From: Halalkalicoccus sp. CG83
GTDB taxonomy: Archaea; Halobacteriota; Halobacteria; Halobacteriales; Halalkalicoccaceae
DNA length: 64,000 bases
Assembly: GCF_037081715.1 (NCBI RefSeq)
Contig: NZ_JAZDDH010000001.1
Span: 2,232,001-2,296,000 of the forward strand
Reading direction: 5' to 3'
The notes under the pieces are model-generated. The model was not told the DNA's origin. It did not search any database and saw only the letters and a program-made list of their open reading frames with translations. Below, in pieces: positions 1-64,000 of this stretch (positions within the stretch are counted from its first letter, which is position 1; each line of letters starts with the position of its first letter). The position numbers and the translations under genes are program-made.

Positions 1-2
1 CG

Positions 3-635
3 GCCCGAGATATGCTGGATCGTTGGAAGCAGGTCCCCTCAGAGAACCGGAGCGACGAGTTTCAGGAGCGGATCGAGCAGACAGAGCAAGCGGTCGAAGA
101 TTTCGAAAACCATCTACGCTATGCGAAGATGTTCCTCCAGCAGATTTCGGAGGGCGAGGACTCTCAGTTCCAGCCAAAGCCGCAGGTTACCAAGATTATC
201 GAGAACTTCGAACGGTATACCGATCAACGCAGAATCGAGGTAGAGAACGCGATTCCGTTCGGGCTGGAGACGCCCGAAGTGAACGTCGGGCTCTACACCG
301 GCGTTCTGATCAACCTATATACTAACGCTATCAAAGCCGTCGTAGAGGACGGAATCGGGGACGATGGTCGTCATGTACGGTTCGAAGCTGAGAACACTAG
401 TAACTGGCACAAGATTCGGGTAATCGATAACGGCGTCGGCATCTCAGAAGAGGAACGGACCCGGATCTTCGAGCCAATGTATTCAACAACTAACGTGGAA
501 GGACCGACGAGTGTTGGCACAGGGCTCGGTCTATACATCGTGCAACAGGTAATTGAACGCGCTGGCGGCGAAATCGCCTTGGTTGAGCCACCGAACGGAT
601 TTGAAACTGCGTTCGAGGTGAGGTTACCACGATGA
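3..635 (+). CDS. Sensor histidine kinase ATPase module, 5' end cut by window edge
   Basis: The reading frame is open to the first bases of the window, so the true start and any sensor domain lie upstream; the first ATG is at 12. Counting from it, a GHKL/HATPase domain is clear: N-box with N101 and N105 (NLYTNAIKAV), G1 box DNGVGI at 139-144, and G2 box GTGLGLYIV at 169-177. The first 70 residues look helical and may be part of the dimerisation region, but no obvious phosphorylatable H-box is visible. The stop overlaps the next start (ATGA), so it is co-translated with the receiver-like protein. By family knowledge it would bind ATP and phosphorylate a partner; the partner is inferred to be the next gene. 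Confidence 0.85.
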   Translation, partial: ARDMLDRWKQVPSENRSDEFQERIEQTEQAVEDFENHLRYAKMFLQQISEGEDSQFQPKPQVTKIIENFERYTDQRRIEVENAIPFGLETPEVNVGLYTGVLINLYTNAIKAVVEDGIGDDGRHVRFEAENTSNWHKIRVIDNGVGISEEERTRIFEPMYSTTNVEGPTSVGTGLGLYIVQQVIERAGGEIALVEPPNGFETAFEVRLPR

Positions 636-1714
636 CAGCATTCGACGACCGGGTCCTGGTGTTTGAAGACCGAGACGATAATTACGAGGAGATCCGGGCA
701 CCCCTCGAAAGGACATTGCCGGACGGACTGACGCTCGAACGGTTCAACCATGATATGCCGATAGAATCGAACGAAGTCCTACATGAACTAGAAGATCGGG
801 TCAAAGACCCACATTTTCCTTTACTCATCATCCTTGACTATGATTTGACAGTGGCGTATAACCAAATCCGGCGGGAACACGTACGGCAGCTCTGTGAAGA
901 CCACGATCTACCACTCTGTATCTACCACCGTATCAACTCCACGCCCGAGGACAGACTGCAGGTACAGGAATACGAGGAGGACCGGATCAAGATCAATCCC
1001 AGCAAGGGTGCGGAGGAGGTCGCTCGCGACGCGGCGAACATCGCCAAAGGATTTGACCAGATTAGGCACTCGTTGGCCGAAGCGCTTGGAAACGAGTCCC
1101 GGCCAGCCATACCGGAGATTCTGGATGCGCCACGCAATGTCCGTGGAAAACTGGACCAGTATTCATGGGGGAATCCCGGTGCATTGATGGGCGGTGGCCC
1201 GAACATGGACCAGGACGCTCTCATCCGCCGGTCGACCACCCATCTAGGGTACTGGATCCGCAACGAACTCCTCGAGTTCCCGGGCGCCCTGCTCAACTCG
1301 GTCGCTCTGGCTGCTTACTTGGATGTCGACCACGACGCATTACGCGAAGACCCGCAGTACCAAGAGCCGTTCAACGATGCCCTGTACAACGGCCCGTTTG
1401 CAGAGCTCGGTCGGTGGTGGTGGACGCCGAAGATCGACGAAATTCGGGCATTGCATATGACTGAAGATGATACGGAGATGCCGCTAGGTCAGGTCATCTT
1501 CGAGCGATTGAAGTTGCCAGAAATCGGGCGGGCAATCTGTCACGACGGTGAATCGGAAAACCACGGTGGCGCCCGGTATTACTGTATAATCAAAGAAGAA
1601 CCAGTGTGCGAGGAGCATTCGAAGAATCCTGAAGGATGGATCCCGATGGGTGCTACCCGTTCGCGAATTTCGCGGGATGAGCTTGCCAGACTGGAACCCT
1701 GGACGCTGAGCTAA
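632..1714 (+). CDS. Receiver-like (REC) protein with large unknown C-terminal domain
   Basis: 360 aa. The N-terminal 130 residues resemble a response-regulator receiver: acidic cluster FEDRDD at 11-16, a hydrophobic strand ending in candidate phospho-acceptors D69/D71 (LLIILDYDLT), and a lysine in DRIK (K120) where receivers carry their conserved Lys. The remaining 220 residues match no family I recognise; they contain an aromatic stretch (GRWWWTP) and several late Cys/His residues (AICHDG, YYCIIK, PVCEEHS) that could bind metal. It overlaps the kinase gene by 4 bp and lies 7 bp before the next gene. I infer that the kinase controls the C-terminal domain. The receiver call is motif-based and divergent. 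Confidence 0.6.
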   Translation: MTAFDDRVLVFEDRDDNYEEIRAPLERTLPDGLTLERFNHDMPIESNEVLHELEDRVKDPHFPLLIILDYDLTVAYNQIRREHVRQLCEDHDLPLCIYHRINSTPEDRLQVQEYEEDRIKINPSKGAEEVARDAANIAKGFDQIRHSLAEALGNESRPAIPEILDAPRNVRGKLDQYSWGNPGALMGGGPNMDQDALIRRSTTHLGYWIRNELLEFPGALLNSVALAAYLDVDHDALREDPQYQEPFNDALYNGPFAELGRWWWTPKIDEIRALHMTEDDTEMPLGQVIFERLKLPEIGRAICHDGESENHGGARYYCIIKEEPVCEEHSKNPEGWIPMGATRSRISRDELARLEPWTLS

Positions 1715-1721
1715 CCCTACA

Positions 1722-2507
1722 ATGTCTAGAGAACCCGTCAATCTGGAGAGTGAGGACTTATATCAGATTAAGCAAGCCTACGGGTCGTTCTGGGATATGT
1801 TCCAGAGTTCGCAAGGCGTGAAAGCCGAGGGGAACTCCGACGATATCCAGGTCATGTTGGATGACGGAGATGTTCGAGTCGAGATCCCGGGTTATTTCAA
1901 GATCAGTGAACTGCAGTACCGGCGGGACAGGTCTGATGACCTGTGCGATGTCTGTTTCCAGCCGGAGCTACTTATCCATGGTCGAGAATACGATGGTGGT
2001 CTCCGGTATGAGATCGGGAAGTCAACCACGCGGGTCTCGTATATCCGGAGGCAAGGCAACCGGCAAGCCGATGGCCGGTTCCGGGCTGAGATCAAACAGG
2101 GAATGCACTACGACTTCGAGGCAGAGCCGGACGCACGGCATCCGATTTTCCACGTGCAGTATGATCCGACAGCGATCGATCCAGGAATGCTCAGCGAGGA
2201 GTACGAGGTTATGAATGCGAACGAGATAGCGGGCGAACACCCGGATTTCCCGCGTATTCCGTCTCCGCCGATGGATTTCGCCGGTATCCTCTATCTAATT
2301 ATTAAGGATCACGAGCAGGGAGAGAACGCGACGTGGCCAAATAAAGTGTTAGAGTTCTTGCGGGATCTTCCGACGTTTCCGAAATGGTGTTTCGATCCGA
2401 ATCCCCAAGCCGGGAATGAGATGATTCCGGAGTGGTGGTACGTCCATGCCGATGGGGGACCTCACGTTCCTGAGGCCATCATTAATGTACGATGCACTGA
2501 TCGATAG
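1722..2507 (+). CDS. Unknown protein, third gene of the kinase/receiver cassette
   Basis: 261 aa, acidic and soluble, with no signal peptide or membrane segment. A CxxC pair lies at C75/C78. The central part (HPIFHVQYDP, then RIPSPPMDFAGILYL) and the aromatic end (PEWWYVHADGG) faintly recall the DUF2290 family, but I cannot confirm this. It starts 7 bp after the receiver-like gene and is almost certainly co-transcribed with it. Base composition is lower in GC than the chromosome to the right. A role as output or substrate of the upstream two-component pair is inference from position only. Confidence 0.55.
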   Translation: MSREPVNLESEDLYQIKQAYGSFWDMFQSSQGVKAEGNSDDIQVMLDDGDVRVEIPGYFKISELQYRRDRSDDLCDVCFQPELLIHGREYDGGLRYEIGKSTTRVSYIRRQGNRQADGRFRAEIKQGMHYDFEAEPDARHPIFHVQYDPTAIDPGMLSEEYEVMNANEIAGEHPDFPRIPSPPMDFAGILYLIIKDHEQGENATWPNKVLEFLRDLPTFPKWCFDPNPQAGNEMIPEWWYVHADGGPHVPEAIINVRCTDR

Positions 2508-2637
2508 TACAATATACAACGATCAATATGAGTCTCCGTATTAATAGAAAAGATCATACGATCTGATTCAGTTTCCACTGCAAAATAGTATTAGAAGACT
2601 CTTCAGCATTCATGTCCTGATGCTTGTTAGCATCAAC

Positions 2638-3078
2638 TTAGACGTTATCTGATTTATCGAAAACATCCAAATTGTTCAGTTCACTCATGATCTGTCGGTC
2701 GATTCTGTTGACAGGCTGATTCTCAGGTCGTTCTACCTCAATCTCAATGAGTTCACCGTCGCTGCTCTTAGTGTGAGTTTTCTTCACAATCCCATTACGG
2801 ACTTGGATCCCTCGCGCTCGCCACACGGCGTATTCCGAGACGCAGATTTCAAGGAGTTTGTTGGCCTTGGCGGTCCCATCTTCGAATGGGGCGTCCTCAA
2901 GATAGCTCTCGAACTTCGCTTGGACCCACTGGTAGTTCTCGGGCTCCTCGCGTTCGAGGTACTCAAGGAGATTATCGGGCTGGCTATACAGGCCGTGTTT
3001 CATCGCATTCTGGTTCTCAGACGGCGCTCCACCACCTGCATTCCCCTTCGCAAAGTCATTACCTTCAGGTGCTGGCAT
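2638..3078 (-). CDS. Terminase small subunit-like phage protein
   Basis: 146 aa from the ATG at 3078; a longer reading to 3117 is possible but less likely, because the recognisable block starts at this Met. The N-terminus is rich in Gly/Asn/Lys and includes NAMKHGLYS, a block that recurs in haloarchaeal provirus small-terminase-type proteins. The rest is acidic and helical. No large terminase, portal or capsid gene is nearby, so it is either a remnant or a cargo gene. Together with the integrase at 4479-5663 it supports a provirus or integrated-element origin for the first 5.7 kb. The family call comes from memory of the motif. Confidence 0.5.
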   Translation of the reverse strand: MPAPEGNDFAKGNAGGGAPSENQNAMKHGLYSQPDNLLEYLEREEPENYQWVQAKFESYLEDAPFEDGTAKANKLLEICVSEYAVWRARGIQVRNGIVKKTHTKSSDGELIEIEVERPENQPVNRIDRQIMSELNNLDVFDKSDNV

Positions 3079-3373
3079 GGTGTCTGAAGTGTTTGTTTCT
3101 AATCTCGGGAGAACCATCTGTCTTTCGACGAATTTGGGGGGAGTTAATGGACGATATCGACAAGTAACATCGGTTTGACCCCGTTTCTCGATAAAACCTG
3201 CTGGGTCTAAAACAGGATCCCTCCCTCATGCGGCGCGCACAGAGGGGCACCAGTAGGCGCGCCGACTAAGCGCACTCCTGAACACGGATTCTACTTATAG
3301 GAATTTCAATAGAATGTCTACGTTCTCTTGTTCTATATCCTCTATTTGGCGTATCCTGGCCGGCTCTCATTGA

Positions 3374-3991
3374 TTATTCGAAGGTTCGTTCAAGCCGCCG
3401 GGCATTGGCATCACCATATTCTTTCTTACTAATAGTTCCGGAGTGAAGCAGGAGGTCGAGTTGATCACGAGAAAGACGGCTCAAATCGCCTTCTGCAAGT
3501 GATTCGAGGTCTTCCCCCCGGTCTACGGTAATGGACACGTCAACATCTGCTTCTACACCCTCGCGACTTGATATTGCTTGTTCTATACCACGAGAGATAG
3601 TCCCTTGCAGCCGCTGAGCACGTCGGTCGGGAGACTCGGCTTCAGTGCCTGGACCATCCTTTACAAGATCTGAAGCGATGAGTGGATTCTCGGGTTGTGC
3701 AGCATATAAAAATCCAGCTAAGGAGTGTAATGGCTCTACTCGATCTTCGTCATCGGTTCGGATTTTCTCCATCTCTTTGTGGGGGAACGTATGGACCAGC
3801 AACAAGAAGTCCCAAGACGCCGCCCTGATCCGATGGCGGATTCGTCTGAGCAAGGCACGTTCACTACTGCCGGTGAGGTCACGCTCCCCGAAAAAATACT
3901 CCCGTTGTGCTGGCGTAAGTACTGATGCGGGTGAGTCATGGTATGCTTCACCAAAAGTTCGAAATGGTATCTCTCCGTTCTCGTCAGGCAT
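3374..3991 (-). CDS. Haloarchaeal protein of unknown function from mobile-element context
   Basis: About 205 aa from the ATG at 3991. A longer upstream reading to 4255 would run through the promoter region and add a Cys-rich, non-acidic stretch, so I reject it. The first 80 residues (LTPAQREYFFGE, then an arginine-rich RRIRHRIRAASWDF) resemble short proteins common in haloarchaeal integrated elements. The C-terminal third is acidic and helical. The start lies about 27 bp from a symmetric TATA element shared with the divergent gene at 4046, suggesting leaderless, possibly coupled expression. Function unknown. Confidence 0.55.
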   Translation of the reverse strand: MPDENGEIPFRTFGEAYHDSPASVLTPAQREYFFGERDLTGSSERALLRRIRHRIRAASWDFLLLVHTFPHKEMEKIRTDDEDRVEPLHSLAGFLYAAQPENPLIASDLVKDGPGTEAESPDRRAQRLQGTISRGIEQAISSREGVEADVDVSITVDRGEDLESLAEGDLSRLSRDQLDLLLHSGTISKKEYGDANARRLERTFE

Positions 3992-4012
3992 GTTCGCTAT
4001 AGCGAACCCAGG

Positions 4013-4026
4013 GGATATATATTTAC
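4013..4026. promoter_or_regulatory. Symmetric TATA element between divergent genes
   Basis: The core ATATATAT at 4015-4022 is centred at 4018.5, exactly midway between the two divergent start codons (3991 on the minus strand, 4046 on the plus strand). Each start is about 27 bp from the centre, the usual archaeal TATA-to-start-site distance, so one element could drive two leaderless transcripts. Confidence 0.5.
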
Positions 4027-4045
4027 CGACCTCATAGGAAGGAGT

Positions 4046-4189
4046 ATGCCCATTGCCGGCACGACGATCGGGCCAGTTACGCCCGACACGCGGGACCGAC
4101 TCGCAGACTACCGGGATGCAGAAGGTCACCCACACTACGAGGCAGCAATCAACGCACTGCTTGAGGAGTATTCCGGCCGGCAAGATTGA
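4046..4189 (+). CDS. Small RHH-like or antitoxin-like haloarchaeal protein
   Basis: 47 aa. The ATG at 4046 is preceded by GGAG and lies about 27 bp after the shared TATA element. The sequence DTRDRLADYRD followed by YEAAINALLEEY has the look of a ribbon-helix-helix or small DNA-binding protein: a short beta-like N-terminus, then two helices. Such proteins are frequent in haloarchaea and can act as autoregulators or antitoxins. The divergent 205-aa gene is a candidate partner. Function is inferred only. Confidence 0.55.
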   Translation: MPIAGTTIGPVTPDTRDRLADYRDAEGHPHYEAAINALLEEYSGRQD

Positions 4190-4239
4190 GGCATATAATC
4201 TGATAGACAATGATGTCACTGAAAAATAATTGGACAAAT

Positions 4240-4287
4240 GACCGCGGGAGCGCACGAGTCTGGCAGGACTTCGCTCCTATCGCGGTC
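4240..4287. other. Strong imperfect inverted repeat (hairpin)
   Basis: Outer arms GACCGCG (4240-4246) and CGCGGTC (4281-4287) pair perfectly. The adjacent GGAGC (4247-4251) pairs with GCTCC (4273-4277), leaving a three-base TAT bulge. Inside, AGTC and GACT can pair around TGGCAG. It sits in the 290-bp gap before the integrase and could be an integrase-binding site, a small RNA or a terminator; there is no T-run, which argues against a terminator. Confidence 0.5.
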
Positions 4288-4478
4288 AAAGTGAATCGCA
4301 CGGACGAAGGCGCTGGAGTAGGCCTTCTACTGGGATGTAGACTCCCGTGGTTGAATACTCTTACTCCCTGCGCCCGGTCAACCGCAATCCAGGTCGTCGG
4401 AGGTGACTTGATTGCATGAGTACCGACGATCGGCGAAGTACTTTCCCTAATGCGCGGACACGCTACCGACGGGGTGCT

Positions 4479-5663
4479 ATGAACGACGGCCTCGAACCCA
4501 CGGCGCCTGCCGAGGCAGTGGAGTGGTATCTGGCCGAACGCGACCCCGAACTCACTGAGAAGTCGCTGCAGAACCACCGGTATCGCCTCTCGCAGTTTCT
4601 TGAGTTCTGCGACAAGCACGAGATAGACAACCTGAATCCGCTTACCGGACGCGATCTCCATCGGTTTCGAGTGTGGCGCAACGAGGACATCAAGACTGTC
4701 ACGCTCCGCGGCGAGTTGCAGACGCTCCGCGTGTTCCTCGAATTCTGCGCGGCGATCGACGCCGTCGAACCGGGGCTGCGCGAGCGGGTGCATCTCCCTG
4801 AGATTGATCCGATAGACGAAGCCCGCGATGAACACCTCGCGACCGATCGTGCCGAGACGATTCTTGGCCACCTCGATCGGTTTGCCTATGCGAGTCGGGA
4901 TCACGTCCTCGTCGCGATCCTCTGGCACACGGGTATCCGATTAGGGAGTCTCCGCGCATTCGATGTTGGAGACTTCGATCCGGACGCAATGTGTCTTGAC
5001 CTCCGGCACCGGCCGGAGACGGGGACGCCCCTCAAGAACAAGCAGGCGGCCGAACGGTCGATTGCTGTCGGGCCGCACTACTGCGACGTGATCGAGGACT
5101 ACCTCGACCACAGCAGAGAGAAGGTGACTGATGAGCACGGACGGCGACCGCTCATCAGCAGCTCGCAGGGACGGCTGAGCGAGGGCGCGATCCGCGAGAC
5201 GGTCTACCGGGTCACCCAACCATGCGAGATGGGCGAGTGTCCCCACGACCGCGATCCCGACACTTGCGAGGTACGAACGCACGGGAAGCGAGCCGGGTGC
5301 CCATCCTCGCGATCGCCGCATGGGATCCGGCGCGGATCCATTACGAACCATCTGCGCGAGGGCGCGATCCGCGAGACGGTCTACCGGGTCACCCAACCAT
5401 GCGAGATGGGCGAGTGTCCCCACGACCGCGATCCCGACACTTGCGAGGTACGAACGCACGGGAAGCGAGCCGGGTGCCCATCCTCGCGATCGCCGCATGG
5501 GATCCGGCGCGGATCCATTACGAACCATCTGCGCGAGGGAACGCCTCAAGAGGTGGTTTCAGATCGCGCGAACGTCTCGAAGGATGTTCTTGATCTACAC
5601 TACGATGAGCGTACCGAGCGCGAGAAGATGCAGATTCGTCGCGACTTTATCGAGGGAGCGTAG
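4479..5663 (+). CDS. Tyrosine recombinase/integrase with duplicated catalytic segment
   Basis: 394 aa from the ATG at 4479; an ATG at 4416 would add 21 basic residues before the typical SAM-like N-terminal domain. The catalytic box I arginine is R154 (HTGIRLGSL) and the nucleophile is Y375 (LDLHYDERT). The HxxR motif (SPHGIRRGS) occurs twice, at H281/R284 and H340/R343, because 59 residues are exactly duplicated; the second copy has the normal spacing to the Tyr. The duplicated part also holds a Cys/His-rich insert common in haloarchaeal integrases. Without it the protein would be about 335 aa, normal for the family. Whether the enlarged protein is active is unclear. Confidence 0.85.
   Translation: MNDGLEPTAPAEAVEWYLAERDPELTEKSLQNHRYRLSQFLEFCDKHEIDNLNPLTGRDLHRFRVWRNEDIKTVTLRGELQTLRVFLEFCAAIDAVEPGLRERVHLPEIDPIDEARDEHLATDRAETILGHLDRFAYASRDHVLVAILWHTGIRLGSLRAFDVGDFDPDAMCLDLRHRPETGTPLKNKQAAERSIAVGPHYCDVIEDYLDHSREKVTDEHGRRPLISSSQGRLSEGAIRETVYRVTQPCEMGECPHDRDPDTCEVRTHGKRAGCPSSRSPHGIRRGSITNHLREGAIRETVYRVTQPCEMGECPHDRDPDTCEVRTHGKRAGCPSSRSPHGIRRGSITNHLREGTPQEVVSDRANVSKDVLDLHYDERTEREKMQIRRDFIEGA
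5179..5532 (+). repeat. Perfect 177-bp in-frame tandem duplication inside the integrase
   Basis: Copy 1 is 5179-5355 and copy 2 is 5356-5532; a third partial GCGAGGG follows at 5533-5539. No difference between the copies is visible by eye, so the duplication is recent. The 7-bp GCGAGGG at both junctions suggests slippage or microhomology-mediated duplication. The length is a multiple of three, so the frame is preserved (59 extra residues). Confidence 0.9.
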
Positions 5664-6150
5664 ACAATGGCGAACTCCACTCCACTGCAGCACGGTGAAC
5701 GTTCTACCGTAGCCTCGGCAGGCACTCGTATTGACGTAGCCCCGGCGAGTCCATGCGCTTCGCGCGTTCTCCGCCATCCCGTAGACGGCATAGCGATAGC
5801 CACGTTATACGGCCTGTTTTTCATAGAGGGTTCACTCCTACAAGAGCGATAGATTGGCGTTTTAGCTCGTAGAAATACGAATTTTCTGCAAGGGTTTCCC
5901 TCTCTTCGTGACAACTGTCATCCAATCGATGTCGCGACCTTCTCTTGCTGCGCTTCCCGTGTCGTCCAGCCCTCGAACCAAATCGTATGGGGTTGATGTG
6001 TTCGCTGTAGAGGGAAGTAACGCTACGAACTGTGATCTACCCCCTGTCAGGAACCGCGTGTTGAATAGAGGACGTCTGCAGCGATGACCACTGCCTACCG
6101 CTCGCGTTCGAGGCTACTCAAGCAGCACGAATAATAAGGGAGTCGAACCG
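5664..6150. other. Intergenic region after the integrase; no gene found
   Basis: 487 bp between the integrase stop and the convergent cupin gene. I see no ORF with haloarchaeal coding character, no tRNA and no clear repeat. It probably contains the right boundary of the integrated element, since coding density and GC content change across it, but no attachment site could be identified by eye. Confidence 0.5.
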
Positions 6151-6780
6151 TCAACAGTCGACCGGCTCGACCCACTCCGTTGCGGGTTCCCCATCGGGGA
6201 TACCTAAGAAGGTCGCATAGGCCACCGCTCCGTCGTCACTGTCTGCGATGTGGATCTCTCCAGGATCGAAGAACGACTCGCCCGCCGAGTAGGTACGAGG
6301 GACACAATCATGTTCCCACGTGACCTCGATTTCACCCTCGACCACGTTGACGATGACGACCCCTGGGTGCCGGTGCCAACCAGACGTTCCACCCTCCGTC
6401 CAGGTCACCTCGGCGACGATAACGGTTGACGCATCGTCCAATTCGACGACGATGGGACACTCATCACTATCGTCGGCAAACGTGAGGTCAAACGTCGCCG
6501 CCAGCTCATCGGGAAACGGTGCATGTGGGGCAATCACGTCAACCTCGAAGCCATCGGGTTCGTCAACCTCGGGTTCTTCGTCCTCCACGTCTCCGTACTC
6601 GTCATCGATGTCGACGTCGTCATCGTCGTCTTCATGTTGGGCGGCGGCTGCGGTCCCGGTTAGCGCTCCGCCACCCAGGGCAACTACGCCGGCCGCCTTC
6701 ATGATGGTGCGGCGACTTACGCCGTATAGGGTCTCGATACGATTCTCAGATCGCTTTCCTAATGGATCGTCTTCTGTCAT
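6151..6780 (-). CDS. Tat-exported cupin-domain protein
   Basis: 209 aa. The twin-arginine signal SRRTIMK (22-28) is followed by a Gly/Ala-rich hydrophobic stretch to about residue 47, then a very acidic linker (48-75). A cupin fold follows: metal-ligand candidates H136 and H138 in GWHRHPG, then GEIEVT and the second cupin box SAGESFFDPGEIHIA with H177. The protein is expected outside the membrane. Cupins of this type bind a metal or small ligand; the substrate is unknown. It is isolated, with non-coding DNA on both sides. Confidence 0.8.
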   Translation of the reverse strand: MTEDDPLGKRSENRIETLYGVSRRTIMKAAGVVALGGGALTGTAAAAQHEDDDDDVDIDDEYGDVEDEEPEVDEPDGFEVDVIAPHAPFPDELAATFDLTFADDSDECPIVVELDDASTVIVAEVTWTEGGTSGWHRHPGVVIVNVVEGEIEVTWEHDCVPRTYSAGESFFDPGEIHIADSDDGAVAYATFLGIPDGEPATEWVEPVDC

Positions 6781-7427
6781 TGTCTTCTAAACTTTCGCTC
6801 CGTGCTTAGTCCCTTTTCAAGGGAGAAGCGATTCGGTCACTGAGACCGGTCTTCATTGCGATGTGTAGGAGAACCCGCTCAGCGAGTCCCAGTCGCTGCT
6901 TCTCCCCCACCACGCATGTATTGTCAACCCAATCATAGATATAGTTATGGTATAATATACCATGGTAATGCCCTTGTGTCCTTTTCTCTGTACCAACCGA
7001 TCACCACTTCTTTGTGAGTGGGTATTGGTGCTACTGAATACGCGCTACCTCTTCAGTACGCCTTTCCTGACCTCTTCGATGGGTGTTATATTTCTCGGCA
7101 GTACGAGCTTCTGATGAATCGAGGCGGTCTGATTTCGACCGTAGACGGTGGATCCTTTTCGTCGGGAACGAGCGCTGGCTAGTAGGACTGAATATCTGAT
7201 ACCGGAAACCGTCAAATCAGGTGGCTGTCACGATCAGAATTGAACGGAGCGAATTTCGTGTGAATTGATGCGTAGATGGTACAACATCTGGTATAACGGA
7301 ATGAATGGAGAATCACCTCCAACGGATACGAGCGTGGTTCGGAAACCCGTGAGGAGGCGGCTGCACTCTCCGAGGAGTGGTTACCGAAAAGCTAAACCCG
7401 TCGTGCCGTCCGATGCACCGACTACTC
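6781..7427. other. Long intergenic region; no convincing gene
   Basis: 647 bp. A short plus-strand ORF at 7265-7450 lacks acidic composition and is not credible. The only structured element noticed is the AT-rich palindrome at 6947-6963. The region is AT-rich relative to its flanks, in keeping with an accessory junction. Confidence 0.45.
6947..6963. promoter_or_regulatory. AT-rich palindrome, possible operator
   Basis: ATGGTAT and ATACCAT are perfect inverted repeats separated by AAT. This could be a dimeric regulator site with an embedded TATA-like core. No gene starts close by on either strand, so the target is unknown. Confidence 0.3.
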
Positions 7428-7592
7428 CTATCGAATCGATACCCCTGTAACGATGTCAGTGCTCTCGCATTCGGGGCATTGGGTTAGCTGGCCCAGCTTC
7501 GGCACGTCAACCGAAAGCCACTCGTCTCCACCTGAATCGGCCTGGAACCCGCAGGTCAGACACCGGGATCGGGGCTGTTGTTCAGTGGCCAT
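7428..7592 (-). CDS. Small zinc-ribbon protein
   Basis: 54 aa from the ATG at 7592; the longer reading to 7736 adds an uncharacteristic Arg-rich stretch. Two CxxC pairs (RCLTCGF near the start, QCPECES near the end) are about 26 residues apart and form a classic zinc ribbon. Haloarchaea encode many such one-domain proteins, generally of unknown function. It stands alone between intergenic stretches. Confidence 0.6.
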   Translation of the reverse strand: MATEQQPRSRCLTCGFQADSGGDEWLSVDVPKLGQLTQCPECESTDIVTGVSIR

Positions 7593-7833
7593 GTGTGACC
7601 ATAGCACACCAGGCTCTATAGTTGTTTCTTCCACAGGAGTGACCTCGTGGATCGTCATCCCGCCATACCTTGCTCCGTCTGCGGTCGTACCTCGTTCCCG
7701 CTCGGTGCGCATCCGACCAAGTACGAAAACGGGCATCCATTAACTGCTGGTCACCCACCCGGGGGATTTCAATATGGAGACAGCGATATCGACACGTTTC
7801 TCGTTGCACTCGCTCGGTGTCCGCAACGGCAAA

Positions 7834-8697
7834 TCAGCCGAACGCGAAGTCGAGAAGCGCGTAGACGGCGTCAGTACTGAGTGCCGATTCGGGCCGTGGA
7901 TAGGTCATACGGACTAACTCCCGATCCCGTGTGAGTCCGACCCTCTCGAGCGAGTCGGAGACGACGGTCCGGTCCGGTGCGTCGACGATGACGTCCTCCC
8001 CGTCGAAGTCCGCCCCGACGGCACGAAGCAGGGAGTCGACGGTCTCCGCTCGCCCGGCCACGACCGGGCCGATCTGCCGGTCGGTTCGGCCCGGACGAAC
8101 GACCGCATAGCCCGTGATCGCCGTCGATTCGCGTGCGACGTACCCGTAGACGTCGGGTTCCTCGAGCAGTTCCCGGAGCAGCACGCTCCGATCCACACCC
8201 ACCCGTTCGCGATCGAAGCCACGGACGGGGTCGACGTCCTCCGCCGAGATCCGCTCGATTCGCTCCGGGCCGGCTCGATCCTCGGCCGGACGCTCGGCTC
8301 GACGAAGCGTGCCCTGCCACCGAGACACGGGCTCGACGGGTTCGAAGCCGTAGTTCCGGTAGATCGGCTCTCCGAGGTGGGTCGCGTCGAGACCGATGAC
8401 GCTGCCTCCCTTCCGTTCGGCGTACTCCAGGCCGCGCTCGAAGATCCGACTCCCGTACCCCTGACCCCGGTGGCGTTCATCGACGAGCACCATGCCGATC
8501 CAGCTGACGTCGGTGCCGTACGTGATCACGGCCGTCGTCGCGACCACCTCGTCGTCGACGACGCCGGCGAAACAGCCCGTCGGGGACAGCCGCAGAAACC
8601 GCTTCCAATCGGCTGCTATCTGATTCCAGCCGGCCTGGGTCGACAGGCCTCGTGCAGCGTCGAGGTCGTCCGCGGTCAGTGGCCGTACGTCGAGCAT
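7834..8697 (-). CDS. GNAT family N-acetyltransferase (two-domain, YitH-like)
   Basis: 287 aa. The N-terminal GNAT fold shows the acetyl-CoA loop in DERHRGQGYGSRIFERGLEY (about 73-92) and a following strand SVIGLDAT. The C-terminal half resembles the second acetyltransferase-like domain of YitH/Acetyltransf_18 proteins (VYGYVARESTAITGYAVVRPG). The acceptor substrate cannot be told. It is transcribed away from the catabolic genes to its right; a link to acetylated sugars or amines there is only suggestive. Confidence 0.8.
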   Translation of the reverse strand: MLDVRPLTADDLDAARGLSTQAGWNQIAADWKRFLRLSPTGCFAGVVDDEVVATTAVITYGTDVSWIGMVLVDERHRGQGYGSRIFERGLEYAERKGGSVIGLDATHLGEPIYRNYGFEPVEPVSRWQGTLRRAERPAEDRAGPERIERISAEDVDPVRGFDRERVGVDRSVLLRELLEEPDVYGYVARESTAITGYAVVRPGRTDRQIGPVVAGRAETVDSLLRAVGADFDGEDVIVDAPDRTVVSDSLERVGLTRDRELVRMTYPRPESALSTDAVYALLDFAFG

Positions 8698-8855
8698 CTC
8701 GATCGACGGTCGGTTCCACAGGGCGACTCATAGCTCTGCTGGCCGCTCCGCGGTCTCGTTCGTCGCGCTTCCTCGGAGCGTCTGCCTCCTGGCCTGACCC
8801 TCGGCGAGCGTGTCCGCTTCCGCGATCGGTCCTTCGCCCACGTTCGGTGGATTCG

Positions 8856-9041
8856 GACGGTACCCAGGAGGACGAGACCCATCCGATCGTCGCCGGTCAG
8901 AGAACGCTGGGGCTCGAACTCGTGGAGGACGTCCCGGACGTGGACGCGGTCGTCGTACCGATCGGCGGCGGGCTGATCGACGGGGTCGCGGCGGCGCTCG
9001 CCGAGACGCGACCGAACGTGCGGATCGTCGGTGTGCAGGCC
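8856..9041 (+). pseudogene. Fragment of a threonine/serine dehydratase-type PLP enzyme
   Basis: About 62 codons in one frame match the middle of fold-type II PLP dehydratases: ETHPIVAGQRTLGLELVEDV, then VVVPIGGGLIDGVAAAL and NVRIVGVQ. The Gly loop has one Gly fewer than the usual GGGG and the rest of the enzyme is absent, including the PLP lysine region. The flanks are in non-coding-like frames. It is a decayed remnant left in the gap before the gene at 9080. Confidence 0.6.
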
Positions 9042-9079
9042 GACGAGACTTATGGCGCCGCTCGTCGATCGGACGGAAC

Positions 9080-10243
9080 ATGCCGACGCTGTGGACGTAT
9101 CCGTGGACGCTACACAACGAGGGGATCGACGACGCCTGCGAGCGGATCGTCGACTGCGGGATCGACGGGCTGAACGTGGCTAGCCACTACCACTCCGTCC
9201 GATCGATGCAGCCCCGGTCTCCCGACGACCTGTTTCGCGCGTACGGCGGCGGCTGTTACTTCGAGCCCGATGATGCGTTCGACGGGATCCCTATCGTGCC
9301 GTCGACGAACCGCGTCGGCTCGTGGGACGATCCGCTGGCGGCGATCGTCGACGGCGCTCGCGATCACGGACTGGCCGTCAACGCGTGGACGGTCTGTCTG
9401 CACAACACGCGACTCGGAGCGACCAACCCCGATTACCGCATCGAGAGCGCGTTCGGCGACGCGCACGACCACTCGCTCTGTCCCTCCCGTCCCGAGGTGC
9501 GGGACTACTTCGCCGCCGTCGTCGGTTCGATCCACGAGCGAAACGTCGACGAGATCCACCTCGAGTCGGTCGGGTTTCCGAGCGTCCTTCACGGCCACGG
9601 TTCGGCGTTCGGTCACGACAAACGCCAGGTAGCGACGACCGATACCGAGACGCTTCTGCTCTCGCAGTGTTTCTGTGGCGGCTGTCGAGCGGCCTCGGAG
9701 TCCCATCCGGTCGAGTTCGAGCGGGCGCGGAGACGCGTCCGAGAGCTCCTCCGGCGGTCGTTCGCGGACCCGACGGCTTCGACGCCCTCGCCCGACGAAC
9801 TCCGCGAGACCGAACCGCTAGTGAGTGAGCTCCTCGACTTCAGGGCGGCCGTCGTCGAACGGCTGCTCGAACGGCTCGCCGACGCCTCGGGGTCGACGCC
9901 GCTCAACTACTACGTCGAGGAGGCGTACGGATCGACGCCGCCGAAACTCTCGCTATCGGGCGTGCGGACCGACGCGCTCGAGTCGCACCTCGACCGAGTG
10001 ACCGGCCTCTGTTACGTCTCCGATCCGGACCTCGTTCGCGAGCGGCTCACGGCGCTCGAGCGTGCCGTCGATCTCCCGGTCGACGCCGGGCTCACGCTCG
10101 ATCCCGCCGTCGTCGATCGGCGCGAACGGTTGGAGGAGCTCGTCAGCGCGGTCCGTTCGACCACCGACGGGACGATCGCCCTCTACCACCACTCGCTGGC
10201 GAGCGAGACGCATCTCGGGTGGCTGGCCGACCTCTTCGCCTGA
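9080..10243 (+). CDS. TIM-barrel-like protein, putative glycosidase-like family
   Basis: 387 aa from the ATG at 9080; the frame is open further upstream but is Arg-rich and non-haloarchaeal there. The start MPTLWTYPWTLHNEG, followed by ERIVDCGIDGLNVASHYHSV, then NAWTVCLHN and SLCPSRPEVRDYF, resembles a bacterial and archaeal family of predicted barrel proteins of unknown activity, possibly glycoside-hydrolase-like. It has no signal peptide, so it is probably cytosolic. It heads the catabolic cluster and is followed 93 bp later by the PIG-L deacetylase in the same direction, suggesting action on the same carbohydrate. Confidence 0.55.
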   Translation: MPTLWTYPWTLHNEGIDDACERIVDCGIDGLNVASHYHSVRSMQPRSPDDLFRAYGGGCYFEPDDAFDGIPIVPSTNRVGSWDDPLAAIVDGARDHGLAVNAWTVCLHNTRLGATNPDYRIESAFGDAHDHSLCPSRPEVRDYFAAVVGSIHERNVDEIHLESVGFPSVLHGHGSAFGHDKRQVATTDTETLLLSQCFCGGCRAASESHPVEFERARRRVRELLRRSFADPTASTPSPDELRETEPLVSELLDFRAAVVERLLERLADASGSTPLNYYVEEAYGSTPPKLSLSGVRTDALESHLDRVTGLCYVSDPDLVRERLTALERAVDLPVDAGLTLDPAVVDRRERLEELVSAVRSTTDGTIALYHHSLASETHLGWLADLFA

Positions 10244-10336
10244 CGGGCCTTCATTCCGTTCTCCGACCGGGCCCTCGAAGCCCGCTTCGATCCCGTCGGT
10301 CGGAAGACTTTCATCGTCCGTCGTAGTCCGGCACCT

Positions 10337-11158
10337 ATGTCTCGTCGGCTGCTGGTCATCGGCGCACACCCTGACGATCCCGACATCCGGGCCGGCGGAC
10401 TCGCCTGCTCGTGTGCCGACGCCGGACACGACGTCCGGTTCGTCTCGATGACCGATGGACGCGGAGGACACCACGAACGATACGGCCCGGAACTCGTCGA
10501 CCGGCGGCGGCGGGAGGCGGCGGCCGCCGCCGAGGTGGCCGGCATCGAGTATCGGATCCTCGATACCCCTGATGGACGTCTCGAACCGACGCTCGAAAAC
10601 CGCGAACGGGTCATCCGGCTGATCCGCGAGTACGACCCCGACGTCGTCCTCACCCACCGGACGAACGACTACCACCCCGATCACCGCTACACGTCGCGGC
10701 TCGTTCGCGACGCGGCGTACATGGTCACCGTTCCGGCCGTCCGTCCCGACGTGCCGGCGCTCGAGTCGAACCCAGTCTTCGCCTACCTCTCCGACGCGTT
10801 CGAGCGGCCCTACCCGTTCACGCCCGACGTGCTCGTTCCGATCGGCGAGGCGATGGTCGAGCGGAAGTACGACATGCTCGACTGCCACGAGTCCCAGATG
10901 TACGAGTGGCTACCGTACACCGAGGGCGAACTCGACGCGGTTCCCGACGATCCCGAGGAGCGACGCGACTGGCTGGCGACGGACCCGATCTCGGGGCTCG
11001 AGGAGATGCGAAGCACGGCCGACCGGTTCCGCGATCGGCTGGTCGACCGCTACGGCAAGGACCGCGGTCACGCGATCGAGTACGCCGAGGCGTTCGAGAT
11101 CTCGGAGTACGGCGGTGAGCTCACGCCGGCGCTCGCCGACGACCTGTTCTCGTTCTAG
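10337..11158 (+). CDS. PIG-L family zinc-dependent N-deacetylase
   Basis: 273 aa. It starts with the family signature GAHPDD (H11, D13, D14) and has the second metal site HPDH (H113, H116). The family (LmbE/PIG-L/MshB/BshB) removes acetyl groups from N-acetylglucosamine-type amino sugars. It lies in the same direction as the 9080 gene and next to a SelA-like PLP enzyme that could act on the freed amine. The length is normal. The exact substrate is unknown. Confidence 0.85.
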   Translation: MSRRLLVIGAHPDDPDIRAGGLACSCADAGHDVRFVSMTDGRGGHHERYGPELVDRRRREAAAAAEVAGIEYRILDTPDGRLEPTLENRERVIRLIREYDPDVVLTHRTNDYHPDHRYTSRLVRDAAYMVTVPAVRPDVPALESNPVFAYLSDAFERPYPFTPDVLVPIGEAMVERKYDMLDCHESQMYEWLPYTEGELDAVPDDPEERRDWLATDPISGLEEMRSTADRFRDRLVDRYGKDRGHAIEYAEAFEISEYGGELTPALADDLFSF

Positions 11159-11170
11159 TCCTCGATTCGC

Positions 11171-12391
11171 CTACTCCGGATCGACGTGTGCGGCGATGCG
11201 TTCGACCACGTACTCGACCTGCTCGTCGAGGAGACAGCGCGGGTTGATCGTGAAGCACGACCGGTGGACGTCGTCGGCACCCACGAACACGCGCGGGCTC
11301 TCCCGGCGGAGGTTCGAGACGAGTTCGACGGTATCGATCGCCGATCGCTCCTCGTCGACCCCCACGACGACCGTCGAGACGGCGTCGGTCTTCCCCGCGT
11401 TCGCTAGCTCGACCTCCAGGCCGTCGACGGTCTCGAGGGCGGCGGCGATCCGCTCGGCGCGGTCGTGCCACTCCGCGAGGACGGCCTCGTCGTCCTGTTC
11501 GGCGAACGCGTCGAGCGCGGCGATGAGACCCACCAGTTCCTCCTTGCCGATCTTCATCGACCGACCGAGGCCCTGTCGGGGGACGCCGGGCAGTTCGTCG
11601 ATGGCGACGAGCGACTCCGGCGGGTCGTACACCGGCTCGGAAGCGTGCATGTCGAGGTGCTGGCGCGCGACGGATCGGATCAGCTCCTCGCGCCCCGCGA
11701 GGATGCCCGAGGACTGCGGACCCCGAATGGCCTTCCCGCCGCTGAACGCGACGAGATCCGCGCCCTGCTCGACGAAGCGCGAGAGGTTCTCCGTCGGCGG
11801 TAACTCGGCGGCGGCGTCGACGATCACCGGCACGTCGTGTGCGTGGGCGATCTCGACGACCGCCGACAGCGGTGGCCGCGTGAAGGGTTTCTCCATGTAG
11901 GCGACGGCGACCGTCTCCTCGGTAATCGCCGCCTCGAGCTCCCACGGTTCCGTGTTCTCCGAGCCGGTACCGAGGTGGTGGTCGTTCCCGCCCACGTCGA
12001 CGATCTCGGCGCCGGCGACCCGAATCGCGTGATCGTAGCCGTTTCGGTGGGTTCGCGGCATGACCACCTCGCTGGGGATCCCGTCGGTGTCGGGCAGTCG
12101 CGCCATGACCTCGAGGTCGTCGCCGGCGATGCACGCGGCCGTCCCGAGCACGAGCGCGGAGCTCGCGCCGTTGGTGACGTAGCCCGCCTCGGCGCCGGTC
12201 ACTTCGGCGATACGCTCTGAGGCCGCCGCCTGCAGGTCCGAGAGGCGGACGAACGCCTCCGCGGCGCGGTTCATCGCCTCGAGGGCCTCCTCGCGGATGA
12301 GCGTGCCGCCGATCCGGGTCTTGGTGCCGGTCGCGTTGATCACCGAGGGGACGCCGAGTTCGTCGTAGATCGTCTCTCGGCTCGCCGTCAT
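11171..12391 (-). CDS. SelA-like PLP-dependent enzyme (aminosugar-acid ammonia-lyase type)
   Basis: 406 aa, SelA/DgaE superfamily. It has INATGTKTRIGGT near the start, YVTNGASSAL for phosphate binding (71-80), D192 in VDAAAE, and the probable PLP lysine K220 in FSGGKAIRGPQSSG. Selenocysteine synthase is unlikely here; the best-studied relatives in catabolic clusters are D-glucosaminate-6-phosphate ammonia-lyases, which give 2-keto-3-deoxy acids. The 4-bp overlap with the FAH gene (12388) shows co-translation. Neighbouring deacetylase and DapA-type aldolase fit an amino-sugar-acid pathway, which is inference. Confidence 0.75.
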   Translation of the reverse strand: MTASRETIYDELGVPSVINATGTKTRIGGTLIREEALEAMNRAAEAFVRLSDLQAAASERIAEVTGAEAGYVTNGASSALVLGTAACIAGDDLEVMARLPDTDGIPSEVVMPRTHRNGYDHAIRVAGAEIVDVGGNDHHLGTGSENTEPWELEAAITEETVAVAYMEKPFTRPPLSAVVEIAHAHDVPVIVDAAAELPPTENLSRFVEQGADLVAFSGGKAIRGPQSSGILAGREELIRSVARQHLDMHASEPVYDPPESLVAIDELPGVPRQGLGRSMKIGKEELVGLIAALDAFAEQDDEAVLAEWHDRAERIAAALETVDGLEVELANAGKTDAVSTVVVGVDEERSAIDTVELVSNLRRESPRVFVGADDVHRSCFTINPRCLLDEQVEYVVERIAAHVDPE

Positions 12392-13122
12392 CGGGTCGTC
12401 ACACGGTTCTCGAGGACGCCAACGCCCTCGAACTCGACCTCCACGACGTCGCCCTCGCCGAGCTCGTCGGGACCGAACGGCGTGCCGGTGGCGACGACGT
12501 CGCCGGGCTCGAGCGTGATCAGCTCCGTCACGTCGGCGACCAGTTCGGGGACCGAGAAGATCATGTGCTCGCGGGTGGTCTCCTGTCTCGTCTCGCCGTT
12601 CAGTCTGAGGGAGAGGGTCGCGTCCTCGGGAACCTCGTCGGGCGTCGCGACGACCGGTCCCATCGGCAGTGAGGCGTCGAAGGCCTTTCCACGGACCCAG
12701 TTGCGCTCCTGCTCCTGGTCGTCACGGTTCGAGATATCGTTGACGCACGTGTAGCCGGCGACGACGTCCATCGCGTCCTCCTCGGACACCGCCCGACACT
12801 GCTCGCCGATGACGATGCCGAACTCCGCCTCGAACTCGACGCGTTCCCTCCCTGGCGGCAGTTCGATGGCGTCGCCGTGGGCGACGACGCAGTTCGGCGT
12901 CTTCAGGAACAGCTCCGGGCGCTCGGGTCTGTCGTCGAGACCGGACTCCTCGCGGTGGTCCATGTAGCCGCCCGCCTGACAGACGATCTTCGTCGGTTCA
13001 CACGGCGGGAGGACGTCCACGCTCGCGGGGTCGTACGTCGCGTCGTTCACGACGATGCCGTTATCGGTCCACTCGCCACGCCGGACGTACCCCGTCTGAT
13101 CGGTAAATCGCACGGTTCGCAT
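12388..13122 (-). CDS. Fumarylacetoacetate hydrolase (FAH) family enzyme
   Basis: 244 aa from the ATG at 13122; a GTG at 13128 would add two residues. FAH-fold metal ligands are visible: E98 and E100 in FEAEFGIVIG, and D129 in YTCVNDISNRD, with K146 in RGKAFD. In haloarchaea this family includes 2-keto-3-deoxypentonate dehydratase (XacE type) as well as acylpyruvate hydrolases. It is first in a two-gene operon with the SelA-like enzyme. Role in sugar-acid breakdown is likely; the reaction is uncertain. Confidence 0.8.
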   Translation of the reverse strand: MRTVRFTDQTGYVRRGEWTDNGIVVNDATYDPASVDVLPPCEPTKIVCQAGGYMDHREESGLDDRPERPELFLKTPNCVVAHGDAIELPPGRERVEFEAEFGIVIGEQCRAVSEEDAMDVVAGYTCVNDISNRDDQEQERNWVRGKAFDASLPMGPVVATPDEVPEDATLSLRLNGETRQETTREHMIFSVPELVADVTELITLEPGDVVATGTPFGPDELGEGDVVEVEFEGVGVLENRVTTR

Positions 13123-13400
13123 TGGCACTCGGGAATCCCCCGGGCGTTAACGCTCTTTCGGTCACTAGACACTCCGCTGATAACAACGACGCGGGGACTC
13201 CACGCCCTCCGATGGCTCGATGGCCGTCGGCTCGGAAGGACGGTGGAGCTCCGGCGGTACTCGAACCGTCCCCTGTTCTCGCTCCGAGGTCGGTCACGCG
13301 CCCGGTACGGCTTCCGTCTCGCCGAGTCCTCGAGGGGGCAACAGCCTTATGTCGGATCTCACTGTACTCCCGATCCGGGTTGAATACTCGACCGAAACAT

Positions 13401-14447
13401 ATGAAATATAAAGACATCCGCACGGAACCGATCTCGACCGAGGAGCAACTGGAGGACGCGCTCTCGGATCCGTACCCGGAGGACGTCGAGTTCGCCCGGC
13501 AGCTCGACGGAGACGTCATGATCCTGGGTGCCGCCGGGAAGATGGGGCCGACGCTGTGCAAGCGGGTCCTGCGCGCGGTTCGGGAGGCGGACGCCGACAC
13601 GACGGTGTACGCGGTCTCGCGATACTCCGACTCCTCGGTGGAGGCCGACCTCCGATCTGCGGGAGCCGAGACGATACGGGCGGACCTCATGGACGACGAC
13701 GCACTCGCCGCCCTGCCCGAGTGCGAGAACGTGATCTACATGGTCGGCATGAAGTTCGGAACCACCGGCCAGGAGCCGAGGACGTGGGCGATCAACTCCT
13801 ACCTCCCGGGACGGGTGGCCAGCCGGTTCGACGACTCGCGGATCGTCGCATTGTCGACCGGCAACGTCTACCCGCCGGTCCCCGTCGATTCGGCGGGATC
13901 CACCGAGACCGATCCGACGGGGCCGGTCGGCGAGTACGCACAGTCGTGTCTGGGGCGCGAACGCGTCCTCCAGCACTTCGCGAAGGAGAACGGGACGCCC
14001 TCGTGTCTGCTGCGGCTGAACTACGCCGTCGAGCTACGCTACGGGGTCCTGATCGACCTCGCGAAGCGGGTCTACGCCGAGGAGCCGGTTCCGCTCGAGA
14101 TGGGACACGTCAACGTGATCTGGCAGGGCGACGCCAACTCGATCTGCTTCCGGTCGCTGGAGCTGGCGGACTCGCCGGCGGAGATACTGAACATGACGGG
14201 AGCAGACGTCCTCTCGGTGCGTCGTCTCGCCGAGCGGTTCGCCGAGGCGTTCGACCGTGACGTGACGTTCAAGGACGAACCGGCGGAGACGGCGCTGCTC
14301 AACGACGCCGGCCGCTGTCACGAGCTCTTCGGGGAGCCGAAGGTGCCGGCAGAACGGGTCGTCGACCTCGTGGCGTCGTGGGTCGAACGGGGAGGCACCA
14401 CGATCGGAAAACCGACGAAGTTCCACGTCCGCGACGGGGCGTTCTGA
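13401..14447 (+). CDS. NAD-dependent epimerase/dehydratase-like extended SDR
   Basis: 348 aa from the ATG at 13401; the open frame extends to 13122 but upstream residues are not acidic. Rossmann motif GAAGKMG at 43-49, then the SDR Ser/Thr region LSTGNVYPP and the Tyr motif EYAQSC. The usual YxxxK lysine is Cys here, a substitution I also recall in relatives, so catalysis may differ from classical SDRs. It is divergent from the FAH gene with 280 bp between starts, so the two may share regulation. Likely sugar or sugar-acid oxidoreductase; substrate unknown. Confidence 0.75.
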   Translation: MKYKDIRTEPISTEEQLEDALSDPYPEDVEFARQLDGDVMILGAAGKMGPTLCKRVLRAVREADADTTVYAVSRYSDSSVEADLRSAGAETIRADLMDDDALAALPECENVIYMVGMKFGTTGQEPRTWAINSYLPGRVASRFDDSRIVALSTGNVYPPVPVDSAGSTETDPTGPVGEYAQSCLGRERVLQHFAKENGTPSCLLRLNYAVELRYGVLIDLAKRVYAEEPVPLEMGHVNVIWQGDANSICFRSLELADSPAEILNMTGADVLSVRRLAERFAEAFDRDVTFKDEPAETALLNDAGRCHELFGEPKVPAERVVDLVASWVERGGTTIGKPTKFHVRDGAF

Positions 14448-14655
14448 GGGACGCTCGTCGGCGGCGTTTCGTGACGTTCCATCGACGTTCGACGATCCGA
14501 TGCGCTTCTCACTGTCCGCGACTGGGTGGATCCCAGCGGCTATCGCTTCCGTCCACGACGAGGGTTCCGGGCGGCGAGCGGTCACTGCTCGGGCTGCTGA
14601 CCCTCTCCCCGGATTGCACTGCCGGGTCGGGCGCTCGTCTCCACACCGTTTCGGC

Positions 14656-15138
14656 GCACTGGACGTCTCCCTGCGCATCGAGATGATGGACCTGATGCAC
14701 GACCTGCAGCGGGCGTTCGACACGTCGTACCTCTTCATCTCTCACGACCTCGCGAACGCGTACTACTTCGCGGGGAAGGTCGGGGGGCGCATCGGAATCA
14801 TGTACCTCGGAAAGCTGGTGGAGATCGGCACCGCCGAGGAGATCATCCGGAACCCGAGACATCCCTACACGAAGGTGCTCCGCTGGGCCACGCCGGTGAT
14901 GGATCCGGACGCCGCGAGGGAGGCAACCATGGAGGTTCCGATGCGGAAAATCGACATCCCGGACCCGAAGAACCCTCCGAGCGGCTGTCGGTTCCACACC
15001 CGGTGTCCGAAGGCTCGGGAGGTGTGTACGGGAACGACCCCGCGGCTACGGTCGGCCGATCGAGAGGACTCGAAGGTGGCGTGTTTCCGAGCGGAGCGGG
15101 ACCACGAGTACTGGAATAGCGAGCCGTTGCCGGAATGA
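14656..15138 (+). pseudogene. Truncated oligopeptide ABC transporter ATPase (DppF/OppF-type)
   Basis: Only the C-terminal 160 codons remain, starting at ALDVSLR (normally just after Walker B) and continuing through YLFISHDLANAYYFA, the H-loop, to the Opp-type C-terminal Cys motif (SGCRFHTRCPKAREVC). Walker A, the Q-loop and the signature motif are missing, and upstream DNA in this frame is not coding-like. It cannot hydrolyse ATP. It lies before the dppB/dppC-like permeases, so it is a deleted part of the same transporter locus. Confidence 0.8.
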
Positions 15139-15187
15139 GTCCGGTTCCCGGATCGTCGTTCGAAGCGCCGTCGAAGCGTATCGTGGG

Positions 15188-15421
15188 TCAGTGACCCCGC
15201 CGACTGCAGAGGACGATCGCCGCCGAGAAGACGCCCACGACACAGCTTAGGGTCACGATGTTCAACACCACGATGACGTACGTCGGACTCGAGGGACCGA
15301 CGACCAGGAGCGAGACGAACGAGAGGACGAGCAGAACGACCGTCACCGCGACGCCGAGGACCAACTGGGGTTTGTGGGCACAGATCTCCTCGCCGAGTGC
15401 CTGCCTGAAGGAGGTTCCCAT
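15188..15421 (-). CDS. Small two-helix membrane protein
   Basis: 77 aa from the ATG at 15421; the frame extends to 15514 but upstream residues are less convincing. Two hydrophobic segments (QLVLGVAVTVVLLVLSFVSL and a second in VIVVLNIVTLSCVVGVFSAA) are separated by a short loop with Pro and Ser. It is antisense to and between the broken ATPase and the permeases. It resembles the protein at 17869 in size and topology. Function unknown. Confidence 0.5.
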   Translation of the reverse strand: MGTSFRQALGEEICAHKPQLVLGVAVTVVLLVLSFVSLLVVGPSSPTYVIVVLNIVTLSCVVGVFSAAIVLCSRRGH

Positions 15422-15530
15422 CGTGCGGGAGCAGACCGAGGACAGCCGCATAAGCGTTCGGGCGAGGCGAGGAGACGGCGCGTTCGACGGGCGGTCCGAG
15501 TCGTCACCACGCACTAATAATCAGCCGAAG

Positions 15531-15541
15531 ACTTATAGTAA
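15531..15541 (+). promoter_or_regulatory. TATA-like box upstream of the dppB-like gene
   Basis: ACTTATAGTAA lies about 25 bp before the ATG at 15561, in an AT-rich pocket. The spacing fits a nearly leaderless transcript for the two permease genes. Confidence 0.45.
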
Positions 15542-15560
15542 TTAACGCAATCTTCACCTC

Positions 15561-16580
15561 ATGAACTACTATGTGAAACGAATAGGGCAGGCGATCATCA
15601 CGCTGTTCTGCGTCGTGACCATAACGTTCGCGTTGTATCGTCTCATGCCGGGCGGGCCGATCGAGATCATGCGCAACCAGATGATACAGGACGCCGTCCA
15701 GCAGGGACAGAACGTCAACGTCGACCAGATCGACCGCCTCATCGAACTGCGGACGAACGTCGACCCGAACCAGCCGATCCACGTCGCCTACTACGAGTAC
15801 ATGGTGAACGTCATCGTCTACCAGGACTTCGGCGTCTCGATCTGGCGGAACGAGCCGGTGTTCGACATCCTCTTTCGAGCGATGCCGTGGTCGATCTTCG
15901 TGAGCGTCTACGGACTGCTCATCGGCTTCACCGCCAACATCCTGTTGGGAGCGCTCATGGCCTACAAGGAGGGGTCGTACTTCGACAACGTCGCCTCGAT
16001 CGGCGCGACCCTCCTGAACTCGGTTCCCTACTACGTCGGAGCGATTCTGATGCTCTCGTTTCTCGGCTTCCAGCTGGAGTGGTTCCCGACGCGCGGTCGG
16101 TTCGATCCCACGACGACGCCCGGCTTCAACCTCCCGTTCATGCTGAGCGTGCTCCACCACTCGGCGCTTCCGATCGCGTCGGGGATCATCGTCGGGTTCG
16201 GCGGGTCCGCGCTGGCCATGCGGGGGAACTGTATCCGTATCATGGGCGAGAACTACCTCCGCGTCGCCCGGCTCCGTGGTCTGAGCGACAACCGCATCGC
16301 GATCCGATACGTGGGTCGAAACGCGATCCTTCCCCTCTATACGAGCTTCATGATCGGCATCGCGGCCATCTTCAGCAGTTCGATCATCATGGAGCAGATC
16401 TACACCTATCCCGGAATCGGATGGTACACGTTCGAGGCGCTCTCCCAACGGGACTATCCCCTCCTGATGGGACTGCTCGTCTTCTTCTCGACGATCACCA
16501 TCCTCGGTGTGCTGATCGCCGACATGACGTACGGAATGATCGATCCGCGGGCCGGAACCGGCGACCAGGAGTCATACTGA
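15561..16580 (+). CDS. dppB: ABC transporter permease, DppB/OppB type
   Basis: 339 aa membrane protein. It opens with the DppB-family helix and LYRLMPGGP, and has the inner-membrane transport domain with the EAA-like loop ENYLRVARLRGLSDNRIAIR (about 230-249) and the family end IEQ-like region MEQIYTYPGIGWYTFEAL. It forms a pair with the permease at 16594 (13 bp gap). The family imports oligopeptides or, in archaea, often oligosaccharides. No solute-binding protein and no intact ATPase are nearby, so it needs partners elsewhere or is inactive. Confidence 0.9.
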   Translation: MNYYVKRIGQAIITLFCVVTITFALYRLMPGGPIEIMRNQMIQDAVQQGQNVNVDQIDRLIELRTNVDPNQPIHVAYYEYMVNVIVYQDFGVSIWRNEPVFDILFRAMPWSIFVSVYGLLIGFTANILLGALMAYKEGSYFDNVASIGATLLNSVPYYVGAILMLSFLGFQLEWFPTRGRFDPTTTPGFNLPFMLSVLHHSALPIASGIIVGFGGSALAMRGNCIRIMGENYLRVARLRGLSDNRIAIRYVGRNAILPLYTSFMIGIAAIFSSSIIMEQIYTYPGIGWYTFEALSQRDYPLLMGLLVFFSTITILGVLIADMTYGMIDPRAGTGDQESY

Positions 16581-16593
16581 GGGAAAGAGAACC

Positions 16594-17610
16594 ATGAACG
16601 ACACCAACGAGAAACGGACTGACGGCGGGTCGACCCCCGACTTCCTGACGGGGATGTCGGAGTCGACGGCGTCTCCGGCGTCGGGCTGGGAACGCTACTC
16701 CCGAACGATCGACCGATACTTCCTGACGCAGGCTCGCATCGCCTGGACCGACTGGCGAACCCGATTCGGCATCATCGTCCTGGGACTCTTCGTCCTCGTG
16801 GGGACCGTCGGCGTCCAGGTCGTCCCCCAGGCGTCGATCAACGAGGCGGAGACCTACATGACCTGGTTCCAGTCGATGGAGTACCCGCTGGGCACCGACA
16901 ACATGGGTCGTCCGATCCACAAACAGCTCGTCCACGCGACGCCCGCGGTGCTCAAGATGGGCCTTGCCGGTGCGATCTTCGCTGCCGGCGTCGCGGTCGT
17001 CGTCGGGACGGTCGCGGGGTACAAGGGCGGAGCCACCGACTACGTCCTGATGCTGATCTCCGACATCCTGATGGTGATTCCGGGTCTCCCGCTGGTCGTC
17101 GTACTGGCCGCGATCTACCAGCCCAGTGACCCCTTCGAGGTCGGAGTGATCCTCGCCATCGACAGCTGGCCCGGGCTGGCGCGAACGATCCGATCACAGG
17201 TGCTGACGCTCCGCGAGGAGTCGTACGTCGAGGCGGCCCGCTCGATGGGCGTCTCGACCCCGTCGATCCTGCAGAAGGACATCATCCCGCCGCTCATGCC
17301 CTACATACTCATCAACTCCGCACAGGCCGCCCGAGGCGTGATCTTCGCGTCCGTCGCGCTGTATTTCCTCGGGTTCCTGCCGTACTCGGAGGTGAACTGG
17401 GGCGTGATGATGAACGACGCGTACGCGACCGGCGGCGCCCTCTCGAACCCGGCGCGGGCCGCACACTGGCTCTACCCACCGATGGCGGCGCTCGTCCTCC
17501 TCTCGTTCGCGCTGGTCCTGCTGTCGCAGGGACTCGATAAGGTGTTCAACCCTCGGCTGCGGGCCCGCCACTCCAAGACCGTCGACGACAGCGAGGACCT
17601 CCCGAACTGA
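16594..17610 (+). CDS. dppC: ABC transporter permease, DppC/OppC type
   Basis: 338 aa with an N-terminal cytosolic stretch, a helix at about 64-83 (FGIIVLGLFVLVGTVGVQVV) and the DppC signature YPLGTDNMGRP. The EAA loop is in EESYVEAARSMGVSTPSILQ. It is expected to dimerise with the DppB-like subunit. It is the last gene of the pair; the ATPase genes that normally follow are absent. The reading frame shows no damage. Confidence 0.9.
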   Translation: MNDTNEKRTDGGSTPDFLTGMSESTASPASGWERYSRTIDRYFLTQARIAWTDWRTRFGIIVLGLFVLVGTVGVQVVPQASINEAETYMTWFQSMEYPLGTDNMGRPIHKQLVHATPAVLKMGLAGAIFAAGVAVVVGTVAGYKGGATDYVLMLISDILMVIPGLPLVVVLAAIYQPSDPFEVGVILAIDSWPGLARTIRSQVLTLREESYVEAARSMGVSTPSILQKDIIPPLMPYILINSAQAARGVIFASVALYFLGFLPYSEVNWGVMMNDAYATGGALSNPARAAHWLYPPMAALVLLSFALVLLSQGLDKVFNPRLRARHSKTVDDSEDLPN

Positions 17611-17868
17611 ATCGGTCCGGCGGTGCACACCGCGTGATCCACGTTCCTCTTCACACCCGTAGGGGAAGGTGATCGGACCCGGATCACGAGAGGGAGCCGA
17701 TCGTCTCCCGTTCGACACCACGGCCTCCCTCGATTCGAACATCGTAGGACGCTCGTGGTCCGGTGTGGCGCCGTTGGGGCGGTCAAACGGGCCGCTCGCT
17801 CGACTATATTCTATAGTTAAATAGGTGAAAGTTTATACGTTCGTCACGCCAACGTCGGGTGAATTCCG

Positions 17869-18108
17869 ATGTCAATGGAGACAACCGACGAAACACATGG
17901 GACCTCGTCCAGAGTCGTACAGCGGATGGAGACCGTACGAGACTCGACACCGCTGCTGGGTGTGTTGCTCGGCGTCGCCCTGATCGGCGCCGGGGCCCTT
18001 CTGGCGGAGGGTGCCGTCGCGGGAATGTTCGGCATCTACGGTTCGACCGTCGTCTTCGTCTCGGCGACGACCTACGCCGTTCTGGCGGTACTGCGACGCA
18101 ACCAGTGA
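17869..18108 (+). CDS. Small two-helix membrane protein
   Basis: 79 aa. A soluble N-terminus of about 28 residues precedes two hydrophobic helices (LLGVLLGVALIGAGALLAEG and GSTVVFVSATTYAVLAVL). An AT-rich promoter-like stretch (CTATAGTTAAATAGG) precedes it, about 45 bp upstream. Its size and topology resemble the protein at 15188, suggesting a haloarchaeal small membrane protein associated with this transporter locus. Function unknown. Confidence 0.55.
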   Translation: MSMETTDETHGTSSRVVQRMETVRDSTPLLGVLLGVALIGAGALLAEGAVAGMFGIYGSTVVFVSATTYAVLAVLRRNQ

Positions 18109-18549
18109 ACCGACGCCTACGGCGTTTCGAACGCTCAAACCCGAACGACCGTTCGGTTACGTCTCCCGCCAGTGGCGTCGAATACCGACGACGAGGAACT
18201 CGCTCATTACAGACGTACACTCGTAACCGTCCGACCCGGGACCGTCGCGGGCCGCCGCACCGTCGATCAGTCCTTCCGACCCGTGGATTCGACCGGCGTT
18301 CGTAACTAACGGCGGGCGTACTCGGCGGAGCGGTCGGGTTCCGATCGAGTCGTGGGGGTGCGTGACGTTCGAGGAGAGGGGTCGGGTAGAGCGGTCTGGA
18401 ACGGGGCCAGGATATCAGCCGGGCCGCACGAAGGCGCGAGCGAACGACGTACGCGCGAAACGGTCGAGTTTCCGAGTCAGTGGTGACGGTCGCCGGCCGT
18501 CCGCGCCGCGGGATCGGTCCGAACGCGGCCGAGGGGCCGAAACGGTGTT
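18109..18549. other. Intergenic region without recognised features
   Basis: 441 bp between the small membrane protein and the acetyltransferase. Open frames here are Arg-rich and lack the acidic composition of real haloarchaeal proteins. I see no repeat, RNA or clear promoter. It may be decayed coding DNA, as at other gaps in this cluster. Confidence 0.4.
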
Positions 18550-19722
18550 GTGATCCCGGTGAGTACCACCGGCGTGAGTTCAGCGATCGACGGTCCGCGA
18601 CTGGCTCGGTCGGAGGAGTTCCGCGAGACCATGACGCTCACGGAGCGCTGTTTCGGTTTCGACCGTGGCGGCCTGGAGCGGCGCATGCCCCACTGCTTCG
18701 ACGAGACACGGCCCGATCGACACGCGATCGTCAAACGCGACGGCGCGGTGGTGAGCCACGTCGCCTGCGTTCCGGCCACGCTTCGGGCCGGTGGCGCGAC
18801 CGTAAAGTGTCCGGGTATCGCCGGCGTCGCGACGGATCCCGACCACCGCGCCAGCGGGTACATGAAACGACTGCTCGAGTTCTGGCTCGACCGCCTTGAT
18901 TCCCGGGACGTCCCCCTCGTGGAGCTCGAGGGCGATCGTCTCGGCTACGGGCGGTTCGGTTGGGAGAACGCCGGTCGAGAGGACCGATACCGGATCACGG
19001 ACCGCTCGTTCGGCGTGGAACCCGTCGGGACTGCGACGGTTCGTCGGTATCGAGGTCCGCCGGATCTCGAACCGATAACGGAGATTCACGAGCGCGAACG
19101 CTACCGCGTGGTCCGCGACCGCCGGCGGTACGAACGGCTGTTCGATCAGCAGGACCTCGAGACGCTCATCGCCGACGGCGACCGGCCGGCGTATCTCTCC
19201 TACCGCGGAACGGATCCCGCCTCGGTGGTCGAGTTCGGCGGTTCGCGGGAGGGGGTAGCGACGCTGCTGGCAGCCGTTCTCGAGTCGGCCACCGAACTAG
19301 AGGTGTACGCCCATCCCCACCATCCGCTCGTCTCGCTGTTCTGTGACGTGGCGACCGGCTGGGAGACCCTCCCCCATCGAAAGCTCAACGTCCTCGACCT
19401 CCCCGGGACCCTCAAGGCGTACGAACCGTTGCTCGCGGATCGGTGGTCGACGGTGGTCGACGACTTCGGTACCGTCTCCGGGTCGGTGACGCTCGCGATC
19501 GACGAGTCGTCCACGACGGAGGCGGCGACGATACGCTACGATGACGCCGGCGTTCGCGTCGAACGGACGACTCGAGAGCCGGACGTGACGCTGGATCGAT
19601 CGACGATGACCCGGCTTCTCTTCGGTTCGCCCGATGCGTGCTGGCCGGTCAGACGCTCACGACCGTTCATGCGGACCGTTCTCCCGCTGGAGTACTACTT
19701 CTGGCGAACCGAGACGATCTGA
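18550..19722 (+). CDS. Eis-like GNAT acetyltransferase
   Basis: 390 aa from a GTG at 18550; a second GTG at 18559 is equally possible. The N-terminal GNAT domain has VKCPGIAGVATDPDHRASGY (about 97-116), typical of Eis-type enzymes. A second GNAT-like domain and a C-terminal SCP2-like domain (from about residue 300) complete the three-domain architecture of this group. Members acetylate amines such as aminoglycosides or lysines; the substrate here is unknown. It stands in the amino-sugar cluster but is monocistronic. Confidence 0.8.
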   Translation: MIPVSTTGVSSAIDGPRLARSEEFRETMTLTERCFGFDRGGLERRMPHCFDETRPDRHAIVKRDGAVVSHVACVPATLRAGGATVKCPGIAGVATDPDHRASGYMKRLLEFWLDRLDSRDVPLVELEGDRLGYGRFGWENAGREDRYRITDRSFGVEPVGTATVRRYRGPPDLEPITEIHERERYRVVRDRRRYERLFDQQDLETLIADGDRPAYLSYRGTDPASVVEFGGSREGVATLLAAVLESATELEVYAHPHHPLVSLFCDVATGWETLPHRKLNVLDLPGTLKAYEPLLADRWSTVVDDFGTVSGSVTLAIDESSTTEAATIRYDDAGVRVERTTREPDVTLDRSTMTRLLFGSPDACWPVRRSRPFMRTVLPLEYYFWRTETI

Positions 19723-19813
19723 GTCGCCGACCGTGGGACCGCCAGCACCGGGTTCGTCTCGGGGCTCGTTTACGGACGAGAGCGCCGTGCGTTCCCAACG
19801 TCGATCCGCCAGC

Positions 19814-20785
19814 TCACGAACGGGGGGTCTCGCCGACGGTCGCGACCGCCCCCGACTCGGCCGCGTCGATGACGGTCCAGTTGAGCGACAGCGTCCGGAT
19901 CGCGTCCGCGTAATCGGAACGGACGTGACCGGGATCGTTTCGGTCGACGGCCTCGAGGAAGTTCTCGACCTCGCGGCCGTACCGATCGGTCGAGAGGTCG
20001 AGGTCGATCCCCTCGTCGTCGATCGTGCCGGAGAGCTCCTGGGTCGTGTAGTCCAGCAGCAGGTGAACGTCGTCACCGACGACGTCGAGTTCGGCCGTCC
20101 ACTTCGGCGACGTCACCGCCGAGGAGACCGTACTGACGATGCCGTTCTCGTGGGTCAACGTGGCCGTCGTCGCGGCCGGGTAGTCGATCTCCGGCGTACC
20201 GGGGCGATCGGTGCTCGCGGCCGTGACGCGGTCGACGTCGCCGCCGAGATACCGAACCAGGTCGTACAGGTGGGTCGTTCGAGTGACGATCTCGCCGCCG
20301 GAGAGCTCGAGCGTGCTTCCCCACGAACTCGCGAGCAGTCCGCTCCAGTAGCGCCCGACGAGCATGCTGATTTCGCGGTCGGCGAGCAGTTCGATGGCTC
20401 GCTCCGTGATCGCGTCGTAACGAAAGACGTAGCCCGTGCCGGTGACGATCCCGGCGCTCTCGATCGCTGCCAGCGTCTCTCGGCCCCGTCCGCACTCCAA
20501 CGCGACCGGTTTCTCGACGAAGACGTCGATCCCGCGCTCGGCGGCGAGCGTCACCTGGTCGTCGTACGCGAACGGCGGGATGGCGACGAACACCGCATCC
20601 AGCGGCTCCGCCTCGTAGAGCGTTGCGTGATCCGTGTACGCCGACGCCCCGCGCGGGTCGGCGGCCCTCCGGGCGGCCTCCTCGTCGACGTCGCAGACGC
20701 CGGTGATCGTCGCGTGGTCGCTCTCGTCGACCTTCTGCATCAACGTACTGGCCATCTTCCCGGCCCCGATGAATCCGACGTTCAT
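19814..20785 (-). CDS. Gfo/Idh/MocA family NAD(P)-dependent oxidoreductase
   Basis: 323 aa. Rossmann start VGFIGAGKMA (3-12), then the family motif EKPVALE (91-97), in which the Lys is catalytic in relatives. The C-terminal alpha/beta domain includes HLYDLVRYLGGDVDRV. In haloarchaea this family includes glucose and xylose dehydrogenases and myo-inositol-type enzymes. The neighbours (SDR, FAH, DapA-type) suggest a sugar or sugar-acid oxidation step. It is divergent from the broken LamG gene and the aldolase. Confidence 0.85.
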   Translation of the reverse strand: MNVGFIGAGKMASTLMQKVDESDHATITGVCDVDEEAARRAADPRGASAYTDHATLYEAEPLDAVFVAIPPFAYDDQVTLAAERGIDVFVEKPVALECGRGRETLAAIESAGIVTGTGYVFRYDAITERAIELLADREISMLVGRYWSGLLASSWGSTLELSGGEIVTRTTHLYDLVRYLGGDVDRVTAASTDRPGTPEIDYPAATTATLTHENGIVSTVSSAVTSPKWTAELDVVGDDVHLLLDYTTQELSGTIDDEGIDLDLSTDRYGREVENFLEAVDRNDPGHVRSDYADAIRTLSLNWTVIDAAESGAVATVGETPRS

Positions 20786-20912
20786 ACCCGCTACTCCGGG
20801 GAAACGCCACTTGTATGCTTCGGCAACAAAGCTTTATATTTTAGTCTATATTATTTGAATGTAATTCGGGACGGAGGTCCACAACGAGGTCCCTCGACGT
20901 CGGCGTTCGTCG

Positions 20913-21257
20913 TCACTCGGAGCGGAGTCGTAGCTCCGCCGCCGAGAGCGGCCGATCGGAGAGCCGAACGTCCTCGACGATCCCGTCGTACCCGCTTTCG
21001 AAGAGGTACCGTCCCTTCAACAGCGTCCAGCCGGCCCACTCGGTCCCAATTCGATCGACCCGTCGAAGCGGGCGTCGTCGACCGATCGGCCGTCGACCGC
21101 GAGCGTGAGGCGCTCCCGGCCGTCCCAGCGGCCGGCCACGTGGCGTCGCTCGTCGGCCCGTATCCCGTCCCAGGAGACGGCCGTCTCGCCGTCGGGACCG
21201 TCGAGGGAGAACCCGAGTCGAGCAGTTCTGCCAGAAACGTAATGACCCGGTGTCGCG
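20913..21257 (-). pseudogene. Frameshifted LamG/concanavalin-like domain remnant
   Basis: On the minus strand the frame reading RLGFSLDGPDGETAVSWDGI and HVAGRWDGRERLTLAVDGRS ends with a stop shortly after SIELGP. The neighbouring frame then continues as EWAGWTLLKGRYLFES and IVEDVRLSDRPLSAAELRL, the typical end of a LamG-like fold. A single indel near 21045 explains the break. The N-terminal part is missing. It was probably the C-terminal carbohydrate-binding end of a secreted glycan-active protein, in keeping with the sugar-related context. Confidence 0.65.
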
Positions 21258-21277
21258 AGTGAACGAGGGTGCCGCCG

Positions 21278-22228
21278 ATGACCTACGATGCGTTACGTGA
21301 GAAGCTCCGAACCGTCGCGTTCACGACGACCACCCCGTTCACCGACGACGGGAGCCAGGTCCGGTACGACGCGATCGAATCGAACGTTCGAACGCTGTAC
21401 GACGCGGGTGCTCGCGTCTTCATTCCGTGTGGGAACACAGGGGAGTACTACTCGCTCTCGACGAGCGAGCGGGTGGGAGTCGTCGAGGCGACGGTCGACG
21501 CCCTGCCCGCCGACGCGACGGTGATCGGCGGTGCCGGCGGGAGTACGAAGACCGCGGTCGACCTCCTCGAGGCTTACGAGGCTGCGGGTGCGGACGCGGG
21601 GATGATCATGTACCCGCGACACACCTACCTCCACGAGGAGGGTCTGATCGACTACTACGAGACGCTCGCCTCCGCGACGGGACTCGGGATCGTGGTTTAC
21701 AAGCGTGGCCCGTTGCTCACGGAACGCGTCCTCAGTAGCGTCGCATCGCTGGAGAGCGTCGTCGCGGTGAAGTACGCGATCAACGACGTGAAGACGTTCT
21801 CGGCGCTGGTCGAGAACGTCCCTGGGGACGTCGTCTGGCTGAACGGCGTCGCCGAGCGGTTCGCGCCGGCGTACGCTCTCGAGGGAGCCGAGGGGTTCAC
21901 CACCGGGATCGGTAACTTCGTTCCCCACCCCGTGCTGGCACTCGATCAGGCCCTCTCCGCGGAGGACTGGCAACGGGCCGGGCGAATCCGGACCGTCCTC
22001 CGGCCGCTCGAGGACCTCCGGGAGGAGGACGGCGGGGGCGCCCCGTTCGGCTCCGCGAAGAACGTCCCGTCGGTGAAGGCCGGTCTGGATCGCCAAGGGC
22101 TGTACGGTGGACCGGTACGCGAGCCGCTGGTCGCCCTCTCCGCCGAAGACCGAGACCGCGTCGTCGATCACGTCTCAGCGATCGAAAACGCCAGGATCGC
22201 GTCCGATACGGCCGTCAGAACGGAGTAG
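21278..22228 (+). CDS. DapA/KDG aldolase-type class I lyase
   Basis: 316 aa from the ATG at 21278, which has a GAGGGT Shine-Dalgarno-like sequence; a GTG at 21269 is an alternative. DHDPS-superfamily features: PCGNTGEYYSLS near residue 50, Y141 in IVVYKRGP and Schiff-base lysine K165 in VAVKYAIND. True dihydrodipicolinate synthase is less likely in a catabolic cluster; 2-keto-3-deoxy-acid aldolase or 5-dehydro-4-deoxyglucarate dehydratase fit better. It could cleave or dehydrate the keto-deoxy acid made by the SelA-like enzyme, which is inference. Confidence 0.8.
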   Translation: MTYDALREKLRTVAFTTTTPFTDDGSQVRYDAIESNVRTLYDAGARVFIPCGNTGEYYSLSTSERVGVVEATVDALPADATVIGGAGGSTKTAVDLLEAYEAAGADAGMIMYPRHTYLHEEGLIDYYETLASATGLGIVVYKRGPLLTERVLSSVASLESVVAVKYAINDVKTFSALVENVPGDVVWLNGVAERFAPAYALEGAEGFTTGIGNFVPHPVLALDQALSAEDWQRAGRIRTVLRPLEDLREEDGGGAPFGSAKNVPSVKAGLDRQGLYGGPVREPLVALSAEDRDRVVDHVSAIENARIASDTAVRTE

Positions 22229-22489
22229 CACGAACTCGGACCGATGTCCGATCAGCCAGACCCGGAACGGGGAAGTTCAACACATGCACTTCGTCACCCG
22301 ATGATATCTCGTCCACAGCTACGGTTGTTGTATAGTAGTAAATGACATTTGGATCCATTTATTACGTAGTTGATCGTCCATTTGTCTCCGCCTCTATTCG
22401 AGAACGACTTTGATGTCTCTCGTGTTCACGGCGTTCTTTCGACGGCCACCCGCGAGCGATCCTTCTCGAAGACCATGGCCGAAGGACTA

Positions 22490-24346
22490 CTACAGCAGGG
22501 AAGAGGGCGGAGTCCCTCGAACGACGTTCCGAATCACGCGTAGGAGACTGCGCGGGTGATACGGAGCACGGCCGTTCGTCGGACGAACCGACCGAGTAGC
22601 GTCGTCCTGCTTCCTGACCCACTGGATCCACTGCTGTGCATCGTTTATGCGTAGCTTCTCCCGGGTCGGAAGCTGGTGGACCGACGGCGTGTCGGGAAAC
22701 AACCGCTCATCCAGACGACACTCGTCGTAGTGCGAGTCACGATCAGGCCACGCGTGTTCGAACGCTTCGACGTAGGGAAGCTTGCGTCGAGCGAACCGTT
22801 CGAGCTGGTTCAGCGTATGTCTATCGTGTGGTCGGTCCGGGGGAGGATGCTGGAGGATGGTGGAATCGAGTCGACGCATCGCCCGCAGGAACGTCTCCGT
22901 CGACCGGTGTTCCGGTGGTGTCTGGAGATGCCACGAGAGGAGCTCGGCGTCGGCTGCGACGAGCGCTTCGAGATAGTTGTCGGCGAGGTGGGTCCGGGAT
23001 GCCTTCGCGGGTTGATTGCGGACGGCGAAGAGCGCCATCTGGTTGTAGATCGAGTCGGCTCGCGCCACACAGCTCTCGAGTTCGTCCGCCACGCTATCGC
23101 GAATGATCGCCCTGGCGTCTGCACCCTCGAGTTCCGCAAAGACGTCGCTGGCACGTGCAACGAGCGCATCGTCGTCCGTGACGTCTCGCAACTGGTCCAG
23201 TATCGTTCCGACCAGATCGTCCGGTCGACTGCGCTTGCGAAGCGGGATCCGCTTTCCGAGAACGGTCGTGCTACTTGGCGTGTTGTAGTAGCCTCTGAAC
23301 AACGTATCGTAGAGCAGCCCGTGATAGATCGTATCGACATCGATTTCGTCGGTGTAGCCAGCGTGATGGATGTGGAGCGACTCCTTGGTCGTCTGGGAGT
23401 ACCGTACTTTGTCCACCGTCGGAAGGAGATAGCGGCCGTTCGGTTCCAGGACGGTATGGGCAGTCTCGTACTGGGCAGCGATCCGTCTGGCAACCCGCAT
23501 CTCGCGACTGTCCGCTATCCCGATGCTGTAGCAATGGTCGATGTCGGGGAGACACGCCAAGAGCGTGCGGGAGTCGTATCCGGCTGACAGCAGTAGGCCC
23601 TTTCGTCCGGGATAGTGAGCACGCCGGTCGATCGCTCGCTGAAGACGGGCCGACAGTTCTGCGGCATAGTCGAACGATCGAGGGTCGTAGACGAACCGCT
23701 GATACGATTCGGTGTCGGAGCCGGTTATCCCTCCGTCGAACGGGACGCGATGCAATTCGGTGAACAGCGTTCTATCGCCGAGGACGGTTCCGATGTGCAG
23801 GAACTCGGTGAGCGCACGGCGCTGGATCGACGGGTCGTCGAGGAGTCGAGCGACCGCGGCCGCGTCGGTCCCGAACACGCGACTTCCAGGGTCGTCGGTG
23901 TAGAAACACTCCCACGAACGAATCGGATCAGAGATGAGACGAGCGTCCCCCCCGTACTCGAGGAACACGAGATAGGAGCCGCTCAACGCCGAAACTGCCT
24001 CTACTCCACGATCGGCACATCGATCGAGCACCCATCGGGCGACGTTGGGCGTGTCGACCTCAGGAACGTGCGCCTCGCCCCAGACGACGCAGGCGTTGTG
24101 TTCGTCGGTAGCGACGGCACTGCGTCCGGGGACGCCGACGTGTGGGTCCCGAATTCCGATCGTACTCCACTCGCCGTCGACGACGACGTCGAACGCCTGG
24201 TCCGGACGCAGTCGGTCGAATTCAGCGCGATCGCCGAACACGCCGAACAACTCCTTGTTGGTGTGCATCGACGACCGAGAAGGACGGGAACGGCCGTCGC
24301 TCTCGTGTCGGCCCAGCGAGCGTCTCAAGGAGTGATATACTGCCAT
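22490..24346 (-). CDS. Asparagine synthase-like protein lacking the GATase cysteine
   Basis: 618 aa from the ATG at 24346, or 592 aa from 24268 (start MHTNKELFGVFG). It has a class II glutaminase-like N-terminal half and an ATP-pyrophosphatase half with the PP-loop LLLSAGYDSRTLLA. Canonical asparagine synthases need Cys2 immediately after Met; neither candidate start gives one, so glutamine hydrolysis is unlikely. Such proteins occur in haloarchaeal surface-glycan and secondary clusters and may transfer amino groups or only adenylate. A TATA-like element near 24446 favours the 24346 start. The substrate is unknown. Confidence 0.75.
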   Translation of the reverse strand: MAVYHSLRRSLGRHESDGRSRPSRSSMHTNKELFGVFGDRAEFDRLRPDQAFDVVVDGEWSTIGIRDPHVGVPGRSAVATDEHNACVVWGEAHVPEVDTPNVARWVLDRCADRGVEAVSALSGSYLVFLEYGGDARLISDPIRSWECFYTDDPGSRVFGTDAAAVARLLDDPSIQRRALTEFLHIGTVLGDRTLFTELHRVPFDGGITGSDTESYQRFVYDPRSFDYAAELSARLQRAIDRRAHYPGRKGLLLSAGYDSRTLLACLPDIDHCYSIGIADSREMRVARRIAAQYETAHTVLEPNGRYLLPTVDKVRYSQTTKESLHIHHAGYTDEIDVDTIYHGLLYDTLFRGYYNTPSSTTVLGKRIPLRKRSRPDDLVGTILDQLRDVTDDDALVARASDVFAELEGADARAIIRDSVADELESCVARADSIYNQMALFAVRNQPAKASRTHLADNYLEALVAADAELLSWHLQTPPEHRSTETFLRAMRRLDSTILQHPPPDRPHDRHTLNQLERFARRKLPYVEAFEHAWPDRDSHYDECRLDERLFPDTPSVHQLPTREKLRINDAQQWIQWVRKQDDATRSVRPTNGRAPYHPRSLLRVIRNVVRGTPPSSLL

Positions 24347-24861
24347 GGAGTTCTCGGCTGTTACAGTCCGTTTGGGAGCCGTTTCAATGCTCGAACGGCG
24401 TGATCGACAGAGCGGATCTACTCGGTCTTGCTGCACTGACCGTATATATCTAACGGATGGTAAACGAAATAAGTCGACGCAGTCTTGCGATTATATCCGT
24501 GCTCGAAGTCATATTACCTTTATCATATCGCTCCGAGAATAGTGAATCGCTACGCGAGAGTAGAGCCCCGTCTTTCCTCGACTCACAGGGTCACACGTCC
24601 GAAGACACGTAACGACGGTCCGCCATACGTCCTTACCGGGCTCCGCTCTCTTGACGTTCGATACGTCGATCGAATCCGGAGATCGGTTGTCGGGAGGGAA
24701 CTGTGACCTTCGTGTGGGTGGAGCTCTCCGGTAGGACCTCCAGAACCCCTCTCGGGCCAGCGGTAGGAGTCGTATCGATGTAAGCAGTCTCACAACGAAC
24801 AGCTGACCGCCACCGTTCGAGATCCCCGAGGTCGGGATCGATGACGGGGAGGGCTGCTCGT
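24347..24861. other. Intergenic region between two minus-strand genes
   Basis: 515 bp containing the probable promoter of the asparagine-synthase-like gene near 24446. Open frames are short and basic. No tRNA, repeat or T-rich terminator was recognised. Confidence 0.4.
24442..24450 (-). promoter_or_regulatory. TATA-like box for the asparagine-synthase-like gene
   Basis: GATATATAC on the minus strand. A start site about 27 bp downstream (near 24419) would give a roughly 70-nt leader to the ATG at 24346. Confidence 0.4.
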
Positions 24862-26529
24862 TTAGACCAACCGTGGTACCGAGGCCGTGTTACCGGTCGT
24901 GCCGGTAGCTCCCGTCCGGATGGTAGCCGCCGATTCCCCGGAGGCCTCCAATTCGCGAGTCATCTCGGTTCCCGCTTCGTCGATGGTGACCGTCTCCGAA
25001 TGGGTCGCGTACTGCTCGTGTTCGACCGTCAGTTCGTACTCTCCGTACGGAACCTCACGGATCGTCACTACTCCTGCGCCATCGCTGGAGCCGGTCAGCA
25101 CCGTCTCGCCGTTCTCGACGGCGACTTCTGCACCCTCGACGCCCTCGCCGCTCTCCGCATCGACGATCTCGAGCTGGAGGTGTCCCTCCTCGTCTCCGGC
25201 GTTCACTTCGGCCGGATCACTGGACGCGTCGGGTGGATGACTCGGCGAGCCCACGTGATCCCAGGAGCCGACGTGGTTCCCGTCAGCATCGTAGAGTTGA
25301 GCGACTCCCCCGTCCGGGTTGAGCACCTTCTCCCCGTTTCCGAGCGAGATCGTCCGGGTCTCTCCCGGTTCGAGGACGGTTCCCTCCTGGATGGTGACGC
25401 GCTGATCGGTCCCCTCGCTCACGACCTCCCAGCCACCGATCGGAAGCGCGAGTTCGTCGTTTGTGTTGGTAACCGTTATCCGATCCCGATCGAGATCGGC
25501 GTCGCTTTCCATGTGGGTTACCTCGTCGATGCGGATCTCGTCGGGGCTCGCGTACTCCTCGGTTTCGCCGGCTTCGTCAGTGCTGTCCGACTCGTCGGTG
25601 GTATTCGAGTCGTCGGAGTCCTCCGACTCAACGGGTTCGTCGGTGCTGTCCGACTCGTCGGCTTCATCGGTGGTATCCGAGTCGTCGGAATCGTCAGTAC
25701 CCGGGTCGCCGGCTTCGTCAGTGCTGTCCGACTCGTCGGTGTCACCCGTTTCGTCCGACTCGCCGGTCTGATCCGGCTCAGCGGGTTCGCTACTGGTCTC
25801 TGAATCGTCGGAGCCTTCGGTGCCGTCCGAATCACCGGTCTCGTCGGTACTGTCCGACTCGTCGGTCTCGGTCGTCCCGTCCGAGTCGCCAGTCGCATCG
25901 GACTCGTCGGTTCCGTCCGTACTGCTGGAGGCGTCGGACTCGTCAGCGTTACCCGAGATGTCGGTCCCATCCGTACTATCCGACTCGTCCGCCTCGTCCG
26001 TGTCCGTGGCGCCCTCGTTCCCATCGCTCTGGGAGGCGTCCTCACCCTCGTCAGTCGGTGAGTCGGTCTCGTCCGTCCAATCGGGGTCGCCGGTCTCGGT
26101 GGAATCGTTCGGTTCCTCGGTACCGTCGGTCCCGTTACCCTCGTTGGACTCGTCCGTTTCGTCCGTTCCGTCGGAGTCCGTCGTGTTCTCGTCAGTCTCG
26201 CTACTCTCGTCTGTCCCGGAGTCGTCCTCCGGTGTCGGACTCGCGTCTACATCCGGTTCGCTCTCGTTCGCCTCGCCGCCGTCACCGGTATCCGGCTGGT
26301 CTGCTCGGTCGTCGTCGACGGTCTCGTTGGTCCCTTCGGAGGCGTTGGTCGTCTCGTTCGCCCCCGCCGGGTCCGCGGTCGTGTTGTTCACCTCTTCGGC
26401 TCCGGTGGTCTCGTTGTCTTCTTCCGGAGAGCCGTCGCCGCCCAGCCCGGAACAACCGGCGAGGAGGACACAGCCGATCACCACTAAGAGTACGATCGTC
26501 CGCGGCTTTGGTCGCGTTCTTCTTCCCAT
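24862..26529 (-). CDS. Lipoprotein with S/T/D/E stalk, lamin-tail domain and CarboxypepD-like domain
   Basis: 555 aa from the ATG at 26529. The signal segment TIVLLVVIGCVLLAGCSG has a lipobox (LAGC), so the mature protein is probably lipid-anchored outside. A stalk of about 300 residues follows, nearly all Ser, Thr, Asp, Glu and Gly, with NxT/NxS sequons concentrated at its start (NETT, NNTT, NASE). A lamin-tail domain follows (DEIRIDEVTHMES to GSWDHV), then a carboxypeptidase-regulatory-like beta domain (LQLEIVDAESGEGVEGAEV). It is probably a glycosylated surface adhesin or envelope protein. Confidence 0.8.
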   Translation of the reverse strand: MGRRTRPKPRTIVLLVVIGCVLLAGCSGLGGDGSPEEDNETTGAEEVNNTTADPAGANETTNASEGTNETVDDDRADQPDTGDGGEANESEPDVDASPTPEDDSGTDESSETDENTTDSDGTDETDESNEGNGTDGTEEPNDSTETGDPDWTDETDSPTDEGEDASQSDGNEGATDTDEADESDSTDGTDISGNADESDASSSTDGTDESDATGDSDGTTETDESDSTDETGDSDGTEGSDDSETSSEPAEPDQTGESDETGDTDESDSTDEAGDPGTDDSDDSDTTDEADESDSTDEPVESEDSDDSNTTDESDSTDEAGETEEYASPDEIRIDEVTHMESDADLDRDRITVTNTNDELALPIGGWEVVSEGTDQRVTIQEGTVLEPGETRTISLGNGEKVLNPDGGVAQLYDADGNHVGSWDHVGSPSHPPDASSDPAEVNAGDEEGHLQLEIVDAESGEGVEGAEVAVENGETVLTGSSDGAGVVTIREVPYGEYELTVEHEQYATHSETVTIDEAGTEMTRELEASGESAATIRTGATGTTGNTASVPRLV

Positions 26530-26541
26530 ATTACTGATCAA

Positions 26542-26879
26542 CGTATGAAAAATAGATTTTGGCTAGGGTAATATGAAAGTATTCACATGGGACTCGGAAA
26601 ATCGGCGACCGGATTCGGGTACCGAACGGAGGAGACGATGCTCGGCCTCTCGATCGGTCGGAGTTGAGTGACCGGACTACCGTCCCGGTGGTTCGTCGTG
26701 TCGTCTCTCCATTCAACAAGAGACCGAATCCGATCCGTCACCCGATCGTCCGGATGGCGTCCCGTTCAGGGACGATATCTGAGCACAACCTATCTAGTTC
26801 AAATGCTATTGATACTATATTTAATCCATCTACTTCAGAACGTATATTGCGGTGGCGAAACGGCTATAGCAGGAACCGG
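26542..26879. other. Intergenic region between divergent surface-protein genes
   Basis: 338 bp. It is AT-rich close to both starts and must hold the promoters of the lipoprotein (minus) and the Tat protein (plus). The plus-strand frame is open from 26664, but its residues are basic and not haloarchaeal in character, so it is not taken as coding. Confidence 0.4.
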
Positions 26880-27299
26880 ATGAACTCCGCAGAAGATACC
26901 ACTCAGACAGTTAGTTCCTCACGAGAGGATTCAGACCTTCGAGTCTCAAGACGGGACGTCCTCCTGACCGGCACTGCCGGCGCGAGCCTGCTCGCGATGC
27001 CGGGTGCTTCCAGCGCGGCACCCGACGAAACGGCGGCGGAATCGGAGGGCGATGCTCTCGTCATCAACGTGATCGGCTTCGAGATCGACGGACCGCTGGA
27101 CGACTGTCACGTGGAGTACGAGAACGAACGAAAGACGACGGACGACTCGGGAAGCGTCACCTTCGAGACCAGTGACGACTCTCCCGAGATAACGCTGGAA
27201 AAGGAGGGCTGGCAGAACAAGACCGAAACGATCGTCCGAGACGAGACGGGCCAGGAAGTCTACGTTCCCATGTACGTCACCAACGAGATCGATCCGTAG
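26880..27299 (+). CDS. Tat-exported small Ig-like/beta-domain protein
   Basis: 139 aa from the ATG at 26880. The twin-arginine motif VSRRDVLLTG (about 23-32) is followed by an Ala/Gly hydrophobic stretch ending near SSAAP. The mature part of about 85 residues (CHVEYENERKTTDDSGSVTF, then TLEKEGWQNKTETI) looks like a carboxypeptidase-regulatory or Ig-like beta sandwich. It lies between the lamin-tail lipoprotein and the beta-helix protein, pointing to a shared cell-surface role. Function unknown. Confidence 0.65.
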   Translation: MNSAEDTTQTVSSSREDSDLRVSRRDVLLTGTAGASLLAMPGASSAAPDETAAESEGDALVINVIGFEIDGPLDDCHVEYENERKTTDDSGSVTFETSDDSPEITLEKEGWQNKTETIVRDETGQEVYVPMYVTNEIDP

Positions 27300-27507
27300 A
27301 ACGACCACCGAGCCTCCGAGAACTTCGGAAACGGATCAGCGACGATGGGAACCGCGGATGTCACGACCGACGGAACGGCGATCGTACGTTCGCATGAACG
27401 CTCCGGTAGTCGCTCCGTCGACTACTCCTTCGGAACGGAACCGTCCGTCCCGTTACTCGAATAACGTCCGATCGATGCGGTAGTCGGTCCGGCGGACGGT
27501 CGGGACG

Positions 27508-30414
27508 CTAGATCCAGATGCCGGTGGATTGGCCGTTGAACGACACGTCGACGGGTTCGTCCGCGTTGAACTCGGTCAGTGCGCCCGAGAAGACGTACGA
27601 GTCGGGTGCATCGGTGGTTCGACCCGACACCGTCGATCCGCTGACCTGGTCGTAGGAGTTGATCGTCGCACCGTACGCGGTCGACTTCTCGATGTCGCCG
27701 TCCACCCTGACCTCGAACTCGTAGCGCGCCGTCGACCCCCGACCGGCGATCGTGATCACCGTCTCGCCGAACTCGTCGGGATCGACCGAATCACCGTTGA
27801 TCGAGATGTCACCGGGGGCTCCGGTGCTGCTGGTGCTGAAGCTCGTGATCTCACCATCGAGGACGAACGAATCGGATTCGTTCGTCGTCCGGCCGGTAAC
27901 GATCGTATCGAAGTCGTCGTAGCCGATGATCGAGTCGGACTCGCTGATCGTTGCATCGTTCGCGTTCGATTTCTCGACGTCACCGTCGACGCTGAACGTG
28001 TAGTAGACGGTCTCGCCCCGTCCGTTGATCGTGACGACGTCCTCCTCGTCCTCCTCGTCTTCCTCGTCCTCGCCGAGCGTGTCGGGATCGACCGATTCGC
28101 CGTTGATCCGCACCTCGATACCGTCGTCGGCCTCGAAACTGACGATCTCGCCAGTATAAGCAAACGAATCGGGTTCGTTGGTGGTTCGACCCGATACCGT
28201 CGATCCGCTGACCTGGTCGTAGGAGTTGATCGTCGCGCCGTACTCCTCGGACTTCTCGACGTCGCCGTCGACGCTGAACTCGAACTCGTAGTAGGTCGTC
28301 GATCCGCCGCCGGAGACCGTGATCACGTCCCGCTCGTCCTCCTCGTCCTCCTCCTCTTCTACTTCTCGTTCATCACTCTCGATCCAGATGCCGGTGGATT
28401 GACCGTTGAACGACACGTCGACGCGCTCGTCCGCCCCGAACTCGGTTAGTGCGCCCGAGAAGACGTACGAGTCGGGTTCGTTCGTGGTTTGGCCCGTTAC
28501 CGTCGTGCCGTTGACCTGATCGGAGGAGTTGATCGTTGCGCCGTACCGTTCCGACTTCTCGATATCGGCATTGACGCTGAAGTCGAGTTCGTAGCGCGCC
28601 GTCGACCCCCGACCGGCGATCGTGATCACCGTCTCGCCGAACTCGTCGGGAGTGATGGATTCGCCGTCCAGTGATATCGCGGCGGGACCGCCGGTGCTGC
28701 TGGTGCTGAAGCTCGTGATCTCACCATCGAGAACGAACGAATCGGATTCGTTCGTCGTCCGGCCGGTAACGATCGTATCGAAGTCGTCGTAGCCGATGAT
28801 CGAGTCGGACTCGCTGATCGTTGCATCGTTCGCGTTCGATTTCTCGACGCTACCGTCGACGCTGAACGTGTAGTAGACCGTCTCGCCCTGCCCGTTGATC
28901 GTGACGACGTCCTCCACGTCCTCTCCGTCTTCGCCGAGCGTATCGGGATCGACTTCTTCGCCGTTGATCAGCACCTCGATGCCGTCGTCGGCCTCGAAAC
29001 TGACGATCTCGCCGGTGTAAGCGAACGAATCCGGCTCGTTGGTGGTTCGACCCGACACCGTCGACCCGCTGATCTGGTCGTAGGAGTTGATCGTCGCGCC
29101 GTACTCCTCCGACTTCTCGATGTCGCCCTCGACGCTGAACTCGAATTCGTAGTAGGTCGTCGATCCGCCCCCGGAGACCGTGATCACGTCCCGCCCGTCC
29201 TGTTCTTCCTCCTCGTCTTCCTCGTCCTCTTCGTCCTCCTGGTCTTCGTCTTCCTCCGGCTCCTCGCCACCCCCTCCGACGAGGTTGACCGGGGCACCAT
29301 ACCCCGATTCCCAGGGCGTATCGGGTGCACCGAACTGGTTGTCGGCGTCGTTCCAGTTCCGCGTATAACCCTCGTCATCCTGCGGGATGGGGTCCCACCC
29401 CGAGAGGTTGAGGTTGACCTGGCGCCAGGCGAACCCTTCCTGATCGTTGCCGCTGTTGTACGGTGGCCGCTGGGAGTGTGCGAACCGGTTGTTCTCGACC
29501 CAGACACCATCCCACGGGACGCCACGGATCGCGATCGCGTTGATCCCTCCGCCCTGGGTCCTCCGATCCATGCAGAAGGTGTTGTTGCGGACCCGCATCT
29601 CGCCGCCTGCGCGAAGATCGTAGTCAGGGTCGTTCGGATTATCACCGACCCGGGCGGTAGCTTGGTTCTCCTCGAGGCAGTGCATGTCAATGGGGTGGGA
29701 GTAGTGGCGCGGCCCGAAGACGTTGTTCTCGACGACGAACCCCGAGTTCCACCAGCCGTATCCGGCGATGGTGTGGCGGGTCTCGTCGAAGTAGTTGTGG
29801 TGGATCTCGCCGAACCCACGCCTGATGGTGATGCCGTAGCCGTATCCACGCTGGTAGGACTTGTGGATGTGATTGTGGTGGACCTCCGCTTCGGTGACCG
29901 TGCCCTCTCCGTCACCCTTGAGGTGGACGGTGTTCCAGGTCCATCCGAAGAGCTCACAGTTGTCGATCTCGCCGCCGGGACCGCGAAGCCGGATGGCCTG
30001 AGCGAGGTTGTCGTCGTAGTCCCAACGGGTGAACCCGCCGGTCGCGCGCGCTCCCCTGATTCGAAGGCCCGATACGCGCGGACTCCCTCCCGAATCGAAC
30101 AGGGTATACGGCCGCCTGCCGTAGTAGCCGCGACTGTCGGTCCGGATCAGGGCGCCCTCCTGTCCGTTCCGTCCGCGATAGGAGACGAGGGTTTTGGAAC
30201 CGAGGTCGATCTGGTTCTCGCCGGTGAGGTCGATCACCGCGTCGTTCGCGATCGCGATGACGTCGCTGGAGCCGTCGAGCGCGCTCAGAAGCCCATCGGC
30301 GGTCGATACCTCGGTATCGGCGTCCGACGGATGAAGGCCTCCACCGTATCCGTTTCCGCCGCCGATCGGGGAGGACTCGACGGCCTCGGAAACGTTCTCC
30401 GGGGAGTAACTCAT
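27508..30414 (-). CDS. Parallel beta-helix (pectate-lyase-like) protein with duplicated three-domain C-terminal cassette
   Basis: 968 aa. Residues 1-380 form a right-handed beta-helix domain with pectate-lyase-type features: NCELFGWTWNTVHL, VHHNHIHKSYQRG, IHHNYFD. A Glu/Asp linker (384-406) leads to six related beta domains of about 85 residues. They occur as an A-B-C cassette (410-678), an acidic linker, and a second A-B-C cassette (696-968). Repeat units start with V(I/V)T(I/V)xGxG and share ATINSxDQ and SGRTT motifs. No signal peptide is found and an in-frame stop at 30520 bounds the frame, so export is unexplained. Substrate unknown. Confidence 0.75.
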   Translation of the reverse strand: MSYSPENVSEAVESSPIGGGNGYGGGLHPSDADTEVSTADGLLSALDGSSDVIAIANDAVIDLTGENQIDLGSKTLVSYRGRNGQEGALIRTDSRGYYGRRPYTLFDSGGSPRVSGLRIRGARATGGFTRWDYDDNLAQAIRLRGPGGEIDNCELFGWTWNTVHLKGDGEGTVTEAEVHHNHIHKSYQRGYGYGITIRRGFGEIHHNYFDETRHTIAGYGWWNSGFVVENNVFGPRHYSHPIDMHCLEENQATARVGDNPNDPDYDLRAGGEMRVRNNTFCMDRRTQGGGINAIAIRGVPWDGVWVENNRFAHSQRPPYNSGNDQEGFAWRQVNLNLSGWDPIPQDDEGYTRNWNDADNQFGAPDTPWESGYGAPVNLVGGGGEEPEEDEDQEDEEDEEDEEEEQDGRDVITVSGGGSTTYYEFEFSVEGDIEKSEEYGATINSYDQISGSTVSGRTTNEPDSFAYTGEIVSFEADDGIEVLINGEEVDPDTLGEDGEDVEDVVTINGQGETVYYTFSVDGSVEKSNANDATISESDSIIGYDDFDTIVTGRTTNESDSFVLDGEITSFSTSSTGGPAAISLDGESITPDEFGETVITIAGRGSTARYELDFSVNADIEKSERYGATINSSDQVNGTTVTGQTTNEPDSYVFSGALTEFGADERVDVSFNGQSTGIWIESDEREVEEEEDEEDERDVITVSGGGSTTYYEFEFSVDGDVEKSEEYGATINSYDQVSGSTVSGRTTNEPDSFAYTGEIVSFEADDGIEVRINGESVDPDTLGEDEEDEEDEEDVVTINGRGETVYYTFSVDGDVEKSNANDATISESDSIIGYDDFDTIVTGRTTNESDSFVLDGEITSFSTSSTGAPGDISINGDSVDPDEFGETVITIAGRGSTARYEFEVRVDGDIEKSTAYGATINSYDQVSGSTVSGRTTDAPDSYVFSGALTEFNADEPVDVSFNGQSTGIWI
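27511..28329 (-). repeat. Second A-B-C domain cassette of the beta-helix protein
   Basis: Encodes residues 696-968 and repeats the 28381-29187 block closely at both protein and DNA level: long identical stretches are visible, for example around ACGATCGTATCGAAGTCGTC. The offset is about 860 bp. The B domains of the two copies are the most similar, indicating a fairly recent duplication or ongoing conversion. Confidence 0.8.
28381..29187 (-). repeat. First A-B-C domain cassette of the beta-helix protein
   Basis: Encodes residues 410-678. The A domain begins DVITVSGGGSTTYYEF, the B domain DVVTINGQGETVYYTF and the C domain TVITIAGRGSTARYEL. The cassette ends in GQSTGIWI, which is also the last sequence of the protein in the second copy. 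Confidence 0.8.
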
Positions 30415-31017
30415 CCGATGATCCTCCGGTGGTGTAGACTCCCGAGGTAAGCGACAACGGAACGGGAATCCGTCTCCATCCCCTCCGAGTTCGACTGTCG
30501 TGGTTCGAGTACTTCTCCGTTAGGAGCTGTTTTTTGCTTTTTGTTACTATGTTCAACCATTAGGTCGTGATACTAAGATTCGATATATCATGCTTATGGT
30601 TCTAGTATCAGTAGTAGTTTTTACTCTTGTGAAATGTCGTTAAAGGACGTTGAGCGAGAAACGGTAAACCACGAGAACGCGTGATCACGTTCGAGGGCTC
30701 CCCGATCGATCCTCCTTCTCACCGTTCAGTTCGTTCCTCTCCGGAACGACGTCGGGCCTACTCACGCGACCCCTCTCTGATCGTGGTACGGTGAGCACGG
30801 CCGTCAGTCCTCGGAATCGGTCCGAGAGAGAATCACTGCGACGGCCGATCCTCCGTGCTCGGTCGTGACGTCCGGGTTCGACTCGATGAACTCGCCGCGG
30901 CCGTCGACGAGCGCGTTGGGCGTGCGTCTTCCAGGCGACGATCCGTCGTTCGTGAACGATCGTCCGGATCGGGGCCGTTCAGCACCGTTATCCGGCTCGA
31001 TTCCCTACGTTCACTCG
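30415..31017. other. Intergenic region with AT-rich promoter area and a weak broken frame
   Basis: 603 bp. The stretch 30530-30660 is strongly AT-rich and contains inverted repeats GATACTA (30569-30575) and TAGTATC (30603-30609), possibly a regulator site for the beta-helix gene, although the distance to its ATG is about 150 bp. On the minus strand an acidic open frame of about 60 codons ends near 30805 (HGGSAVAVILSRTDSED) but has no start codon; it may be a gene remnant. Confidence 0.35.
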
Positions 31018-31302
31018 ATGAGCCGACCCGCCCCCGCGACCGACGTCGACGGCCCGCCCGACCGCAAGAGCGTGCTGTTCTGTCCGCGCTGTGACCACGC
31101 CAGCCCCGTCGATGGCGACTGGGTCGTCCACACGCATGCGACGAGTCTGGAGTACCGCTGTCCCGACTGCGATGCCCGGATCACTGAACGGAAACGTGAT
31201 CGGCGACCGGATGGCCCGACCAACCCCGCCCTCCGACTCTGGTCGGGCCTCCTTCAAACGGCGACCGTCTGGGTTCGCTCCGCCAAACGGCCGTGCGCCT
31301 GA
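31018..31302 (+). CDS. Small haloarchaeal zinc-ribbon protein
   Basis: 94 aa from the ATG at 31018; the frame extends upstream to 30865 without haloarchaeal character. VLFCPRCDHASPVDGDWVV followed by YRCPDCDARI gives two CxxC pairs 30 residues apart. The block resembles a family of small haloarchaeal zinc-ribbon proteins of unknown function (I recall the name DUF8106). It precedes tfb by about 240 bp and is probably independent of it. Confidence 0.65.
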   Translation: MSRPAPATDVDGPPDRKSVLFCPRCDHASPVDGDWVVHTHATSLEYRCPDCDARITERKRDRRPDGPTNPALRLWSGLLQTATVWVRSAKRPCA

Positions 31303-31509
31303 ACCGACGCGGACCGACCCGATCTGGCATTCTCGTTCCGTCCGATCCGTTCCGACGACTACGTAGCCTGCCGATCCGAAGACCGACGCCTTCTCGTCGG
31401 TCGTAACCACGGGACCACGGACGAACGGTCGAGAACGCTTCTCGACCCGTCTCCAGCCTCCGTGTCGGTCGACCAGAGCGCATGAACGACGTGGACGCCC
31501 GAGCAAGGC

Positions 31510-31516
31510 CTTAATA
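31510..31516 (+). promoter_or_regulatory. TATA-like box of tfb
   Basis: TTAATAA lies about 30 bp before the tfb ATG at 31544, with the purine-rich GGCC just upstream. The spacing fits a leaderless or near-leaderless mRNA. Confidence 0.5.
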
Positions 31517-31543
31517 AGCTCTGAAACGATAATTAAAACGTCA

Positions 31544-32518
31544 ATGAGCCAGCCCACCCGCCAACGCGAACGCGAGCGTGAGTCCGAGACGGAGCAGACG
31601 GCGCAGAAGAAGACGGGCGAGCGGGTGTGTCCGGAGTGCGAATCGAGCGGCCTGGTCAAGAGCAGCGACCAGGGAGAGCTCGTCTGTGACGACTGCGGCC
31701 TGGTTCTCGAGGAGGACAACATCGATCGCGGCCCGGAGTGGCGCGCGTTCAACCACTCCGAACGCCAGAGCAAGTCCCGGGTCGGCGCGCCCACGACCCA
31801 GACGATGCACGATAAGGGACTGACCACCAACATCGACTGGAAGAACCAGGACGCCTACGGTCGGTCGCTCTCCTCCGAGAAGCGCACGCAGATGAACCGG
31901 CTGCGTAAGTGGCAGGAGCGCGTTCGCACGAAGGACGCGGGCGAGCGCAACCTGCAGTTCGCGCTGAGCGAGATCGACCGGATGGCCTCGGCGCTCGGCG
32001 TGCCCCGCTCGGTACGCGAGGTCGCGAGCGTCATGTACCGACGCGCGCTCTCAGAGGACCTGATCCGGGGACGATCGATCGAGGGCGTCGCCACTGGCTG
32101 TCTGTACGCCGCCTGTCGGCGGGAGGGGATCCCGCGCAGCCTCGAGGAGATCGCCGAGGTCTCGCGGGTCGAGCAGAAGGAGATCGGCCGCACCTATCGG
32201 TACGTCTCACAGGAGCTCGGATTCGAGATCACGCCGACCGATCCGAAACAGTTCGTTCCCCGATTCTGCTCCGAACTCGAGGCCAGCGACGAGGTCCGGA
32301 CCAAGGCCAACGAGATCATCGACACGACGGCCGAGGAGGGGCTGCTCTCGGGCAAGTCCCCGACGGGCTACGCCGCCGCGGCGATCTACGCCGCCTCGCT
32401 TCTGTGTAACGAGAAGAAGACCCAGCGCGAGGTCGCCGACGTCGCTCACGTCACCGAGGTCACCATCCGAAACCGCTACCAGGAACAGATCGAGGTCATG
32501 GAGATCCACGGGACCTGA
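31544..32518 (+). CDS. tfb: Transcription initiation factor TFB
   Basis: 324 aa, full length. Zinc ribbon with C29, C32, C48 and C51 (VCPEC and VCDDC). The B-finger/linker region ([20 protein letters not shown]) is followed by two cyclin folds, about 125-220 and 225-320, ending with a helix-turn-helix ([20 protein letters not shown]). It recruits RNA polymerase to TBP-bound TATA boxes. Haloarchaea carry several TFB paralogues; which one this is cannot be told from the window. It is a single-gene unit convergent with the glycosyltransferase operon. Confidence 0.97.
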
Positions 32519-32552
32519 CGGGCCGACTCGGCGAAGGCGACCACGGGTCGTC

Positions 32553-33962
32553 TCATCGGTCCCGATCGAAACCGACACGCTCCATGGTGCCCCACGACTC
32601 GGCACCCCACAGGAACTCGAGGAAGCCACGCCAGAGGACGAGCGTCCGCCACTGGCGATAGAGGACGTTCTCCAGCACTCCGTAGAGCAACAGCCTCGCG
32701 ATCTCCGAGGGTCGTTCGTACCGTCCGTAGCCGATCAGCTCGCTCAGCACGCCCAGCCACGACAGGAGCGTTCCGAACGCCATCGCCAGCAGGAGGAAGA
32801 TGAGGAAAAACTCGACGTTGACGACCCCCAGGAGGACCGCGATCGGGATCGCGACGTACCCGGCTCCCTCGACGAGCGGACCGAACGCCTCGACGACGAG
32901 GAAGAAGGGCAGCGCGAACGTCCCGGTGGCCCCGTACTTCGGGTTCCCGATCATATCGCGATGTTCGAAGAGGGTATCGAACAGTCCCCTGTTCCATCGA
33001 CGTCGCTGTCGACTGAACGCGGCGGCCGTCTCCGGCACCTCCGTCCAGACGACCGGCTCGGGGAGGAAGACGACGCGATACTCACGGCCCCACTCGCTGA
33101 GACGTCGATGGAGCCGAACGACCAGCTCCATGTCCTCGGTGACGCTGTCGGTGCGATAGCCGCCGACCTCGCGGACGGTCTCGGTGTCGAACATGCCGAA
33201 CGCCCCGGAGATGATGAGGAGGCTGTCGAGCCGGCTCAGTCCCATCCGGCCGGCCAGGAACGCCCGGAGGTACTCCACGGTCTGCACCCCGACCAGGGGG
33301 TGGTGGGAGAGGGCGATCCGCTCGACGATGCCCGAGGAGATCGAACAGCCGTTCGCGACGCGGACGACCCCGCCGGTCGCGACGGTCCGTTCGGGCTCCT
33401 CGAGAAACGGCTGCGCGACGCTCATGAGCGCGTCGCGCTCGATCACCGAATCGGCATCGACCGCGCAGAACAGCGGCTTCTCCGTGAAGAACACGCCGGC
33501 GTTGAGCGCGTCGGCCTTGCCGCCGTTCTCCTTGTCGATGACGGTCAGATCGGCCCACGGCGACCGGTAGATAGCGTTGACGGGTTCCGAGGGGAGCTCC
33601 CAGGGAGGTGAGGCCTCGATCCGCTCGAGATCGAACGCCTCGACGAGCCGCTCGAGCGTCGCGTCCTCGGAGCCGTCGTTGACGACGATGACCTCGCAGT
33701 CGGGGTACTCGAGATCGAGAAAGGATCGGACGCTGTCGACGATGACGGGCGCCTCGTCGTACGCGGGGACGACGACGGCGACGCCGGGCAGGAACGGGGA
33801 GCCGAACTCCGGATACGGCTCCTGGAGAGTCCTCGCCTCGATCGCCGCTTTGAGCTCTCGGAGGGCAACCAGATGGACGACGGCGTACGTCGCGTTGACG
33901 ACGAGGAAGTAGCCGAGGACGAAGACGCCGAACGCGATCAGAACCGCGTTCAACACGTCCAT
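32553..33962 (-). CDS. Membrane family 2 glycosyltransferase (processive polysaccharide synthase type)
   Basis: 469 aa from the ATG at 33962. An N-terminal membrane helix precedes a GT2 domain: VVVPAYDE (64-71), the UDP-binding VVNDGSED, the DxD in AVDADS (169-171), SGAFGMF, TEDMEL and the QRRRW motif of processive synthases. Two or three helices follow (FLIFLLLAMAFGTLLSWLGV). Architecture resembles poly-N-acetylglucosamine and hyaluronan synthases, so it probably makes an exopolysaccharide. Its start overlaps the stop of the HEAT-repeat gene (ATGA), placing it in an operon with a response regulator. Confidence 0.88.
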   Translation of the reverse strand: MDVLNAVLIAFGVFVLGYFLVVNATYAVVHLVALRELKAAIEARTLQEPYPEFGSPFLPGVAVVVPAYDEAPVIVDSVRSFLDLEYPDCEVIVVNDGSEDATLERLVEAFDLERIEASPPWELPSEPVNAIYRSPWADLTVIDKENGGKADALNAGVFFTEKPLFCAVDADSVIERDALMSVAQPFLEEPERTVATGGVVRVANGCSISSGIVERIALSHHPLVGVQTVEYLRAFLAGRMGLSRLDSLLIISGAFGMFDTETVREVGGYRTDSVTEDMELVVRLHRRLSEWGREYRVVFLPEPVVWTEVPETAAAFSRQRRRWNRGLFDTLFEHRDMIGNPKYGATGTFALPFFLVVEAFGPLVEGAGYVAIPIAVLLGVVNVEFFLIFLLLAMAFGTLLSWLGVLSELIGYGRYERPSEIARLLLYGVLENVLYRQWRTLVLWRGFLEFLWGAESWGTMERVGFDRDR

Positions 33963-35077
33963 CAGGGCGTCCCCGCCTGCCGGACGTCGTTCGACTGGAC
34001 TTCCGATTCCGCGACGACCCACGCCAGCGTGCGAGTGGTCGCCGGGACGAGGGCCTCGACCCGGTCGGCGAAGGGATCTCCGTTCCGTCGATGGAGGAGA
34101 CGGACCGCGATGAGGCGTGCCCGGTCGTCCTCCTCGCTCCGCGTCGCATCGGCCAACAGCTCCCGCTCGCGGGTCCCGTCACACGAGTCGAGCGCGAGAT
34201 AGGTCGCACGGCGGATCGACGCCGAGGGATCGTCCACCAGCCGCTCGAACTCGAACAGCTCGCGAACGTCGGGATGCCACGCGTACTCGCCGAGCGCGAG
34301 GATGGCGGCCGTTCGAACGTCGGCGGACTCGTGATCCAGGAGCTCTCCGATCCAGACCACGGACGACGGGGAGACGACGGAGACGCATCGGCGGACGACC
34401 CGGAGTACCTGGACGAGCAGCGTGGGGCTCCACCCGTTCGCGTCGCTTCGGGCGGCGTCGAGGAGGTGTTCGGGTCGGTCGTTGGTGATTCGATAGAGCG
34501 TATCGATGCCCGACAGCGACAGGGGCTCGGTCCCCTCGCGCACGAGCAACCGGAGAGCAGCGTCGAGAGCCGCCGGTTCGTTCGTCCCGTAGAGGGTTCG
34601 AGCCGCCGCGAGCCGTATCGGCCGGGGTCGCGAGGCGTGTTCAAGGAGATAGGGGGGCGAAAGCCGGTGGTCGAGCAGTCTCGACCACACCAGCGCCCGG
34701 TGCTGTGCCGCCGGCTCTCCGGACTCGATACGGGTACGCAACCACCGCTCGTCCACGCCGAGTTCGCCGACGAGCCGCCGTAGCTTCGCGCCCTCGACCC
34801 CGCGGACGTTCCGCAGCAGCCCCTCCGCCAGGTCGAGCAGGATCGCGCGTTCGCGCCCCGAGAGACGTTCGACCCACCCGTCCCACGCCGGCTCATCCGC
34901 GGACAGCCGCTCGACGAGCGCGGATCTGAGCCCGGGCCGAAGCGCCGCGGCTCGCCTCCTCGAACGGTGTTGCACGATGGCGAGTCCGATCGTCACCGTG
35001 CCGATACAGGCGAGAAGGAGCCCGAGAACCGACACGATCCGGACCAGAACCGGGACGAGCGTCGTTTCGACGGGCAT
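33962..35077 (-). CDS. Membrane-anchored HEAT-repeat protein
   Basis: 371 aa from the ATG at 35077. One N-terminal helix (LVRIVSVLGLLLACIGTVTI) is followed by a basic stop-transfer RSRRR. The remainder is helical with HEAT-like repeats (SADVRTAAILALGEYAWHPD; DPSASIRRATYLALDSCDG). It probably forms a cytosolic protein-binding scaffold at the membrane. It overlaps the synthase gene and lies 14 bp after the response regulator, suggesting that it relays the regulator's signal to the synthase. That relay is inference. Confidence 0.8.
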   Translation of the reverse strand: MPVETTLVPVLVRIVSVLGLLLACIGTVTIGLAIVQHRSRRRAAALRPGLRSALVERLSADEPAWDGWVERLSGRERAILLDLAEGLLRNVRGVEGAKLRRLVGELGVDERWLRTRIESGEPAAQHRALVWSRLLDHRLSPPYLLEHASRPRPIRLAAARTLYGTNEPAALDAALRLLVREGTEPLSLSGIDTLYRITNDRPEHLLDAARSDANGWSPTLLVQVLRVVRRCVSVVSPSSVVWIGELLDHESADVRTAAILALGEYAWHPDVRELFEFERLVDDPSASIRRATYLALDSCDGTRERELLADATRSEEDDRARLIAVRLLHRRNGDPFADRVEALVPATTRTLAWVVAESEVQSNDVRQAGTP

Positions 35078-35091
35078 CACGGTGGCCACGG

Positions 35092-35481
35092 CTACGGCCG
35101 GCCGATCAGCTTGTCCGCCCGGGCGGCGAGTTCGCTCACGCTGAAGGGCTTCGCAACGTAATCGGTCGCGCCGAGCTCGAGCCCACGGACGACGTCGGTC
35201 TCCCGCGAACGGGCCGTGAGCATCAACACCGGCAGATCGCGGAGCGTTTCGCTCTCGTTGATGCGACCGAGGATCCGAAACCCGTCGAGCTTGGGCATCA
35301 TCACGTCGAGAATGAGGAGATCCGGCGGGGCGTCGTCGACGGAGTCGAGTCGCTCTAGATACGTCCAGCACGCCTCGCCGTCCTCGAACAGGGTGACCTC
35401 GAATCCGGCGCTCCGTAGCTTCGCCTCCAGCAGCCGACTGATGTCTTCGTCGTCTTCGGCGATGAGCACATGGGGTGTCAT
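35092..35481 (-). CDS. Single-domain response regulator (CheY-like)
   Basis: 129 aa, only a receiver domain. Acid pocket E9-D11 (EDDED), phospho-acceptor D59 in LLILDVMMPK, T89 in LMLTARS and K111 in VAKPF are all in place, so it should be phosphorylatable. There is no output domain, so it must act through protein contact, most likely with the HEAT protein encoded next. The cognate kinase is not in the immediate neighbourhood. Confidence 0.93.
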   Translation of the reverse strand: MTPHVLIAEDDEDISRLLEAKLRSAGFEVTLFEDGEACWTYLERLDSVDDAPPDLLILDVMMPKLDGFRILGRINESETLRDLPVLMLTARSRETDVVRGLELGATDYVAKPFSVSELAARADKLIGRP

Positions 35482-35681
35482 GTCTGGTGGAATGGAGTCG
35501 GCTGGAGCGTTTCGGCGAACGGTCGGAGTCGGTATCGAGGGACGGCACGTCGAGCGCGTCGTAGCCTCCGTACTTGTCGTCGGGTTCTACTCCGTCCTTC
35601 GCTCATCCGGTAATAGGCTTTCTGGGCACCGTTAGGGACGAACACGGCAGTCGGTCCCGGCGCGTTGAACGGGAGGTCCCC

Positions 35682-36115
35682 GTGACGATCACGGACGACC
35701 TGGAGCGGCTCGAGGCCGTCGCGATCCTGCGTCCCGTATCGCCAGACGACGCAGTCGATCTCCCCGGTACCGAACCGTTCGAGCGAGCCATCGGGCTGGT
35801 CTCGGGAACGACGGTCAGCGCGTCCTCCTCGCGTTCGAGACGTACGCCGGCCGTCTCCGCGAGGCCGGACTCATCGACGTAGAGGACGGTGACGTCCCCT
35901 TCGTTCATCGATCCGGAGACTGCGGGCACCATTTCCCGTTTCAGGTGGCGTTCGTCGGGGATAAGCGAGCGGGCCGTTTCCGGAACGGGATCGACGCCGA
36001 CTACCACGCCGTTACCGACTCCCCGTTTCGCGTCCGTTCGCCCGAGCGCGGCCGAACGCGTCCGGCCGGCGTGGGTGTGCTGACCACCCTGAAACCGGCC
36101 CCGACTGCCGCCTGA
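35682..36115 (+). pseudogene. Probable frameshifted gene of unknown function
   Basis: A GTG at 35682 has an almost perfect Shine-Dalgarno sequence (GGGAGGT) 7 bp upstream and opens an acidic frame (TITDDLERLEAVAILRPVS, to IGLVSGTTV). That frame then turns Ser/Arg-rich and stops at 35882. From the same point the neighbouring frame reads QRVLLAFETYAGRLREAGLI and HFPFQVAFVGDKRAGRF and continues to a stop at 36113-36115. A one-base shift near 35817 would restore a protein of about 144 aa. I do not recognise the family; a sequencing error is also possible. Confidence 0.45.
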
Positions 36116-36158
36116 AGAAGTCCTTTTTGACTGAGCCGGCTAGAGTCATCCGAGCTCC

Positions 36159-37604
36159 GTGTCTCGCGTTCCGAACCCGTTCAGGCTGCTGATCCTCTGG
36201 ATCGGCTTCGCCCTCGCGCGCGTCGGCCTCATCCAGCGCGAGCGGGCGCGCCGGACGACGGATCTCGCCTGGCCGCGGATCGTCACGGGACTGGCACGCA
36301 TGTCGAAGAACGCCGTCGACGTGGCGATGGTGGGGATCGCCGTCGGCTCGACCGCGATCGCGGGCGTCGGCTTCGCCTCGCCGTTCTGGGGGCTCGCGTT
36401 CGCGCTCGGGGGCGGGGTCGCCGGCGGGACGATCTCGCTGGTCTCCCAGCGCTACGGCGCCGACGCCGACGACGAACTCGCACAGGCGGTCCGCTCGAGC
36501 GTCGTGCTCGTGCTCGCGATCACGCTGCCGATCGCGGCGGCGTTCTGGACCCTCCCGACCGCGCTGATCGGACTGATCAGCGGCGATCCCGAGGCGATCG
36601 CGCTCGGCGCTTCGTATCTCGAGGTCGTCGCGCTCGGAGTTCCCTTCGCGGGGCTGAACCTGATCGGAAGCCGAACCCTCGTCGGCGCGGACGACGCCTG
36701 GACGCCGATGGTGCTTCGCGCGGGCGGAGCGGTCGTGAACGTCGCGCTCAACGCGGTGTTGATCTTCGGACTCGGCATGGGGGTCGTGGGCGCGGCGATC
36801 GGGACCGTCCTCGCCAACGTCGCCGTCGCGTCGGCGTTCGCGCTCGGACTGACGACCGGGCGCGTTCCCGGGGTCGGTGTCTTTCCGGTGACGGTCGACC
36901 CCGTCGGAACGTACGCCGACGTCGGGACGCTGCGCCAACTCGTCGAGATCGGCGCACCCCTGGTCGGGACGAACCTCGCCTGGCGGGTCGGCGAGTTCCC
37001 CCTGCTCGCGATCGTCGACGTCTTCGGGACGGCGGTGGTCGCGGCGTTCGTCGTCACCCAGCGCGTCCGCGGGCTGATGAACACGCCCGGCTGGGGCTTC
37101 GGGCTTGCCTCCTCGAGCCTCGTCGGCCAGGAGCTGGGTATCGACGACGAACGCACCGCGGAGGCCTACGGCCGCGAGATCATCCGCTTCGCGGCCGCCG
37201 TCTACGTCGTCTCGGGCGTGGTCGTCTTCGTTCTCGCCGAGCCGATCGCGATCGCGTTCGTCGGCGATCCCGCCGACCCGGCGGTGCCGATCGCGGTGAC
37301 GCTGATGTACGCCGCCTGTATCGGCATCGTCTTCCGCGGGATCTCCCGTGCGGCGACCGGCCCGCTTCGCGCCAGCGGCGACACCCGATGGCCGTTCTAC
37401 GCCCAGATGCTGGGGATGTACGTCTTCGCCATCCCGCTCGCGTACGCCGGCGCGGTGACGCCGTTGGGGCTCGCCGGGCTGGTACTTGCGATCATCACGG
37501 AGATGGTCGTCCCCGCCGGCGTGAACTACTATCGCTTCGCGAGCGGCGAGTGGAAGGCGATCAGCCGGGAGTACCGGCCGGACGCCGCTCCCGGTAGCGA
37601 TTGA
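36159..37604 (+). CDS. MATE family efflux transporter
   Basis: 481 aa from a GTG at 36159. About 12 hydrophobic helices in two similar halves. MATE features include MSKNAVDVAMVGIAVGSTAI with the first-helix loop, GGTISLVSQRYGA, and in the second half GWGFGLASSSLVGQELGI. It exports cationic drugs or metabolites using Na+ or H+ gradients. It is a single-gene unit preceded by the probable pseudogene. Confidence 0.9.
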   Translation: MSRVPNPFRLLILWIGFALARVGLIQRERARRTTDLAWPRIVTGLARMSKNAVDVAMVGIAVGSTAIAGVGFASPFWGLAFALGGGVAGGTISLVSQRYGADADDELAQAVRSSVVLVLAITLPIAAAFWTLPTALIGLISGDPEAIALGASYLEVVALGVPFAGLNLIGSRTLVGADDAWTPMVLRAGGAVVNVALNAVLIFGLGMGVVGAAIGTVLANVAVASAFALGLTTGRVPGVGVFPVTVDPVGTYADVGTLRQLVEIGAPLVGTNLAWRVGEFPLLAIVDVFGTAVVAAFVVTQRVRGLMNTPGWGFGLASSSLVGQELGIDDERTAEAYGREIIRFAAAVYVVSGVVVFVLAEPIAIAFVGDPADPAVPIAVTLMYAACIGIVFRGISRAATGPLRASGDTRWPFYAQMLGMYVFAIPLAYAGAVTPLGLAGLVLAIITEMVVPAGVNYYRFASGEWKAISREYRPDAAPGSD

Positions 37605-37622
37605 CGATCGGAGCGACGGGAA

Positions 37623-37814
37623 TCAGAGCGCGACGATCACGAGGAGAACGAGGAGCACGGCGGCCGCGGCGATGGTGTACTTGATCCGGTCGTCGTCGAG
37701 GAGTCCGCCCTCGTCGCCGTGATACGGACTCAGGACGGTGTTACCGCACGACCGGCACTTGCTCGGGTTGCGTCGGTGGACGGTCCCACAGTGGTCGCAT
37801 TTCCACTTCGCCAT
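37623..37814 (-). CDS. Small zinc-ribbon membrane protein
   Basis: 63 aa. It starts with a zinc ribbon (WKCDHCGTVHRRNPSKCRSC: CxxC twice) and ends with a single hydrophobic helix (TIAAAAVLLVLLVIVAL). The orientation and partners are unknown. Small zinc-finger plus C-terminal anchor proteins are common in haloarchaea. Confidence 0.7.
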   Translation of the reverse strand: MAKWKCDHCGTVHRRNPSKCRSCGNTVLSPYHGDEGGLLDDDRIKYTIAAAAVLLVLLVIVAL

Positions 37815-37865
37815 TGACCTCCGTACGTCTCCGCCCTACATAGGGCCGACGGCCACCAACGATAT

Positions 37866-39224
37866 ATGCCAGAAAACATAATATATCCTATGTTTTTGTC
37901 TGGGTTGGTTAGGGACGGATCCGATCGCCGCGGTCAGTCGGAGGTCATCGGGGTGGTGCTCCTGTTGTCGGTCACGGTGATCGGGGTCACGGCGGTCGTC
38001 GCAAGCGGTGCTGCAGTGCTCGGTGATGCACAGACTGACTCTCGGATAGCGCAGACGGAGAACTCGATGTCCCAGATGAGTTCGAAAGCCGGGCTCGTCG
38101 CGCTCGGTCAGTCGGGAACGCGTGCGTTCGACCTCGGGAACCTCGGCGACGGAACGGTCGACGTTCGTAAGGACGCCGGCACGGTGACGGTGAGTCACGT
38201 CGATGAGGCGAACAACAGAGAGGAACTGCACCGAGGATCATACGGGGCAGTCGTCGCGACGGTCGGCGATACGGAGATCGCCTACCAGGGTGGCGGCGTC
38301 TGGAGGAAGGACGACGACAGAAGCGTCATGGTATCCCCGCCCGAGTACCACTACCAGCAACGAACGCTCACCTTCCCGATCGTCCGCGTCGTCGGTGACG
38401 GGCATGCCAACGGCCCGGTACGGGGACGGCTGACCGGAGCCGGAGGCACCGGTTCGATCTATCCCGACGGCACCGTAGAGCGGGCGAATCCCCTAGAGGA
38501 CGGGAAGGTGGTCATAGAGATCCAAAGCGAGTACTACCAGGGCTGGTACGACTTCTTCGAGGCTCGGACCGAGGGTACGGTCGAGATCGACGACACGAAT
38601 CGAACCGTTACCGTTGAACTGGATATCCCGTTCCAAACGAGCATCGAAAACGCAGTAACGACCACGTCACCCGACGGTATCACCACGAACGGGGCGGACA
38701 AACCGAATCCGCATCGAGAGGGGGTCAACTATCCGTCAGCCAGGGGAAACTACTACGCGTCCGGCGAGGGGATTCCGGAAACGCTGACGGTGAACACCGG
38801 TGGACAACCGGTTAACGTCGTGATCGATGGGAGTTTCGAACCGGCCGATATCGTCATCAACGGCGGCGGCACCGTCTCGCTCTACGTCAACGGCGAGTTC
38901 AACCTTCAGGGGAACGACGCGATCAACGAGGGAGGCGATCCGTCACAGCTGTTCGTCTACATACATTCGAGCGCGAGCAGTAGTCAACAAGGGACGCCGT
39001 CGTTCACCGGCGTCATCTACGCCCCGAACACGGACCTCACGCTGGGCGGGACCACGGATTTCGAGGGAGCACTCATCGCGGACTCGCTACACATCAACGG
39101 GAACGCAGGGACCTTCACATATGATCCCTCGCTCTCGGCGTTCGACATCGAGATCACGAATTCTCCTGATACGATCACGTATCTACACGTCACGGAGAAC
39201 GAAGTCGAAGTCGAACTCCGATAA
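37866..39224 (+). CDS. Pilin-like protein with PilX-like C-terminal domain
   Basis: 452 aa. The archaeal prepilin signature DRRGQSEVIGVVLLLSVTVI begins at about residue 20; cleavage after the Gly is expected. Residues 60-210 resemble the gene at 39227 (DTEIAYQGGGVWRKDDDRSV versus DTEIAYELGAIVRTSDGGSV), a family I recall as DUF7289. The C-terminal 200 residues (SFTGVIYAPNTDLTLGG, EGALIADSLHINGN) resemble the domain at the end of bacterial PilX-type proteins. It is convergent with the pilus operon and probably supplies a structural or tip component. Confidence 0.75.
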   Translation: MPENIIYPMFLSGLVRDGSDRRGQSEVIGVVLLLSVTVIGVTAVVASGAAVLGDAQTDSRIAQTENSMSQMSSKAGLVALGQSGTRAFDLGNLGDGTVDVRKDAGTVTVSHVDEANNREELHRGSYGAVVATVGDTEIAYQGGGVWRKDDDRSVMVSPPEYHYQQRTLTFPIVRVVGDGHANGPVRGRLTGAGGTGSIYPDGTVERANPLEDGKVVIEIQSEYYQGWYDFFEARTEGTVEIDDTNRTVTVELDIPFQTSIENAVTTTSPDGITTNGADKPNPHREGVNYPSARGNYYASGEGIPETLTVNTGGQPVNVVIDGSFEPADIVINGGGTVSLYVNGEFNLQGNDAINEGGDPSQLFVYIHSSASSSQQGTPSFTGVIYAPNTDLTLGGTTDFEGALIADSLHINGNAGTFTYDPSLSAFDIEITNSPDTITYLHVTENEVEVELR

Positions 39225-39226
39225 CC

Positions 39227-39949
39227 TCAGACGAGACGAAGGCGCACCCACGTCACCGGGACGTACGTCTCGCCTCCGGTGACGGTGTATTCGACCGTGT
39301 TGCCCGTCCGAGCAACGGAACCCCCCTGTTGGTCGGCTGCCCGTTCGAAGTACCGTTCCCAGGCGTCCGCCCGTGGTGACTCAACCGTGAGCGTCAGGTC
39401 GGTCGTCGTTCGAGCGTGGAGGATCTCCGTGTGCTGATGCGACCCGCGAACGAGCACGGTCCGGTGTCCGCTGATCGAGGTCTGATCGCTCGGTTTCGTC
39501 GTGACGAGCAGTGGAACTGACGACCGATCGTCGTTCAGGACGTAGCCGGGATCGGTGAGCATCACGCTTCCGCCGTCGCTGGTTCGGACGATCGCACCCA
39601 GTTCGTACGCGATCTCGGTATCGCCGTTACCGTAGACCAGAGGTCGGGTTTCGATCGTCGATACCGCGCCACCCACATCGATCGTGACCGACGTCGGTTC
39701 TCCGAATCCCAGCCGCCCGCCGCTCAATCGTACCTCCGTCGCTCGGCTCGGCGCGCCATGGCGTTGGACCTCCTGGACGTTGGTATCGAGGACGTCGAAC
39801 GCGCGTTCGACGTTGTTGATCTGCTCGATCCGTTGTGCGTCCTGCAGACCGCCGAATCCGGCGGTGAAGACGATTGCGATCGTCATCGTGATCAGCGAGA
39901 AGACGAGCACGAATCCGATCACCTCGCTGACCCCGCGATCGTCCATCAT
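39227..39949 (-). CDS. Pilin-like protein of the type IV pilus operon (DUF7289-like)
   Basis: 240 aa. The N-terminus DDRGVSEVIGFVLVFSLITM is a class III (archaeal) prepilin signal, followed by a beta-rich domain. It is a shorter paralogue of the 37866 protein. It is the last gene of the minus-strand operon; its start overlaps the stop of the preceding gene, so it is co-translated. Probably exported and assembled with the PilB/PilC machine encoded upstream. Confidence 0.75.
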   Translation of the reverse strand: MMDDRGVSEVIGFVLVFSLITMTIAIVFTAGFGGLQDAQRIEQINNVERAFDVLDTNVQEVQRHGAPSRATEVRLSGGRLGFGEPTSVTIDVGGAVSTIETRPLVYGNGDTEIAYELGAIVRTSDGGSVMLTDPGYVLNDDRSSVPLLVTTKPSDQTSISGHRTVLVRGSHQHTEILHARTTTDLTLTVESPRADAWERYFERAADQQGGSVARTGNTVEYTVTGGETYVPVTWVRLRLV

Positions 39950-40389
39950 GCGCTCTCGACCACCAACCTATCGTCTCCGTTCCGCTCGATCAGTACGTTC
40001 CCACCTCGAACCGTTCGCTCGGTTTCGACGGCCGTACCGTCCGAGACCGTGAACTGAACGGAGACGGACACCACTGGATCGGTCGTCCGCAACACGATCG
40101 TATCACCGGCAACGTCGATCGTGTATCCGGTCCCTGCGACCCGAGTGGGAAGCGCCGACTCGATTCGAACCTCAGCGGTGTTTCCCTTGGCGACCGTCGC
40201 CAGCCGATCCGCGCTCTCGATGTTCGCGGCGAGCTGCTGGCCGAGAACGTCGAGCTCCGAGCGGATCGCCTCCTCGGACTGTGTCTCGATGAGCCCGCCA
40301 GCCGAGACGGCCAGCCCCGAGAGCAGTAGCGTCGCGATCGTGAGCGTCAGCACGTAGTTGACGGCCACTGAGACCGCTCGGTCGGTCAT
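39946..40389 (-). CDS. Pilus operon small membrane-anchored protein (DUF7266-like)
   Basis: 147 aa. The short basic N-terminus (MTDRAVSVAVNYVLTLTIAT) leads into one hydrophobic helix, then a beta-rich extracellular domain. It matches the conserved haloarchaeal family always found in this pilus-like operon. Overlapping starts and stops on both sides show tight translational coupling. A minor pilin or assembly role is likely. Confidence 0.7.
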   Translation of the reverse strand: MTDRAVSVAVNYVLTLTIATLLLSGLAVSAGGLIETQSEEAIRSELDVLGQQLAANIESADRLATVAKGNTAEVRIESALPTRVAGTGYTIDVAGDTIVLRTTDPVVSVSVQFTVSDGTAVETERTVRGGNVLIERNGDDRLVVESA

Positions 40390-41348
40390 GGCTCCCCCTC
40401 CGGAACGATCGTCTCCTCGGTGGCGAACCGCAGCTCCGACGTCTCGTAGTGGATCCCGAGGTCGACGCTCGCGACGGGATAGGTGTAGTACGGATCCCCG
40501 CCGGACCCGCCGTCGTACTCGGTCAGGTCGCTCTCGCTCGCCGTCCCGGTGGCGTGGAGTTCGAACGTGCCGACGACTCGGTCTCCGTTCGTGTATCGAA
40601 GCTCGCCCCCGCCCGGCGTAGGAGTCTCGATGTCGTTGTCCTCCGATCCGCCGTCGGTCTCGATCGATCCCTCGACGAGGTCGATTCGGAGGGGTGCCTC
40701 CTCGTAACCGTACTCGTAGATCGATAGCTCCTCTCCCTCGACCGTCACCACGATCCGTTCTTCGATTACCGTATCCCCTTCCTCGTTCTGGACTTCGACC
40801 TCGATTACCTCGATCTCCATCGACCAGCCGCCGATGTCGATTCGGAATGGCTCGCTATTCTCCGTGTACTCGTCGGGAGTGGCGGTCATTACGAACCGTT
40901 CGAACTCGGTCACCTCCGTCATGACCGTCCAGCCGGCGCCTCCTGCGGCGTCGGTGAACGCTCCTGAGTCGTTCTGCCAGATACGAGGCGACGACTCATC
41001 GGTCTGGATTTGAGAGGATCGTATCTCCGCTATCGTGCCGCGCTCGAGGTGTCGTTCCGATAACGTCCCGTCGATCTCCTCGATACCCGTCTCGACCCCA
41101 TCAGCCGGCGGACGTCCCTCGTCGTAGTGCTCGTTCTCCCGTTCGATCAACTCCTCGACGCTGCCGACCACGGTCGATCGGTACTCGATCGCGTCGCCGG
41201 CTCCCGAATCGATCCCGCGCGTCGCCAGGTTCTCGGTGTAGATGACGGTGTTGAGCAGGAGGACGAGCACGACCAGAATCACCGCAACGGTCAGTCCGGC
41301 GACGAGGATGAGCTGTCCGCGGTCGCGAGATTGGGTCACAACCGCCAT
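40386..41348 (-). CDS. Pilus operon protein with N-terminal helix (DUF7261-like)
   Basis: 320 aa. The start RDRGQLILVAGLTVAVILVV resembles a prepilin or TadE-like anchor, and the rest is an acidic extracellular domain. The Gly-Gln at the helix entrance fits a prepilin peptidase site. It is co-translated with its neighbours (overlaps of 4 and 13 bp). It corresponds to the family I recall as DUF7261 from haloarchaeal pilus loci. Function unproven. Confidence 0.7.
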   Translation of the reverse strand: MAVVTQSRDRGQLILVAGLTVAVILVVLVLLLNTVIYTENLATRGIDSGAGDAIEYRSTVVGSVEELIERENEHYDEGRPPADGVETGIEEIDGTLSERHLERGTIAEIRSSQIQTDESSPRIWQNDSGAFTDAAGGAGWTVMTEVTEFERFVMTATPDEYTENSEPFRIDIGGWSMEIEVIEVEVQNEEGDTVIEERIVVTVEGEELSIYEYGYEEAPLRIDLVEGSIETDGGSEDNDIETPTPGGGELRYTNGDRVVGTFELHATGTASESDLTEYDGGSGGDPYYTYPVASVDLGIHYETSELRFATEETIVPEGEP

Positions 41349-41941
41349 ACGACGATGCGCACCTCCACGACGTTGTACAGCTGACCGTCCGGATCGACGT
41401 CGGCAGCGTAGAACGCGCCATCGTCGAGTTCATCGAGCGTCGTCCCCGCGTTCGTGCCACCGCTGACCCCGGTCGAATCGTAGAGGGCGACCGACCGAGT
41501 CGCGGCGACGGCGTTGTCGCTCGGCGATCCCATCTCCACCATTCGGATCTCCTCCGTTCCGGATTTACCGTCCCGATAGGTGAGGTCGATGTTGTATGCG
41601 AGGTGATTATCATTGAAGACCTCCAGAACGGAAGCGAGCGGGTGTTCTGCTCCGGTCGGCGTCTCGGTGTAATACCTCCGATCGGTATGAGTCCCAACGA
41701 AGCCGTTCTCCTCGTCCTCCCAGTAGACGACCGCAGCATGGAGCGAGCCGTCCTCAGCGGTCGTCGAGAGCAGATTCTGCGCGAGCGTCCGGTGTTGGTT
41801 CTCGATGTGTTGGTTGGACGTGCTCGCCGAGAGCGGCGTCACGGCCGTCGCCTGCGCGGCGAAGACGAGCCCTGCGACGAGGATCAGTGCGGCGACGAAC
41901 GCCTCGAGCGTATGGGCCTGGGCGCGATCCACGGTCACCAC
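41336..41941 (-). CDS. Pilus operon protein (DUF7288-like)
   Basis: 201 aa starting with a GTG at 41941; in-frame GTGs at 41938 and 41932 are alternatives. RAQAHTLEAFVAALILVAGL is a prepilin-like entry into one membrane helix, followed by a soluble external domain. It is embedded in the operon with overlaps on both sides. Function as a minor pilin is inferred from context. Confidence 0.7.
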   Translation of the reverse strand: MVTVDRAQAHTLEAFVAALILVAGLVFAAQATAVTPLSASTSNQHIENQHRTLAQNLLSTTAEDGSLHAAVVYWEDEENGFVGTHTDRRYYTETPTGAEHPLASVLEVFNDNHLAYNIDLTYRDGKSGTEEIRMVEMGSPSDNAVAATRSVALYDSTGVSGGTNAGTTLDELDDGAFYAADVDPDGQLYNVVEVRIVVWRL

Positions 41942-42432
41942 ACCCTCACCCTGAGTTCGTACGTTTCCCCCTCGATCGAGACGACGCGCTGTGAAACGGT
42001 GTCCGAACCGGCCGATGGCGGGTCATCACCACGCTGCATAGTGATGTTCTCAGTAGGCACCTCGTCGGGCTCTCCGATCGTGATCTGAGCGTTTTTCCAC
42101 TCCTGCAGTCCGAGCAGTGCGGTCAGATCGTCGATCTGCGCGTGATCGAAACCACAGCCGTGGTTCTCGGCCCGTACCTCGTCCTCGTCGAAGAACGCTG
42201 CCGTACAGGCCGTACTCAGCACGCCCGGATTCGCGGGATCCTCGACGAGGGCGTACTCGGCGAGATACGCCGCGCTCCGATCCGCGATCAGGGCGTCGTT
42301 CACCCCCGATCCGCCGAACGGAGCGAACATCGACGGGACGAACGCGAACACGAACCCGACGGCGATCAGGAAGACCGTCGCGCCGACGAGGAAGTCGATC
42401 CCTGTCTGGGCTCTCTCCCCTCGTTCCCTCAT
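41935..42432 (-). CDS. Pilus operon protein (DUF7287-like)
   Basis: 165 aa. RGERAQTGIDFLVGATVFLI gives the pilin-like N-terminal helix. The external domain contains two Cys (ACTAAF and HGCGFD) that could form a disulfide. It overlaps the PilC gene by 4 bp and the following gene by 7 bp. Conserved in this order in haloarchaeal pilus loci as I remember them. Confidence 0.7.
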   Translation of the reverse strand: MRERGERAQTGIDFLVGATVFLIAVGFVFAFVPSMFAPFGGSGVNDALIADRSAAYLAEYALVEDPANPGVLSTACTAAFFDEDEVRAENHGCGFDHAQIDDLTALLGLQEWKNAQITIGEPDEVPTENITMQRGDDPPSAGSDTVSQRVVSIEGETYELRVRVW

Positions 42433-44453
42433 CCCACCACCATCCAGACGACGAGCGCGATCGTCGCGAGTACCACCACGTACTTGATCCCGCTCAGGAT
42501 GTCAGCGTCGCGCATGTAGCCGCTGATCATTCCCGAGAGGATCGCCTGCATCGTCACCGCGTGGAAGAACAGCAGTGAGAGCAGCCCGGTGTCGATCCCG
42601 CCGCCGAAGTCCATCCCTCCGCCGCCGACGTCCGCCCCGCTGTCGCCGCCCGCCTGGTCGGTCAGCCCGCTCATCACGTCGAGGAACTGGGTCTTGAGGA
42701 TCGCCATCACCGCGAGCAGCGTGAGGTAGGTCATGACGATGATGACGATCTGCATTCGCGTCCGCGAGACGCGCTCGCGGTCGATGTCGTCCTGGTTCTC
42801 GCTTGCCCGCGCGGCGGTCGTCAGGACGGCGGTGATCTGGCTCGAGGCCTCCTGGGCCTTGCTGATCAGCTTGACCGTCCGCGCCAGCCGGGGGATGTGA
42901 TACTGGTTGTTGAACTCGACGAGGGCGTCGCGAAGGCCGGTCCCGTAGTCCACCTTCGCGTACATCACCCCGAACTCCTTCGAAAGCTTCCCCGAGGAGG
43001 TGTCGGCGACAACCCGGATCGACTCGAGCAGCGTCATTCCGGTGTCGTTGGCGCTGGAGAGCTTCCGGAGGTCGTCCGAGAGGTCATCAACGATCGCCAT
43101 CCGCGACAGGACGTTCCATTCGCGAAAGATCGCGAGCGGCACGCAGACGACGTACAGCGGGAGGTAGACCCAGACGAACGTCCCCCAGACCGGCGCGTCG
43201 ATGAACCCCTGCCAGGACAGCGGCGCCGAACCCGCCCCGACGGCGGCTCCGACGAGAACGATCGCCGCCGGGATCGTCAGTGCGAGCGTATATAGCGGAT
43301 AGTCCCGGAAGAAGAGATGCGGTCGGCGCAGGATCTCCATCGTCCTGTAGGTGCCCTCGCGGCTTCCGATCCGGTCGAACACGCCGTACTCCCCCGTGTA
43401 GCGCTCGACGATCCCGCGGTCGAACAGCGGATTGCCGCCGTCGGTGGCCACCTGACCGTCCTCCGCGGAGAGGTAGCCGTCGCCGGGTTCGTCCTGCTTG
43501 ACGGTCGAGACCAGCACGAGAAAGCCGACGCCCGTGAGCGGGATCAGCCCGTAGACGGCGGCGTACAACATGAAGTCGGAGGCGTTCCCGAGCATGCTCA
43601 TGATGACCAACAGGATGATCAACAGGAGGGGGAAGAGCGAGAGCGTCATGTACATCTCGCCGAACAGTTCGAGGGTCTCGAGCGTGAGCTCCTGTTGCTG
43701 TTTCGCGGTGCGCATGTGCTTCTCCTTCTTATCGTCGAGAAAGCGAGTCATGTCGCCGCCCGAGTTGACGATCGAGAGCATGTCGGTGAGGAACTGGCTC
43801 AAGTCGTCCGACGGCGTCTCCATCGACTGGTTCCTGATCGCGGTCCGGTAGTCCGTATCGAAGTACTCGGTCTCCTGGACGATCGTTTGAAATTCGCGAC
43901 TGACCTCGCCGTAGGTGTCCTCGGCCTTCGCCATCGCCTCGATGATCTCGAGCTGGTTCAGCCCGCCGACCGACAGCGCGTACATGAACGCGACCGAGTC
44001 AGAGAGCAGCATGTTGATCTCGCGCTTGCGTGCAGAGGCGCGCGAGTAGGGGATCACGACGAGCGTGCCGAAGGCGAGCCCGAAGCCGATCGAGCCGAAG
44101 AACAGCCCGGTCGAGAGAACGAGGAAGGGGATCCGGGCGGCGATGGCGAACTCGAGCAGCGTCTCGTTCGGAATCCGCATGCCGATGAGGGTGTCGACCG
44201 GGATCAGTCCGGTCGCGAACAGCCCGTAGCCGAGCAGCGTCCCCACGAGCCACAGCAGCCCGCCCGCGAGCACACCGTAGGCCAGCGACCGCGAGAGATA
44301 GAGCTCGACCGTGTCCGCCATCCGCGCCTGGGTGAGCTTCCGTTCGAGGTCGGCTGCGAAGCCGCTCTCCTCGTCGAACAGCACCCGATAGAGCGGGTAG
44401 AACGCGTCACCGAGCGCGTCCTCACCGCTCGTCCCGCCGGAACCGAGGCTCAT
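42429..44453 (-). CDS. pilC: Type IV pilus membrane platform protein (PilC/TadC, T2SSF family)
   Basis: 674 aa. Two T2SSF domains (about 130-310 and 430-600) are flanked by roughly eight or nine hydrophobic helices, twice the usual bacterial unit, as is normal for haloarchaeal PilC. It anchors the assembly ATPase at the membrane and moves pilin subunits. The 4-bp overlap with the ATPase gene secures stoichiometric production. It is complete. Confidence 0.88.
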   Translation of the reverse strand: MSLGSGGTSGEDALGDAFYPLYRVLFDEESGFAADLERKLTQARMADTVELYLSRSLAYGVLAGGLLWLVGTLLGYGLFATGLIPVDTLIGMRIPNETLLEFAIAARIPFLVLSTGLFFGSIGFGLAFGTLVVIPYSRASARKREINMLLSDSVAFMYALSVGGLNQLEIIEAMAKAEDTYGEVSREFQTIVQETEYFDTDYRTAIRNQSMETPSDDLSQFLTDMLSIVNSGGDMTRFLDDKKEKHMRTAKQQQELTLETLELFGEMYMTLSLFPLLLIILLVIMSMLGNASDFMLYAAVYGLIPLTGVGFLVLVSTVKQDEPGDGYLSAEDGQVATDGGNPLFDRGIVERYTGEYGVFDRIGSREGTYRTMEILRRPHLFFRDYPLYTLALTIPAAIVLVGAAVGAGSAPLSWQGFIDAPVWGTFVWVYLPLYVVCVPLAIFREWNVLSRMAIVDDLSDDLRKLSSANDTGMTLLESIRVVADTSSGKLSKEFGVMYAKVDYGTGLRDALVEFNNQYHIPRLARTVKLISKAQEASSQITAVLTTAARASENQDDIDRERVSRTRMQIVIIVMTYLTLLAVMAILKTQFLDVMSGLTDQAGGDSGADVGGGGMDFGGGIDTGLLSLLFFHAVTMQAILSGMISGYMRDADILSGIKYVVVLATIALVVWMVVG

Positions 44454-46957
44454 CCGGTCTCCTCGCCCAGGTCACGGACCGCTGACTCCGACTCCGAGTG
44501 CTCCGCACGCTCATCGTCGGACGATTCGTACCGGTCGCGAGCACCGTCGAGAGGCCCGTCTCGTCCGTCGTCGACCGGCTCGCCGCCGTCCGAGGCGGCA
44601 CGGTCGGCATCGTCCTCATCGAACCGGAGATCGTCCCCGTCGGGAACGGCCGGTGTGGCGACGTCCGCGGACGACTCGGCGACCAGTGCGTCCTCGACGC
44701 CGGCGGTCACGGGACCACGGTGATCCTCGAAGATCCGCCTCTCGGCCGCTTCGAGGATCGTTCTCGCCGTCTCGCTCGTCTCCTCGTCCGGTCCGGGGCG
44801 GGGGACGAGCGCCTCCTTCTCCGGATCCACGTCGATCAGCACGCTCTCCATCTGGCGAAGGTCCTCGAGGCTCGCCGCCAGCTCGTCGTTCGCGATCAGC
44901 GCCGTGATCGTCTCGGGATCGTTGATGAACGCCTGCAGCGTGGCGGCGACCTGCCGGTACTCGTTGAGACCGTTCTCGATCAGGTAGGCGAGGACGACCC
45001 GTCGAAGGAACAGCTGTTCGTCGAGTTCCTCGTGCGACCAGCCGCGGTCGAAGCGGATCTCCTCGAGTGTGTTCGAGCCGCCGACCTCGAGGAACTCGTC
45101 GGACTCGGCCTGCCACTGGTAGACGTCGCGGACGTTGATCTCGTCGTGTTCGGCGTCGTAGTGGTTGATCTCCGTGAGCGACTTGTTCCGACGAACCTTC
45201 GCGCCCTGCACCCGCGTCGAGGTCTGGATCGAGACGAGATCCAGCGCCGTGAACATCGTCTTCGAGACGTTGATCGGATCGGTGGTAAAGCGCTTGAGCA
45301 CCTCGCCGACCGAGTCGGCGTGGAACGTGGTGTAGGTGGTGTGGCCCGTCGACATCACCTGGAAGAGGGTGCGCCCCTCCTCGCCGCGGATCTCGCCCAT
45401 CACGATGTAGTCGGGTCGTTGGCGTAGCGCCGCCTCGAGCAGGTCGAACTCGTCGACGTCGCCGTCGTCGCCGTCCGAGAAGGAGGGGCGGGTGACGCTC
45501 GCGATCCAGTTTCGTTGTGGGAGCTCCACCTCGCGGGTGTCCTCGATCGAGACGATCTTCGTGTTCGAGGGGATGAACAGCGAGACGGCGTTCAGGCTCG
45601 TGGTCTTCCCGCTCGCGGTGCCGCCGGCGAAAATGAGTGATTTGTGGTTCTCGATACAGAGCCAGAGAAAGGCCATCTCCTCTAAGCTGAACGTATGCCA
45701 GTTGATCAGGTCGAGCGGCGTGAACGGGACGTCCTTGAACTGCCGGATCGTGTAGTTGGTCCCGTGATCGGAGACCTCGCGCCCGAGCGTGAGCTGGGCG
45801 CGCGAGCCGTCGGGCAGCGTGGCGTCGACCTGCGGGTTCCGTTTCGAGATCCCCTTCCCCGAGCGCTGGGCGAGCTTGACCACGAAGTCGTCGAGACTCC
45901 GCTTGCCGTGGGTGACGTTCGTGATGATCTGTTCGTACCCGGAATGGTAGACGAACACCGGTGAGTCGTAGCCATCACACGAGATGTCCTCTACGTTGAT
46001 GTCCTTCTTTATTCCATCTATTCTCTCGTATCCAATGAAGTCGCGCTTGAGGTAGTAGAGCAGCCTGACGATCTGGGCCTCGCTCACGGTGTCGGCGTCC
46101 TCCTCGAGTATCGCGGGTTCGGGTCGGACGGGCGCGACGGTCGCGGGCGGCTCCTCGGGTTCGCCTCGGCCGAGCAGTTTCAGGAGCCGGTCGCGGAGGC
46201 TCCCACTGGAGCGTTCGTGGAGGTCGTACCGATCGAGCAATCGTCGGGTCTCGCGATCGATCACCCTGCGCCGGTCGTCGTCGGTCTCGACGAGCGCGTC
46301 GTCGGTGTACTTGATCGCGGCACGGAGCTTCTCGACGAGGAACGCCGTGAGGTCGGTCTCGATGGCGTTGCGATACGGCTCGATCAGGTAGTACTTCGTC
46401 TCGTTGTCCCGATCGGATCGGAAGACGATCACGAAGGCGTAGGGCTCGTTCACCCAGTATCGCTCGCGCTCGCGGAAGTGGGTCTTCTTCCCCATGGGCA
46501 CCGCCTTCTCGAGGTCGTACCGGTCGGTCACCGTCGACTCGCCGTCGGCCGTCGAGAAGAAGGCGTCCTCGTCGAGGTCCGGGTTCACGTTCACGGTCCG
46601 TTCCGCGACGACGTCGGCGAGCACGGCTGCCGTACTGGCGCCCCGGGAGAACCGCTCTTCGACGTCGGTCGGATCGAACCCCAGCCATTCTCCGGGTTCG
46701 AACTCGACTACCTCGCCGTCCGTGTCGCGCGGCGGCGAGCCGTCCTCCTCGTAGTAGTAGCGTCGTTTGACGTGCTCCCAGGTGTAGAGGTCCTTGATCA
46801 CGAGCGCGTCCGGATCGAGATACGCGTCGAGGTGACTCGCCGTTTCCGACGCCTCGAGGAGCCGTTCGACGACCCCTGAGGAGGGTGTCGTCTCAGGCGT
46901 CCCCCCCTCGTCGTGACCCGGCGCTCCTACTCTCTCGCCGGCGTCGTCGGGCGACAT
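44450..46957 (-). CDS. pilB: Type IV pilus assembly ATPase (PilB/TadA, VirB11-like)
   Basis: 835 aa. A long acidic N-terminal domain is followed by the secretion-ATPase core: Walker A GGTASGKT (445-452), the Asp box IEDTREVELP and Walker B with the following Glu at about 516-523 (DYIVMGEIRG), then a His box (STGHTTYTTFHAD). An acidic tail of about 110 residues follows. It powers pilus assembly in the cytosol. It is the first gene of a seven-gene operon and has its own promoter-like element upstream. Confidence 0.92.
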   Translation of the reverse strand: MSPDDAGERVGAPGHDEGGTPETTPSSGVVERLLEASETASHLDAYLDPDALVIKDLYTWEHVKRRYYYEEDGSPPRDTDGEVVEFEPGEWLGFDPTDVEERFSRGASTAAVLADVVAERTVNVNPDLDEDAFFSTADGESTVTDRYDLEKAVPMGKKTHFRERERYWVNEPYAFVIVFRSDRDNETKYYLIEPYRNAIETDLTAFLVEKLRAAIKYTDDALVETDDDRRRVIDRETRRLLDRYDLHERSSGSLRDRLLKLLGRGEPEEPPATVAPVRPEPAILEEDADTVSEAQIVRLLYYLKRDFIGYERIDGIKKDINVEDISCDGYDSPVFVYHSGYEQIITNVTHGKRSLDDFVVKLAQRSGKGISKRNPQVDATLPDGSRAQLTLGREVSDHGTNYTIRQFKDVPFTPLDLINWHTFSLEEMAFLWLCIENHKSLIFAGGTASGKTTSLNAVSLFIPSNTKIVSIEDTREVELPQRNWIASVTRPSFSDGDDGDVDEFDLLEAALRQRPDYIVMGEIRGEEGRTLFQVMSTGHTTYTTFHADSVGEVLKRFTTDPINVSKTMFTALDLVSIQTSTRVQGAKVRRNKSLTEINHYDAEHDEINVRDVYQWQAESDEFLEVGGSNTLEEIRFDRGWSHEELDEQLFLRRVVLAYLIENGLNEYRQVAATLQAFINDPETITALIANDELAASLEDLRQMESVLIDVDPEKEALVPRPGPDEETSETARTILEAAERRIFEDHRGPVTAGVEDALVAESSADVATPAVPDGDDLRFDEDDADRAASDGGEPVDDGRDGPLDGARDRYESSDDERAEHSESESAVRDLGEETG

Positions 46958-46982
46958 TTGATGTTTAGGTAATACTTATGAA

Positions 46983-46997
46983 CAAAAATACTTTCGG
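46983..46997 (-). promoter_or_regulatory. Promoter of the pilus operon (BRE plus TATA-like)
   Basis: On the minus strand CGAAAGTATTTTTG, a BRE-like CGAAA directly followed by an AT-rich box, lies about 26-40 bp upstream of the ATG at 46957. The spacing fits a short-leader transcript. Confidence 0.55.
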
Positions 46998-47059
46998 GCC
47001 GGACGTCTCCGATTCGATCAGCAAAAAGGGGAAAAGCGAGTCGACGAGAACGGGTCGGA

Positions 47060-47592
47060 TCAGCAACCGTCGTCGTTGCCGTCGCCGTCGTTCACGTCCT
47101 CGGTGTCGTTCGTGCCGGCGTCTTCGGGGTCGTCGCCGTCCTTCGAGTCGAACGTGAGGAGGACGTCGAACGGCTCGTCGGTCGGTACGTCCTCGGGTGT
47201 GAGGTAGCCCACGGCGAACGCGGAGGAGACCGTTTCGCCCGCGACCTCGACGTCGACGTTGAAGACGGCACCCTCACGGTCGCCGGCCGCGAAGATACAG
47301 AGCCGGTAGAAGTCCGCAGGAACCTCGACGTACTCCCGGTCGCCGAACTTAGATCCTCGATGAGCGCGTCGTCGGATTCGGAGGGGACGACGTCGACCGC
47401 CAGCGCGTCGGGTGAGGGAGGTGCGACGCGTACGCGTCCGGTCTCCTCCTCTCCGCCGTTGTCGTCGCTCGTTTCGTCCGATTCGTCGTCGGTTTCGTGC
47501 TGGTCCGCGCCGACGATGACGAAGGTGCCGAGCGCGACGGCGACCGATCCGGCACCGATGCCCGCTGATACGGTTCTGCGATTCCTACCAAT
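47060..47592 (-). pseudogene. Frameshifted gene for an exported acidic protein
   Basis: Reading from about 47592: IGRNRRTVSAGIGAGSVAVA, a hydrophobic Tat/Sec-like signal, then an acidic linker and VAPPSPDALAVDVVPSESDD. Near 47350 the coding character moves to another frame: KFGDREYVEVPADFYRLCIF, VDVEVAGETVSSAFAVGYLT and an acidic tail ending GNDDGC with a stop at 47060-47062. The first frame has no ATG, GTG or TTG at the expected start (ATT is there). Two defects, a lost start and an indel, make a pseudogene likely; otherwise sequencing error. No family recognised. Confidence 0.55.
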
Positions 47593-47755
47593 AATTCTAG
47601 GGTTTCTCGGCGAATTACGAGGGGCGTAACCAGAGAGAGTAGTTCGTCTCGAAAGCGGACTGATACTACACGAGGAACATCGGATCGAGCCGGTGGACGG
47701 GAGGGAGTCTCGAACCTGTGGCCGTCGTGACGAAGCGGTGGAACGTACTCGGACG

Positions 47756-48004
47756 CTACAGCGTCTCCCTCACGAGCGAGGGCACGTGGCGGAGAAGGGT
47801 GAAGACCGCGAGATAGATGAGCGAGAACGCGCCGAAGACCGCGGCCAGCGCGGCGGGGTCCCCGCCGTCGAGGAGCAGCGAAGGCGCGAGGTAGGCCTCG
47901 ACCACGTAGGCTGCGACTCCGAGCGTGAGGAGGCCGGCCGCGATCGTCAGTTCGGGGTTCTCGAAGGTCCTTTCGAGCGTCGGTGAACGGGTCGGTTCGT
48001 TCAT
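47756..48004 (-). CDS. Small two-helix membrane protein
   Basis: 82 aa. Hydrophobic segments at about 20-42 (TIAAGLLTLGVAAYVVEAYL) and 52-74 (ALAAVFGAFSLIYLAVFTLL) are separated by a short loop, with a basic C-terminus. Typical of small conserved haloarchaeal membrane proteins. It stands alone. Function unknown. Confidence 0.65.
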   Translation of the reverse strand: MNEPTRSPTLERTFENPELTIAAGLLTLGVAAYVVEAYLAPSLLLDGGDPAALAAVFGAFSLIYLAVFTLLRHVPSLVRETL

Positions 48005-48149
48005 ACGTGCGATAGTTTCCTCGGAGGTAAGAGGATTCTCCGAAAACCGTTCGCACGGGGCGTAGGCGTGTCAAGGACAGGCATCTCGGATGATTATTCT
48101 CCGCGGAAACTGTTAAGTATCCGAGAGAGTTACTATAGTATGAGTAAAG

Positions 48150-48263
48150 ATGACCCGATCACAGCACATCGAGAACGCGGGCGCAGCGATGGACGGACAC
48201 GGAACGAAGATCGAGAAGGGAACTCGGTTCCGCGACCTCGTCGCGCAGATCTTCGGGAAGTAA
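48150..48263 (+). CDS. Candidate microprotein of 37 aa
   Basis: Reads MTRSQHIENAGAAMDGHGTK and ends RFRDLVAQIFGK. Balanced composition and a predicted amphipathic end make it more protein-like than the overlapping longer frame. TTAAGTAT lies about 35 bp upstream as a possible TATA box. The frame from the ATG at 48140 is an alternative but is basic and unstructured. Low certainty; no family recognised. Confidence 0.3.
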   Translation: MTRSQHIENAGAAMDGHGTKIEKGTRFRDLVAQIFGK

Positions 48264-48613
48264 TCGAGGACTGGCAGCCGCCGACTCCGGACGGAGCATC
48301 CGATTTTGGAGACGGCCGTTTTACACCCCAACTCGAACGCGTACCCTTCGAGACGGGAGGCCGCTTCTACCGGTACAGGACACGAGCAGCGGACGCTTCG
48401 CGACCGGTTCGGTGCGAGCGGATTTCGGTCCTCCTCTAGCACGGTCGGGCGTACGGGATTCCTCGATCGATGGCTCGAGGTGGGGACGGCAGAGGACGTG
48501 CTCAGAACGGGTCAACTCCATCGTTGGCCGTCTATTGTAACGTCGAGCTTCGAACTACACGCGAGAACCCCTCGTGTCCGTTGCTGGTCGCGAACGAATG
48601 TGAGCGACCAGCA

Positions 48614-48628
48614 ACGGGCGTGACGGGA
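48614..48628 (-). repeat. Partial copy of the tRNA-Arg 3' end (outer)
   Basis: ACGGGCGTGACGGGA is identical to the tRNA-Arg 3' acceptor/T-arm region, after which the sequence diverges. It may be an old attachment-site remnant. Confidence 0.5.
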
Positions 48629-48694
48629 GTCCCGCGAGCGACCATCGGGAGCGAGAGAGACTCAGGAACGCCCACGAACGAGCGAAGCGAGTGA

Positions 48695-48717
48695 ACGGGC
48701 GTGACGGGATTCGAACC
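48695..48717 (-). repeat. Partial copy of the tRNA-Arg 3' end (inner)
   Basis: About 22 bp (ACGGGCGTGACGGGATTCGA and the following ACC) identical to the 3' end of tRNA-Arg at 48805-48827, covering acceptor strand and most of the T arm. This is the size and position typical of att sites left by tRNA-targeting integrases. Confidence 0.6.
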
Positions 48718-48805
48718 ACCTGAACTTCGCTCGCAGGTACTCGCTCGTTCCGTAATTCGAATCCCTTACGGTCCGTTATCGGCTTCGCTCCGCTCAGCAC
48801 GATAA

Positions 48806-48878
48806 CGGGCGTGACGGGATTCGAACCCGCGGTCTGAAGGTTAGGAACCTTCCGCCCTATCCGCTAGGCCACACGCCC
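48806..48878 (-). tRNA. tRNA-Arg (anticodon CCT)
   Basis: 73 nt. Acceptor stem GGGCGTG/CACGCCC with discriminator G, D arm GCC/GGC, and anticodon stem GAAGG/CCTTC with loop TTCCTAA (anticodon CCT). T arm GCGGG/CCCGT with TTCGAAT loop is present. The 3' CCA is not encoded. No intron. Its 3' end is repeated twice downstream on this strand, see the adjacent repeats. Confidence 0.95.
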
Positions 48879-48922
48879 CGCTGGTGAATCGAGGCGCGAA
48901 CGCAAAACGGCTGCGACTCGTA

Positions 48923-49267
48923 CTATCGGTTCTCGTCGGCGTCGGACCCGCCCTCGGTCTCCATCTCGGCCTCGAGGTCGGTGTCGGTCGTCGTCTCGGT
49001 GTCGGCGCCGGTCGTCGTCGTCCCGGCGTCGTCGCCGATCTCGGGTTCGGGCTCGTCCTCGGTCTTGGTGGCGCCCTCGCGCATCTCCTTCAGCTCCTGG
49101 TCGATCTCTTCGCGGCCTTTCTGGAACTCGCCCATCGCCTGACCGGTCGAGCGGGCGAGTTTCGGGATCTTGTTCGCACCGAACAGCAGGATCGCGATGA
49201 GCACGATCACCGCCAGTTCGATCCCCCCCGGGAATCCGGGGAACAGGGGGGCAAATGTTACTGTCAT
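48923..49267 (-). CDS. tatA: Sec-independent protein translocase subunit TatA
   Basis: 114 aa. A single N-terminal helix (GGIELAVIVLIAILLFGANK) followed by the TatA amphipathic helix IPKLARSTGQAMGEFQKGRE, then an acidic Thr-rich tail typical of haloarchaea. The FG hinge is present. It forms the pore or patch of the twin-arginine pathway, used heavily by haloarchaea, including several proteins in this window. tatC is not nearby. Confidence 0.93.
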   Translation of the reverse strand: MTVTFAPLFPGFPGGIELAVIVLIAILLFGANKIPKLARSTGQAMGEFQKGREEIDQELKEMREGATKTEDEPEPEIGDDAGTTTTGADTETTTDTDLEAEMETEGGSDADENR

Positions 49268-49366
49268 TCCTACCCCTCGCTTACCGGGTCGCGGTTATAG
49301 GCTTTTTGCTACGTGAAGTCCGGAGAAACGCGGCGTTTCGCCGAAAGGCGCCCATACCCGGTGGTG

Positions 49367-49373
49367 TATAAAG
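49367..49373 (+). promoter_or_regulatory. TATA-like box of thrS
   Basis: TATAAAG lies about 35 bp before the thrS ATG (49406), implying a leader of roughly 10 nt. Confidence 0.5.
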
Positions 49374-49405
49374 CCTTATTTACGCTTTGCCGGTTCAGGA
49401 TAGGT

Positions 49406-51328
49406 ATGAGCATCACCGTAACGCTGCCTGACGGCTCCGAGCTCTCCGTCGAGGCGGGGTCGACGGTCCGGGACGTCGCCTACGAGATCGGTCCCGGCCT
49501 CGGACGCGACACCGTCGCCGGCGTCGTCGATGGCGAGTTCGTCGCCAAAGAACACCCGATCGAGGAGGACGTCTCCCTCGAGATCGTCACCCCCGACAGC
49601 GACGAGTATCTCGAGGCGCTTCGCCACTCGGCGGCCCACGTCTTCGCCCAGGCGCTCCAGCGGCTCCACCCGGAGGCGAAACTGACCATCGGCCCGTGGA
49701 CCGACCAGGGGTTCTACTACGACGTGACGGGCGTCGATCTCGACGAGGCCGACCTCGAGGAGATCAGCGCCGAGGCCCAGGAGATCATCGAGGCGGACCT
49801 CCCGATCGAACGCGTCGAGATGGGTCGAGAGGAGGCGTTCGACTACTACGACGACAACCGGTTCAAACGCGAGATCCTCGAGGAGGAGGTGGCCGGCGAG
49901 GACCCCGTCTCCTTCTACGAACAGGGCGAGTTCTGCGACCTCTGTCGCGGTCCACACGTCGAGTCGACCGGCGAGATCGGCGGCTTCGCCCTGCTCGAGA
50001 TCTCGGGGGCCTACTGGCGCGGAAGCGAGGACAACGAGATGCTCACCCGAGTCTACGGTACCGCCTTCCCCAGCGAGGACGAACTCGAGGCGTTCCTCGA
50101 CCGGCGCGAGCAGGCGAAGGAGCGCGACCACCGGAAGATCGGCCGGGAGATGGATCTCTTCTCGGTCCCCGAGCACTCCCCGGGCTGCGTCCACTACCAC
50201 CCCAACGGGATGGCGATCCACCGTGAACTCGAGGAGTACATCCGCACGAAGAACGACGAACTCGGCTACGAGGAGGTCCGAACTCCCGAGCTCAACAAGG
50301 CCGAGCTCTGGAAGCCCACCGGCCACTACGAGACGTTCACCGAGCAGGGCGAGATGTTCGCCTGGGAGCAGGACGACACGGAGTACGGCCTGAAGCCGAT
50401 GAACTGCGCGAACCACGCCTACATCTACGACCGGCAGGTCCGCTCCTACCGCGATCTCCCCGTTCGGTTCTCGGAGTTCGGCAACGTCTACCGCAACGAG
50501 CAGTCGGGCGAGCTCTCGGGGCTCCTCCGGGTTCGGGGCATGACCCAGGACGACGGCCACGCGTTCATCCGTCGCGACCAGATCGAGGGCGAGATCACCC
50601 GGACGCTCGGCATCATCGAGGACATCTACGGCCAGTTCGGCCTCGAGGTGTTGTATAAGCTCGAGACGAAGGGCGAGACCGCCGTCGGGAGCGACGAGGT
50701 CTGGGAGGAGGCCACCGAGTCGCTGCGCGAGGCCCTCGAGACCGCCGACCTCGACTACGAGGTCGAGGAGGGCGAGGCCGCCTTCTACGGCCCGAAGATC
50801 GGCCTCGACGCCCGCGACGCGCTGGGACGCGAGTGGACGATCGGCACCGTCCAGCTCGACTTCAACATCCCCGAGCGTCTCGACCTGAGCTACACCGGAG
50901 AGGACAACGAGGAGCACCGCCCCGTGATGGTCCATCGCGCGCTGCTGGGGAGCTTCGAGCGGTTCATGGGCGTGGCCATCGAGCACTTCGACGGGGACTT
51001 TCCGACGTGGCTCGCACCCGAGCAGGTACGGATCCTGCCGATCAGCGACGACAACCTCGCGTACGCGGAAGAGGTCAAGCGCGAACTCGGCGAGTTCCGC
51101 GTCGGGATCGAGGACCGATCGTGGACCATCGGCAAGAAGATCCAGGCCGCACACGACGACCGCGTCCCCTACATGCTGATCGTCGGCGGGAACGAGGAGG
51201 AGGCCAACACCGTCTCCGTCCGTGATCGCTTCGAGCGCGAGCAGGGCGACGTCGACGTCGTCACCGTCCGTGACCATCTCGCGAGCGAGGTCGGCCAGAA
51301 ACGTCTCGAACCCGACCTCCTCGAGTAG
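49406..51328 (+). CDS. thrS: Threonyl-tRNA synthetase
   Basis: 640 aa from the ATG at 49406; an upstream frame to 49313 would precede the promoter and is rejected. It has the TGS domain, an editing domain of the bacterial type ([16 protein letters not shown] and [16 protein letters not shown]), class II catalytic motifs ([20 protein letters not shown] as motif 2) and the anticodon-binding domain near the end. It charges tRNA-Thr. The bacterial-type editing domain is usual in haloarchaea. The 3' 96 bp are repeated at 52106-52201. Confidence 0.97.
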
Positions 51329-51358
51329 GCAGCGGAGCCGCGATTCCGAATCCGGCGG

Positions 51359-51757
51359 TCAGTCCCCTTCGGACGCCGCGCGTCGTTCCTCTGCGGTCCA
51401 CGAGTCGAGCGCCCCCTCGCGAAGGTGGAAGTCCTCACCGGGATGCTCGGTGTAGATCACGTACTGGTTCTCGGCCGGCACGTCCCACCGGTCCGCGATC
51501 TCCTCGATGACGGCGACGGCGAGCGTTCGACGCTGCTCGGGCGACCGACCCGCACGGACGTCGGCGTTGAGAAAGGCGACGGGCTCGTCGGACGGGACGC
51601 GTCCGAGCGCCAGGGCAGCCCCATCGCGGATCGTCACCCCGACGTGGCCGGTCCCGGTGTCCATCACGTCGGCGTAGCGTTCGGTCGCCCAGGTCGCGAA
51701 CGCCGTCTTCGAGTCCGCGTCGATTCGATCCGTGAGTTCGAACTGTAGGTGTGGCAC
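51359..51757 (-). CDS. MIF/tautomerase-superfamily protein
   Basis: 132 aa when started at the GTG at 51757. That start gives initiator Met followed by Pro (PHLQFELTD), the N-terminal catalytic proline required by tautomerases, and so is preferred over 51781. Later blocks HVGVTIRDGAALALGRV, PVAFLNADVRAGRSPEQ and VPAENQYVIYTEHPG fit a MIF-like trimeric fold. It may act on keto-enol or aromatic degradation intermediates. It lies inside the thrS 3'-end duplication. Confidence 0.75.
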   Translation of the reverse strand: MPHLQFELTDRIDADSKTAFATWATERYADVMDTGTGHVGVTIRDGAALALGRVPSDEPVAFLNADVRAGRSPEQRRTLAVAVIEEIADRWDVPAENQYVIYTEHPGEDFHLREGALDSWTAEERRAASEGD

Positions 51758-51961
51758 ACGGGAACGTCCACTGCCACGCACCTGTATTCAGGGGTCCGAC
51801 GTGCTCCCTTCCTCCGATCACAAAGCCGGTTCGATCGTGTATCGGGGATGGGTTCCACGCCACCCGAGGACCGTTTCGGGTGACTCACTGAACGGAACCA
51901 TATCAGATAGTGACTACCCCTTCTCGGTCCCTACGGCGGCCAGCAGACTCGGATCGACGTA

Positions 51962-52084
51962 ATGCTCTCCCCGGAGAGGCGAACCGAGAACGGGGAGTTG
52001 GTTTACGACATGCTCGACGTTCCCGCCGGCCAGCCGTTCATCTACGTGCCGTTCGACGCGGACGACGTCGAGATCCACTACTGA
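51962..52084 (+). CDS. Short ORF fused in frame to a thrS 3' duplicate (probable fragment)
   Basis: 40 codons (MLSPERRTENGELVYDMLDV, then GQPFIYVPFDADDVEIHY) with haloarchaeal composition. After its TGA the same frame continues as an exact-looking copy of the ThrRS C-terminus. It may be the end of a lost gene or a small real protein; I do not recognise it. Confidence 0.3.
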   Translation: MLSPERRTENGELVYDMLDVPAGQPFIYVPFDADDVEIHY

Positions 52085-52105
52085 GCCGACCCCGGAGGCG
52101 AGGCC

Positions 52106-52201
52106 GAGCGCGAGCAGGGCGACGTCGACGTCGTCACCGTCCGTGACCACCTCGGGAGCGAGGTCGGCCAGAAACGTCTCGAACCCGACCTCCTCGAGTA
52201 A
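52106..52201 (+). repeat. Duplicate of the thrS 3' end
   Basis: 96 bp matching 51233-51328 (offset 873 bp) with about three mismatches, including the stop (TAA instead of TAG). It encodes [16 protein letters not shown] and the final [13 protein letters not shown]. The segment between the copies holds the tautomerase and a short ORF. Confidence 0.85.
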
Positions 52202-52422
52202 GGGCCGGTCGACCCGCGAACGGGTTCACACGTCGGCCGTCGGACGACGTCTGTGGAACGGGGGGATCGTTCTGCGATTCGATCTCGGCCGGTCGGAGTC
52301 GGTTCTGAGCCGGGCTGCCCTCACGGACGCCGGACGGGGCGACACCGGCCGCCGGTCAGCTGTCGCCGAGACGCGACGGCGATCCCTTATGTTTAATACC
52401 GGGTGACCGCGCTTATGGGAGC

Positions 52423-53424
52423 ATGGTTCGTGATCAGGCGAGCGGCGTGGATCGGAGACGGTTCCTGACGACGGCGGGTGCGGCGGCGTTCGTAGGACTC
52501 GCCGGCTGTGGCGGCGGAGGCAGCGGTGGCGGTGGTGGAGACGGGGAAGACGGCGGCGAGACGCAGTTCGTTACCATCGGCACCGGCGGCACCGGCGGCG
52601 TGTACTACCCACTGGGCGGCGGGATGGCCGACATCCTCAACCAGAACCTCGAGGGCGTCGAGGCCTCAGCCGAGTCGACCGGTGCGAGCGTAGAGAACTG
52701 CCGGCTGGTGGCGAACGATGAGATGACGATGGCGCTCGCGCTCGGGAACTCCGTGCTGCTGGCGGTCAACGGCGAGGGTGACTTCGATGAGGCACTCCCG
52801 CTGTCGGCGGCGTTCGGCGCCTACCAGAACGCGACCCAGGTCGTCGTGCCGGCCGACTCGCCCGTCGAGACCCTCGCGGACATGGAGGGGCTGACCGTGA
52901 GCGTCGGCGCGCCGGGCAGCGGCACCGAGGTCATCGCTGAGGAACTGTTGAACTTCTACGACCTCACGTACGACGACATCGACGAACAACGCCTCTCCTT
53001 CTCGGAGACGGCGAGCGCGCTGCAGGACGGCCAGATCGACGCCGGCTTCTGGAGCGTCGCCTATCCGGCCTCCTCGATCCAGGACCTCGCGAGCCAGCGG
53101 GACATCCGGCTGATCGATTTCCCGGACGAGGAGATGGAGGGGATCACGAGCGAGTTCGACTACTACAACGCCGCGACCGTCCCCGGTGGCACCTACGAGG
53201 GGGTCGAGGAGGACGTACAGGTCCCCGGCGTGACCAACACCATGATCGTCCGCGAGGAGATGAACGAGGACTCCGTTCACGACATCGTCCAGGCGATCTA
53301 CGAGAACCTTGACCAGCTCGCGGAGGTCCACCCCGCCGCCGAGCAGTTCGAGGAGACGGCGCGCGACGCGCCGATCGACCTGCACCCGGGCGCCGAGCAG
53401 TACTTCGACGACGCCGGGCTGTGA
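52423..53424 (+). CDS. TAXI-family TRAP transporter solute-binding protein
   Basis: 333 aa. Twin-arginine signal RRRFLTTAGAAAFVGLAGCG with a lipobox-like Cys, so probably Tat-exported and lipid-anchored. The mature part has the TAXI signature TIGTGGTGGVYYPLGGGMAD. It captures a carboxylate-type substrate (glutamate-like in characterised relatives) and passes it to the fused permease at 53914. A TATA-like TGTTTAATA lies about 30 bp before the start. First gene of a three-gene operon. Confidence 0.92.
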   Translation: MVRDQASGVDRRRFLTTAGAAAFVGLAGCGGGGSGGGGGDGEDGGETQFVTIGTGGTGGVYYPLGGGMADILNQNLEGVEASAESTGASVENCRLVANDEMTMALALGNSVLLAVNGEGDFDEALPLSAAFGAYQNATQVVVPADSPVETLADMEGLTVSVGAPGSGTEVIAEELLNFYDLTYDDIDEQRLSFSETASALQDGQIDAGFWSVAYPASSIQDLASQRDIRLIDFPDEEMEGITSEFDYYNAATVPGGTYEGVEEDVQVPGVTNTMIVREEMNEDSVHDIVQAIYENLDQLAEVHPAAEQFEETARDAPIDLHPGAEQYFDDAGL

Positions 53425-53425
53425 G

Positions 53426-53917
53426 ATGCGCCGGCGCCGGCTGCTCTCCGCGATGCTCGGACTCGCTGCGACCCCCCTCGCCGTCGCAGACCTGACGGTG
53501 TTGCAGCTGGGGGATCCACGCAGCGACGAGAGCCTCGTCGTCTTCCGCGTCGAGGAGGGCGACCGGTTCGCGATCCACTACGTCCACTCGTTCGACGAGA
53601 CCCCGATCCGCGAGGTCTACGAGATCCGTGACGGCGGGATCGTCCAGATCCGAGAGGAGTTCGAGTACCACGCGATCGGTCTCGAGTACACCGAGGCCAA
53701 CCAGACGCGCGAGGGCGAGTTCACCGTGTTGCACATGGAGCGGCGGTTCGACTCGTTCACGGTTCGCGTGGCGAAGTCCACCGACCAGTCGCTCGTCGTT
53801 GACGGGGAGAGTCGACCCCTCTCGTCGTACACCGAGCGGTGGGGATCGATCCGGTTCTCGGTCGAACGAGTGAGCTATCTTCGGTACCTCCGACTCATGC
53901 TCGAGACACGTCTATGA
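53426..53917 (+). CDS. DUF1850 family protein of the TAXI-TRAP operon
   Basis: 163 aa from the ATG at 53426, one base after the previous stop. Short hydrophobic N-terminus, then the DUF1850 pattern FAIHYVHSFDETPIREVYEI and GLEYTEANQTREGEF. The family nearly always sits between TAXI binding proteins and fused TRAP permeases, so a transport-accessory role is likely though unproven. It overlaps the permease gene by 4 bp. Confidence 0.8.
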   Translation: MRRRRLLSAMLGLAATPLAVADLTVLQLGDPRSDESLVVFRVEEGDRFAIHYVHSFDETPIREVYEIRDGGIVQIREEFEYHAIGLEYTEANQTREGEFTVLHMERRFDSFTVRVAKSTDQSLVVDGESRPLSSYTERWGSIRFSVERVSYLRYLRLMLETRL

Positions 53918-55908
53918 CCACGACCACCGACGAGAACGCGACCGGCGGACTGACCGAAGCGGACGAGAAACGGGGGCGGAACCTCCGCGGGAAGACGCGG
54001 CTGCTCGCGCTGACGGTGGCGGTGCTCGCGGGGCTGTACCACATCGCCATCGCCGGCTTCGGCACTCCGGGCGCCTTCATCAACCGCTCGATCCACCTGA
54101 CCGCGGTGTTGATACTCGCGCTGTTGTACTTCCCGGCACGGGCCGCCGACGCCGATCGCGTCCCGTGGTACGACTGGCTGCTGCTCGTGGTCGGCGTACC
54201 GAGCACGCTGTATCTCGCGTACGTCGTCCGGTTCGGGACGCTCGCCCAGCGTTCGGGATCGCCACTACCCCGAGACCTGATCTTCGGCGCGATCGCCATC
54301 CTCCTCGTATTGGAGATCACCCGACGAGCGACCGGGCGCGCACTGCCGATCATCGGTCTCGCGTTCCTCCTGTACGCCTACTACGGCCGTCAGATGCCGG
54401 GTTCGCTGATCCATCGCGGCTACGACATCGACCGCATCATCGCCCACTCCTACCTCACCACGGAGGGCATCTTCGGCATCCCGTTGGGCGTGAGCGCGAC
54501 GTTCGTCGTCGTGTTCATCATCCTCGGCGCCTTCCTCGAGGTGACGGGCGTCGGCGACTGGTTCATCGACCTCGCCTACGGGGCGACCGGCCGAACCACC
54601 GGCGGTCCGGCCAAGACGTCGGTGCTCGCGAGCGGCTTCATGGCCAGCCTCAACGGTAGCGCGGTCGCGAACGCTGCGACGACCGGCGCCTTTACGATCC
54701 CGCTGATGAAGCGAAGCGGATTCAAGAGCCGCTACGCCGCCGCCGTCGAGTCCGCGGCCTCCTCCGGCGGACAGATCATGCCGCCGGTGATGGGCGCCGG
54801 CGCGTTCATCATGTCCGCCTGGACCGGCATCAGCTACGTCACCATCATCGCGGCGGCGGCCATCCCCGCGCTGTTGTACTTCCTCGGCGTCGGCGCCGCG
54901 GTCCACTTCCGCGCGAAACAGCAGGGGCTCGAGGGCGTCGCGGCGAGCGAGCTGCCGAACCCCTGGGAGCTGCTTCGGACCGGCGCCCACTTCACAATCC
55001 CGCTGATCGCGCTCGTCTGGATGCTGGTCGCGGGCTACTCCGCGATGCTGGCGGCGTTCGTCGCCATCGTGCTGACGGCCGTCGTCGCCACGCCGCTCTC
55101 TGCGGTCCGCGAACTCGCTGGCGCGCTCCCCCGGGGCGATCTCGACACCCTCTCGCGGCTCGGGCGCGCGGCGGGGATCACGACGGTCAACGCGCTCGAC
55201 CGGGGCATGCGGATGACGGTCACCGTCGCGACGGCGTGTGCGACCGCGGGGCTCGTCGTCGGCGTCGTTACCCTCACTGGGCTCGGACTGAAGTTCAGCT
55301 CGCTGATCACCACCGCCTCGGGCGGGGTCCTCATCATCGCGTTGGTGCTGACGATGATCACCTCGATCATCCTCGGTATGGGGCTGCCGACGACGGCGGC
55401 GTACGTCGTGCTGGCTGCGCTCGGCGCGCCCGCGCTAACCGCGCTCGGCGTCGAGCTGCTCGCCGCCCACCTGTTCATCTTCTACTTCGGCATCATCAGC
55501 GCGATCACCCCGCCGATCATGCTCGCGGTGTTCACCGCGAGCAGCATCGCCGAGTCCGATCCCTGGAAGACGGGTCTCACGGCGGTCAACCTCGCCGCGG
55601 CGGGCTTTCTCGTCCCCTATCTGTTCGTTCTGGGGCCCGAACTGCTCCTGATCGGCGAGACGACCGCCATCGTCACGAGCGCCGTCACTGCCGTGATCGG
55701 CGTCGTCGCCCTCTCGGCGGGCACGCAGGGCTACTTCTACGCGCCCGCCCACGCGATCGAGCGGGTCGCGCTGGTCGTCGGCGCGGTGGCGCTCATCTAC
55801 CCGGGGACGACCGCCGATCTGATCGGTCTCGGCGTCATCGCGGCCGTCTTCCTCCGACAGTACGTCACCGTCCGTCGAAACCGGCCGGCGGCCGCCCCGA
55901 CGAGCTGA
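53914..55908 (+). CDS. Fused TRAP transporter permease (DctQM, TAXI type)
   Basis: 664 aa, from the ATG at 53914 overlapping the DUF1850 stop. N-terminal DctQ-like four-helix part, then a DctM part with many helices; characteristic GSAVANAATTGAFTIPLMKR and ASSGGQIMPPVMGAGAFIMS match TAXI-TRAP large subunits. It would import its substrate with Na+ symport. The C-terminal extra helices are usual for this fused type. Complete. Confidence 0.93.
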   Translation: MTTTTDENATGGLTEADEKRGRNLRGKTRLLALTVAVLAGLYHIAIAGFGTPGAFINRSIHLTAVLILALLYFPARAADADRVPWYDWLLLVVGVPSTLYLAYVVRFGTLAQRSGSPLPRDLIFGAIAILLVLEITRRATGRALPIIGLAFLLYAYYGRQMPGSLIHRGYDIDRIIAHSYLTTEGIFGIPLGVSATFVVVFIILGAFLEVTGVGDWFIDLAYGATGRTTGGPAKTSVLASGFMASLNGSAVANAATTGAFTIPLMKRSGFKSRYAAAVESAASSGGQIMPPVMGAGAFIMSAWTGISYVTIIAAAAIPALLYFLGVGAAVHFRAKQQGLEGVAASELPNPWELLRTGAHFTIPLIALVWMLVAGYSAMLAAFVAIVLTAVVATPLSAVRELAGALPRGDLDTLSRLGRAAGITTVNALDRGMRMTVTVATACATAGLVVGVVTLTGLGLKFSSLITTASGGVLIIALVLTMITSIILGMGLPTTAAYVVLAALGAPALTALGVELLAAHLFIFYFGIISAITPPIMLAVFTASSIAESDPWKTGLTAVNLAAAGFLVPYLFVLGPELLLIGETTAIVTSAVTAVIGVVALSAGTQGYFYAPAHAIERVALVVGAVALIYPGTTADLIGLGVIAAVFLRQYVTVRRNRPAAAPTS

Positions 55909-56050
55909 GCCGTCGAACGCTCCCGCTCGCGTGGTCGTCGCGGCGACCTTCACCCGATTCAGCGGTACTCCCGAAGGGTTAGCGAGGCGAGGTCGCGGCC
56001 GCGGAGTCCGGAACCGCTAAGCGACACCCGTTCGACCACCCTGGTAACGA

Positions 56051-57553
56051 ATGCGACTGCCACCGACACAGGCGGCGGTGCTCGAAGCCGCGAGCGCGAG
56101 CGAGGATCGCACGATCGAACGGCTCGCCGAGGAGGTCGGCGAAAAACCCGAGACCGTCGCCGGCGCGGTCTTCGCCCTCGAGGAGGAGGGACTGCTCGAG
56201 GTCACGGAGCGCACCGTCGAGGGTATCTCGCTCACCGAGGAGGGCGAGAGGTACGTCGAGATGGGACTTCCAGAACGACGGCTCCACGAGACCGCCCTCG
56301 AACTCGGCGCCGACGAGGAACCGGTTTCGATGGGGGAGGCGATCGGTCGCTCCGGCCTCGAGGGCGAGGAGGTCGACGTCGCGCTGTCGAACTACGCTCG
56401 GAAGGGCTACGGGGAGATCGACTCGGGGGCGCTCTCGGCCACCGCCGGAGACGAGGAGGACCGGGAGGCCGATGCGCTGGCGCTGATCGAGGCCGGAGAG
56501 CCCGTGACCGACGAGGACGTTCTGGACGCGCTCTCGCGGCGCGAGCTGATCGACCGGCGCGAATCGGCGGTTCGCTCGGCGACGCTCACGGAGGCGGGCG
56601 TCACCGCGCTGATGGAGGGCATCGAGGAGAGCGAGACGGTCGGACAGCTCACCCCCGAGATGCTCACCAGCGGCGAGTGGCGCGACGTCGAGTTCGCGAT
56701 CTACAACGTCGAGGCCGACGCCGCGGAGGTCACGGGGGGCAAGGAGCACATCCTCCGACAGACCGCCAACCGTGTGAAGGACGTCCTCGTCGGAATGGGG
56801 TTCGAGGAGATGGAAGGGCCCCACGCCGACGCGGAGTTCTGGATCAACGACTGTCTGTTCATGCCCCAGGACCACCCCGCGAGGACCCACTGGGACCAGT
56901 TCGCCCTCTCGAACCCCGAGGAGATCGACGAGCTACCCGACGATCTCGTCGAGCGCGTCAAGGCGGCACATCTCGAGGGCGTCGGCGAGTACGGCGACGG
57001 CTATCACTCGCCGTGGACCGAGGAGGTCGCCCGCGGGATCGACCTCCGGGGACACACCACCTCGCTGTCGATGCGCTACCTCTCGGGCGAAGCGGTGGGG
57101 GAGCTCGAGCCGCCCCAGCGCTACTTCTCGGTCGAGAAGGTCTACAGGAACGACACGCTGGACCCGACCCACCTGCTCGAGTTCTTCCAGATCGAGGGCT
57201 GGGTGATGGCCGAGGAGCTCTCGGTGCGCGACCTGATGGGGACGTTCACCGAGTTCTACGAACGCTTCGGCATCACCGACCTGCAGTTCAAGCCCCACTA
57301 CAACCCCTACACCGAACCGAGCTTCGAGCTGTTCGGCCACCATCCGGAGACGGGCGAGCTGATCGAGATCGGTAACTCGGGGATGTTCCGTCCCGAGGTG
57401 CTCGAACCGCTCGGGGTCGAGTGTGACGTGATGGCCTGGGGACTCGCGCTCGAGCGGCTACTCATGTTGATGTACGGCTTCGAGGACATCCGCGACGTCC
57501 ACGGGACGCTCGCGGATCTCGAACTGCTTCGCGAGACGGAGGTGATCCGCTGA
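56051..57553 (+). CDS. pheS: Phenylalanyl-tRNA synthetase alpha subunit
   Basis: 500 aa, archaeal/eukaryotic size. N-terminal winged-helix segments (the first about 80 residues) precede the class II catalytic domain: VKDVLVGMGFEEMEGPHADA, RTHWDQFAL and the terminal motif 3 region AWGLALERLLMLMYGFEDIR. It forms the alpha2beta2 enzyme with PheT. The stop overlaps the pheT start (TGATG). Confidence 0.97.
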   Translation: MRLPPTQAAVLEAASASEDRTIERLAEEVGEKPETVAGAVFALEEEGLLEVTERTVEGISLTEEGERYVEMGLPERRLHETALELGADEEPVSMGEAIGRSGLEGEEVDVALSNYARKGYGEIDSGALSATAGDEEDREADALALIEAGEPVTDEDVLDALSRRELIDRRESAVRSATLTEAGVTALMEGIEESETVGQLTPEMLTSGEWRDVEFAIYNVEADAAEVTGGKEHILRQTANRVKDVLVGMGFEEMEGPHADAEFWINDCLFMPQDHPARTHWDQFALSNPEEIDELPDDLVERVKAAHLEGVGEYGDGYHSPWTEEVARGIDLRGHTTSLSMRYLSGEAVGELEPPQRYFSVEKVYRNDTLDPTHLLEFFQIEGWVMAEELSVRDLMGTFTEFYERFGITDLQFKPHYNPYTEPSFELFGHHPETGELIEIGNSGMFRPEVLEPLGVECDVMAWGLALERLLMLMYGFEDIRDVHGTLADLELLRETEVIR

Positions 57554-59310
57554 TGCCCGTCGTCGACGTCGATCCCGACGAGCTGCGCCGGCTGACCGGC
57601 ACCGAGAAGGAGGACGACCGGCTCAAGGACGACCTATTCGCGCTCGGCCTCGAGTTCGAGGGTCGAACGGAGGAGGACGAGTTCCAGCTCGAGTTCGCTC
57701 CCGACCGGCTCGACCGACTCAGCGTCGAGGGCGTCGCCCGCTCCCTTCGGTATCAGTACGGCGAGGACCGCGGCGTGTACGTCCCGCAAACGAACGACCC
57801 CGACTGGACGATCGAGGTCGAGGAGTCGGTGCCCGCCGAGCGACCCTACGTTACGGGCGCGGTAGTACGAGGAGTGGACCTCGACGAGAAGGGGCTGGAC
57901 TCGCTGATACAGCTTCAGGAGAAGCTTCACGCGACGATGGGTCGAAAGCGCGCGAAGGGTGCGATCGGCATCCACGACCTGACGATGATGAAGGGTCGCG
58001 AGGCGCTACGCGCCTCGGAAGGGTCGAGCGGGCGGAGCCCGCGAGACGGGGCGGCGACCGGCGCCGAGTCGCCGACGATCCGCTATACGGGCGTCGAACC
58101 CGACGGGGACCGGTTCGTCCCCCTCGACTCGAACGACGAGCTCACGCCCGGCGAGGTGCTCGAGGAACACCCCACCGGCCGCGAGTACGCGGAGCTGGTG
58201 AGCGAGTACGAGCGCTATCCGGCGATCTACGACGACCTCGGGCTGTTCTCGTTCCCGCCGGTGATCAACGGCCGACGCACCGAGGTGTCGACCGACTCGC
58301 GGGAGCTGTTCGTCGAGCTCACCGGTACCGATCAGTGGACGATCGACCGGATGTGCGCCATCATCTGCTACGCGCTCTCCGCGCGCGGCGCCACGGTCGA
58401 GGAGGTCGAGGTCGAGTACCCCGACCGGACCCTCCGCAGACCCGACTTCGAGACCCGCGAGAAGCGCGTCACCCACGCGCGCATCGAGCGCATGCTCGGA
58501 CTGGAACTCGACCCCGAGACGGTGATCGACTGCTTCGAGCGTTCCGGGCTCTCCGCGACGCAGGTGCTCGGCGAGGAGACGAGCTACGACGTCGAGATCC
58601 CGCCGTATCGCGTCGACGTCCTCCACCCCGTCGACCTGATCGACGACGTAGGACGGGCCTACGGGTTCAACTCGCTGGTCCCACGCTACCCCGAGGTGAG
58701 CACCGTCGGAGCCCGCCACGAGCGCACCCGTCTCGAGGACGCCGCCCGCGACGCCCTCGTCGGACTGGGCTTCGAGGACATGCTCGACTTCCACATGATC
58801 AGCGAGGAGGAGAACTTCGAACGAATGGGGATAGCGATCGGCGACGACGTCCTCGGTGCGGGCGAACCGACGACGATCCGCGAGCCCTACAGCGAGGACT
58901 ACACGATGGTCCGCACCTGGGCGCTACCCTCGCTTATGATGGTTCTCGAGAACAACACGCATCGGAGCTACCCCCAGGAGCTCTCGGAGATCGGCCTCGC
59001 CGCCGAGGTCGATCCCTCGACGGAGACCGGCGTCGCCGAGCACCGGACGGTCGCGGGCGTGCTCGCCCGCACCGACGCCTCCTACGAGGACGCCAAGACC
59101 CGTCTGCAGGCGATCGCACGGAACTTCGGTGTCGAACTCGAGACGCCGGCGACGGAGCATCCCTCGTTCATCGACGGGCGCGCAGCGAGCGTCGTGATCG
59201 ACGGTGACTCGGCGGGGATCGTCGGCGAGGTCCACCCAGCGGTGTTGGTCGAACACGACCTCGAACTCCCGGTCGCGGCCTTCGAGTTCCGACTCGACGC
59301 ACTGCGGTAG
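57553..59310 (+). CDS. pheT: Phenylalanyl-tRNA synthetase beta subunit
   Basis: 585 aa. Archaeal PheT with B3/B4 editing-type domain, tRNA-binding B5 domain and catalytic-like core (VRTWALPSLMMVLENNTHRS; GIVGEVHPAVLVEHDLELPV). An extra stretch of about 24 residues at 151-174, rich in Arg, Ser and Gly, sits between MMKG and IRYTGVEP. At DNA level it looks like a short palindromic repeat inserted in frame. Translationally coupled to pheS. Confidence 0.96.
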   Translation: MPVVDVDPDELRRLTGTEKEDDRLKDDLFALGLEFEGRTEEDEFQLEFAPDRLDRLSVEGVARSLRYQYGEDRGVYVPQTNDPDWTIEVEESVPAERPYVTGAVVRGVDLDEKGLDSLIQLQEKLHATMGRKRAKGAIGIHDLTMMKGREALRASEGSSGRSPRDGAATGAESPTIRYTGVEPDGDRFVPLDSNDELTPGEVLEEHPTGREYAELVSEYERYPAIYDDLGLFSFPPVINGRRTEVSTDSRELFVELTGTDQWTIDRMCAIICYALSARGATVEEVEVEYPDRTLRRPDFETREKRVTHARIERMLGLELDPETVIDCFERSGLSATQVLGEETSYDVEIPPYRVDVLHPVDLIDDVGRAYGFNSLVPRYPEVSTVGARHERTRLEDAARDALVGLGFEDMLDFHMISEEENFERMGIAIGDDVLGAGEPTTIREPYSEDYTMVRTWALPSLMMVLENNTHRSYPQELSEIGLAAEVDPSTETGVAEHRTVAGVLARTDASYEDAKTRLQAIARNFGVELETPATEHPSFIDGRAASVVIDGDSAGIVGEVHPAVLVEHDLELPVAAFEFRLDALR

Positions 59311-59327
59311 CGCGAGCGAAGCGAGCC

Positions 59328-59348
59328 GTTTTTGGTCCGGTTTTTCTT
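59328..59348 (+). terminator. T-rich transcription terminator after pheT
   Basis: TTTTTGG followed by GGTTTTTCTTC just after the stop. Archaeal RNA polymerase terminates at such T-runs. A CGAGCGAAGCGAGCCG inverted segment precedes it. Confidence 0.55.
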
Positions 59349-59397
59349 CGGAGCGGTGGCGAGCGGAGCGAGCCAACCCGACGAGGAAAGAGGTGGG

Positions 59398-59425
59398 TGG
59401 CGACCTTCGAGTTCCGGCTCGACGC
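59398..59425 (+). repeat. Short duplicate of the pheT 3' end
   Basis: 28 bp matching 59273-59300 with three mismatches (the core TTCGAGTTCCGxCTCGACGC is identical but for one base). It still encodes TFEFRLDA-like residues but has no gene around it. Confidence 0.65.
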
Positions 59426-59571
59426 GTTTCGATGGTCACGCCTGGCTTCGCGTTCCGAGCGCCTCACACGTCGAGTACGGGATCGTCGAAACGGACCGAA
59501 AGCGGTCGGGTGAACGTAACGCACCGACGAGGGTCGCCACCACTTATGCGGACGGCGAACGAACCTCGGCT

Positions 59572-59805
59572 ATGGAGCTGATCGGCCGGACGCTTTCACC
59601 GTCGCTGGCCTGTCTGAACTGTGGGAAACCGATCGACCCCGACGGAGGTATCTACGTCGAGACCGACTCGAACGAGCTTCGACCCGTCTGTCCGGAACAC
59701 GCCGACGAGGCGGTGGGAGTGACCGTCGAACGACGCTCGAGACCCGAGAACGAGGAGCAGTGGGACGAGTGGTACGTGATCACCTCCGTCCCCGACGCCG
59801 GGTGA
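59572..59805 (+). CDS. Small haloarchaeal zinc-binding protein
   Basis: 77 aa from the ATG at 59572. CLNCGKPIDPDGGIYVETD followed by PVCPEHADE gives CxxC plus CxxH, a small treble-clef-like zinc site. The acidic remainder ends in WDEWYVITSVPDAG. It lies 33 bp before the GST-like gene and may be co-transcribed. Function unknown. Confidence 0.65.
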   Translation: MELIGRTLSPSLACLNCGKPIDPDGGIYVETDSNELRPVCPEHADEAVGVTVERRSRPENEEQWDEWYVITSVPDAG

Positions 59806-59838
59806 TCGACTTTTCCCCGCTGAAGCCGTAAGGCGTAC

Positions 59839-60888
59839 ATGAACCAGTTGGTCGACGGCGAGTGGCGCACCGACGCCTACGAGACGACGAACGACGACGG
59901 TGCGTTCGAGCGCCAGGAGTCGACGTTCCGTGACTGGATCGGCGAGGCGCCGCCAGCCGACGAGGGCGAGAGCGGCCGAGGTCCGCGCGAGGACGACGAG
60001 TCCGACGATGAGTTCCCCGCCGAGGCCGGACGATACCACCTCTACGTCTCGTACGCCTGCCCGTGGGCCCACCGTACCCTGATCGCTCGATCGCTGAAGG
60101 GGCTCGAGGACGCGATCTCGGTCTCGGTCGTCGATCCCTATCGGGACGAGGACGGCTGGCAGTTCACCCCCGAGAAGGAGGGCTGCACCGTCGATCACGT
60201 CCACGGCGCGGACTACCTCCGCGAGCTCTACGTCCGTGCGGATCCCGACGCGACCTGCCGGGTGACGGTGCCCGTCCTCTGGGACAAGAGGGAAGGGACC
60301 ATCGTCAACAACGAGTCCAGCGAGATCCTCCGGATGCTCGACACCGCCTTCGAGGCGTACGCGACCCGCGACGTCGACCTCTACCCGGAGGGCTACCGAG
60401 AGGAGGTCGACGAGATCATCGACGCGATCTACGAGCCGATCAACAACGGCGTCTACCGCGCGGGCTTCGCGGGCTCCCAGGAGGCCTACGACGAGGCGAT
60501 CGACGACCTCTTCTCGGCGCTCGATCACTGGGACTCGGTTCTCGAAGACCAGCGGTATCTCGCGGGCGATCGGCTCACCGAGGCCGACGTCTGCATGTTC
60601 ACCACGCTGATCCGCTTCGATCAGGTGTACCACACCCACTTCATGTGCAACGTCCGAGCGATCCACGAGTACGAGAACCTCTGGCCGTACCTGCGGGACC
60701 TCTATCAGACCCCCGGCGTCGCCGAGACGGTGGACATGGAGCACATCAAGGAGCACTACTACACGACCCATCCGGACGTCAACCCCTCGCGAATCGTCGC
60801 ACGCGGACCCGATCTGGATCTCGATGCACCCCACGATCGTGACCGGCTCGACGGGGAGCCGCCCGAAGCGCTCGCTCCCCTCCAGTAG
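59839..60888 (+). CDS. Glutathionyl-hydroquinone reductase-like (Xi-class GST, YqjG/ECM4 family)
   Basis: 349 aa. The thioredoxin-fold half has the Xi-class signature SYACPWAHR with catalytic C74, followed by VPVLWDKREGTIVNNESSEI and a helical C-terminal half. The family reduces glutathionyl-hydroquinones. Most haloarchaea use gamma-glutamylcysteine rather than glutathione, so the natural thiol may differ. The FAD monooxygenase downstream could supply quinone-type substrates. Full length. Confidence 0.9.
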   Translation: MNQLVDGEWRTDAYETTNDDGAFERQESTFRDWIGEAPPADEGESGRGPREDDESDDEFPAEAGRYHLYVSYACPWAHRTLIARSLKGLEDAISVSVVDPYRDEDGWQFTPEKEGCTVDHVHGADYLRELYVRADPDATCRVTVPVLWDKREGTIVNNESSEILRMLDTAFEAYATRDVDLYPEGYREEVDEIIDAIYEPINNGVYRAGFAGSQEAYDEAIDDLFSALDHWDSVLEDQRYLAGDRLTEADVCMFTTLIRFDQVYHTHFMCNVRAIHEYENLWPYLRDLYQTPGVAETVDMEHIKEHYYTTHPDVNPSRIVARGPDLDLDAPHDRDRLDGEPPEALAPLQ

Positions 60889-60927
60889 GCGGCGCGTTGA
60901 AGCACGAGCGGTGCGTTACCGACTGCC

Positions 60928-62214
60928 ATGGAGGCGGATCTCGAGACGGACGTCGTGGTCGTCGGGGCGGGGCCCGGCGGTTGCGTGCTGAGCTACCTGC
61001 TCGCGCGAAGCGGCATCGAGACGATGTTGCTCGAGCGCCACGCGACGCTCGATCGTGAGTTTCGCGGCTACCTGTTCCAGCCGCTCGCGCTGGAGTGCTT
61101 CGAGGGGATGGGACTGCTCGAGGAGGTCCTCGAACTGGAGCACGAACGGGTCCGCCGACCCGAGGTGTCGATCTACGGCCGTTCCTACGCGGCGATCGAC
61201 TTCGAGGCGCTGTCGGGTCCGTACGACTACGCGCTGTTGATGGAGCAGCCGGCGCTGTTGCGTCTGCTGATCGAACGTGCCGCGGACTACGAGGGCTTCG
61301 AGTACCACGACCGGATCCCGGTACGGAATCTGCTGTACGAGGAGGGGCGCATCGCGGGCGTGCTCGCGACGAACCGCCGGACGGGCGAGGCGGTCCGGAT
61401 CCGCTCACGAGTCGTCGTCGGCGCGGACGGCCGGTACTCCACGGTCAGGACCGCCGCGGGGATCGATCCCGGCCGGTTCGAGTCGAAGCTCGATCTGTTG
61501 TGGCTCAAACTCCCCGCCTCCGCCGTCGAGAACGCCGCACGGGGCCACTACGGCGACGCCGGCCTACTGTTGTACTTCGGGCTCGGCGGCGGCGAGGCCC
61601 AGGCCGGCTGGTTCATCCCTCGCGGGAGCTACCCCGATCTACGCGAGCAGGGTATCGAGGCGTTCCGCGAGCGGATCTCGACCGTGGATCCCGCACTCTC
61701 GGATGTGCTCCCGAACGCCCTTCGAGGGTTCGAGGACTGCAGCCTGCTCCGGATCGAGCCGGGGCTGAGTGAGCGGTGGGTCGATGACGGACTCCTGCTG
61801 CTCGGCGACGCCGCCCACGTCGCCTCGCCGATCGGCGGCCAGGGAAACGGGCTGGCGATCGCGGACGCAGTCGTCGCCCACGCGACGATCGCCCGCGCGC
61901 TCTCGCTCGACGCGAGCGACGGACCGATCCCCCTTGGGGCGCTCGCGCACTACGAAACGCGGCGGCGGCCCGCCGTCGAGCGGGTAGTGAGGGTTCAGCG
62001 CCGGCTCGAGAGGGCGTTGACGGCGCTCGTGCTCTACGGCCCTCGCCTGCCCGCGCGGCTCGCTCGACCCCTGCTCCGGACGGCGCTCCCCCTCGCCCCG
62101 AGGAGCCCGCAGGCCCGCCGAACCGCGGAGCTGTTCGCGTATGGGCCGGAGCCCGTCACCGTCGACGACTCGTGGTTCGTCGATCGGGAAGCACAACCGA
62201 CTTCCGGGCGGTGA
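60928..62214 (+). CDS. FAD-dependent monooxygenase/oxidoreductase
   Basis: 428 aa. FAD-binding GxGxxG in VVVGAGPGGCVLSYLLARSG, a DG motif in VVVGADGRYSTVR, and the second FAD motif LLLGDAAHVASPIGGQGNG. This is the p-hydroxybenzoate hydroxylase / geranylgeranyl-reductase-like fold. Substrate may be an aromatic or quinone; the adjacent GST-like protein fits. It starts 39 bp after that gene, suggesting an operon. Confidence 0.88.
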   Translation: MEADLETDVVVVGAGPGGCVLSYLLARSGIETMLLERHATLDREFRGYLFQPLALECFEGMGLLEEVLELEHERVRRPEVSIYGRSYAAIDFEALSGPYDYALLMEQPALLRLLIERAADYEGFEYHDRIPVRNLLYEEGRIAGVLATNRRTGEAVRIRSRVVVGADGRYSTVRTAAGIDPGRFESKLDLLWLKLPASAVENAARGHYGDAGLLLYFGLGGGEAQAGWFIPRGSYPDLREQGIEAFRERISTVDPALSDVLPNALRGFEDCSLLRIEPGLSERWVDDGLLLLGDAAHVASPIGGQGNGLAIADAVVAHATIARALSLDASDGPIPLGALAHYETRRRPAVERVVRVQRRLERALTALVLYGPRLPARLARPLLRTALPLAPRSPQARRTAELFAYGPEPVTVDDSWFVDREAQPTSGR

Positions 62215-62231
62215 CCGTAACACCGGACGAT

Positions 62232-62708
62232 ATGGTCGACGAAGGCGACGAGGCGCCCGACTTCACCGCACCGCTCGCCCACGACGGGGTCGAACCGTTC
62301 ACGCTCTCGGAGAACCTCGGGGACGACCCGGTCGTCCTCGCGTTCTTCCCGGGGGCGTTCACGAGCGTCTGTACCTCCGAGATGGCCACGTTCCAGGAGG
62401 AGCTCGACGCCTTCGAGGAGGCCGGCGCGACCGTCTACGGGATCAGCGTCGACTCGCCGTTCTCGCTCAACGAGTTCCGCGAGCAGGAGGGGATCGAGTA
62501 CGGGATGATCAGCGACACGAACAAGGAGGTCATCGACGCCTACGACGTTCGGATGGACTTCGCCGACATGGGCTACGAGGGCGTCGCCAAGCGGGCGATC
62601 TTCGTCCTCGACGGCGACGGCGAGATCACGTACAAGTGGGAGAGCGACGATCCCGGCGTCGAACCCGACTACGCCGAGGTCGCCGAGGCCGCCAGCGCCG
62701 CCGCGTAG
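62232..62708 (+). CDS. Peroxiredoxin (1-Cys, AhpC/TSA family)
   Basis: 158 aa from the ATG at 62232. Peroxidatic C47 in FFPGAFTSVCTSEM. No second cysteine exists, so it is a 1-Cys type that needs an external thiol. It reduces peroxides in the cytosol. It follows the FAD enzyme by 17 bp, probably co-transcribed and protecting against peroxide formed by uncoupled monooxygenase activity (inference). Confidence 0.92.
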   Translation: MVDEGDEAPDFTAPLAHDGVEPFTLSENLGDDPVVLAFFPGAFTSVCTSEMATFQEELDAFEEAGATVYGISVDSPFSLNEFREQEGIEYGMISDTNKEVIDAYDVRMDFADMGYEGVAKRAIFVLDGDGEITYKWESDDPGVEPDYAEVAEAASAAA

Positions 62709-62759
62709 CTCCGTCCGAGCGACCTGAAGGGTTTTCTATCCGGCACCCCGACGACCCGT

Positions 62760-63578
62760 ATGAACGACCCGGCGCAGACGGCCGGCAACGGCCGAACCTA
62801 CGACCCCGACGCGGAGCACGCCTTTCCGGACGAACGCGTCAACGAGGTGCTCGAATACGTCGACGACGACGAGGAGATCCGGACGTATCTGAAGGCCCAG
62901 AACGTCAATCCCGTCGCGAGGAAACAGTACAACGACCACGGCGAGAAGCACATCGAGATCGTTCGCAACCGGGCGCTCTGTCTGTACGACCTGCTCAAGC
63001 GCGGCGGCGTCGAGTTCAACGGCGCAGCCCAGCAGGGACTCGACGAGGCCGACGAGGCGGTGATCGTCGCGCTCGCGGCGGTGCTCCACGACATTGGTCA
63101 CGTCGTCCACCGCGACGAGCACGCCTACTACTCGATCCCGCTGGCGGCGGACGTTCTCGATCGGATCCTGCCGGAGTTCGGCTTCTACGACGTCGCCGAG
63201 CGCGTCCGCGTGAAGGGCGAGGTGCTCCACGCCATCCTCTGTCACCACACCGAGGAGACGCCGCTCACGCTCGAGGCGGGCGTGATCCGCGTCTGTGACG
63301 GCCTCGACATGGAGCGGGGACGCTCGCGAATCCCCTACGAGAAGGGCGGACGCGGCATCAACACCGTCTCCAGCCAGGCGATCGAGCGCGTCTCGCTCCA
63401 GGAGGGAGAGTCGACCCCGGTCCACGTCGAGATCGAGATGACCGACGCCGCCGGCGTCTACCAGGTCGATACGCTGTTGAAGTCGAAGCTCCGGGACTCG
63501 GGGCTCGAGGAGTACGTCCGGATCGTCGCGTTGAACACGAGCGAGCAGGACGAACTGGTCGCCCGGATCGAACTGTAG
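62760..63578 (+). CDS. HD-domain metal-dependent phosphohydrolase
   Basis: 272 aa. HD residues: H60 in NDHGEKH, H110/D111 in AVLHDIGHVVHRDEHA, further His in AILCHHTEE and an Asp in RVCDGLDMERGR. The family hydrolyses nucleotides or cyclic nucleotides. The archaeal orthologues are conserved but not assigned a substrate. It stands 51 bp after the peroxiredoxin. Confidence 0.85.
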   Translation: MNDPAQTAGNGRTYDPDAEHAFPDERVNEVLEYVDDDEEIRTYLKAQNVNPVARKQYNDHGEKHIEIVRNRALCLYDLLKRGGVEFNGAAQQGLDEADEAVIVALAAVLHDIGHVVHRDEHAYYSIPLAADVLDRILPEFGFYDVAERVRVKGEVLHAILCHHTEETPLTLEAGVIRVCDGLDMERGRSRIPYEKGGRGINTVSSQAIERVSLQEGESTPVHVEIEMTDAAGVYQVDTLLKSKLRDSGLEEYVRIVALNTSEQDELVARIEL

Positions 63579-63661
63579 TCACGGGACGGCGAACCGTCGA
63601 ACCACCCCGACGGCGAGTGCGGATGGCACGCCTTATCCGATATCGACCCGTCGATCGAGCC

Positions 63662-64000
63662 ATGAGCGGAGTTCTTCTCCTCGTCGGTCTCGTCGTGGCG
63701 GTGTTCGTCGGCTACAACATCGGCGGCTCATCGACGGGCCCCGCCTTCGGTCCCGCCGTCGGCGCGAACGCCATCTCGAAGGTCGGCGCGGCGGCCCTGA
63801 TGACGGTCTTCTTCTTCGTCGGTGGCTGGACGATCGGCCGCGAGGTCGTCCTGACGCTCGGCGGTGAGATCGTCCCCGGTGCGCTGTTCACGCTCGAGGT
63901 CAGCATCGTCGTCCTCTTCTTCATCGGCGGTGCGCTGTTCGTGGGCAACGTCTTCGGCGTCCCGGCCTCGACCTCGATGAGCGCGGTCGGCTCGATCGCC
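63662..64000 (+). CDS. Inorganic phosphate transporter (PiT family), N-terminal part
   Basis: Begins at ATG 63662 and runs off the window after 113 codons. Four hydrophobic helices are visible. GYNIGGSSTGPAFGPAVGAN and GVPASTSMSAVGSIA match PiT/PHO-4 permeases, which move phosphate with Na+ or H+. The substrate could also be sulfate-like anions. The rest is outside the window. Confidence 0.85.
   Translation, partial: MSGVLLLVGLVVAVFVGYNIGGSSTGPAFGPAVGANAISKVGAAALMTVFFFVGGWTIGREVVLTLGGEIVPGALFTLEVSIVVLFFIGGALFVGNVFGVPASTSMSAVGSIA

Follow-up and report, generated by a model that had tools for sequence, protein, structure and literature searches.

At the left edge of the window (the whole 64,000-nucleotide stretch that was analysed, bases 2232001-2296000 of contig 1 in a 3.6-Mb haloarchaeal genome) lie three closely packed genes, which the initial annotation had read as a possible archaeal signal-triggered defence cassette on an integrated element. 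The locus raises the questions of whether these genes belong together as a unit, what the unit does and which of its products is the effector. The analysis below indicates that they belong to an operon that is probably virus-fighting.

Operon layout and genomic context

Sequence reaching upstream of the window (L002, in which window position equals L002 position minus 18000) revealed that the window edge cuts off residues 1-553 of the kinase, together with five further operon genes. The three genes are therefore the tail of an eight-gene operon, all on the plus strand, and what had been taken for a stand-alone set belongs to an operon linked to methylation, which in this genome includes a complete and correctly ordered PbeA, PbeB, PbeC and PbeD. 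The operon genes and two neighbours are listed below.

L002:9386-11527, plus strand, outside the window: N6 DNA methyltransferase, Eco57I/TaqI type
L002:11559-13676, plus strand, outside the window: PbeA (PADLOC)
L002:13679-13864, plus strand, outside the window: PbeB-like open reading frame, 61 aa (position and conservation)
L002:13875-15830, plus strand, outside the window: PbeC (PADLOC)
L002:15832-16245, plus strand, outside the window: PbeD, weak match (PADLOC)
L002:16344-18635, plus strand, seen in the window as a 5'-open reading frame at 3-635: double-GHKL histidine kinase, 763 aa (domain profiles)
Window 632-1714, plus strand: receiver protein, 360 aa, a divergent receiver with a conserved C-terminal domain
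Window 1722-2507, plus strand: third protein (T3), 261 aa, proposed effector
Window 2638-3117, minus strand: terminase-small-subunit (TerS)-like gene, 159 aa, outside the module (NCBIfam TerS_not_xtmA, E=1.7e-8, below cut-off)
Window 4416-5663, plus strand: tyrosine integrase of the island (Phage_integrase, E=3e-7)

The tight junctions and low GC content noted from the window sequence were borne out, with the kinase stop and receiver start overlapping by four bases (ATGA), a 7-bp gap between the receiver gene and T3, and a GC content of 0.54-0.56 in the cassette against 0.65 in window positions 8001-64000. The ratio dN/dS to the nearest relative was 0.05-0.12, an approximate value as dS exceeds 1 and is saturated, which indicates purifying selection and argues against a chance set of open reading frames.

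The phage-type gene and integrase described nearby are the TerS-like gene and tyrosine integrase listed above. Behind the trio, a second minus-strand gene encodes a 228-aa protein of unassigned family, and the two minus-strand genes (both within 2638-4060) are perhaps provirus remnants. The integrase gene contains a 177-bp in-frame tandem duplication (window 5179-5539; 184 identical bases at an offset of 177), so that the enzyme may be inactive or the repeat may be an assembly artefact. Similarity to genomes of the same genus stops at the 3' end of a tRNA-Ala (L002:6662-6734), which probably marks the left limit of the island, and a search of the window found no second copy of this 3' end as an att repeat. 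The interval between the tRNA-Ala and the methyltransferase holds a further gene (L002:7293-8945, 10.7-9.1 kb before the window), whose 550-aa DUF7845 product matches HTH weakly and which possibly belongs to the island. A search of viral contigs found no copies of the cassette.

Kinase and receiver protein

The GHKL ATPase module recognised in the window fragment was confirmed by PF02518 (E=2e-19); this part comprises the DHp-like helices that follow the H-box and a HATPase_c domain, with H545-E546 falling just before the window edge. The full gene starts 1.6 kb before the window (the likelier ATG is at L002:16413) and encodes a soluble protein with two GHKL domains, an N-terminal HATPase_c_3 and a C-terminal HATPase_c (E=6e-26). 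The upstream sequence had been expected to hold a sensor domain, and it did supply the kinase N-terminus, but this proved to be a second GHKL ATPase rather than a conventional sensor. Both domains were found in all 12 kinases scanned. Among the 12 there is no variation in the motifs of the N-terminal GHKL domain or, further along, in H545-E546 (the H-box), N657/N661, DxGxG (695-699) and GxGLGL (725-730). The kinase profile recovered kinase structures from the PDB with E-values down to 1e-22. Judged from these residues, the protein is a histidine kinase with its catalytic positions intact, and phosphotransfer is predicted. Matches to previously catalogued families were weaker: HEF_HK matched one of the 12 kinases (E=0.008, below the curated cut-off) and scored 21 bits against a cut-off of 24.1 for the Paraburkholderia kinase (E=3e-4, related but below cut-off), and in PADLOC the kinase weakly matched PDC-M43B and others. 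A gene of Escherichia phage PhiR44_1 (PV340563.1, 8743-9045) annotated as ParaMORC3 resembles the N-terminal GHKL domain.

The second gene had been described as a divergent receiver fused to further residues, and the alignments indicate that both the receiver identity and its divergence are real. Residues 1 to about 125 carry an acidic pair (E12, D13) and a phospho-acceptor (D69), and the pair (E/D12-D13) and D69 are kept in 18 of 18 homologues. A profile of this 18-member family finds response-regulator structures (3kht, E=3e-4), and the AlphaFold model of the N-terminus has the (beta-alpha)5 order, at low confidence. The Thr/Ser position holds Ser or Thr in 12 of the 18 receivers and His in the six members of the locus type represented here (type A, below), this locus among them, while the beta-5 Lys varies across the alignment and is not universal, and for both reasons phosphotransfer may be altered. 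Response_reg_2 (PF19192) matched one of the 18 receivers (E=0.083, below the curated cut-off) and none when sought in 12 bacterial records, and the receiver protein had no match in PADLOC. The C-terminal part is a separate conserved domain with invariant W208, P217, G218, A227, Y252, G254, F256, W264, C303 and R345. For the receiver model Foldseek gave an assortment of Rossmann-like folds at low confidence, which was discarded as a guide to this domain.

The third protein

The third reading frame was confirmed as a protein outside recognised families. T3 yielded two scattered Pfam matches at E<=10 and otherwise none, no match in PADLOC and nothing convincing against PDB profiles; a profile match to LsoA (E=0.74) was put down to chance. 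Six residues (H129, D131, P141, H144, R178 and W205) are invariant in 17 homologues, at identities down to 11%. The AlphaFold model is weak (4 sequences, pLDDT 58.5, pTM 0.60), and its best Foldseek match in the PDB (E=0.23, TM 0.2) is meaningless; the model tentatively has a helix leading into a long antiparallel sheet, and both His motifs share one hairpin. An assignment as an iron/2-oxoglutarate dioxygenase (HxD...H) was rejected, the second His being only 13 residues away, and no recognisable nuclease motif was found in T3. The family is absent from Pfam, PADLOC and the PDB and is undescribed in the open-licence literature, a description elsewhere being conceivable.

Co-occurrence and distribution of the module

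The three genes co-occur elsewhere, and neither of the two unfamiliar proteins matches an ordinary metabolic family. Searching with the receiver protein matched 9 of 392 genomes of the order, and the loci fell into type A (this locus and L013-L017), with T3 as here, and type B (L018-L021), with a more divergent T3; the T3s of the two types are homologous. Searching with the T3 profile alone gave 14 matches in 13 of the 392 genomes, every one beside a kinase, a receiver and a methyltransferase and none outside this set. When the receiver profile was run against 393 genomes of the phylum, four further loci came to light in other groups (L062-L065), each again with methyltransferase, kinase, receiver and T3. 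Nor is the module confined to archaea, as had been supposed, since a Paraburkholderia plasmid carries it in the order HTH, methyltransferase, kinase, receiver, T3, and a Hymenobacter plasmid in the order kinase, receiver, T3, N6 methylase (T3 profile, E=2e-10). Methyltransferase, kinase, receiver and T3 were all present in 19 of the 19 archaeal and bacterial loci first compared, of which L020 and L021 are near-identical and to which the Hymenobacter locus is additional. Most type B loci also contain a gene for a YgjP-like metallopeptidase, divergent from the trio (L018:7239-8033, L020:7298-8053, L058:6516-7316, L059:13333-14106, L061:13617-14378).

Mirror-tree distance correlations were 0.963 for kinase and receiver, 0.962 for kinase and T3, and 0.973 for receiver and T3, against 0.53-0.64 for comparisons with the methyltransferase. 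These values point to kinase, receiver and T3 as a tight unit, with the methyltransferase as a constant but exchangeable partner; co-evolution is supported rather than proven, as the Mantel p-values ignore shared ancestry. The proposal that the cassette acts as a unit thus held up, the trio recurring with methyltransferases and, at subsets of loci, with PbeABCD (four loci), methyl-directed nucleases (three) or an integrase (some).

Methyltransferase, PbeABCD and nuclease neighbours

All five methyltransferases scanned contained Eco57I and/or N6_Mtase Pfam domains. In the operon studied here PADLOC scored PbeA at 6e-284, PbeC at 6e-205 and PbeD weakly at 0.007; no dndCDEA genes were found in the operon and no DndC above cut-off in the genome, which is 97% complete, so that methylation probably replaces phosphorothioation as the self mark. 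PbeABCD adjoins 4 of the 14 haloarchaeal copies of the trio and is lacking from the other 10, and seven of these ten genomes have no PbeA at all (E<=1e-30). The core must therefore work without PbeABCD, and the effector should lie within the core. Domain search recognised no restriction nuclease in that core (kinase, receiver and T3), only in optional neighbours, namely the PbeA PLD-helicase and AspBHI-type methyl-directed restriction enzymes. The latter lie at most 4 kb from the trio or its methyltransferase in three loci, L016-L018 (L016:13942-15093, with an Mrr catalytic domain; L017:14069-15700, HNH; L018:15728-16885, an Mrr-like homologue).

Each of the four PbeA proteins closest to that of this operon (at least 59% identity) is encoded beside the trio. 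Two more follow at 47% identity, and these instead adjoin a protein of about 970 aa whose N-terminus has the GHKL motifs ELIDNS and DNGPG and whose C-terminus is an N4/N6 methyltransferase; the corresponding loci span L096:2698-10363 and L097:6441-14080. This protein is apparently a GHKL-methyltransferase fusion replacing the kinase, receiver and T3 genes, so that this Pbe branch is again associated with a GHKL ATPase, though by another route.

The third slot in bacterial relatives

A plasmid search with the kinase N-terminus returned 73 records, in which the gene order was kinase, receiver-like protein and a variable gene. The third slot holds an HNH protein in Deinococcus, where the set is preceded by an Eco57I methyltransferase, and a metallo-beta-lactamase (MBL) protein in Pseudanabaena and in Burkholderia aenigmatica, the latter matching ComEC; in B. 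glumae there are Vsr and a cytosine methyltransferase. The third-slot proteins of Clavibacter, Mycolicibacterium and Allorhizobium are uncharacterised, and the slot is without a nuclease in several bacterial relatives; an assignment of the Clavibacter protein to the PIN family was not confirmed and was dropped as evidence. The receiver profile matched the receiver-like proteins of Clavibacter, Deinococcus, Enterobacter and Campylobacter but gave no clear match to those of Rhizobium, Allorhizobium and Mycolicibacterium. Campylobacter plasmids account for 41 of the 73 records, and the single example examined, the conjugative C. coli plasmid pCCDM224L (NZ_CP017877.1, L102), encodes the kinase, a response regulator and a cytosine methyltransferase.

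The initial annotation had placed the effector either in the C-terminal domain of the second protein or in the third. By analogy, T3 is the better candidate, because the same slot holds nucleases in bacterial relatives, although T3 is not homologous to these and the argument is one of position; the receiver C-terminal domain is correspondingly less favoured.

Proposed mechanism and alternatives

A possible explanation for this gene content is a restriction module under two-component control, made up of a paraMORC-like kinase, a receiver, T3 as effector and a methyltransferase that supplies the self mark, a reading that we give about an even chance of being correct on the sequence comparisons above. 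The methyltransferase would mark self DNA, and the paraMORC-like GHKL ATPase at the kinase N-terminus would do the sensing, its target probably being DNA that is unmodified or invading, or else a complex formed on such DNA. The kinase would then autophosphorylate on H545 and pass the phosphate to receiver D69, and the receiver, once phosphorylated, might use its conserved C-terminal domain to recruit or activate T3. T3 would be the effector, most likely a nucleic-acid hydrolase using the H-x-D / H-x-Q hairpin. The attached PbeABCD of this genome might scan or restrict DNA, with methylation in place of phosphorothioation.

Three other readings were weighed. That the double-GHKL protein is a paraMORC clamp in a DNA-scanning complex free of any phosphorelay, with the receiver and T3 as structural parts and the kinase chemistry unused or regulatory only, is unlikely. 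It draws on the proposal that paraMORCs of restriction-modification (R-M) operons loop DNA (PMC2292703) and on the two sibling PbeABCD loci in which the apparent GHKL-methyltransferase fusion, with no receiver, stands in place of the trio. However, archaea and bacteria alike keep H545 and E546 of the kinase and D13 and D69 of the receiver without exception, which makes unused phosphotransfer improbable.

Less likely again is control of expression, in which the kinase and receiver would respond to infection or to damaged DNA by turning the methyltransferase and PbeABCD on or off. The receiver C-terminus would bind either DNA or some transcription factor, and T3 would be accessory. Such a role would follow ordinary two-component logic, and an HTH gene lies ahead of the set in both Paraburkholderia and Deinococcus; yet the receiver C-terminal domain matched no DNA-binding family, T3 co-varies with the kinase and receiver far better than the methyltransferase does, and the trio is oriented opposite to the methyltransferase in several loci. 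Least probable of the three is an abortive-infection toxin, in which activated T3 would attack host RNA, nucleotides or NAD and the cell would die before the virus spreads, since the Detocs-like kinase-receiver-effector logic, the invariant H129, D131, H144 and R178 that could make an active site, and the different short protein in the Clavibacter slot are set against a constant DNA methyltransferase, which points to self/non-self discrimination on DNA, and an HNH or ComEC-like nuclease in the slot in other lineages.

Extended beyond this locus, the phosphorelay-gated restriction reading would describe a distinct class of defence in archaea and bacteria in which a His-to-Asp phosphorelay gates restriction. 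In it, a DNA-sensing GHKL kinase would work with a receiver adaptor to license effectors that can be exchanged for one another (T3, HNH or MBL), T3 would be a new family of nucleic-acid hydrolases and PbeABCD a plug-in add-on; this wider scheme is put forward tentatively, as rather less probable than the module itself. If it is true, restriction is not always triggered by a nuclease at its own site, and a phosphorelay, a signalling chemistry that is among the best known, can stand between DNA inspection and attack, which would also explain the recurrent two-component-like pairs beside R-M genes. Archaea would gain a phosphorelay-controlled defence system, solitary methylation-linked PbeABCD sets would be linked to a sensor, and T3 would be a new effector family whose six invariant residues are open to direct mutation.

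Comparison with known systems

Histidine-kinase-based defence is known from Detocs, in which a histidine kinase and a receiver are coupled to an effector that is a nucleosidase; to our knowledge no DNA methyltransferase has been reported there. Compared by description only, the module shares the kinase-receiver-effector logic of Detocs but differs in its methyltransferase and probably in an unrelated effector. HATPase and REC domains also occur in a defence system that has been predicted but not validated (PMC13092281), which may or may not be the one described here.

Coupling of Pbe genes to methyltransferases is already on record for PbeABCD/CxC-DndE systems, with 155 of 320 solitary PbeAC pairs near methyltransferase genes (Xiong et al., PMC6459918) and Pbe beside cytosine methylases (PMC10853773), and is also seen here. 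Unlike those systems, this operon has no dndCDEA alongside and its genome no DndC, and the trio occurs without Pbe at most loci. The term 'histidine kinase' is absent from the texts of both papers, and 'receiver' from that of PMC10853773. With the MORC and paraMORC ATPases of R-M systems (PMC2292703) the module shares an N-terminal GHKL ATPase alongside methylases, helicases and nucleases, but in this locus the ATPase forms one protein with a full histidine kinase and has a receiver protein as its partner.

The closest resemblance is to the HEF_HK (PF19191)/Response_reg_2 (PF19192) two-component-like pairs of bacteria, which are R-M-linked, mostly to cytosine-5 methylases with Vsr or HNH, and widely mobile (Bellieny-Rabelo 2021, PMC8011034). 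Both have a soluble kinase composed of HATPase_c_3, DHp-like and HATPase_c parts, an adjacent divergent receiver and R-M genes. In contrast to those pairs, the receiver of this locus has no PF19192 match, HEF_HK falls below cut-off and the methyltransferase is of the Eco57I/TaqI type. T3 is always present in this module, with PbeABCD in this genome, whereas the parts of PMC8011034 consulted do not describe a third-protein family. The nearest relatives are thus the R-M-linked paraMORC/HEF_HK two-component-like pairs rather than Detocs, to which the cassette had first been likened, and the module is a new version of the R-M-linked HEF_HK/Response_reg_2 theme with an undescribed T3.
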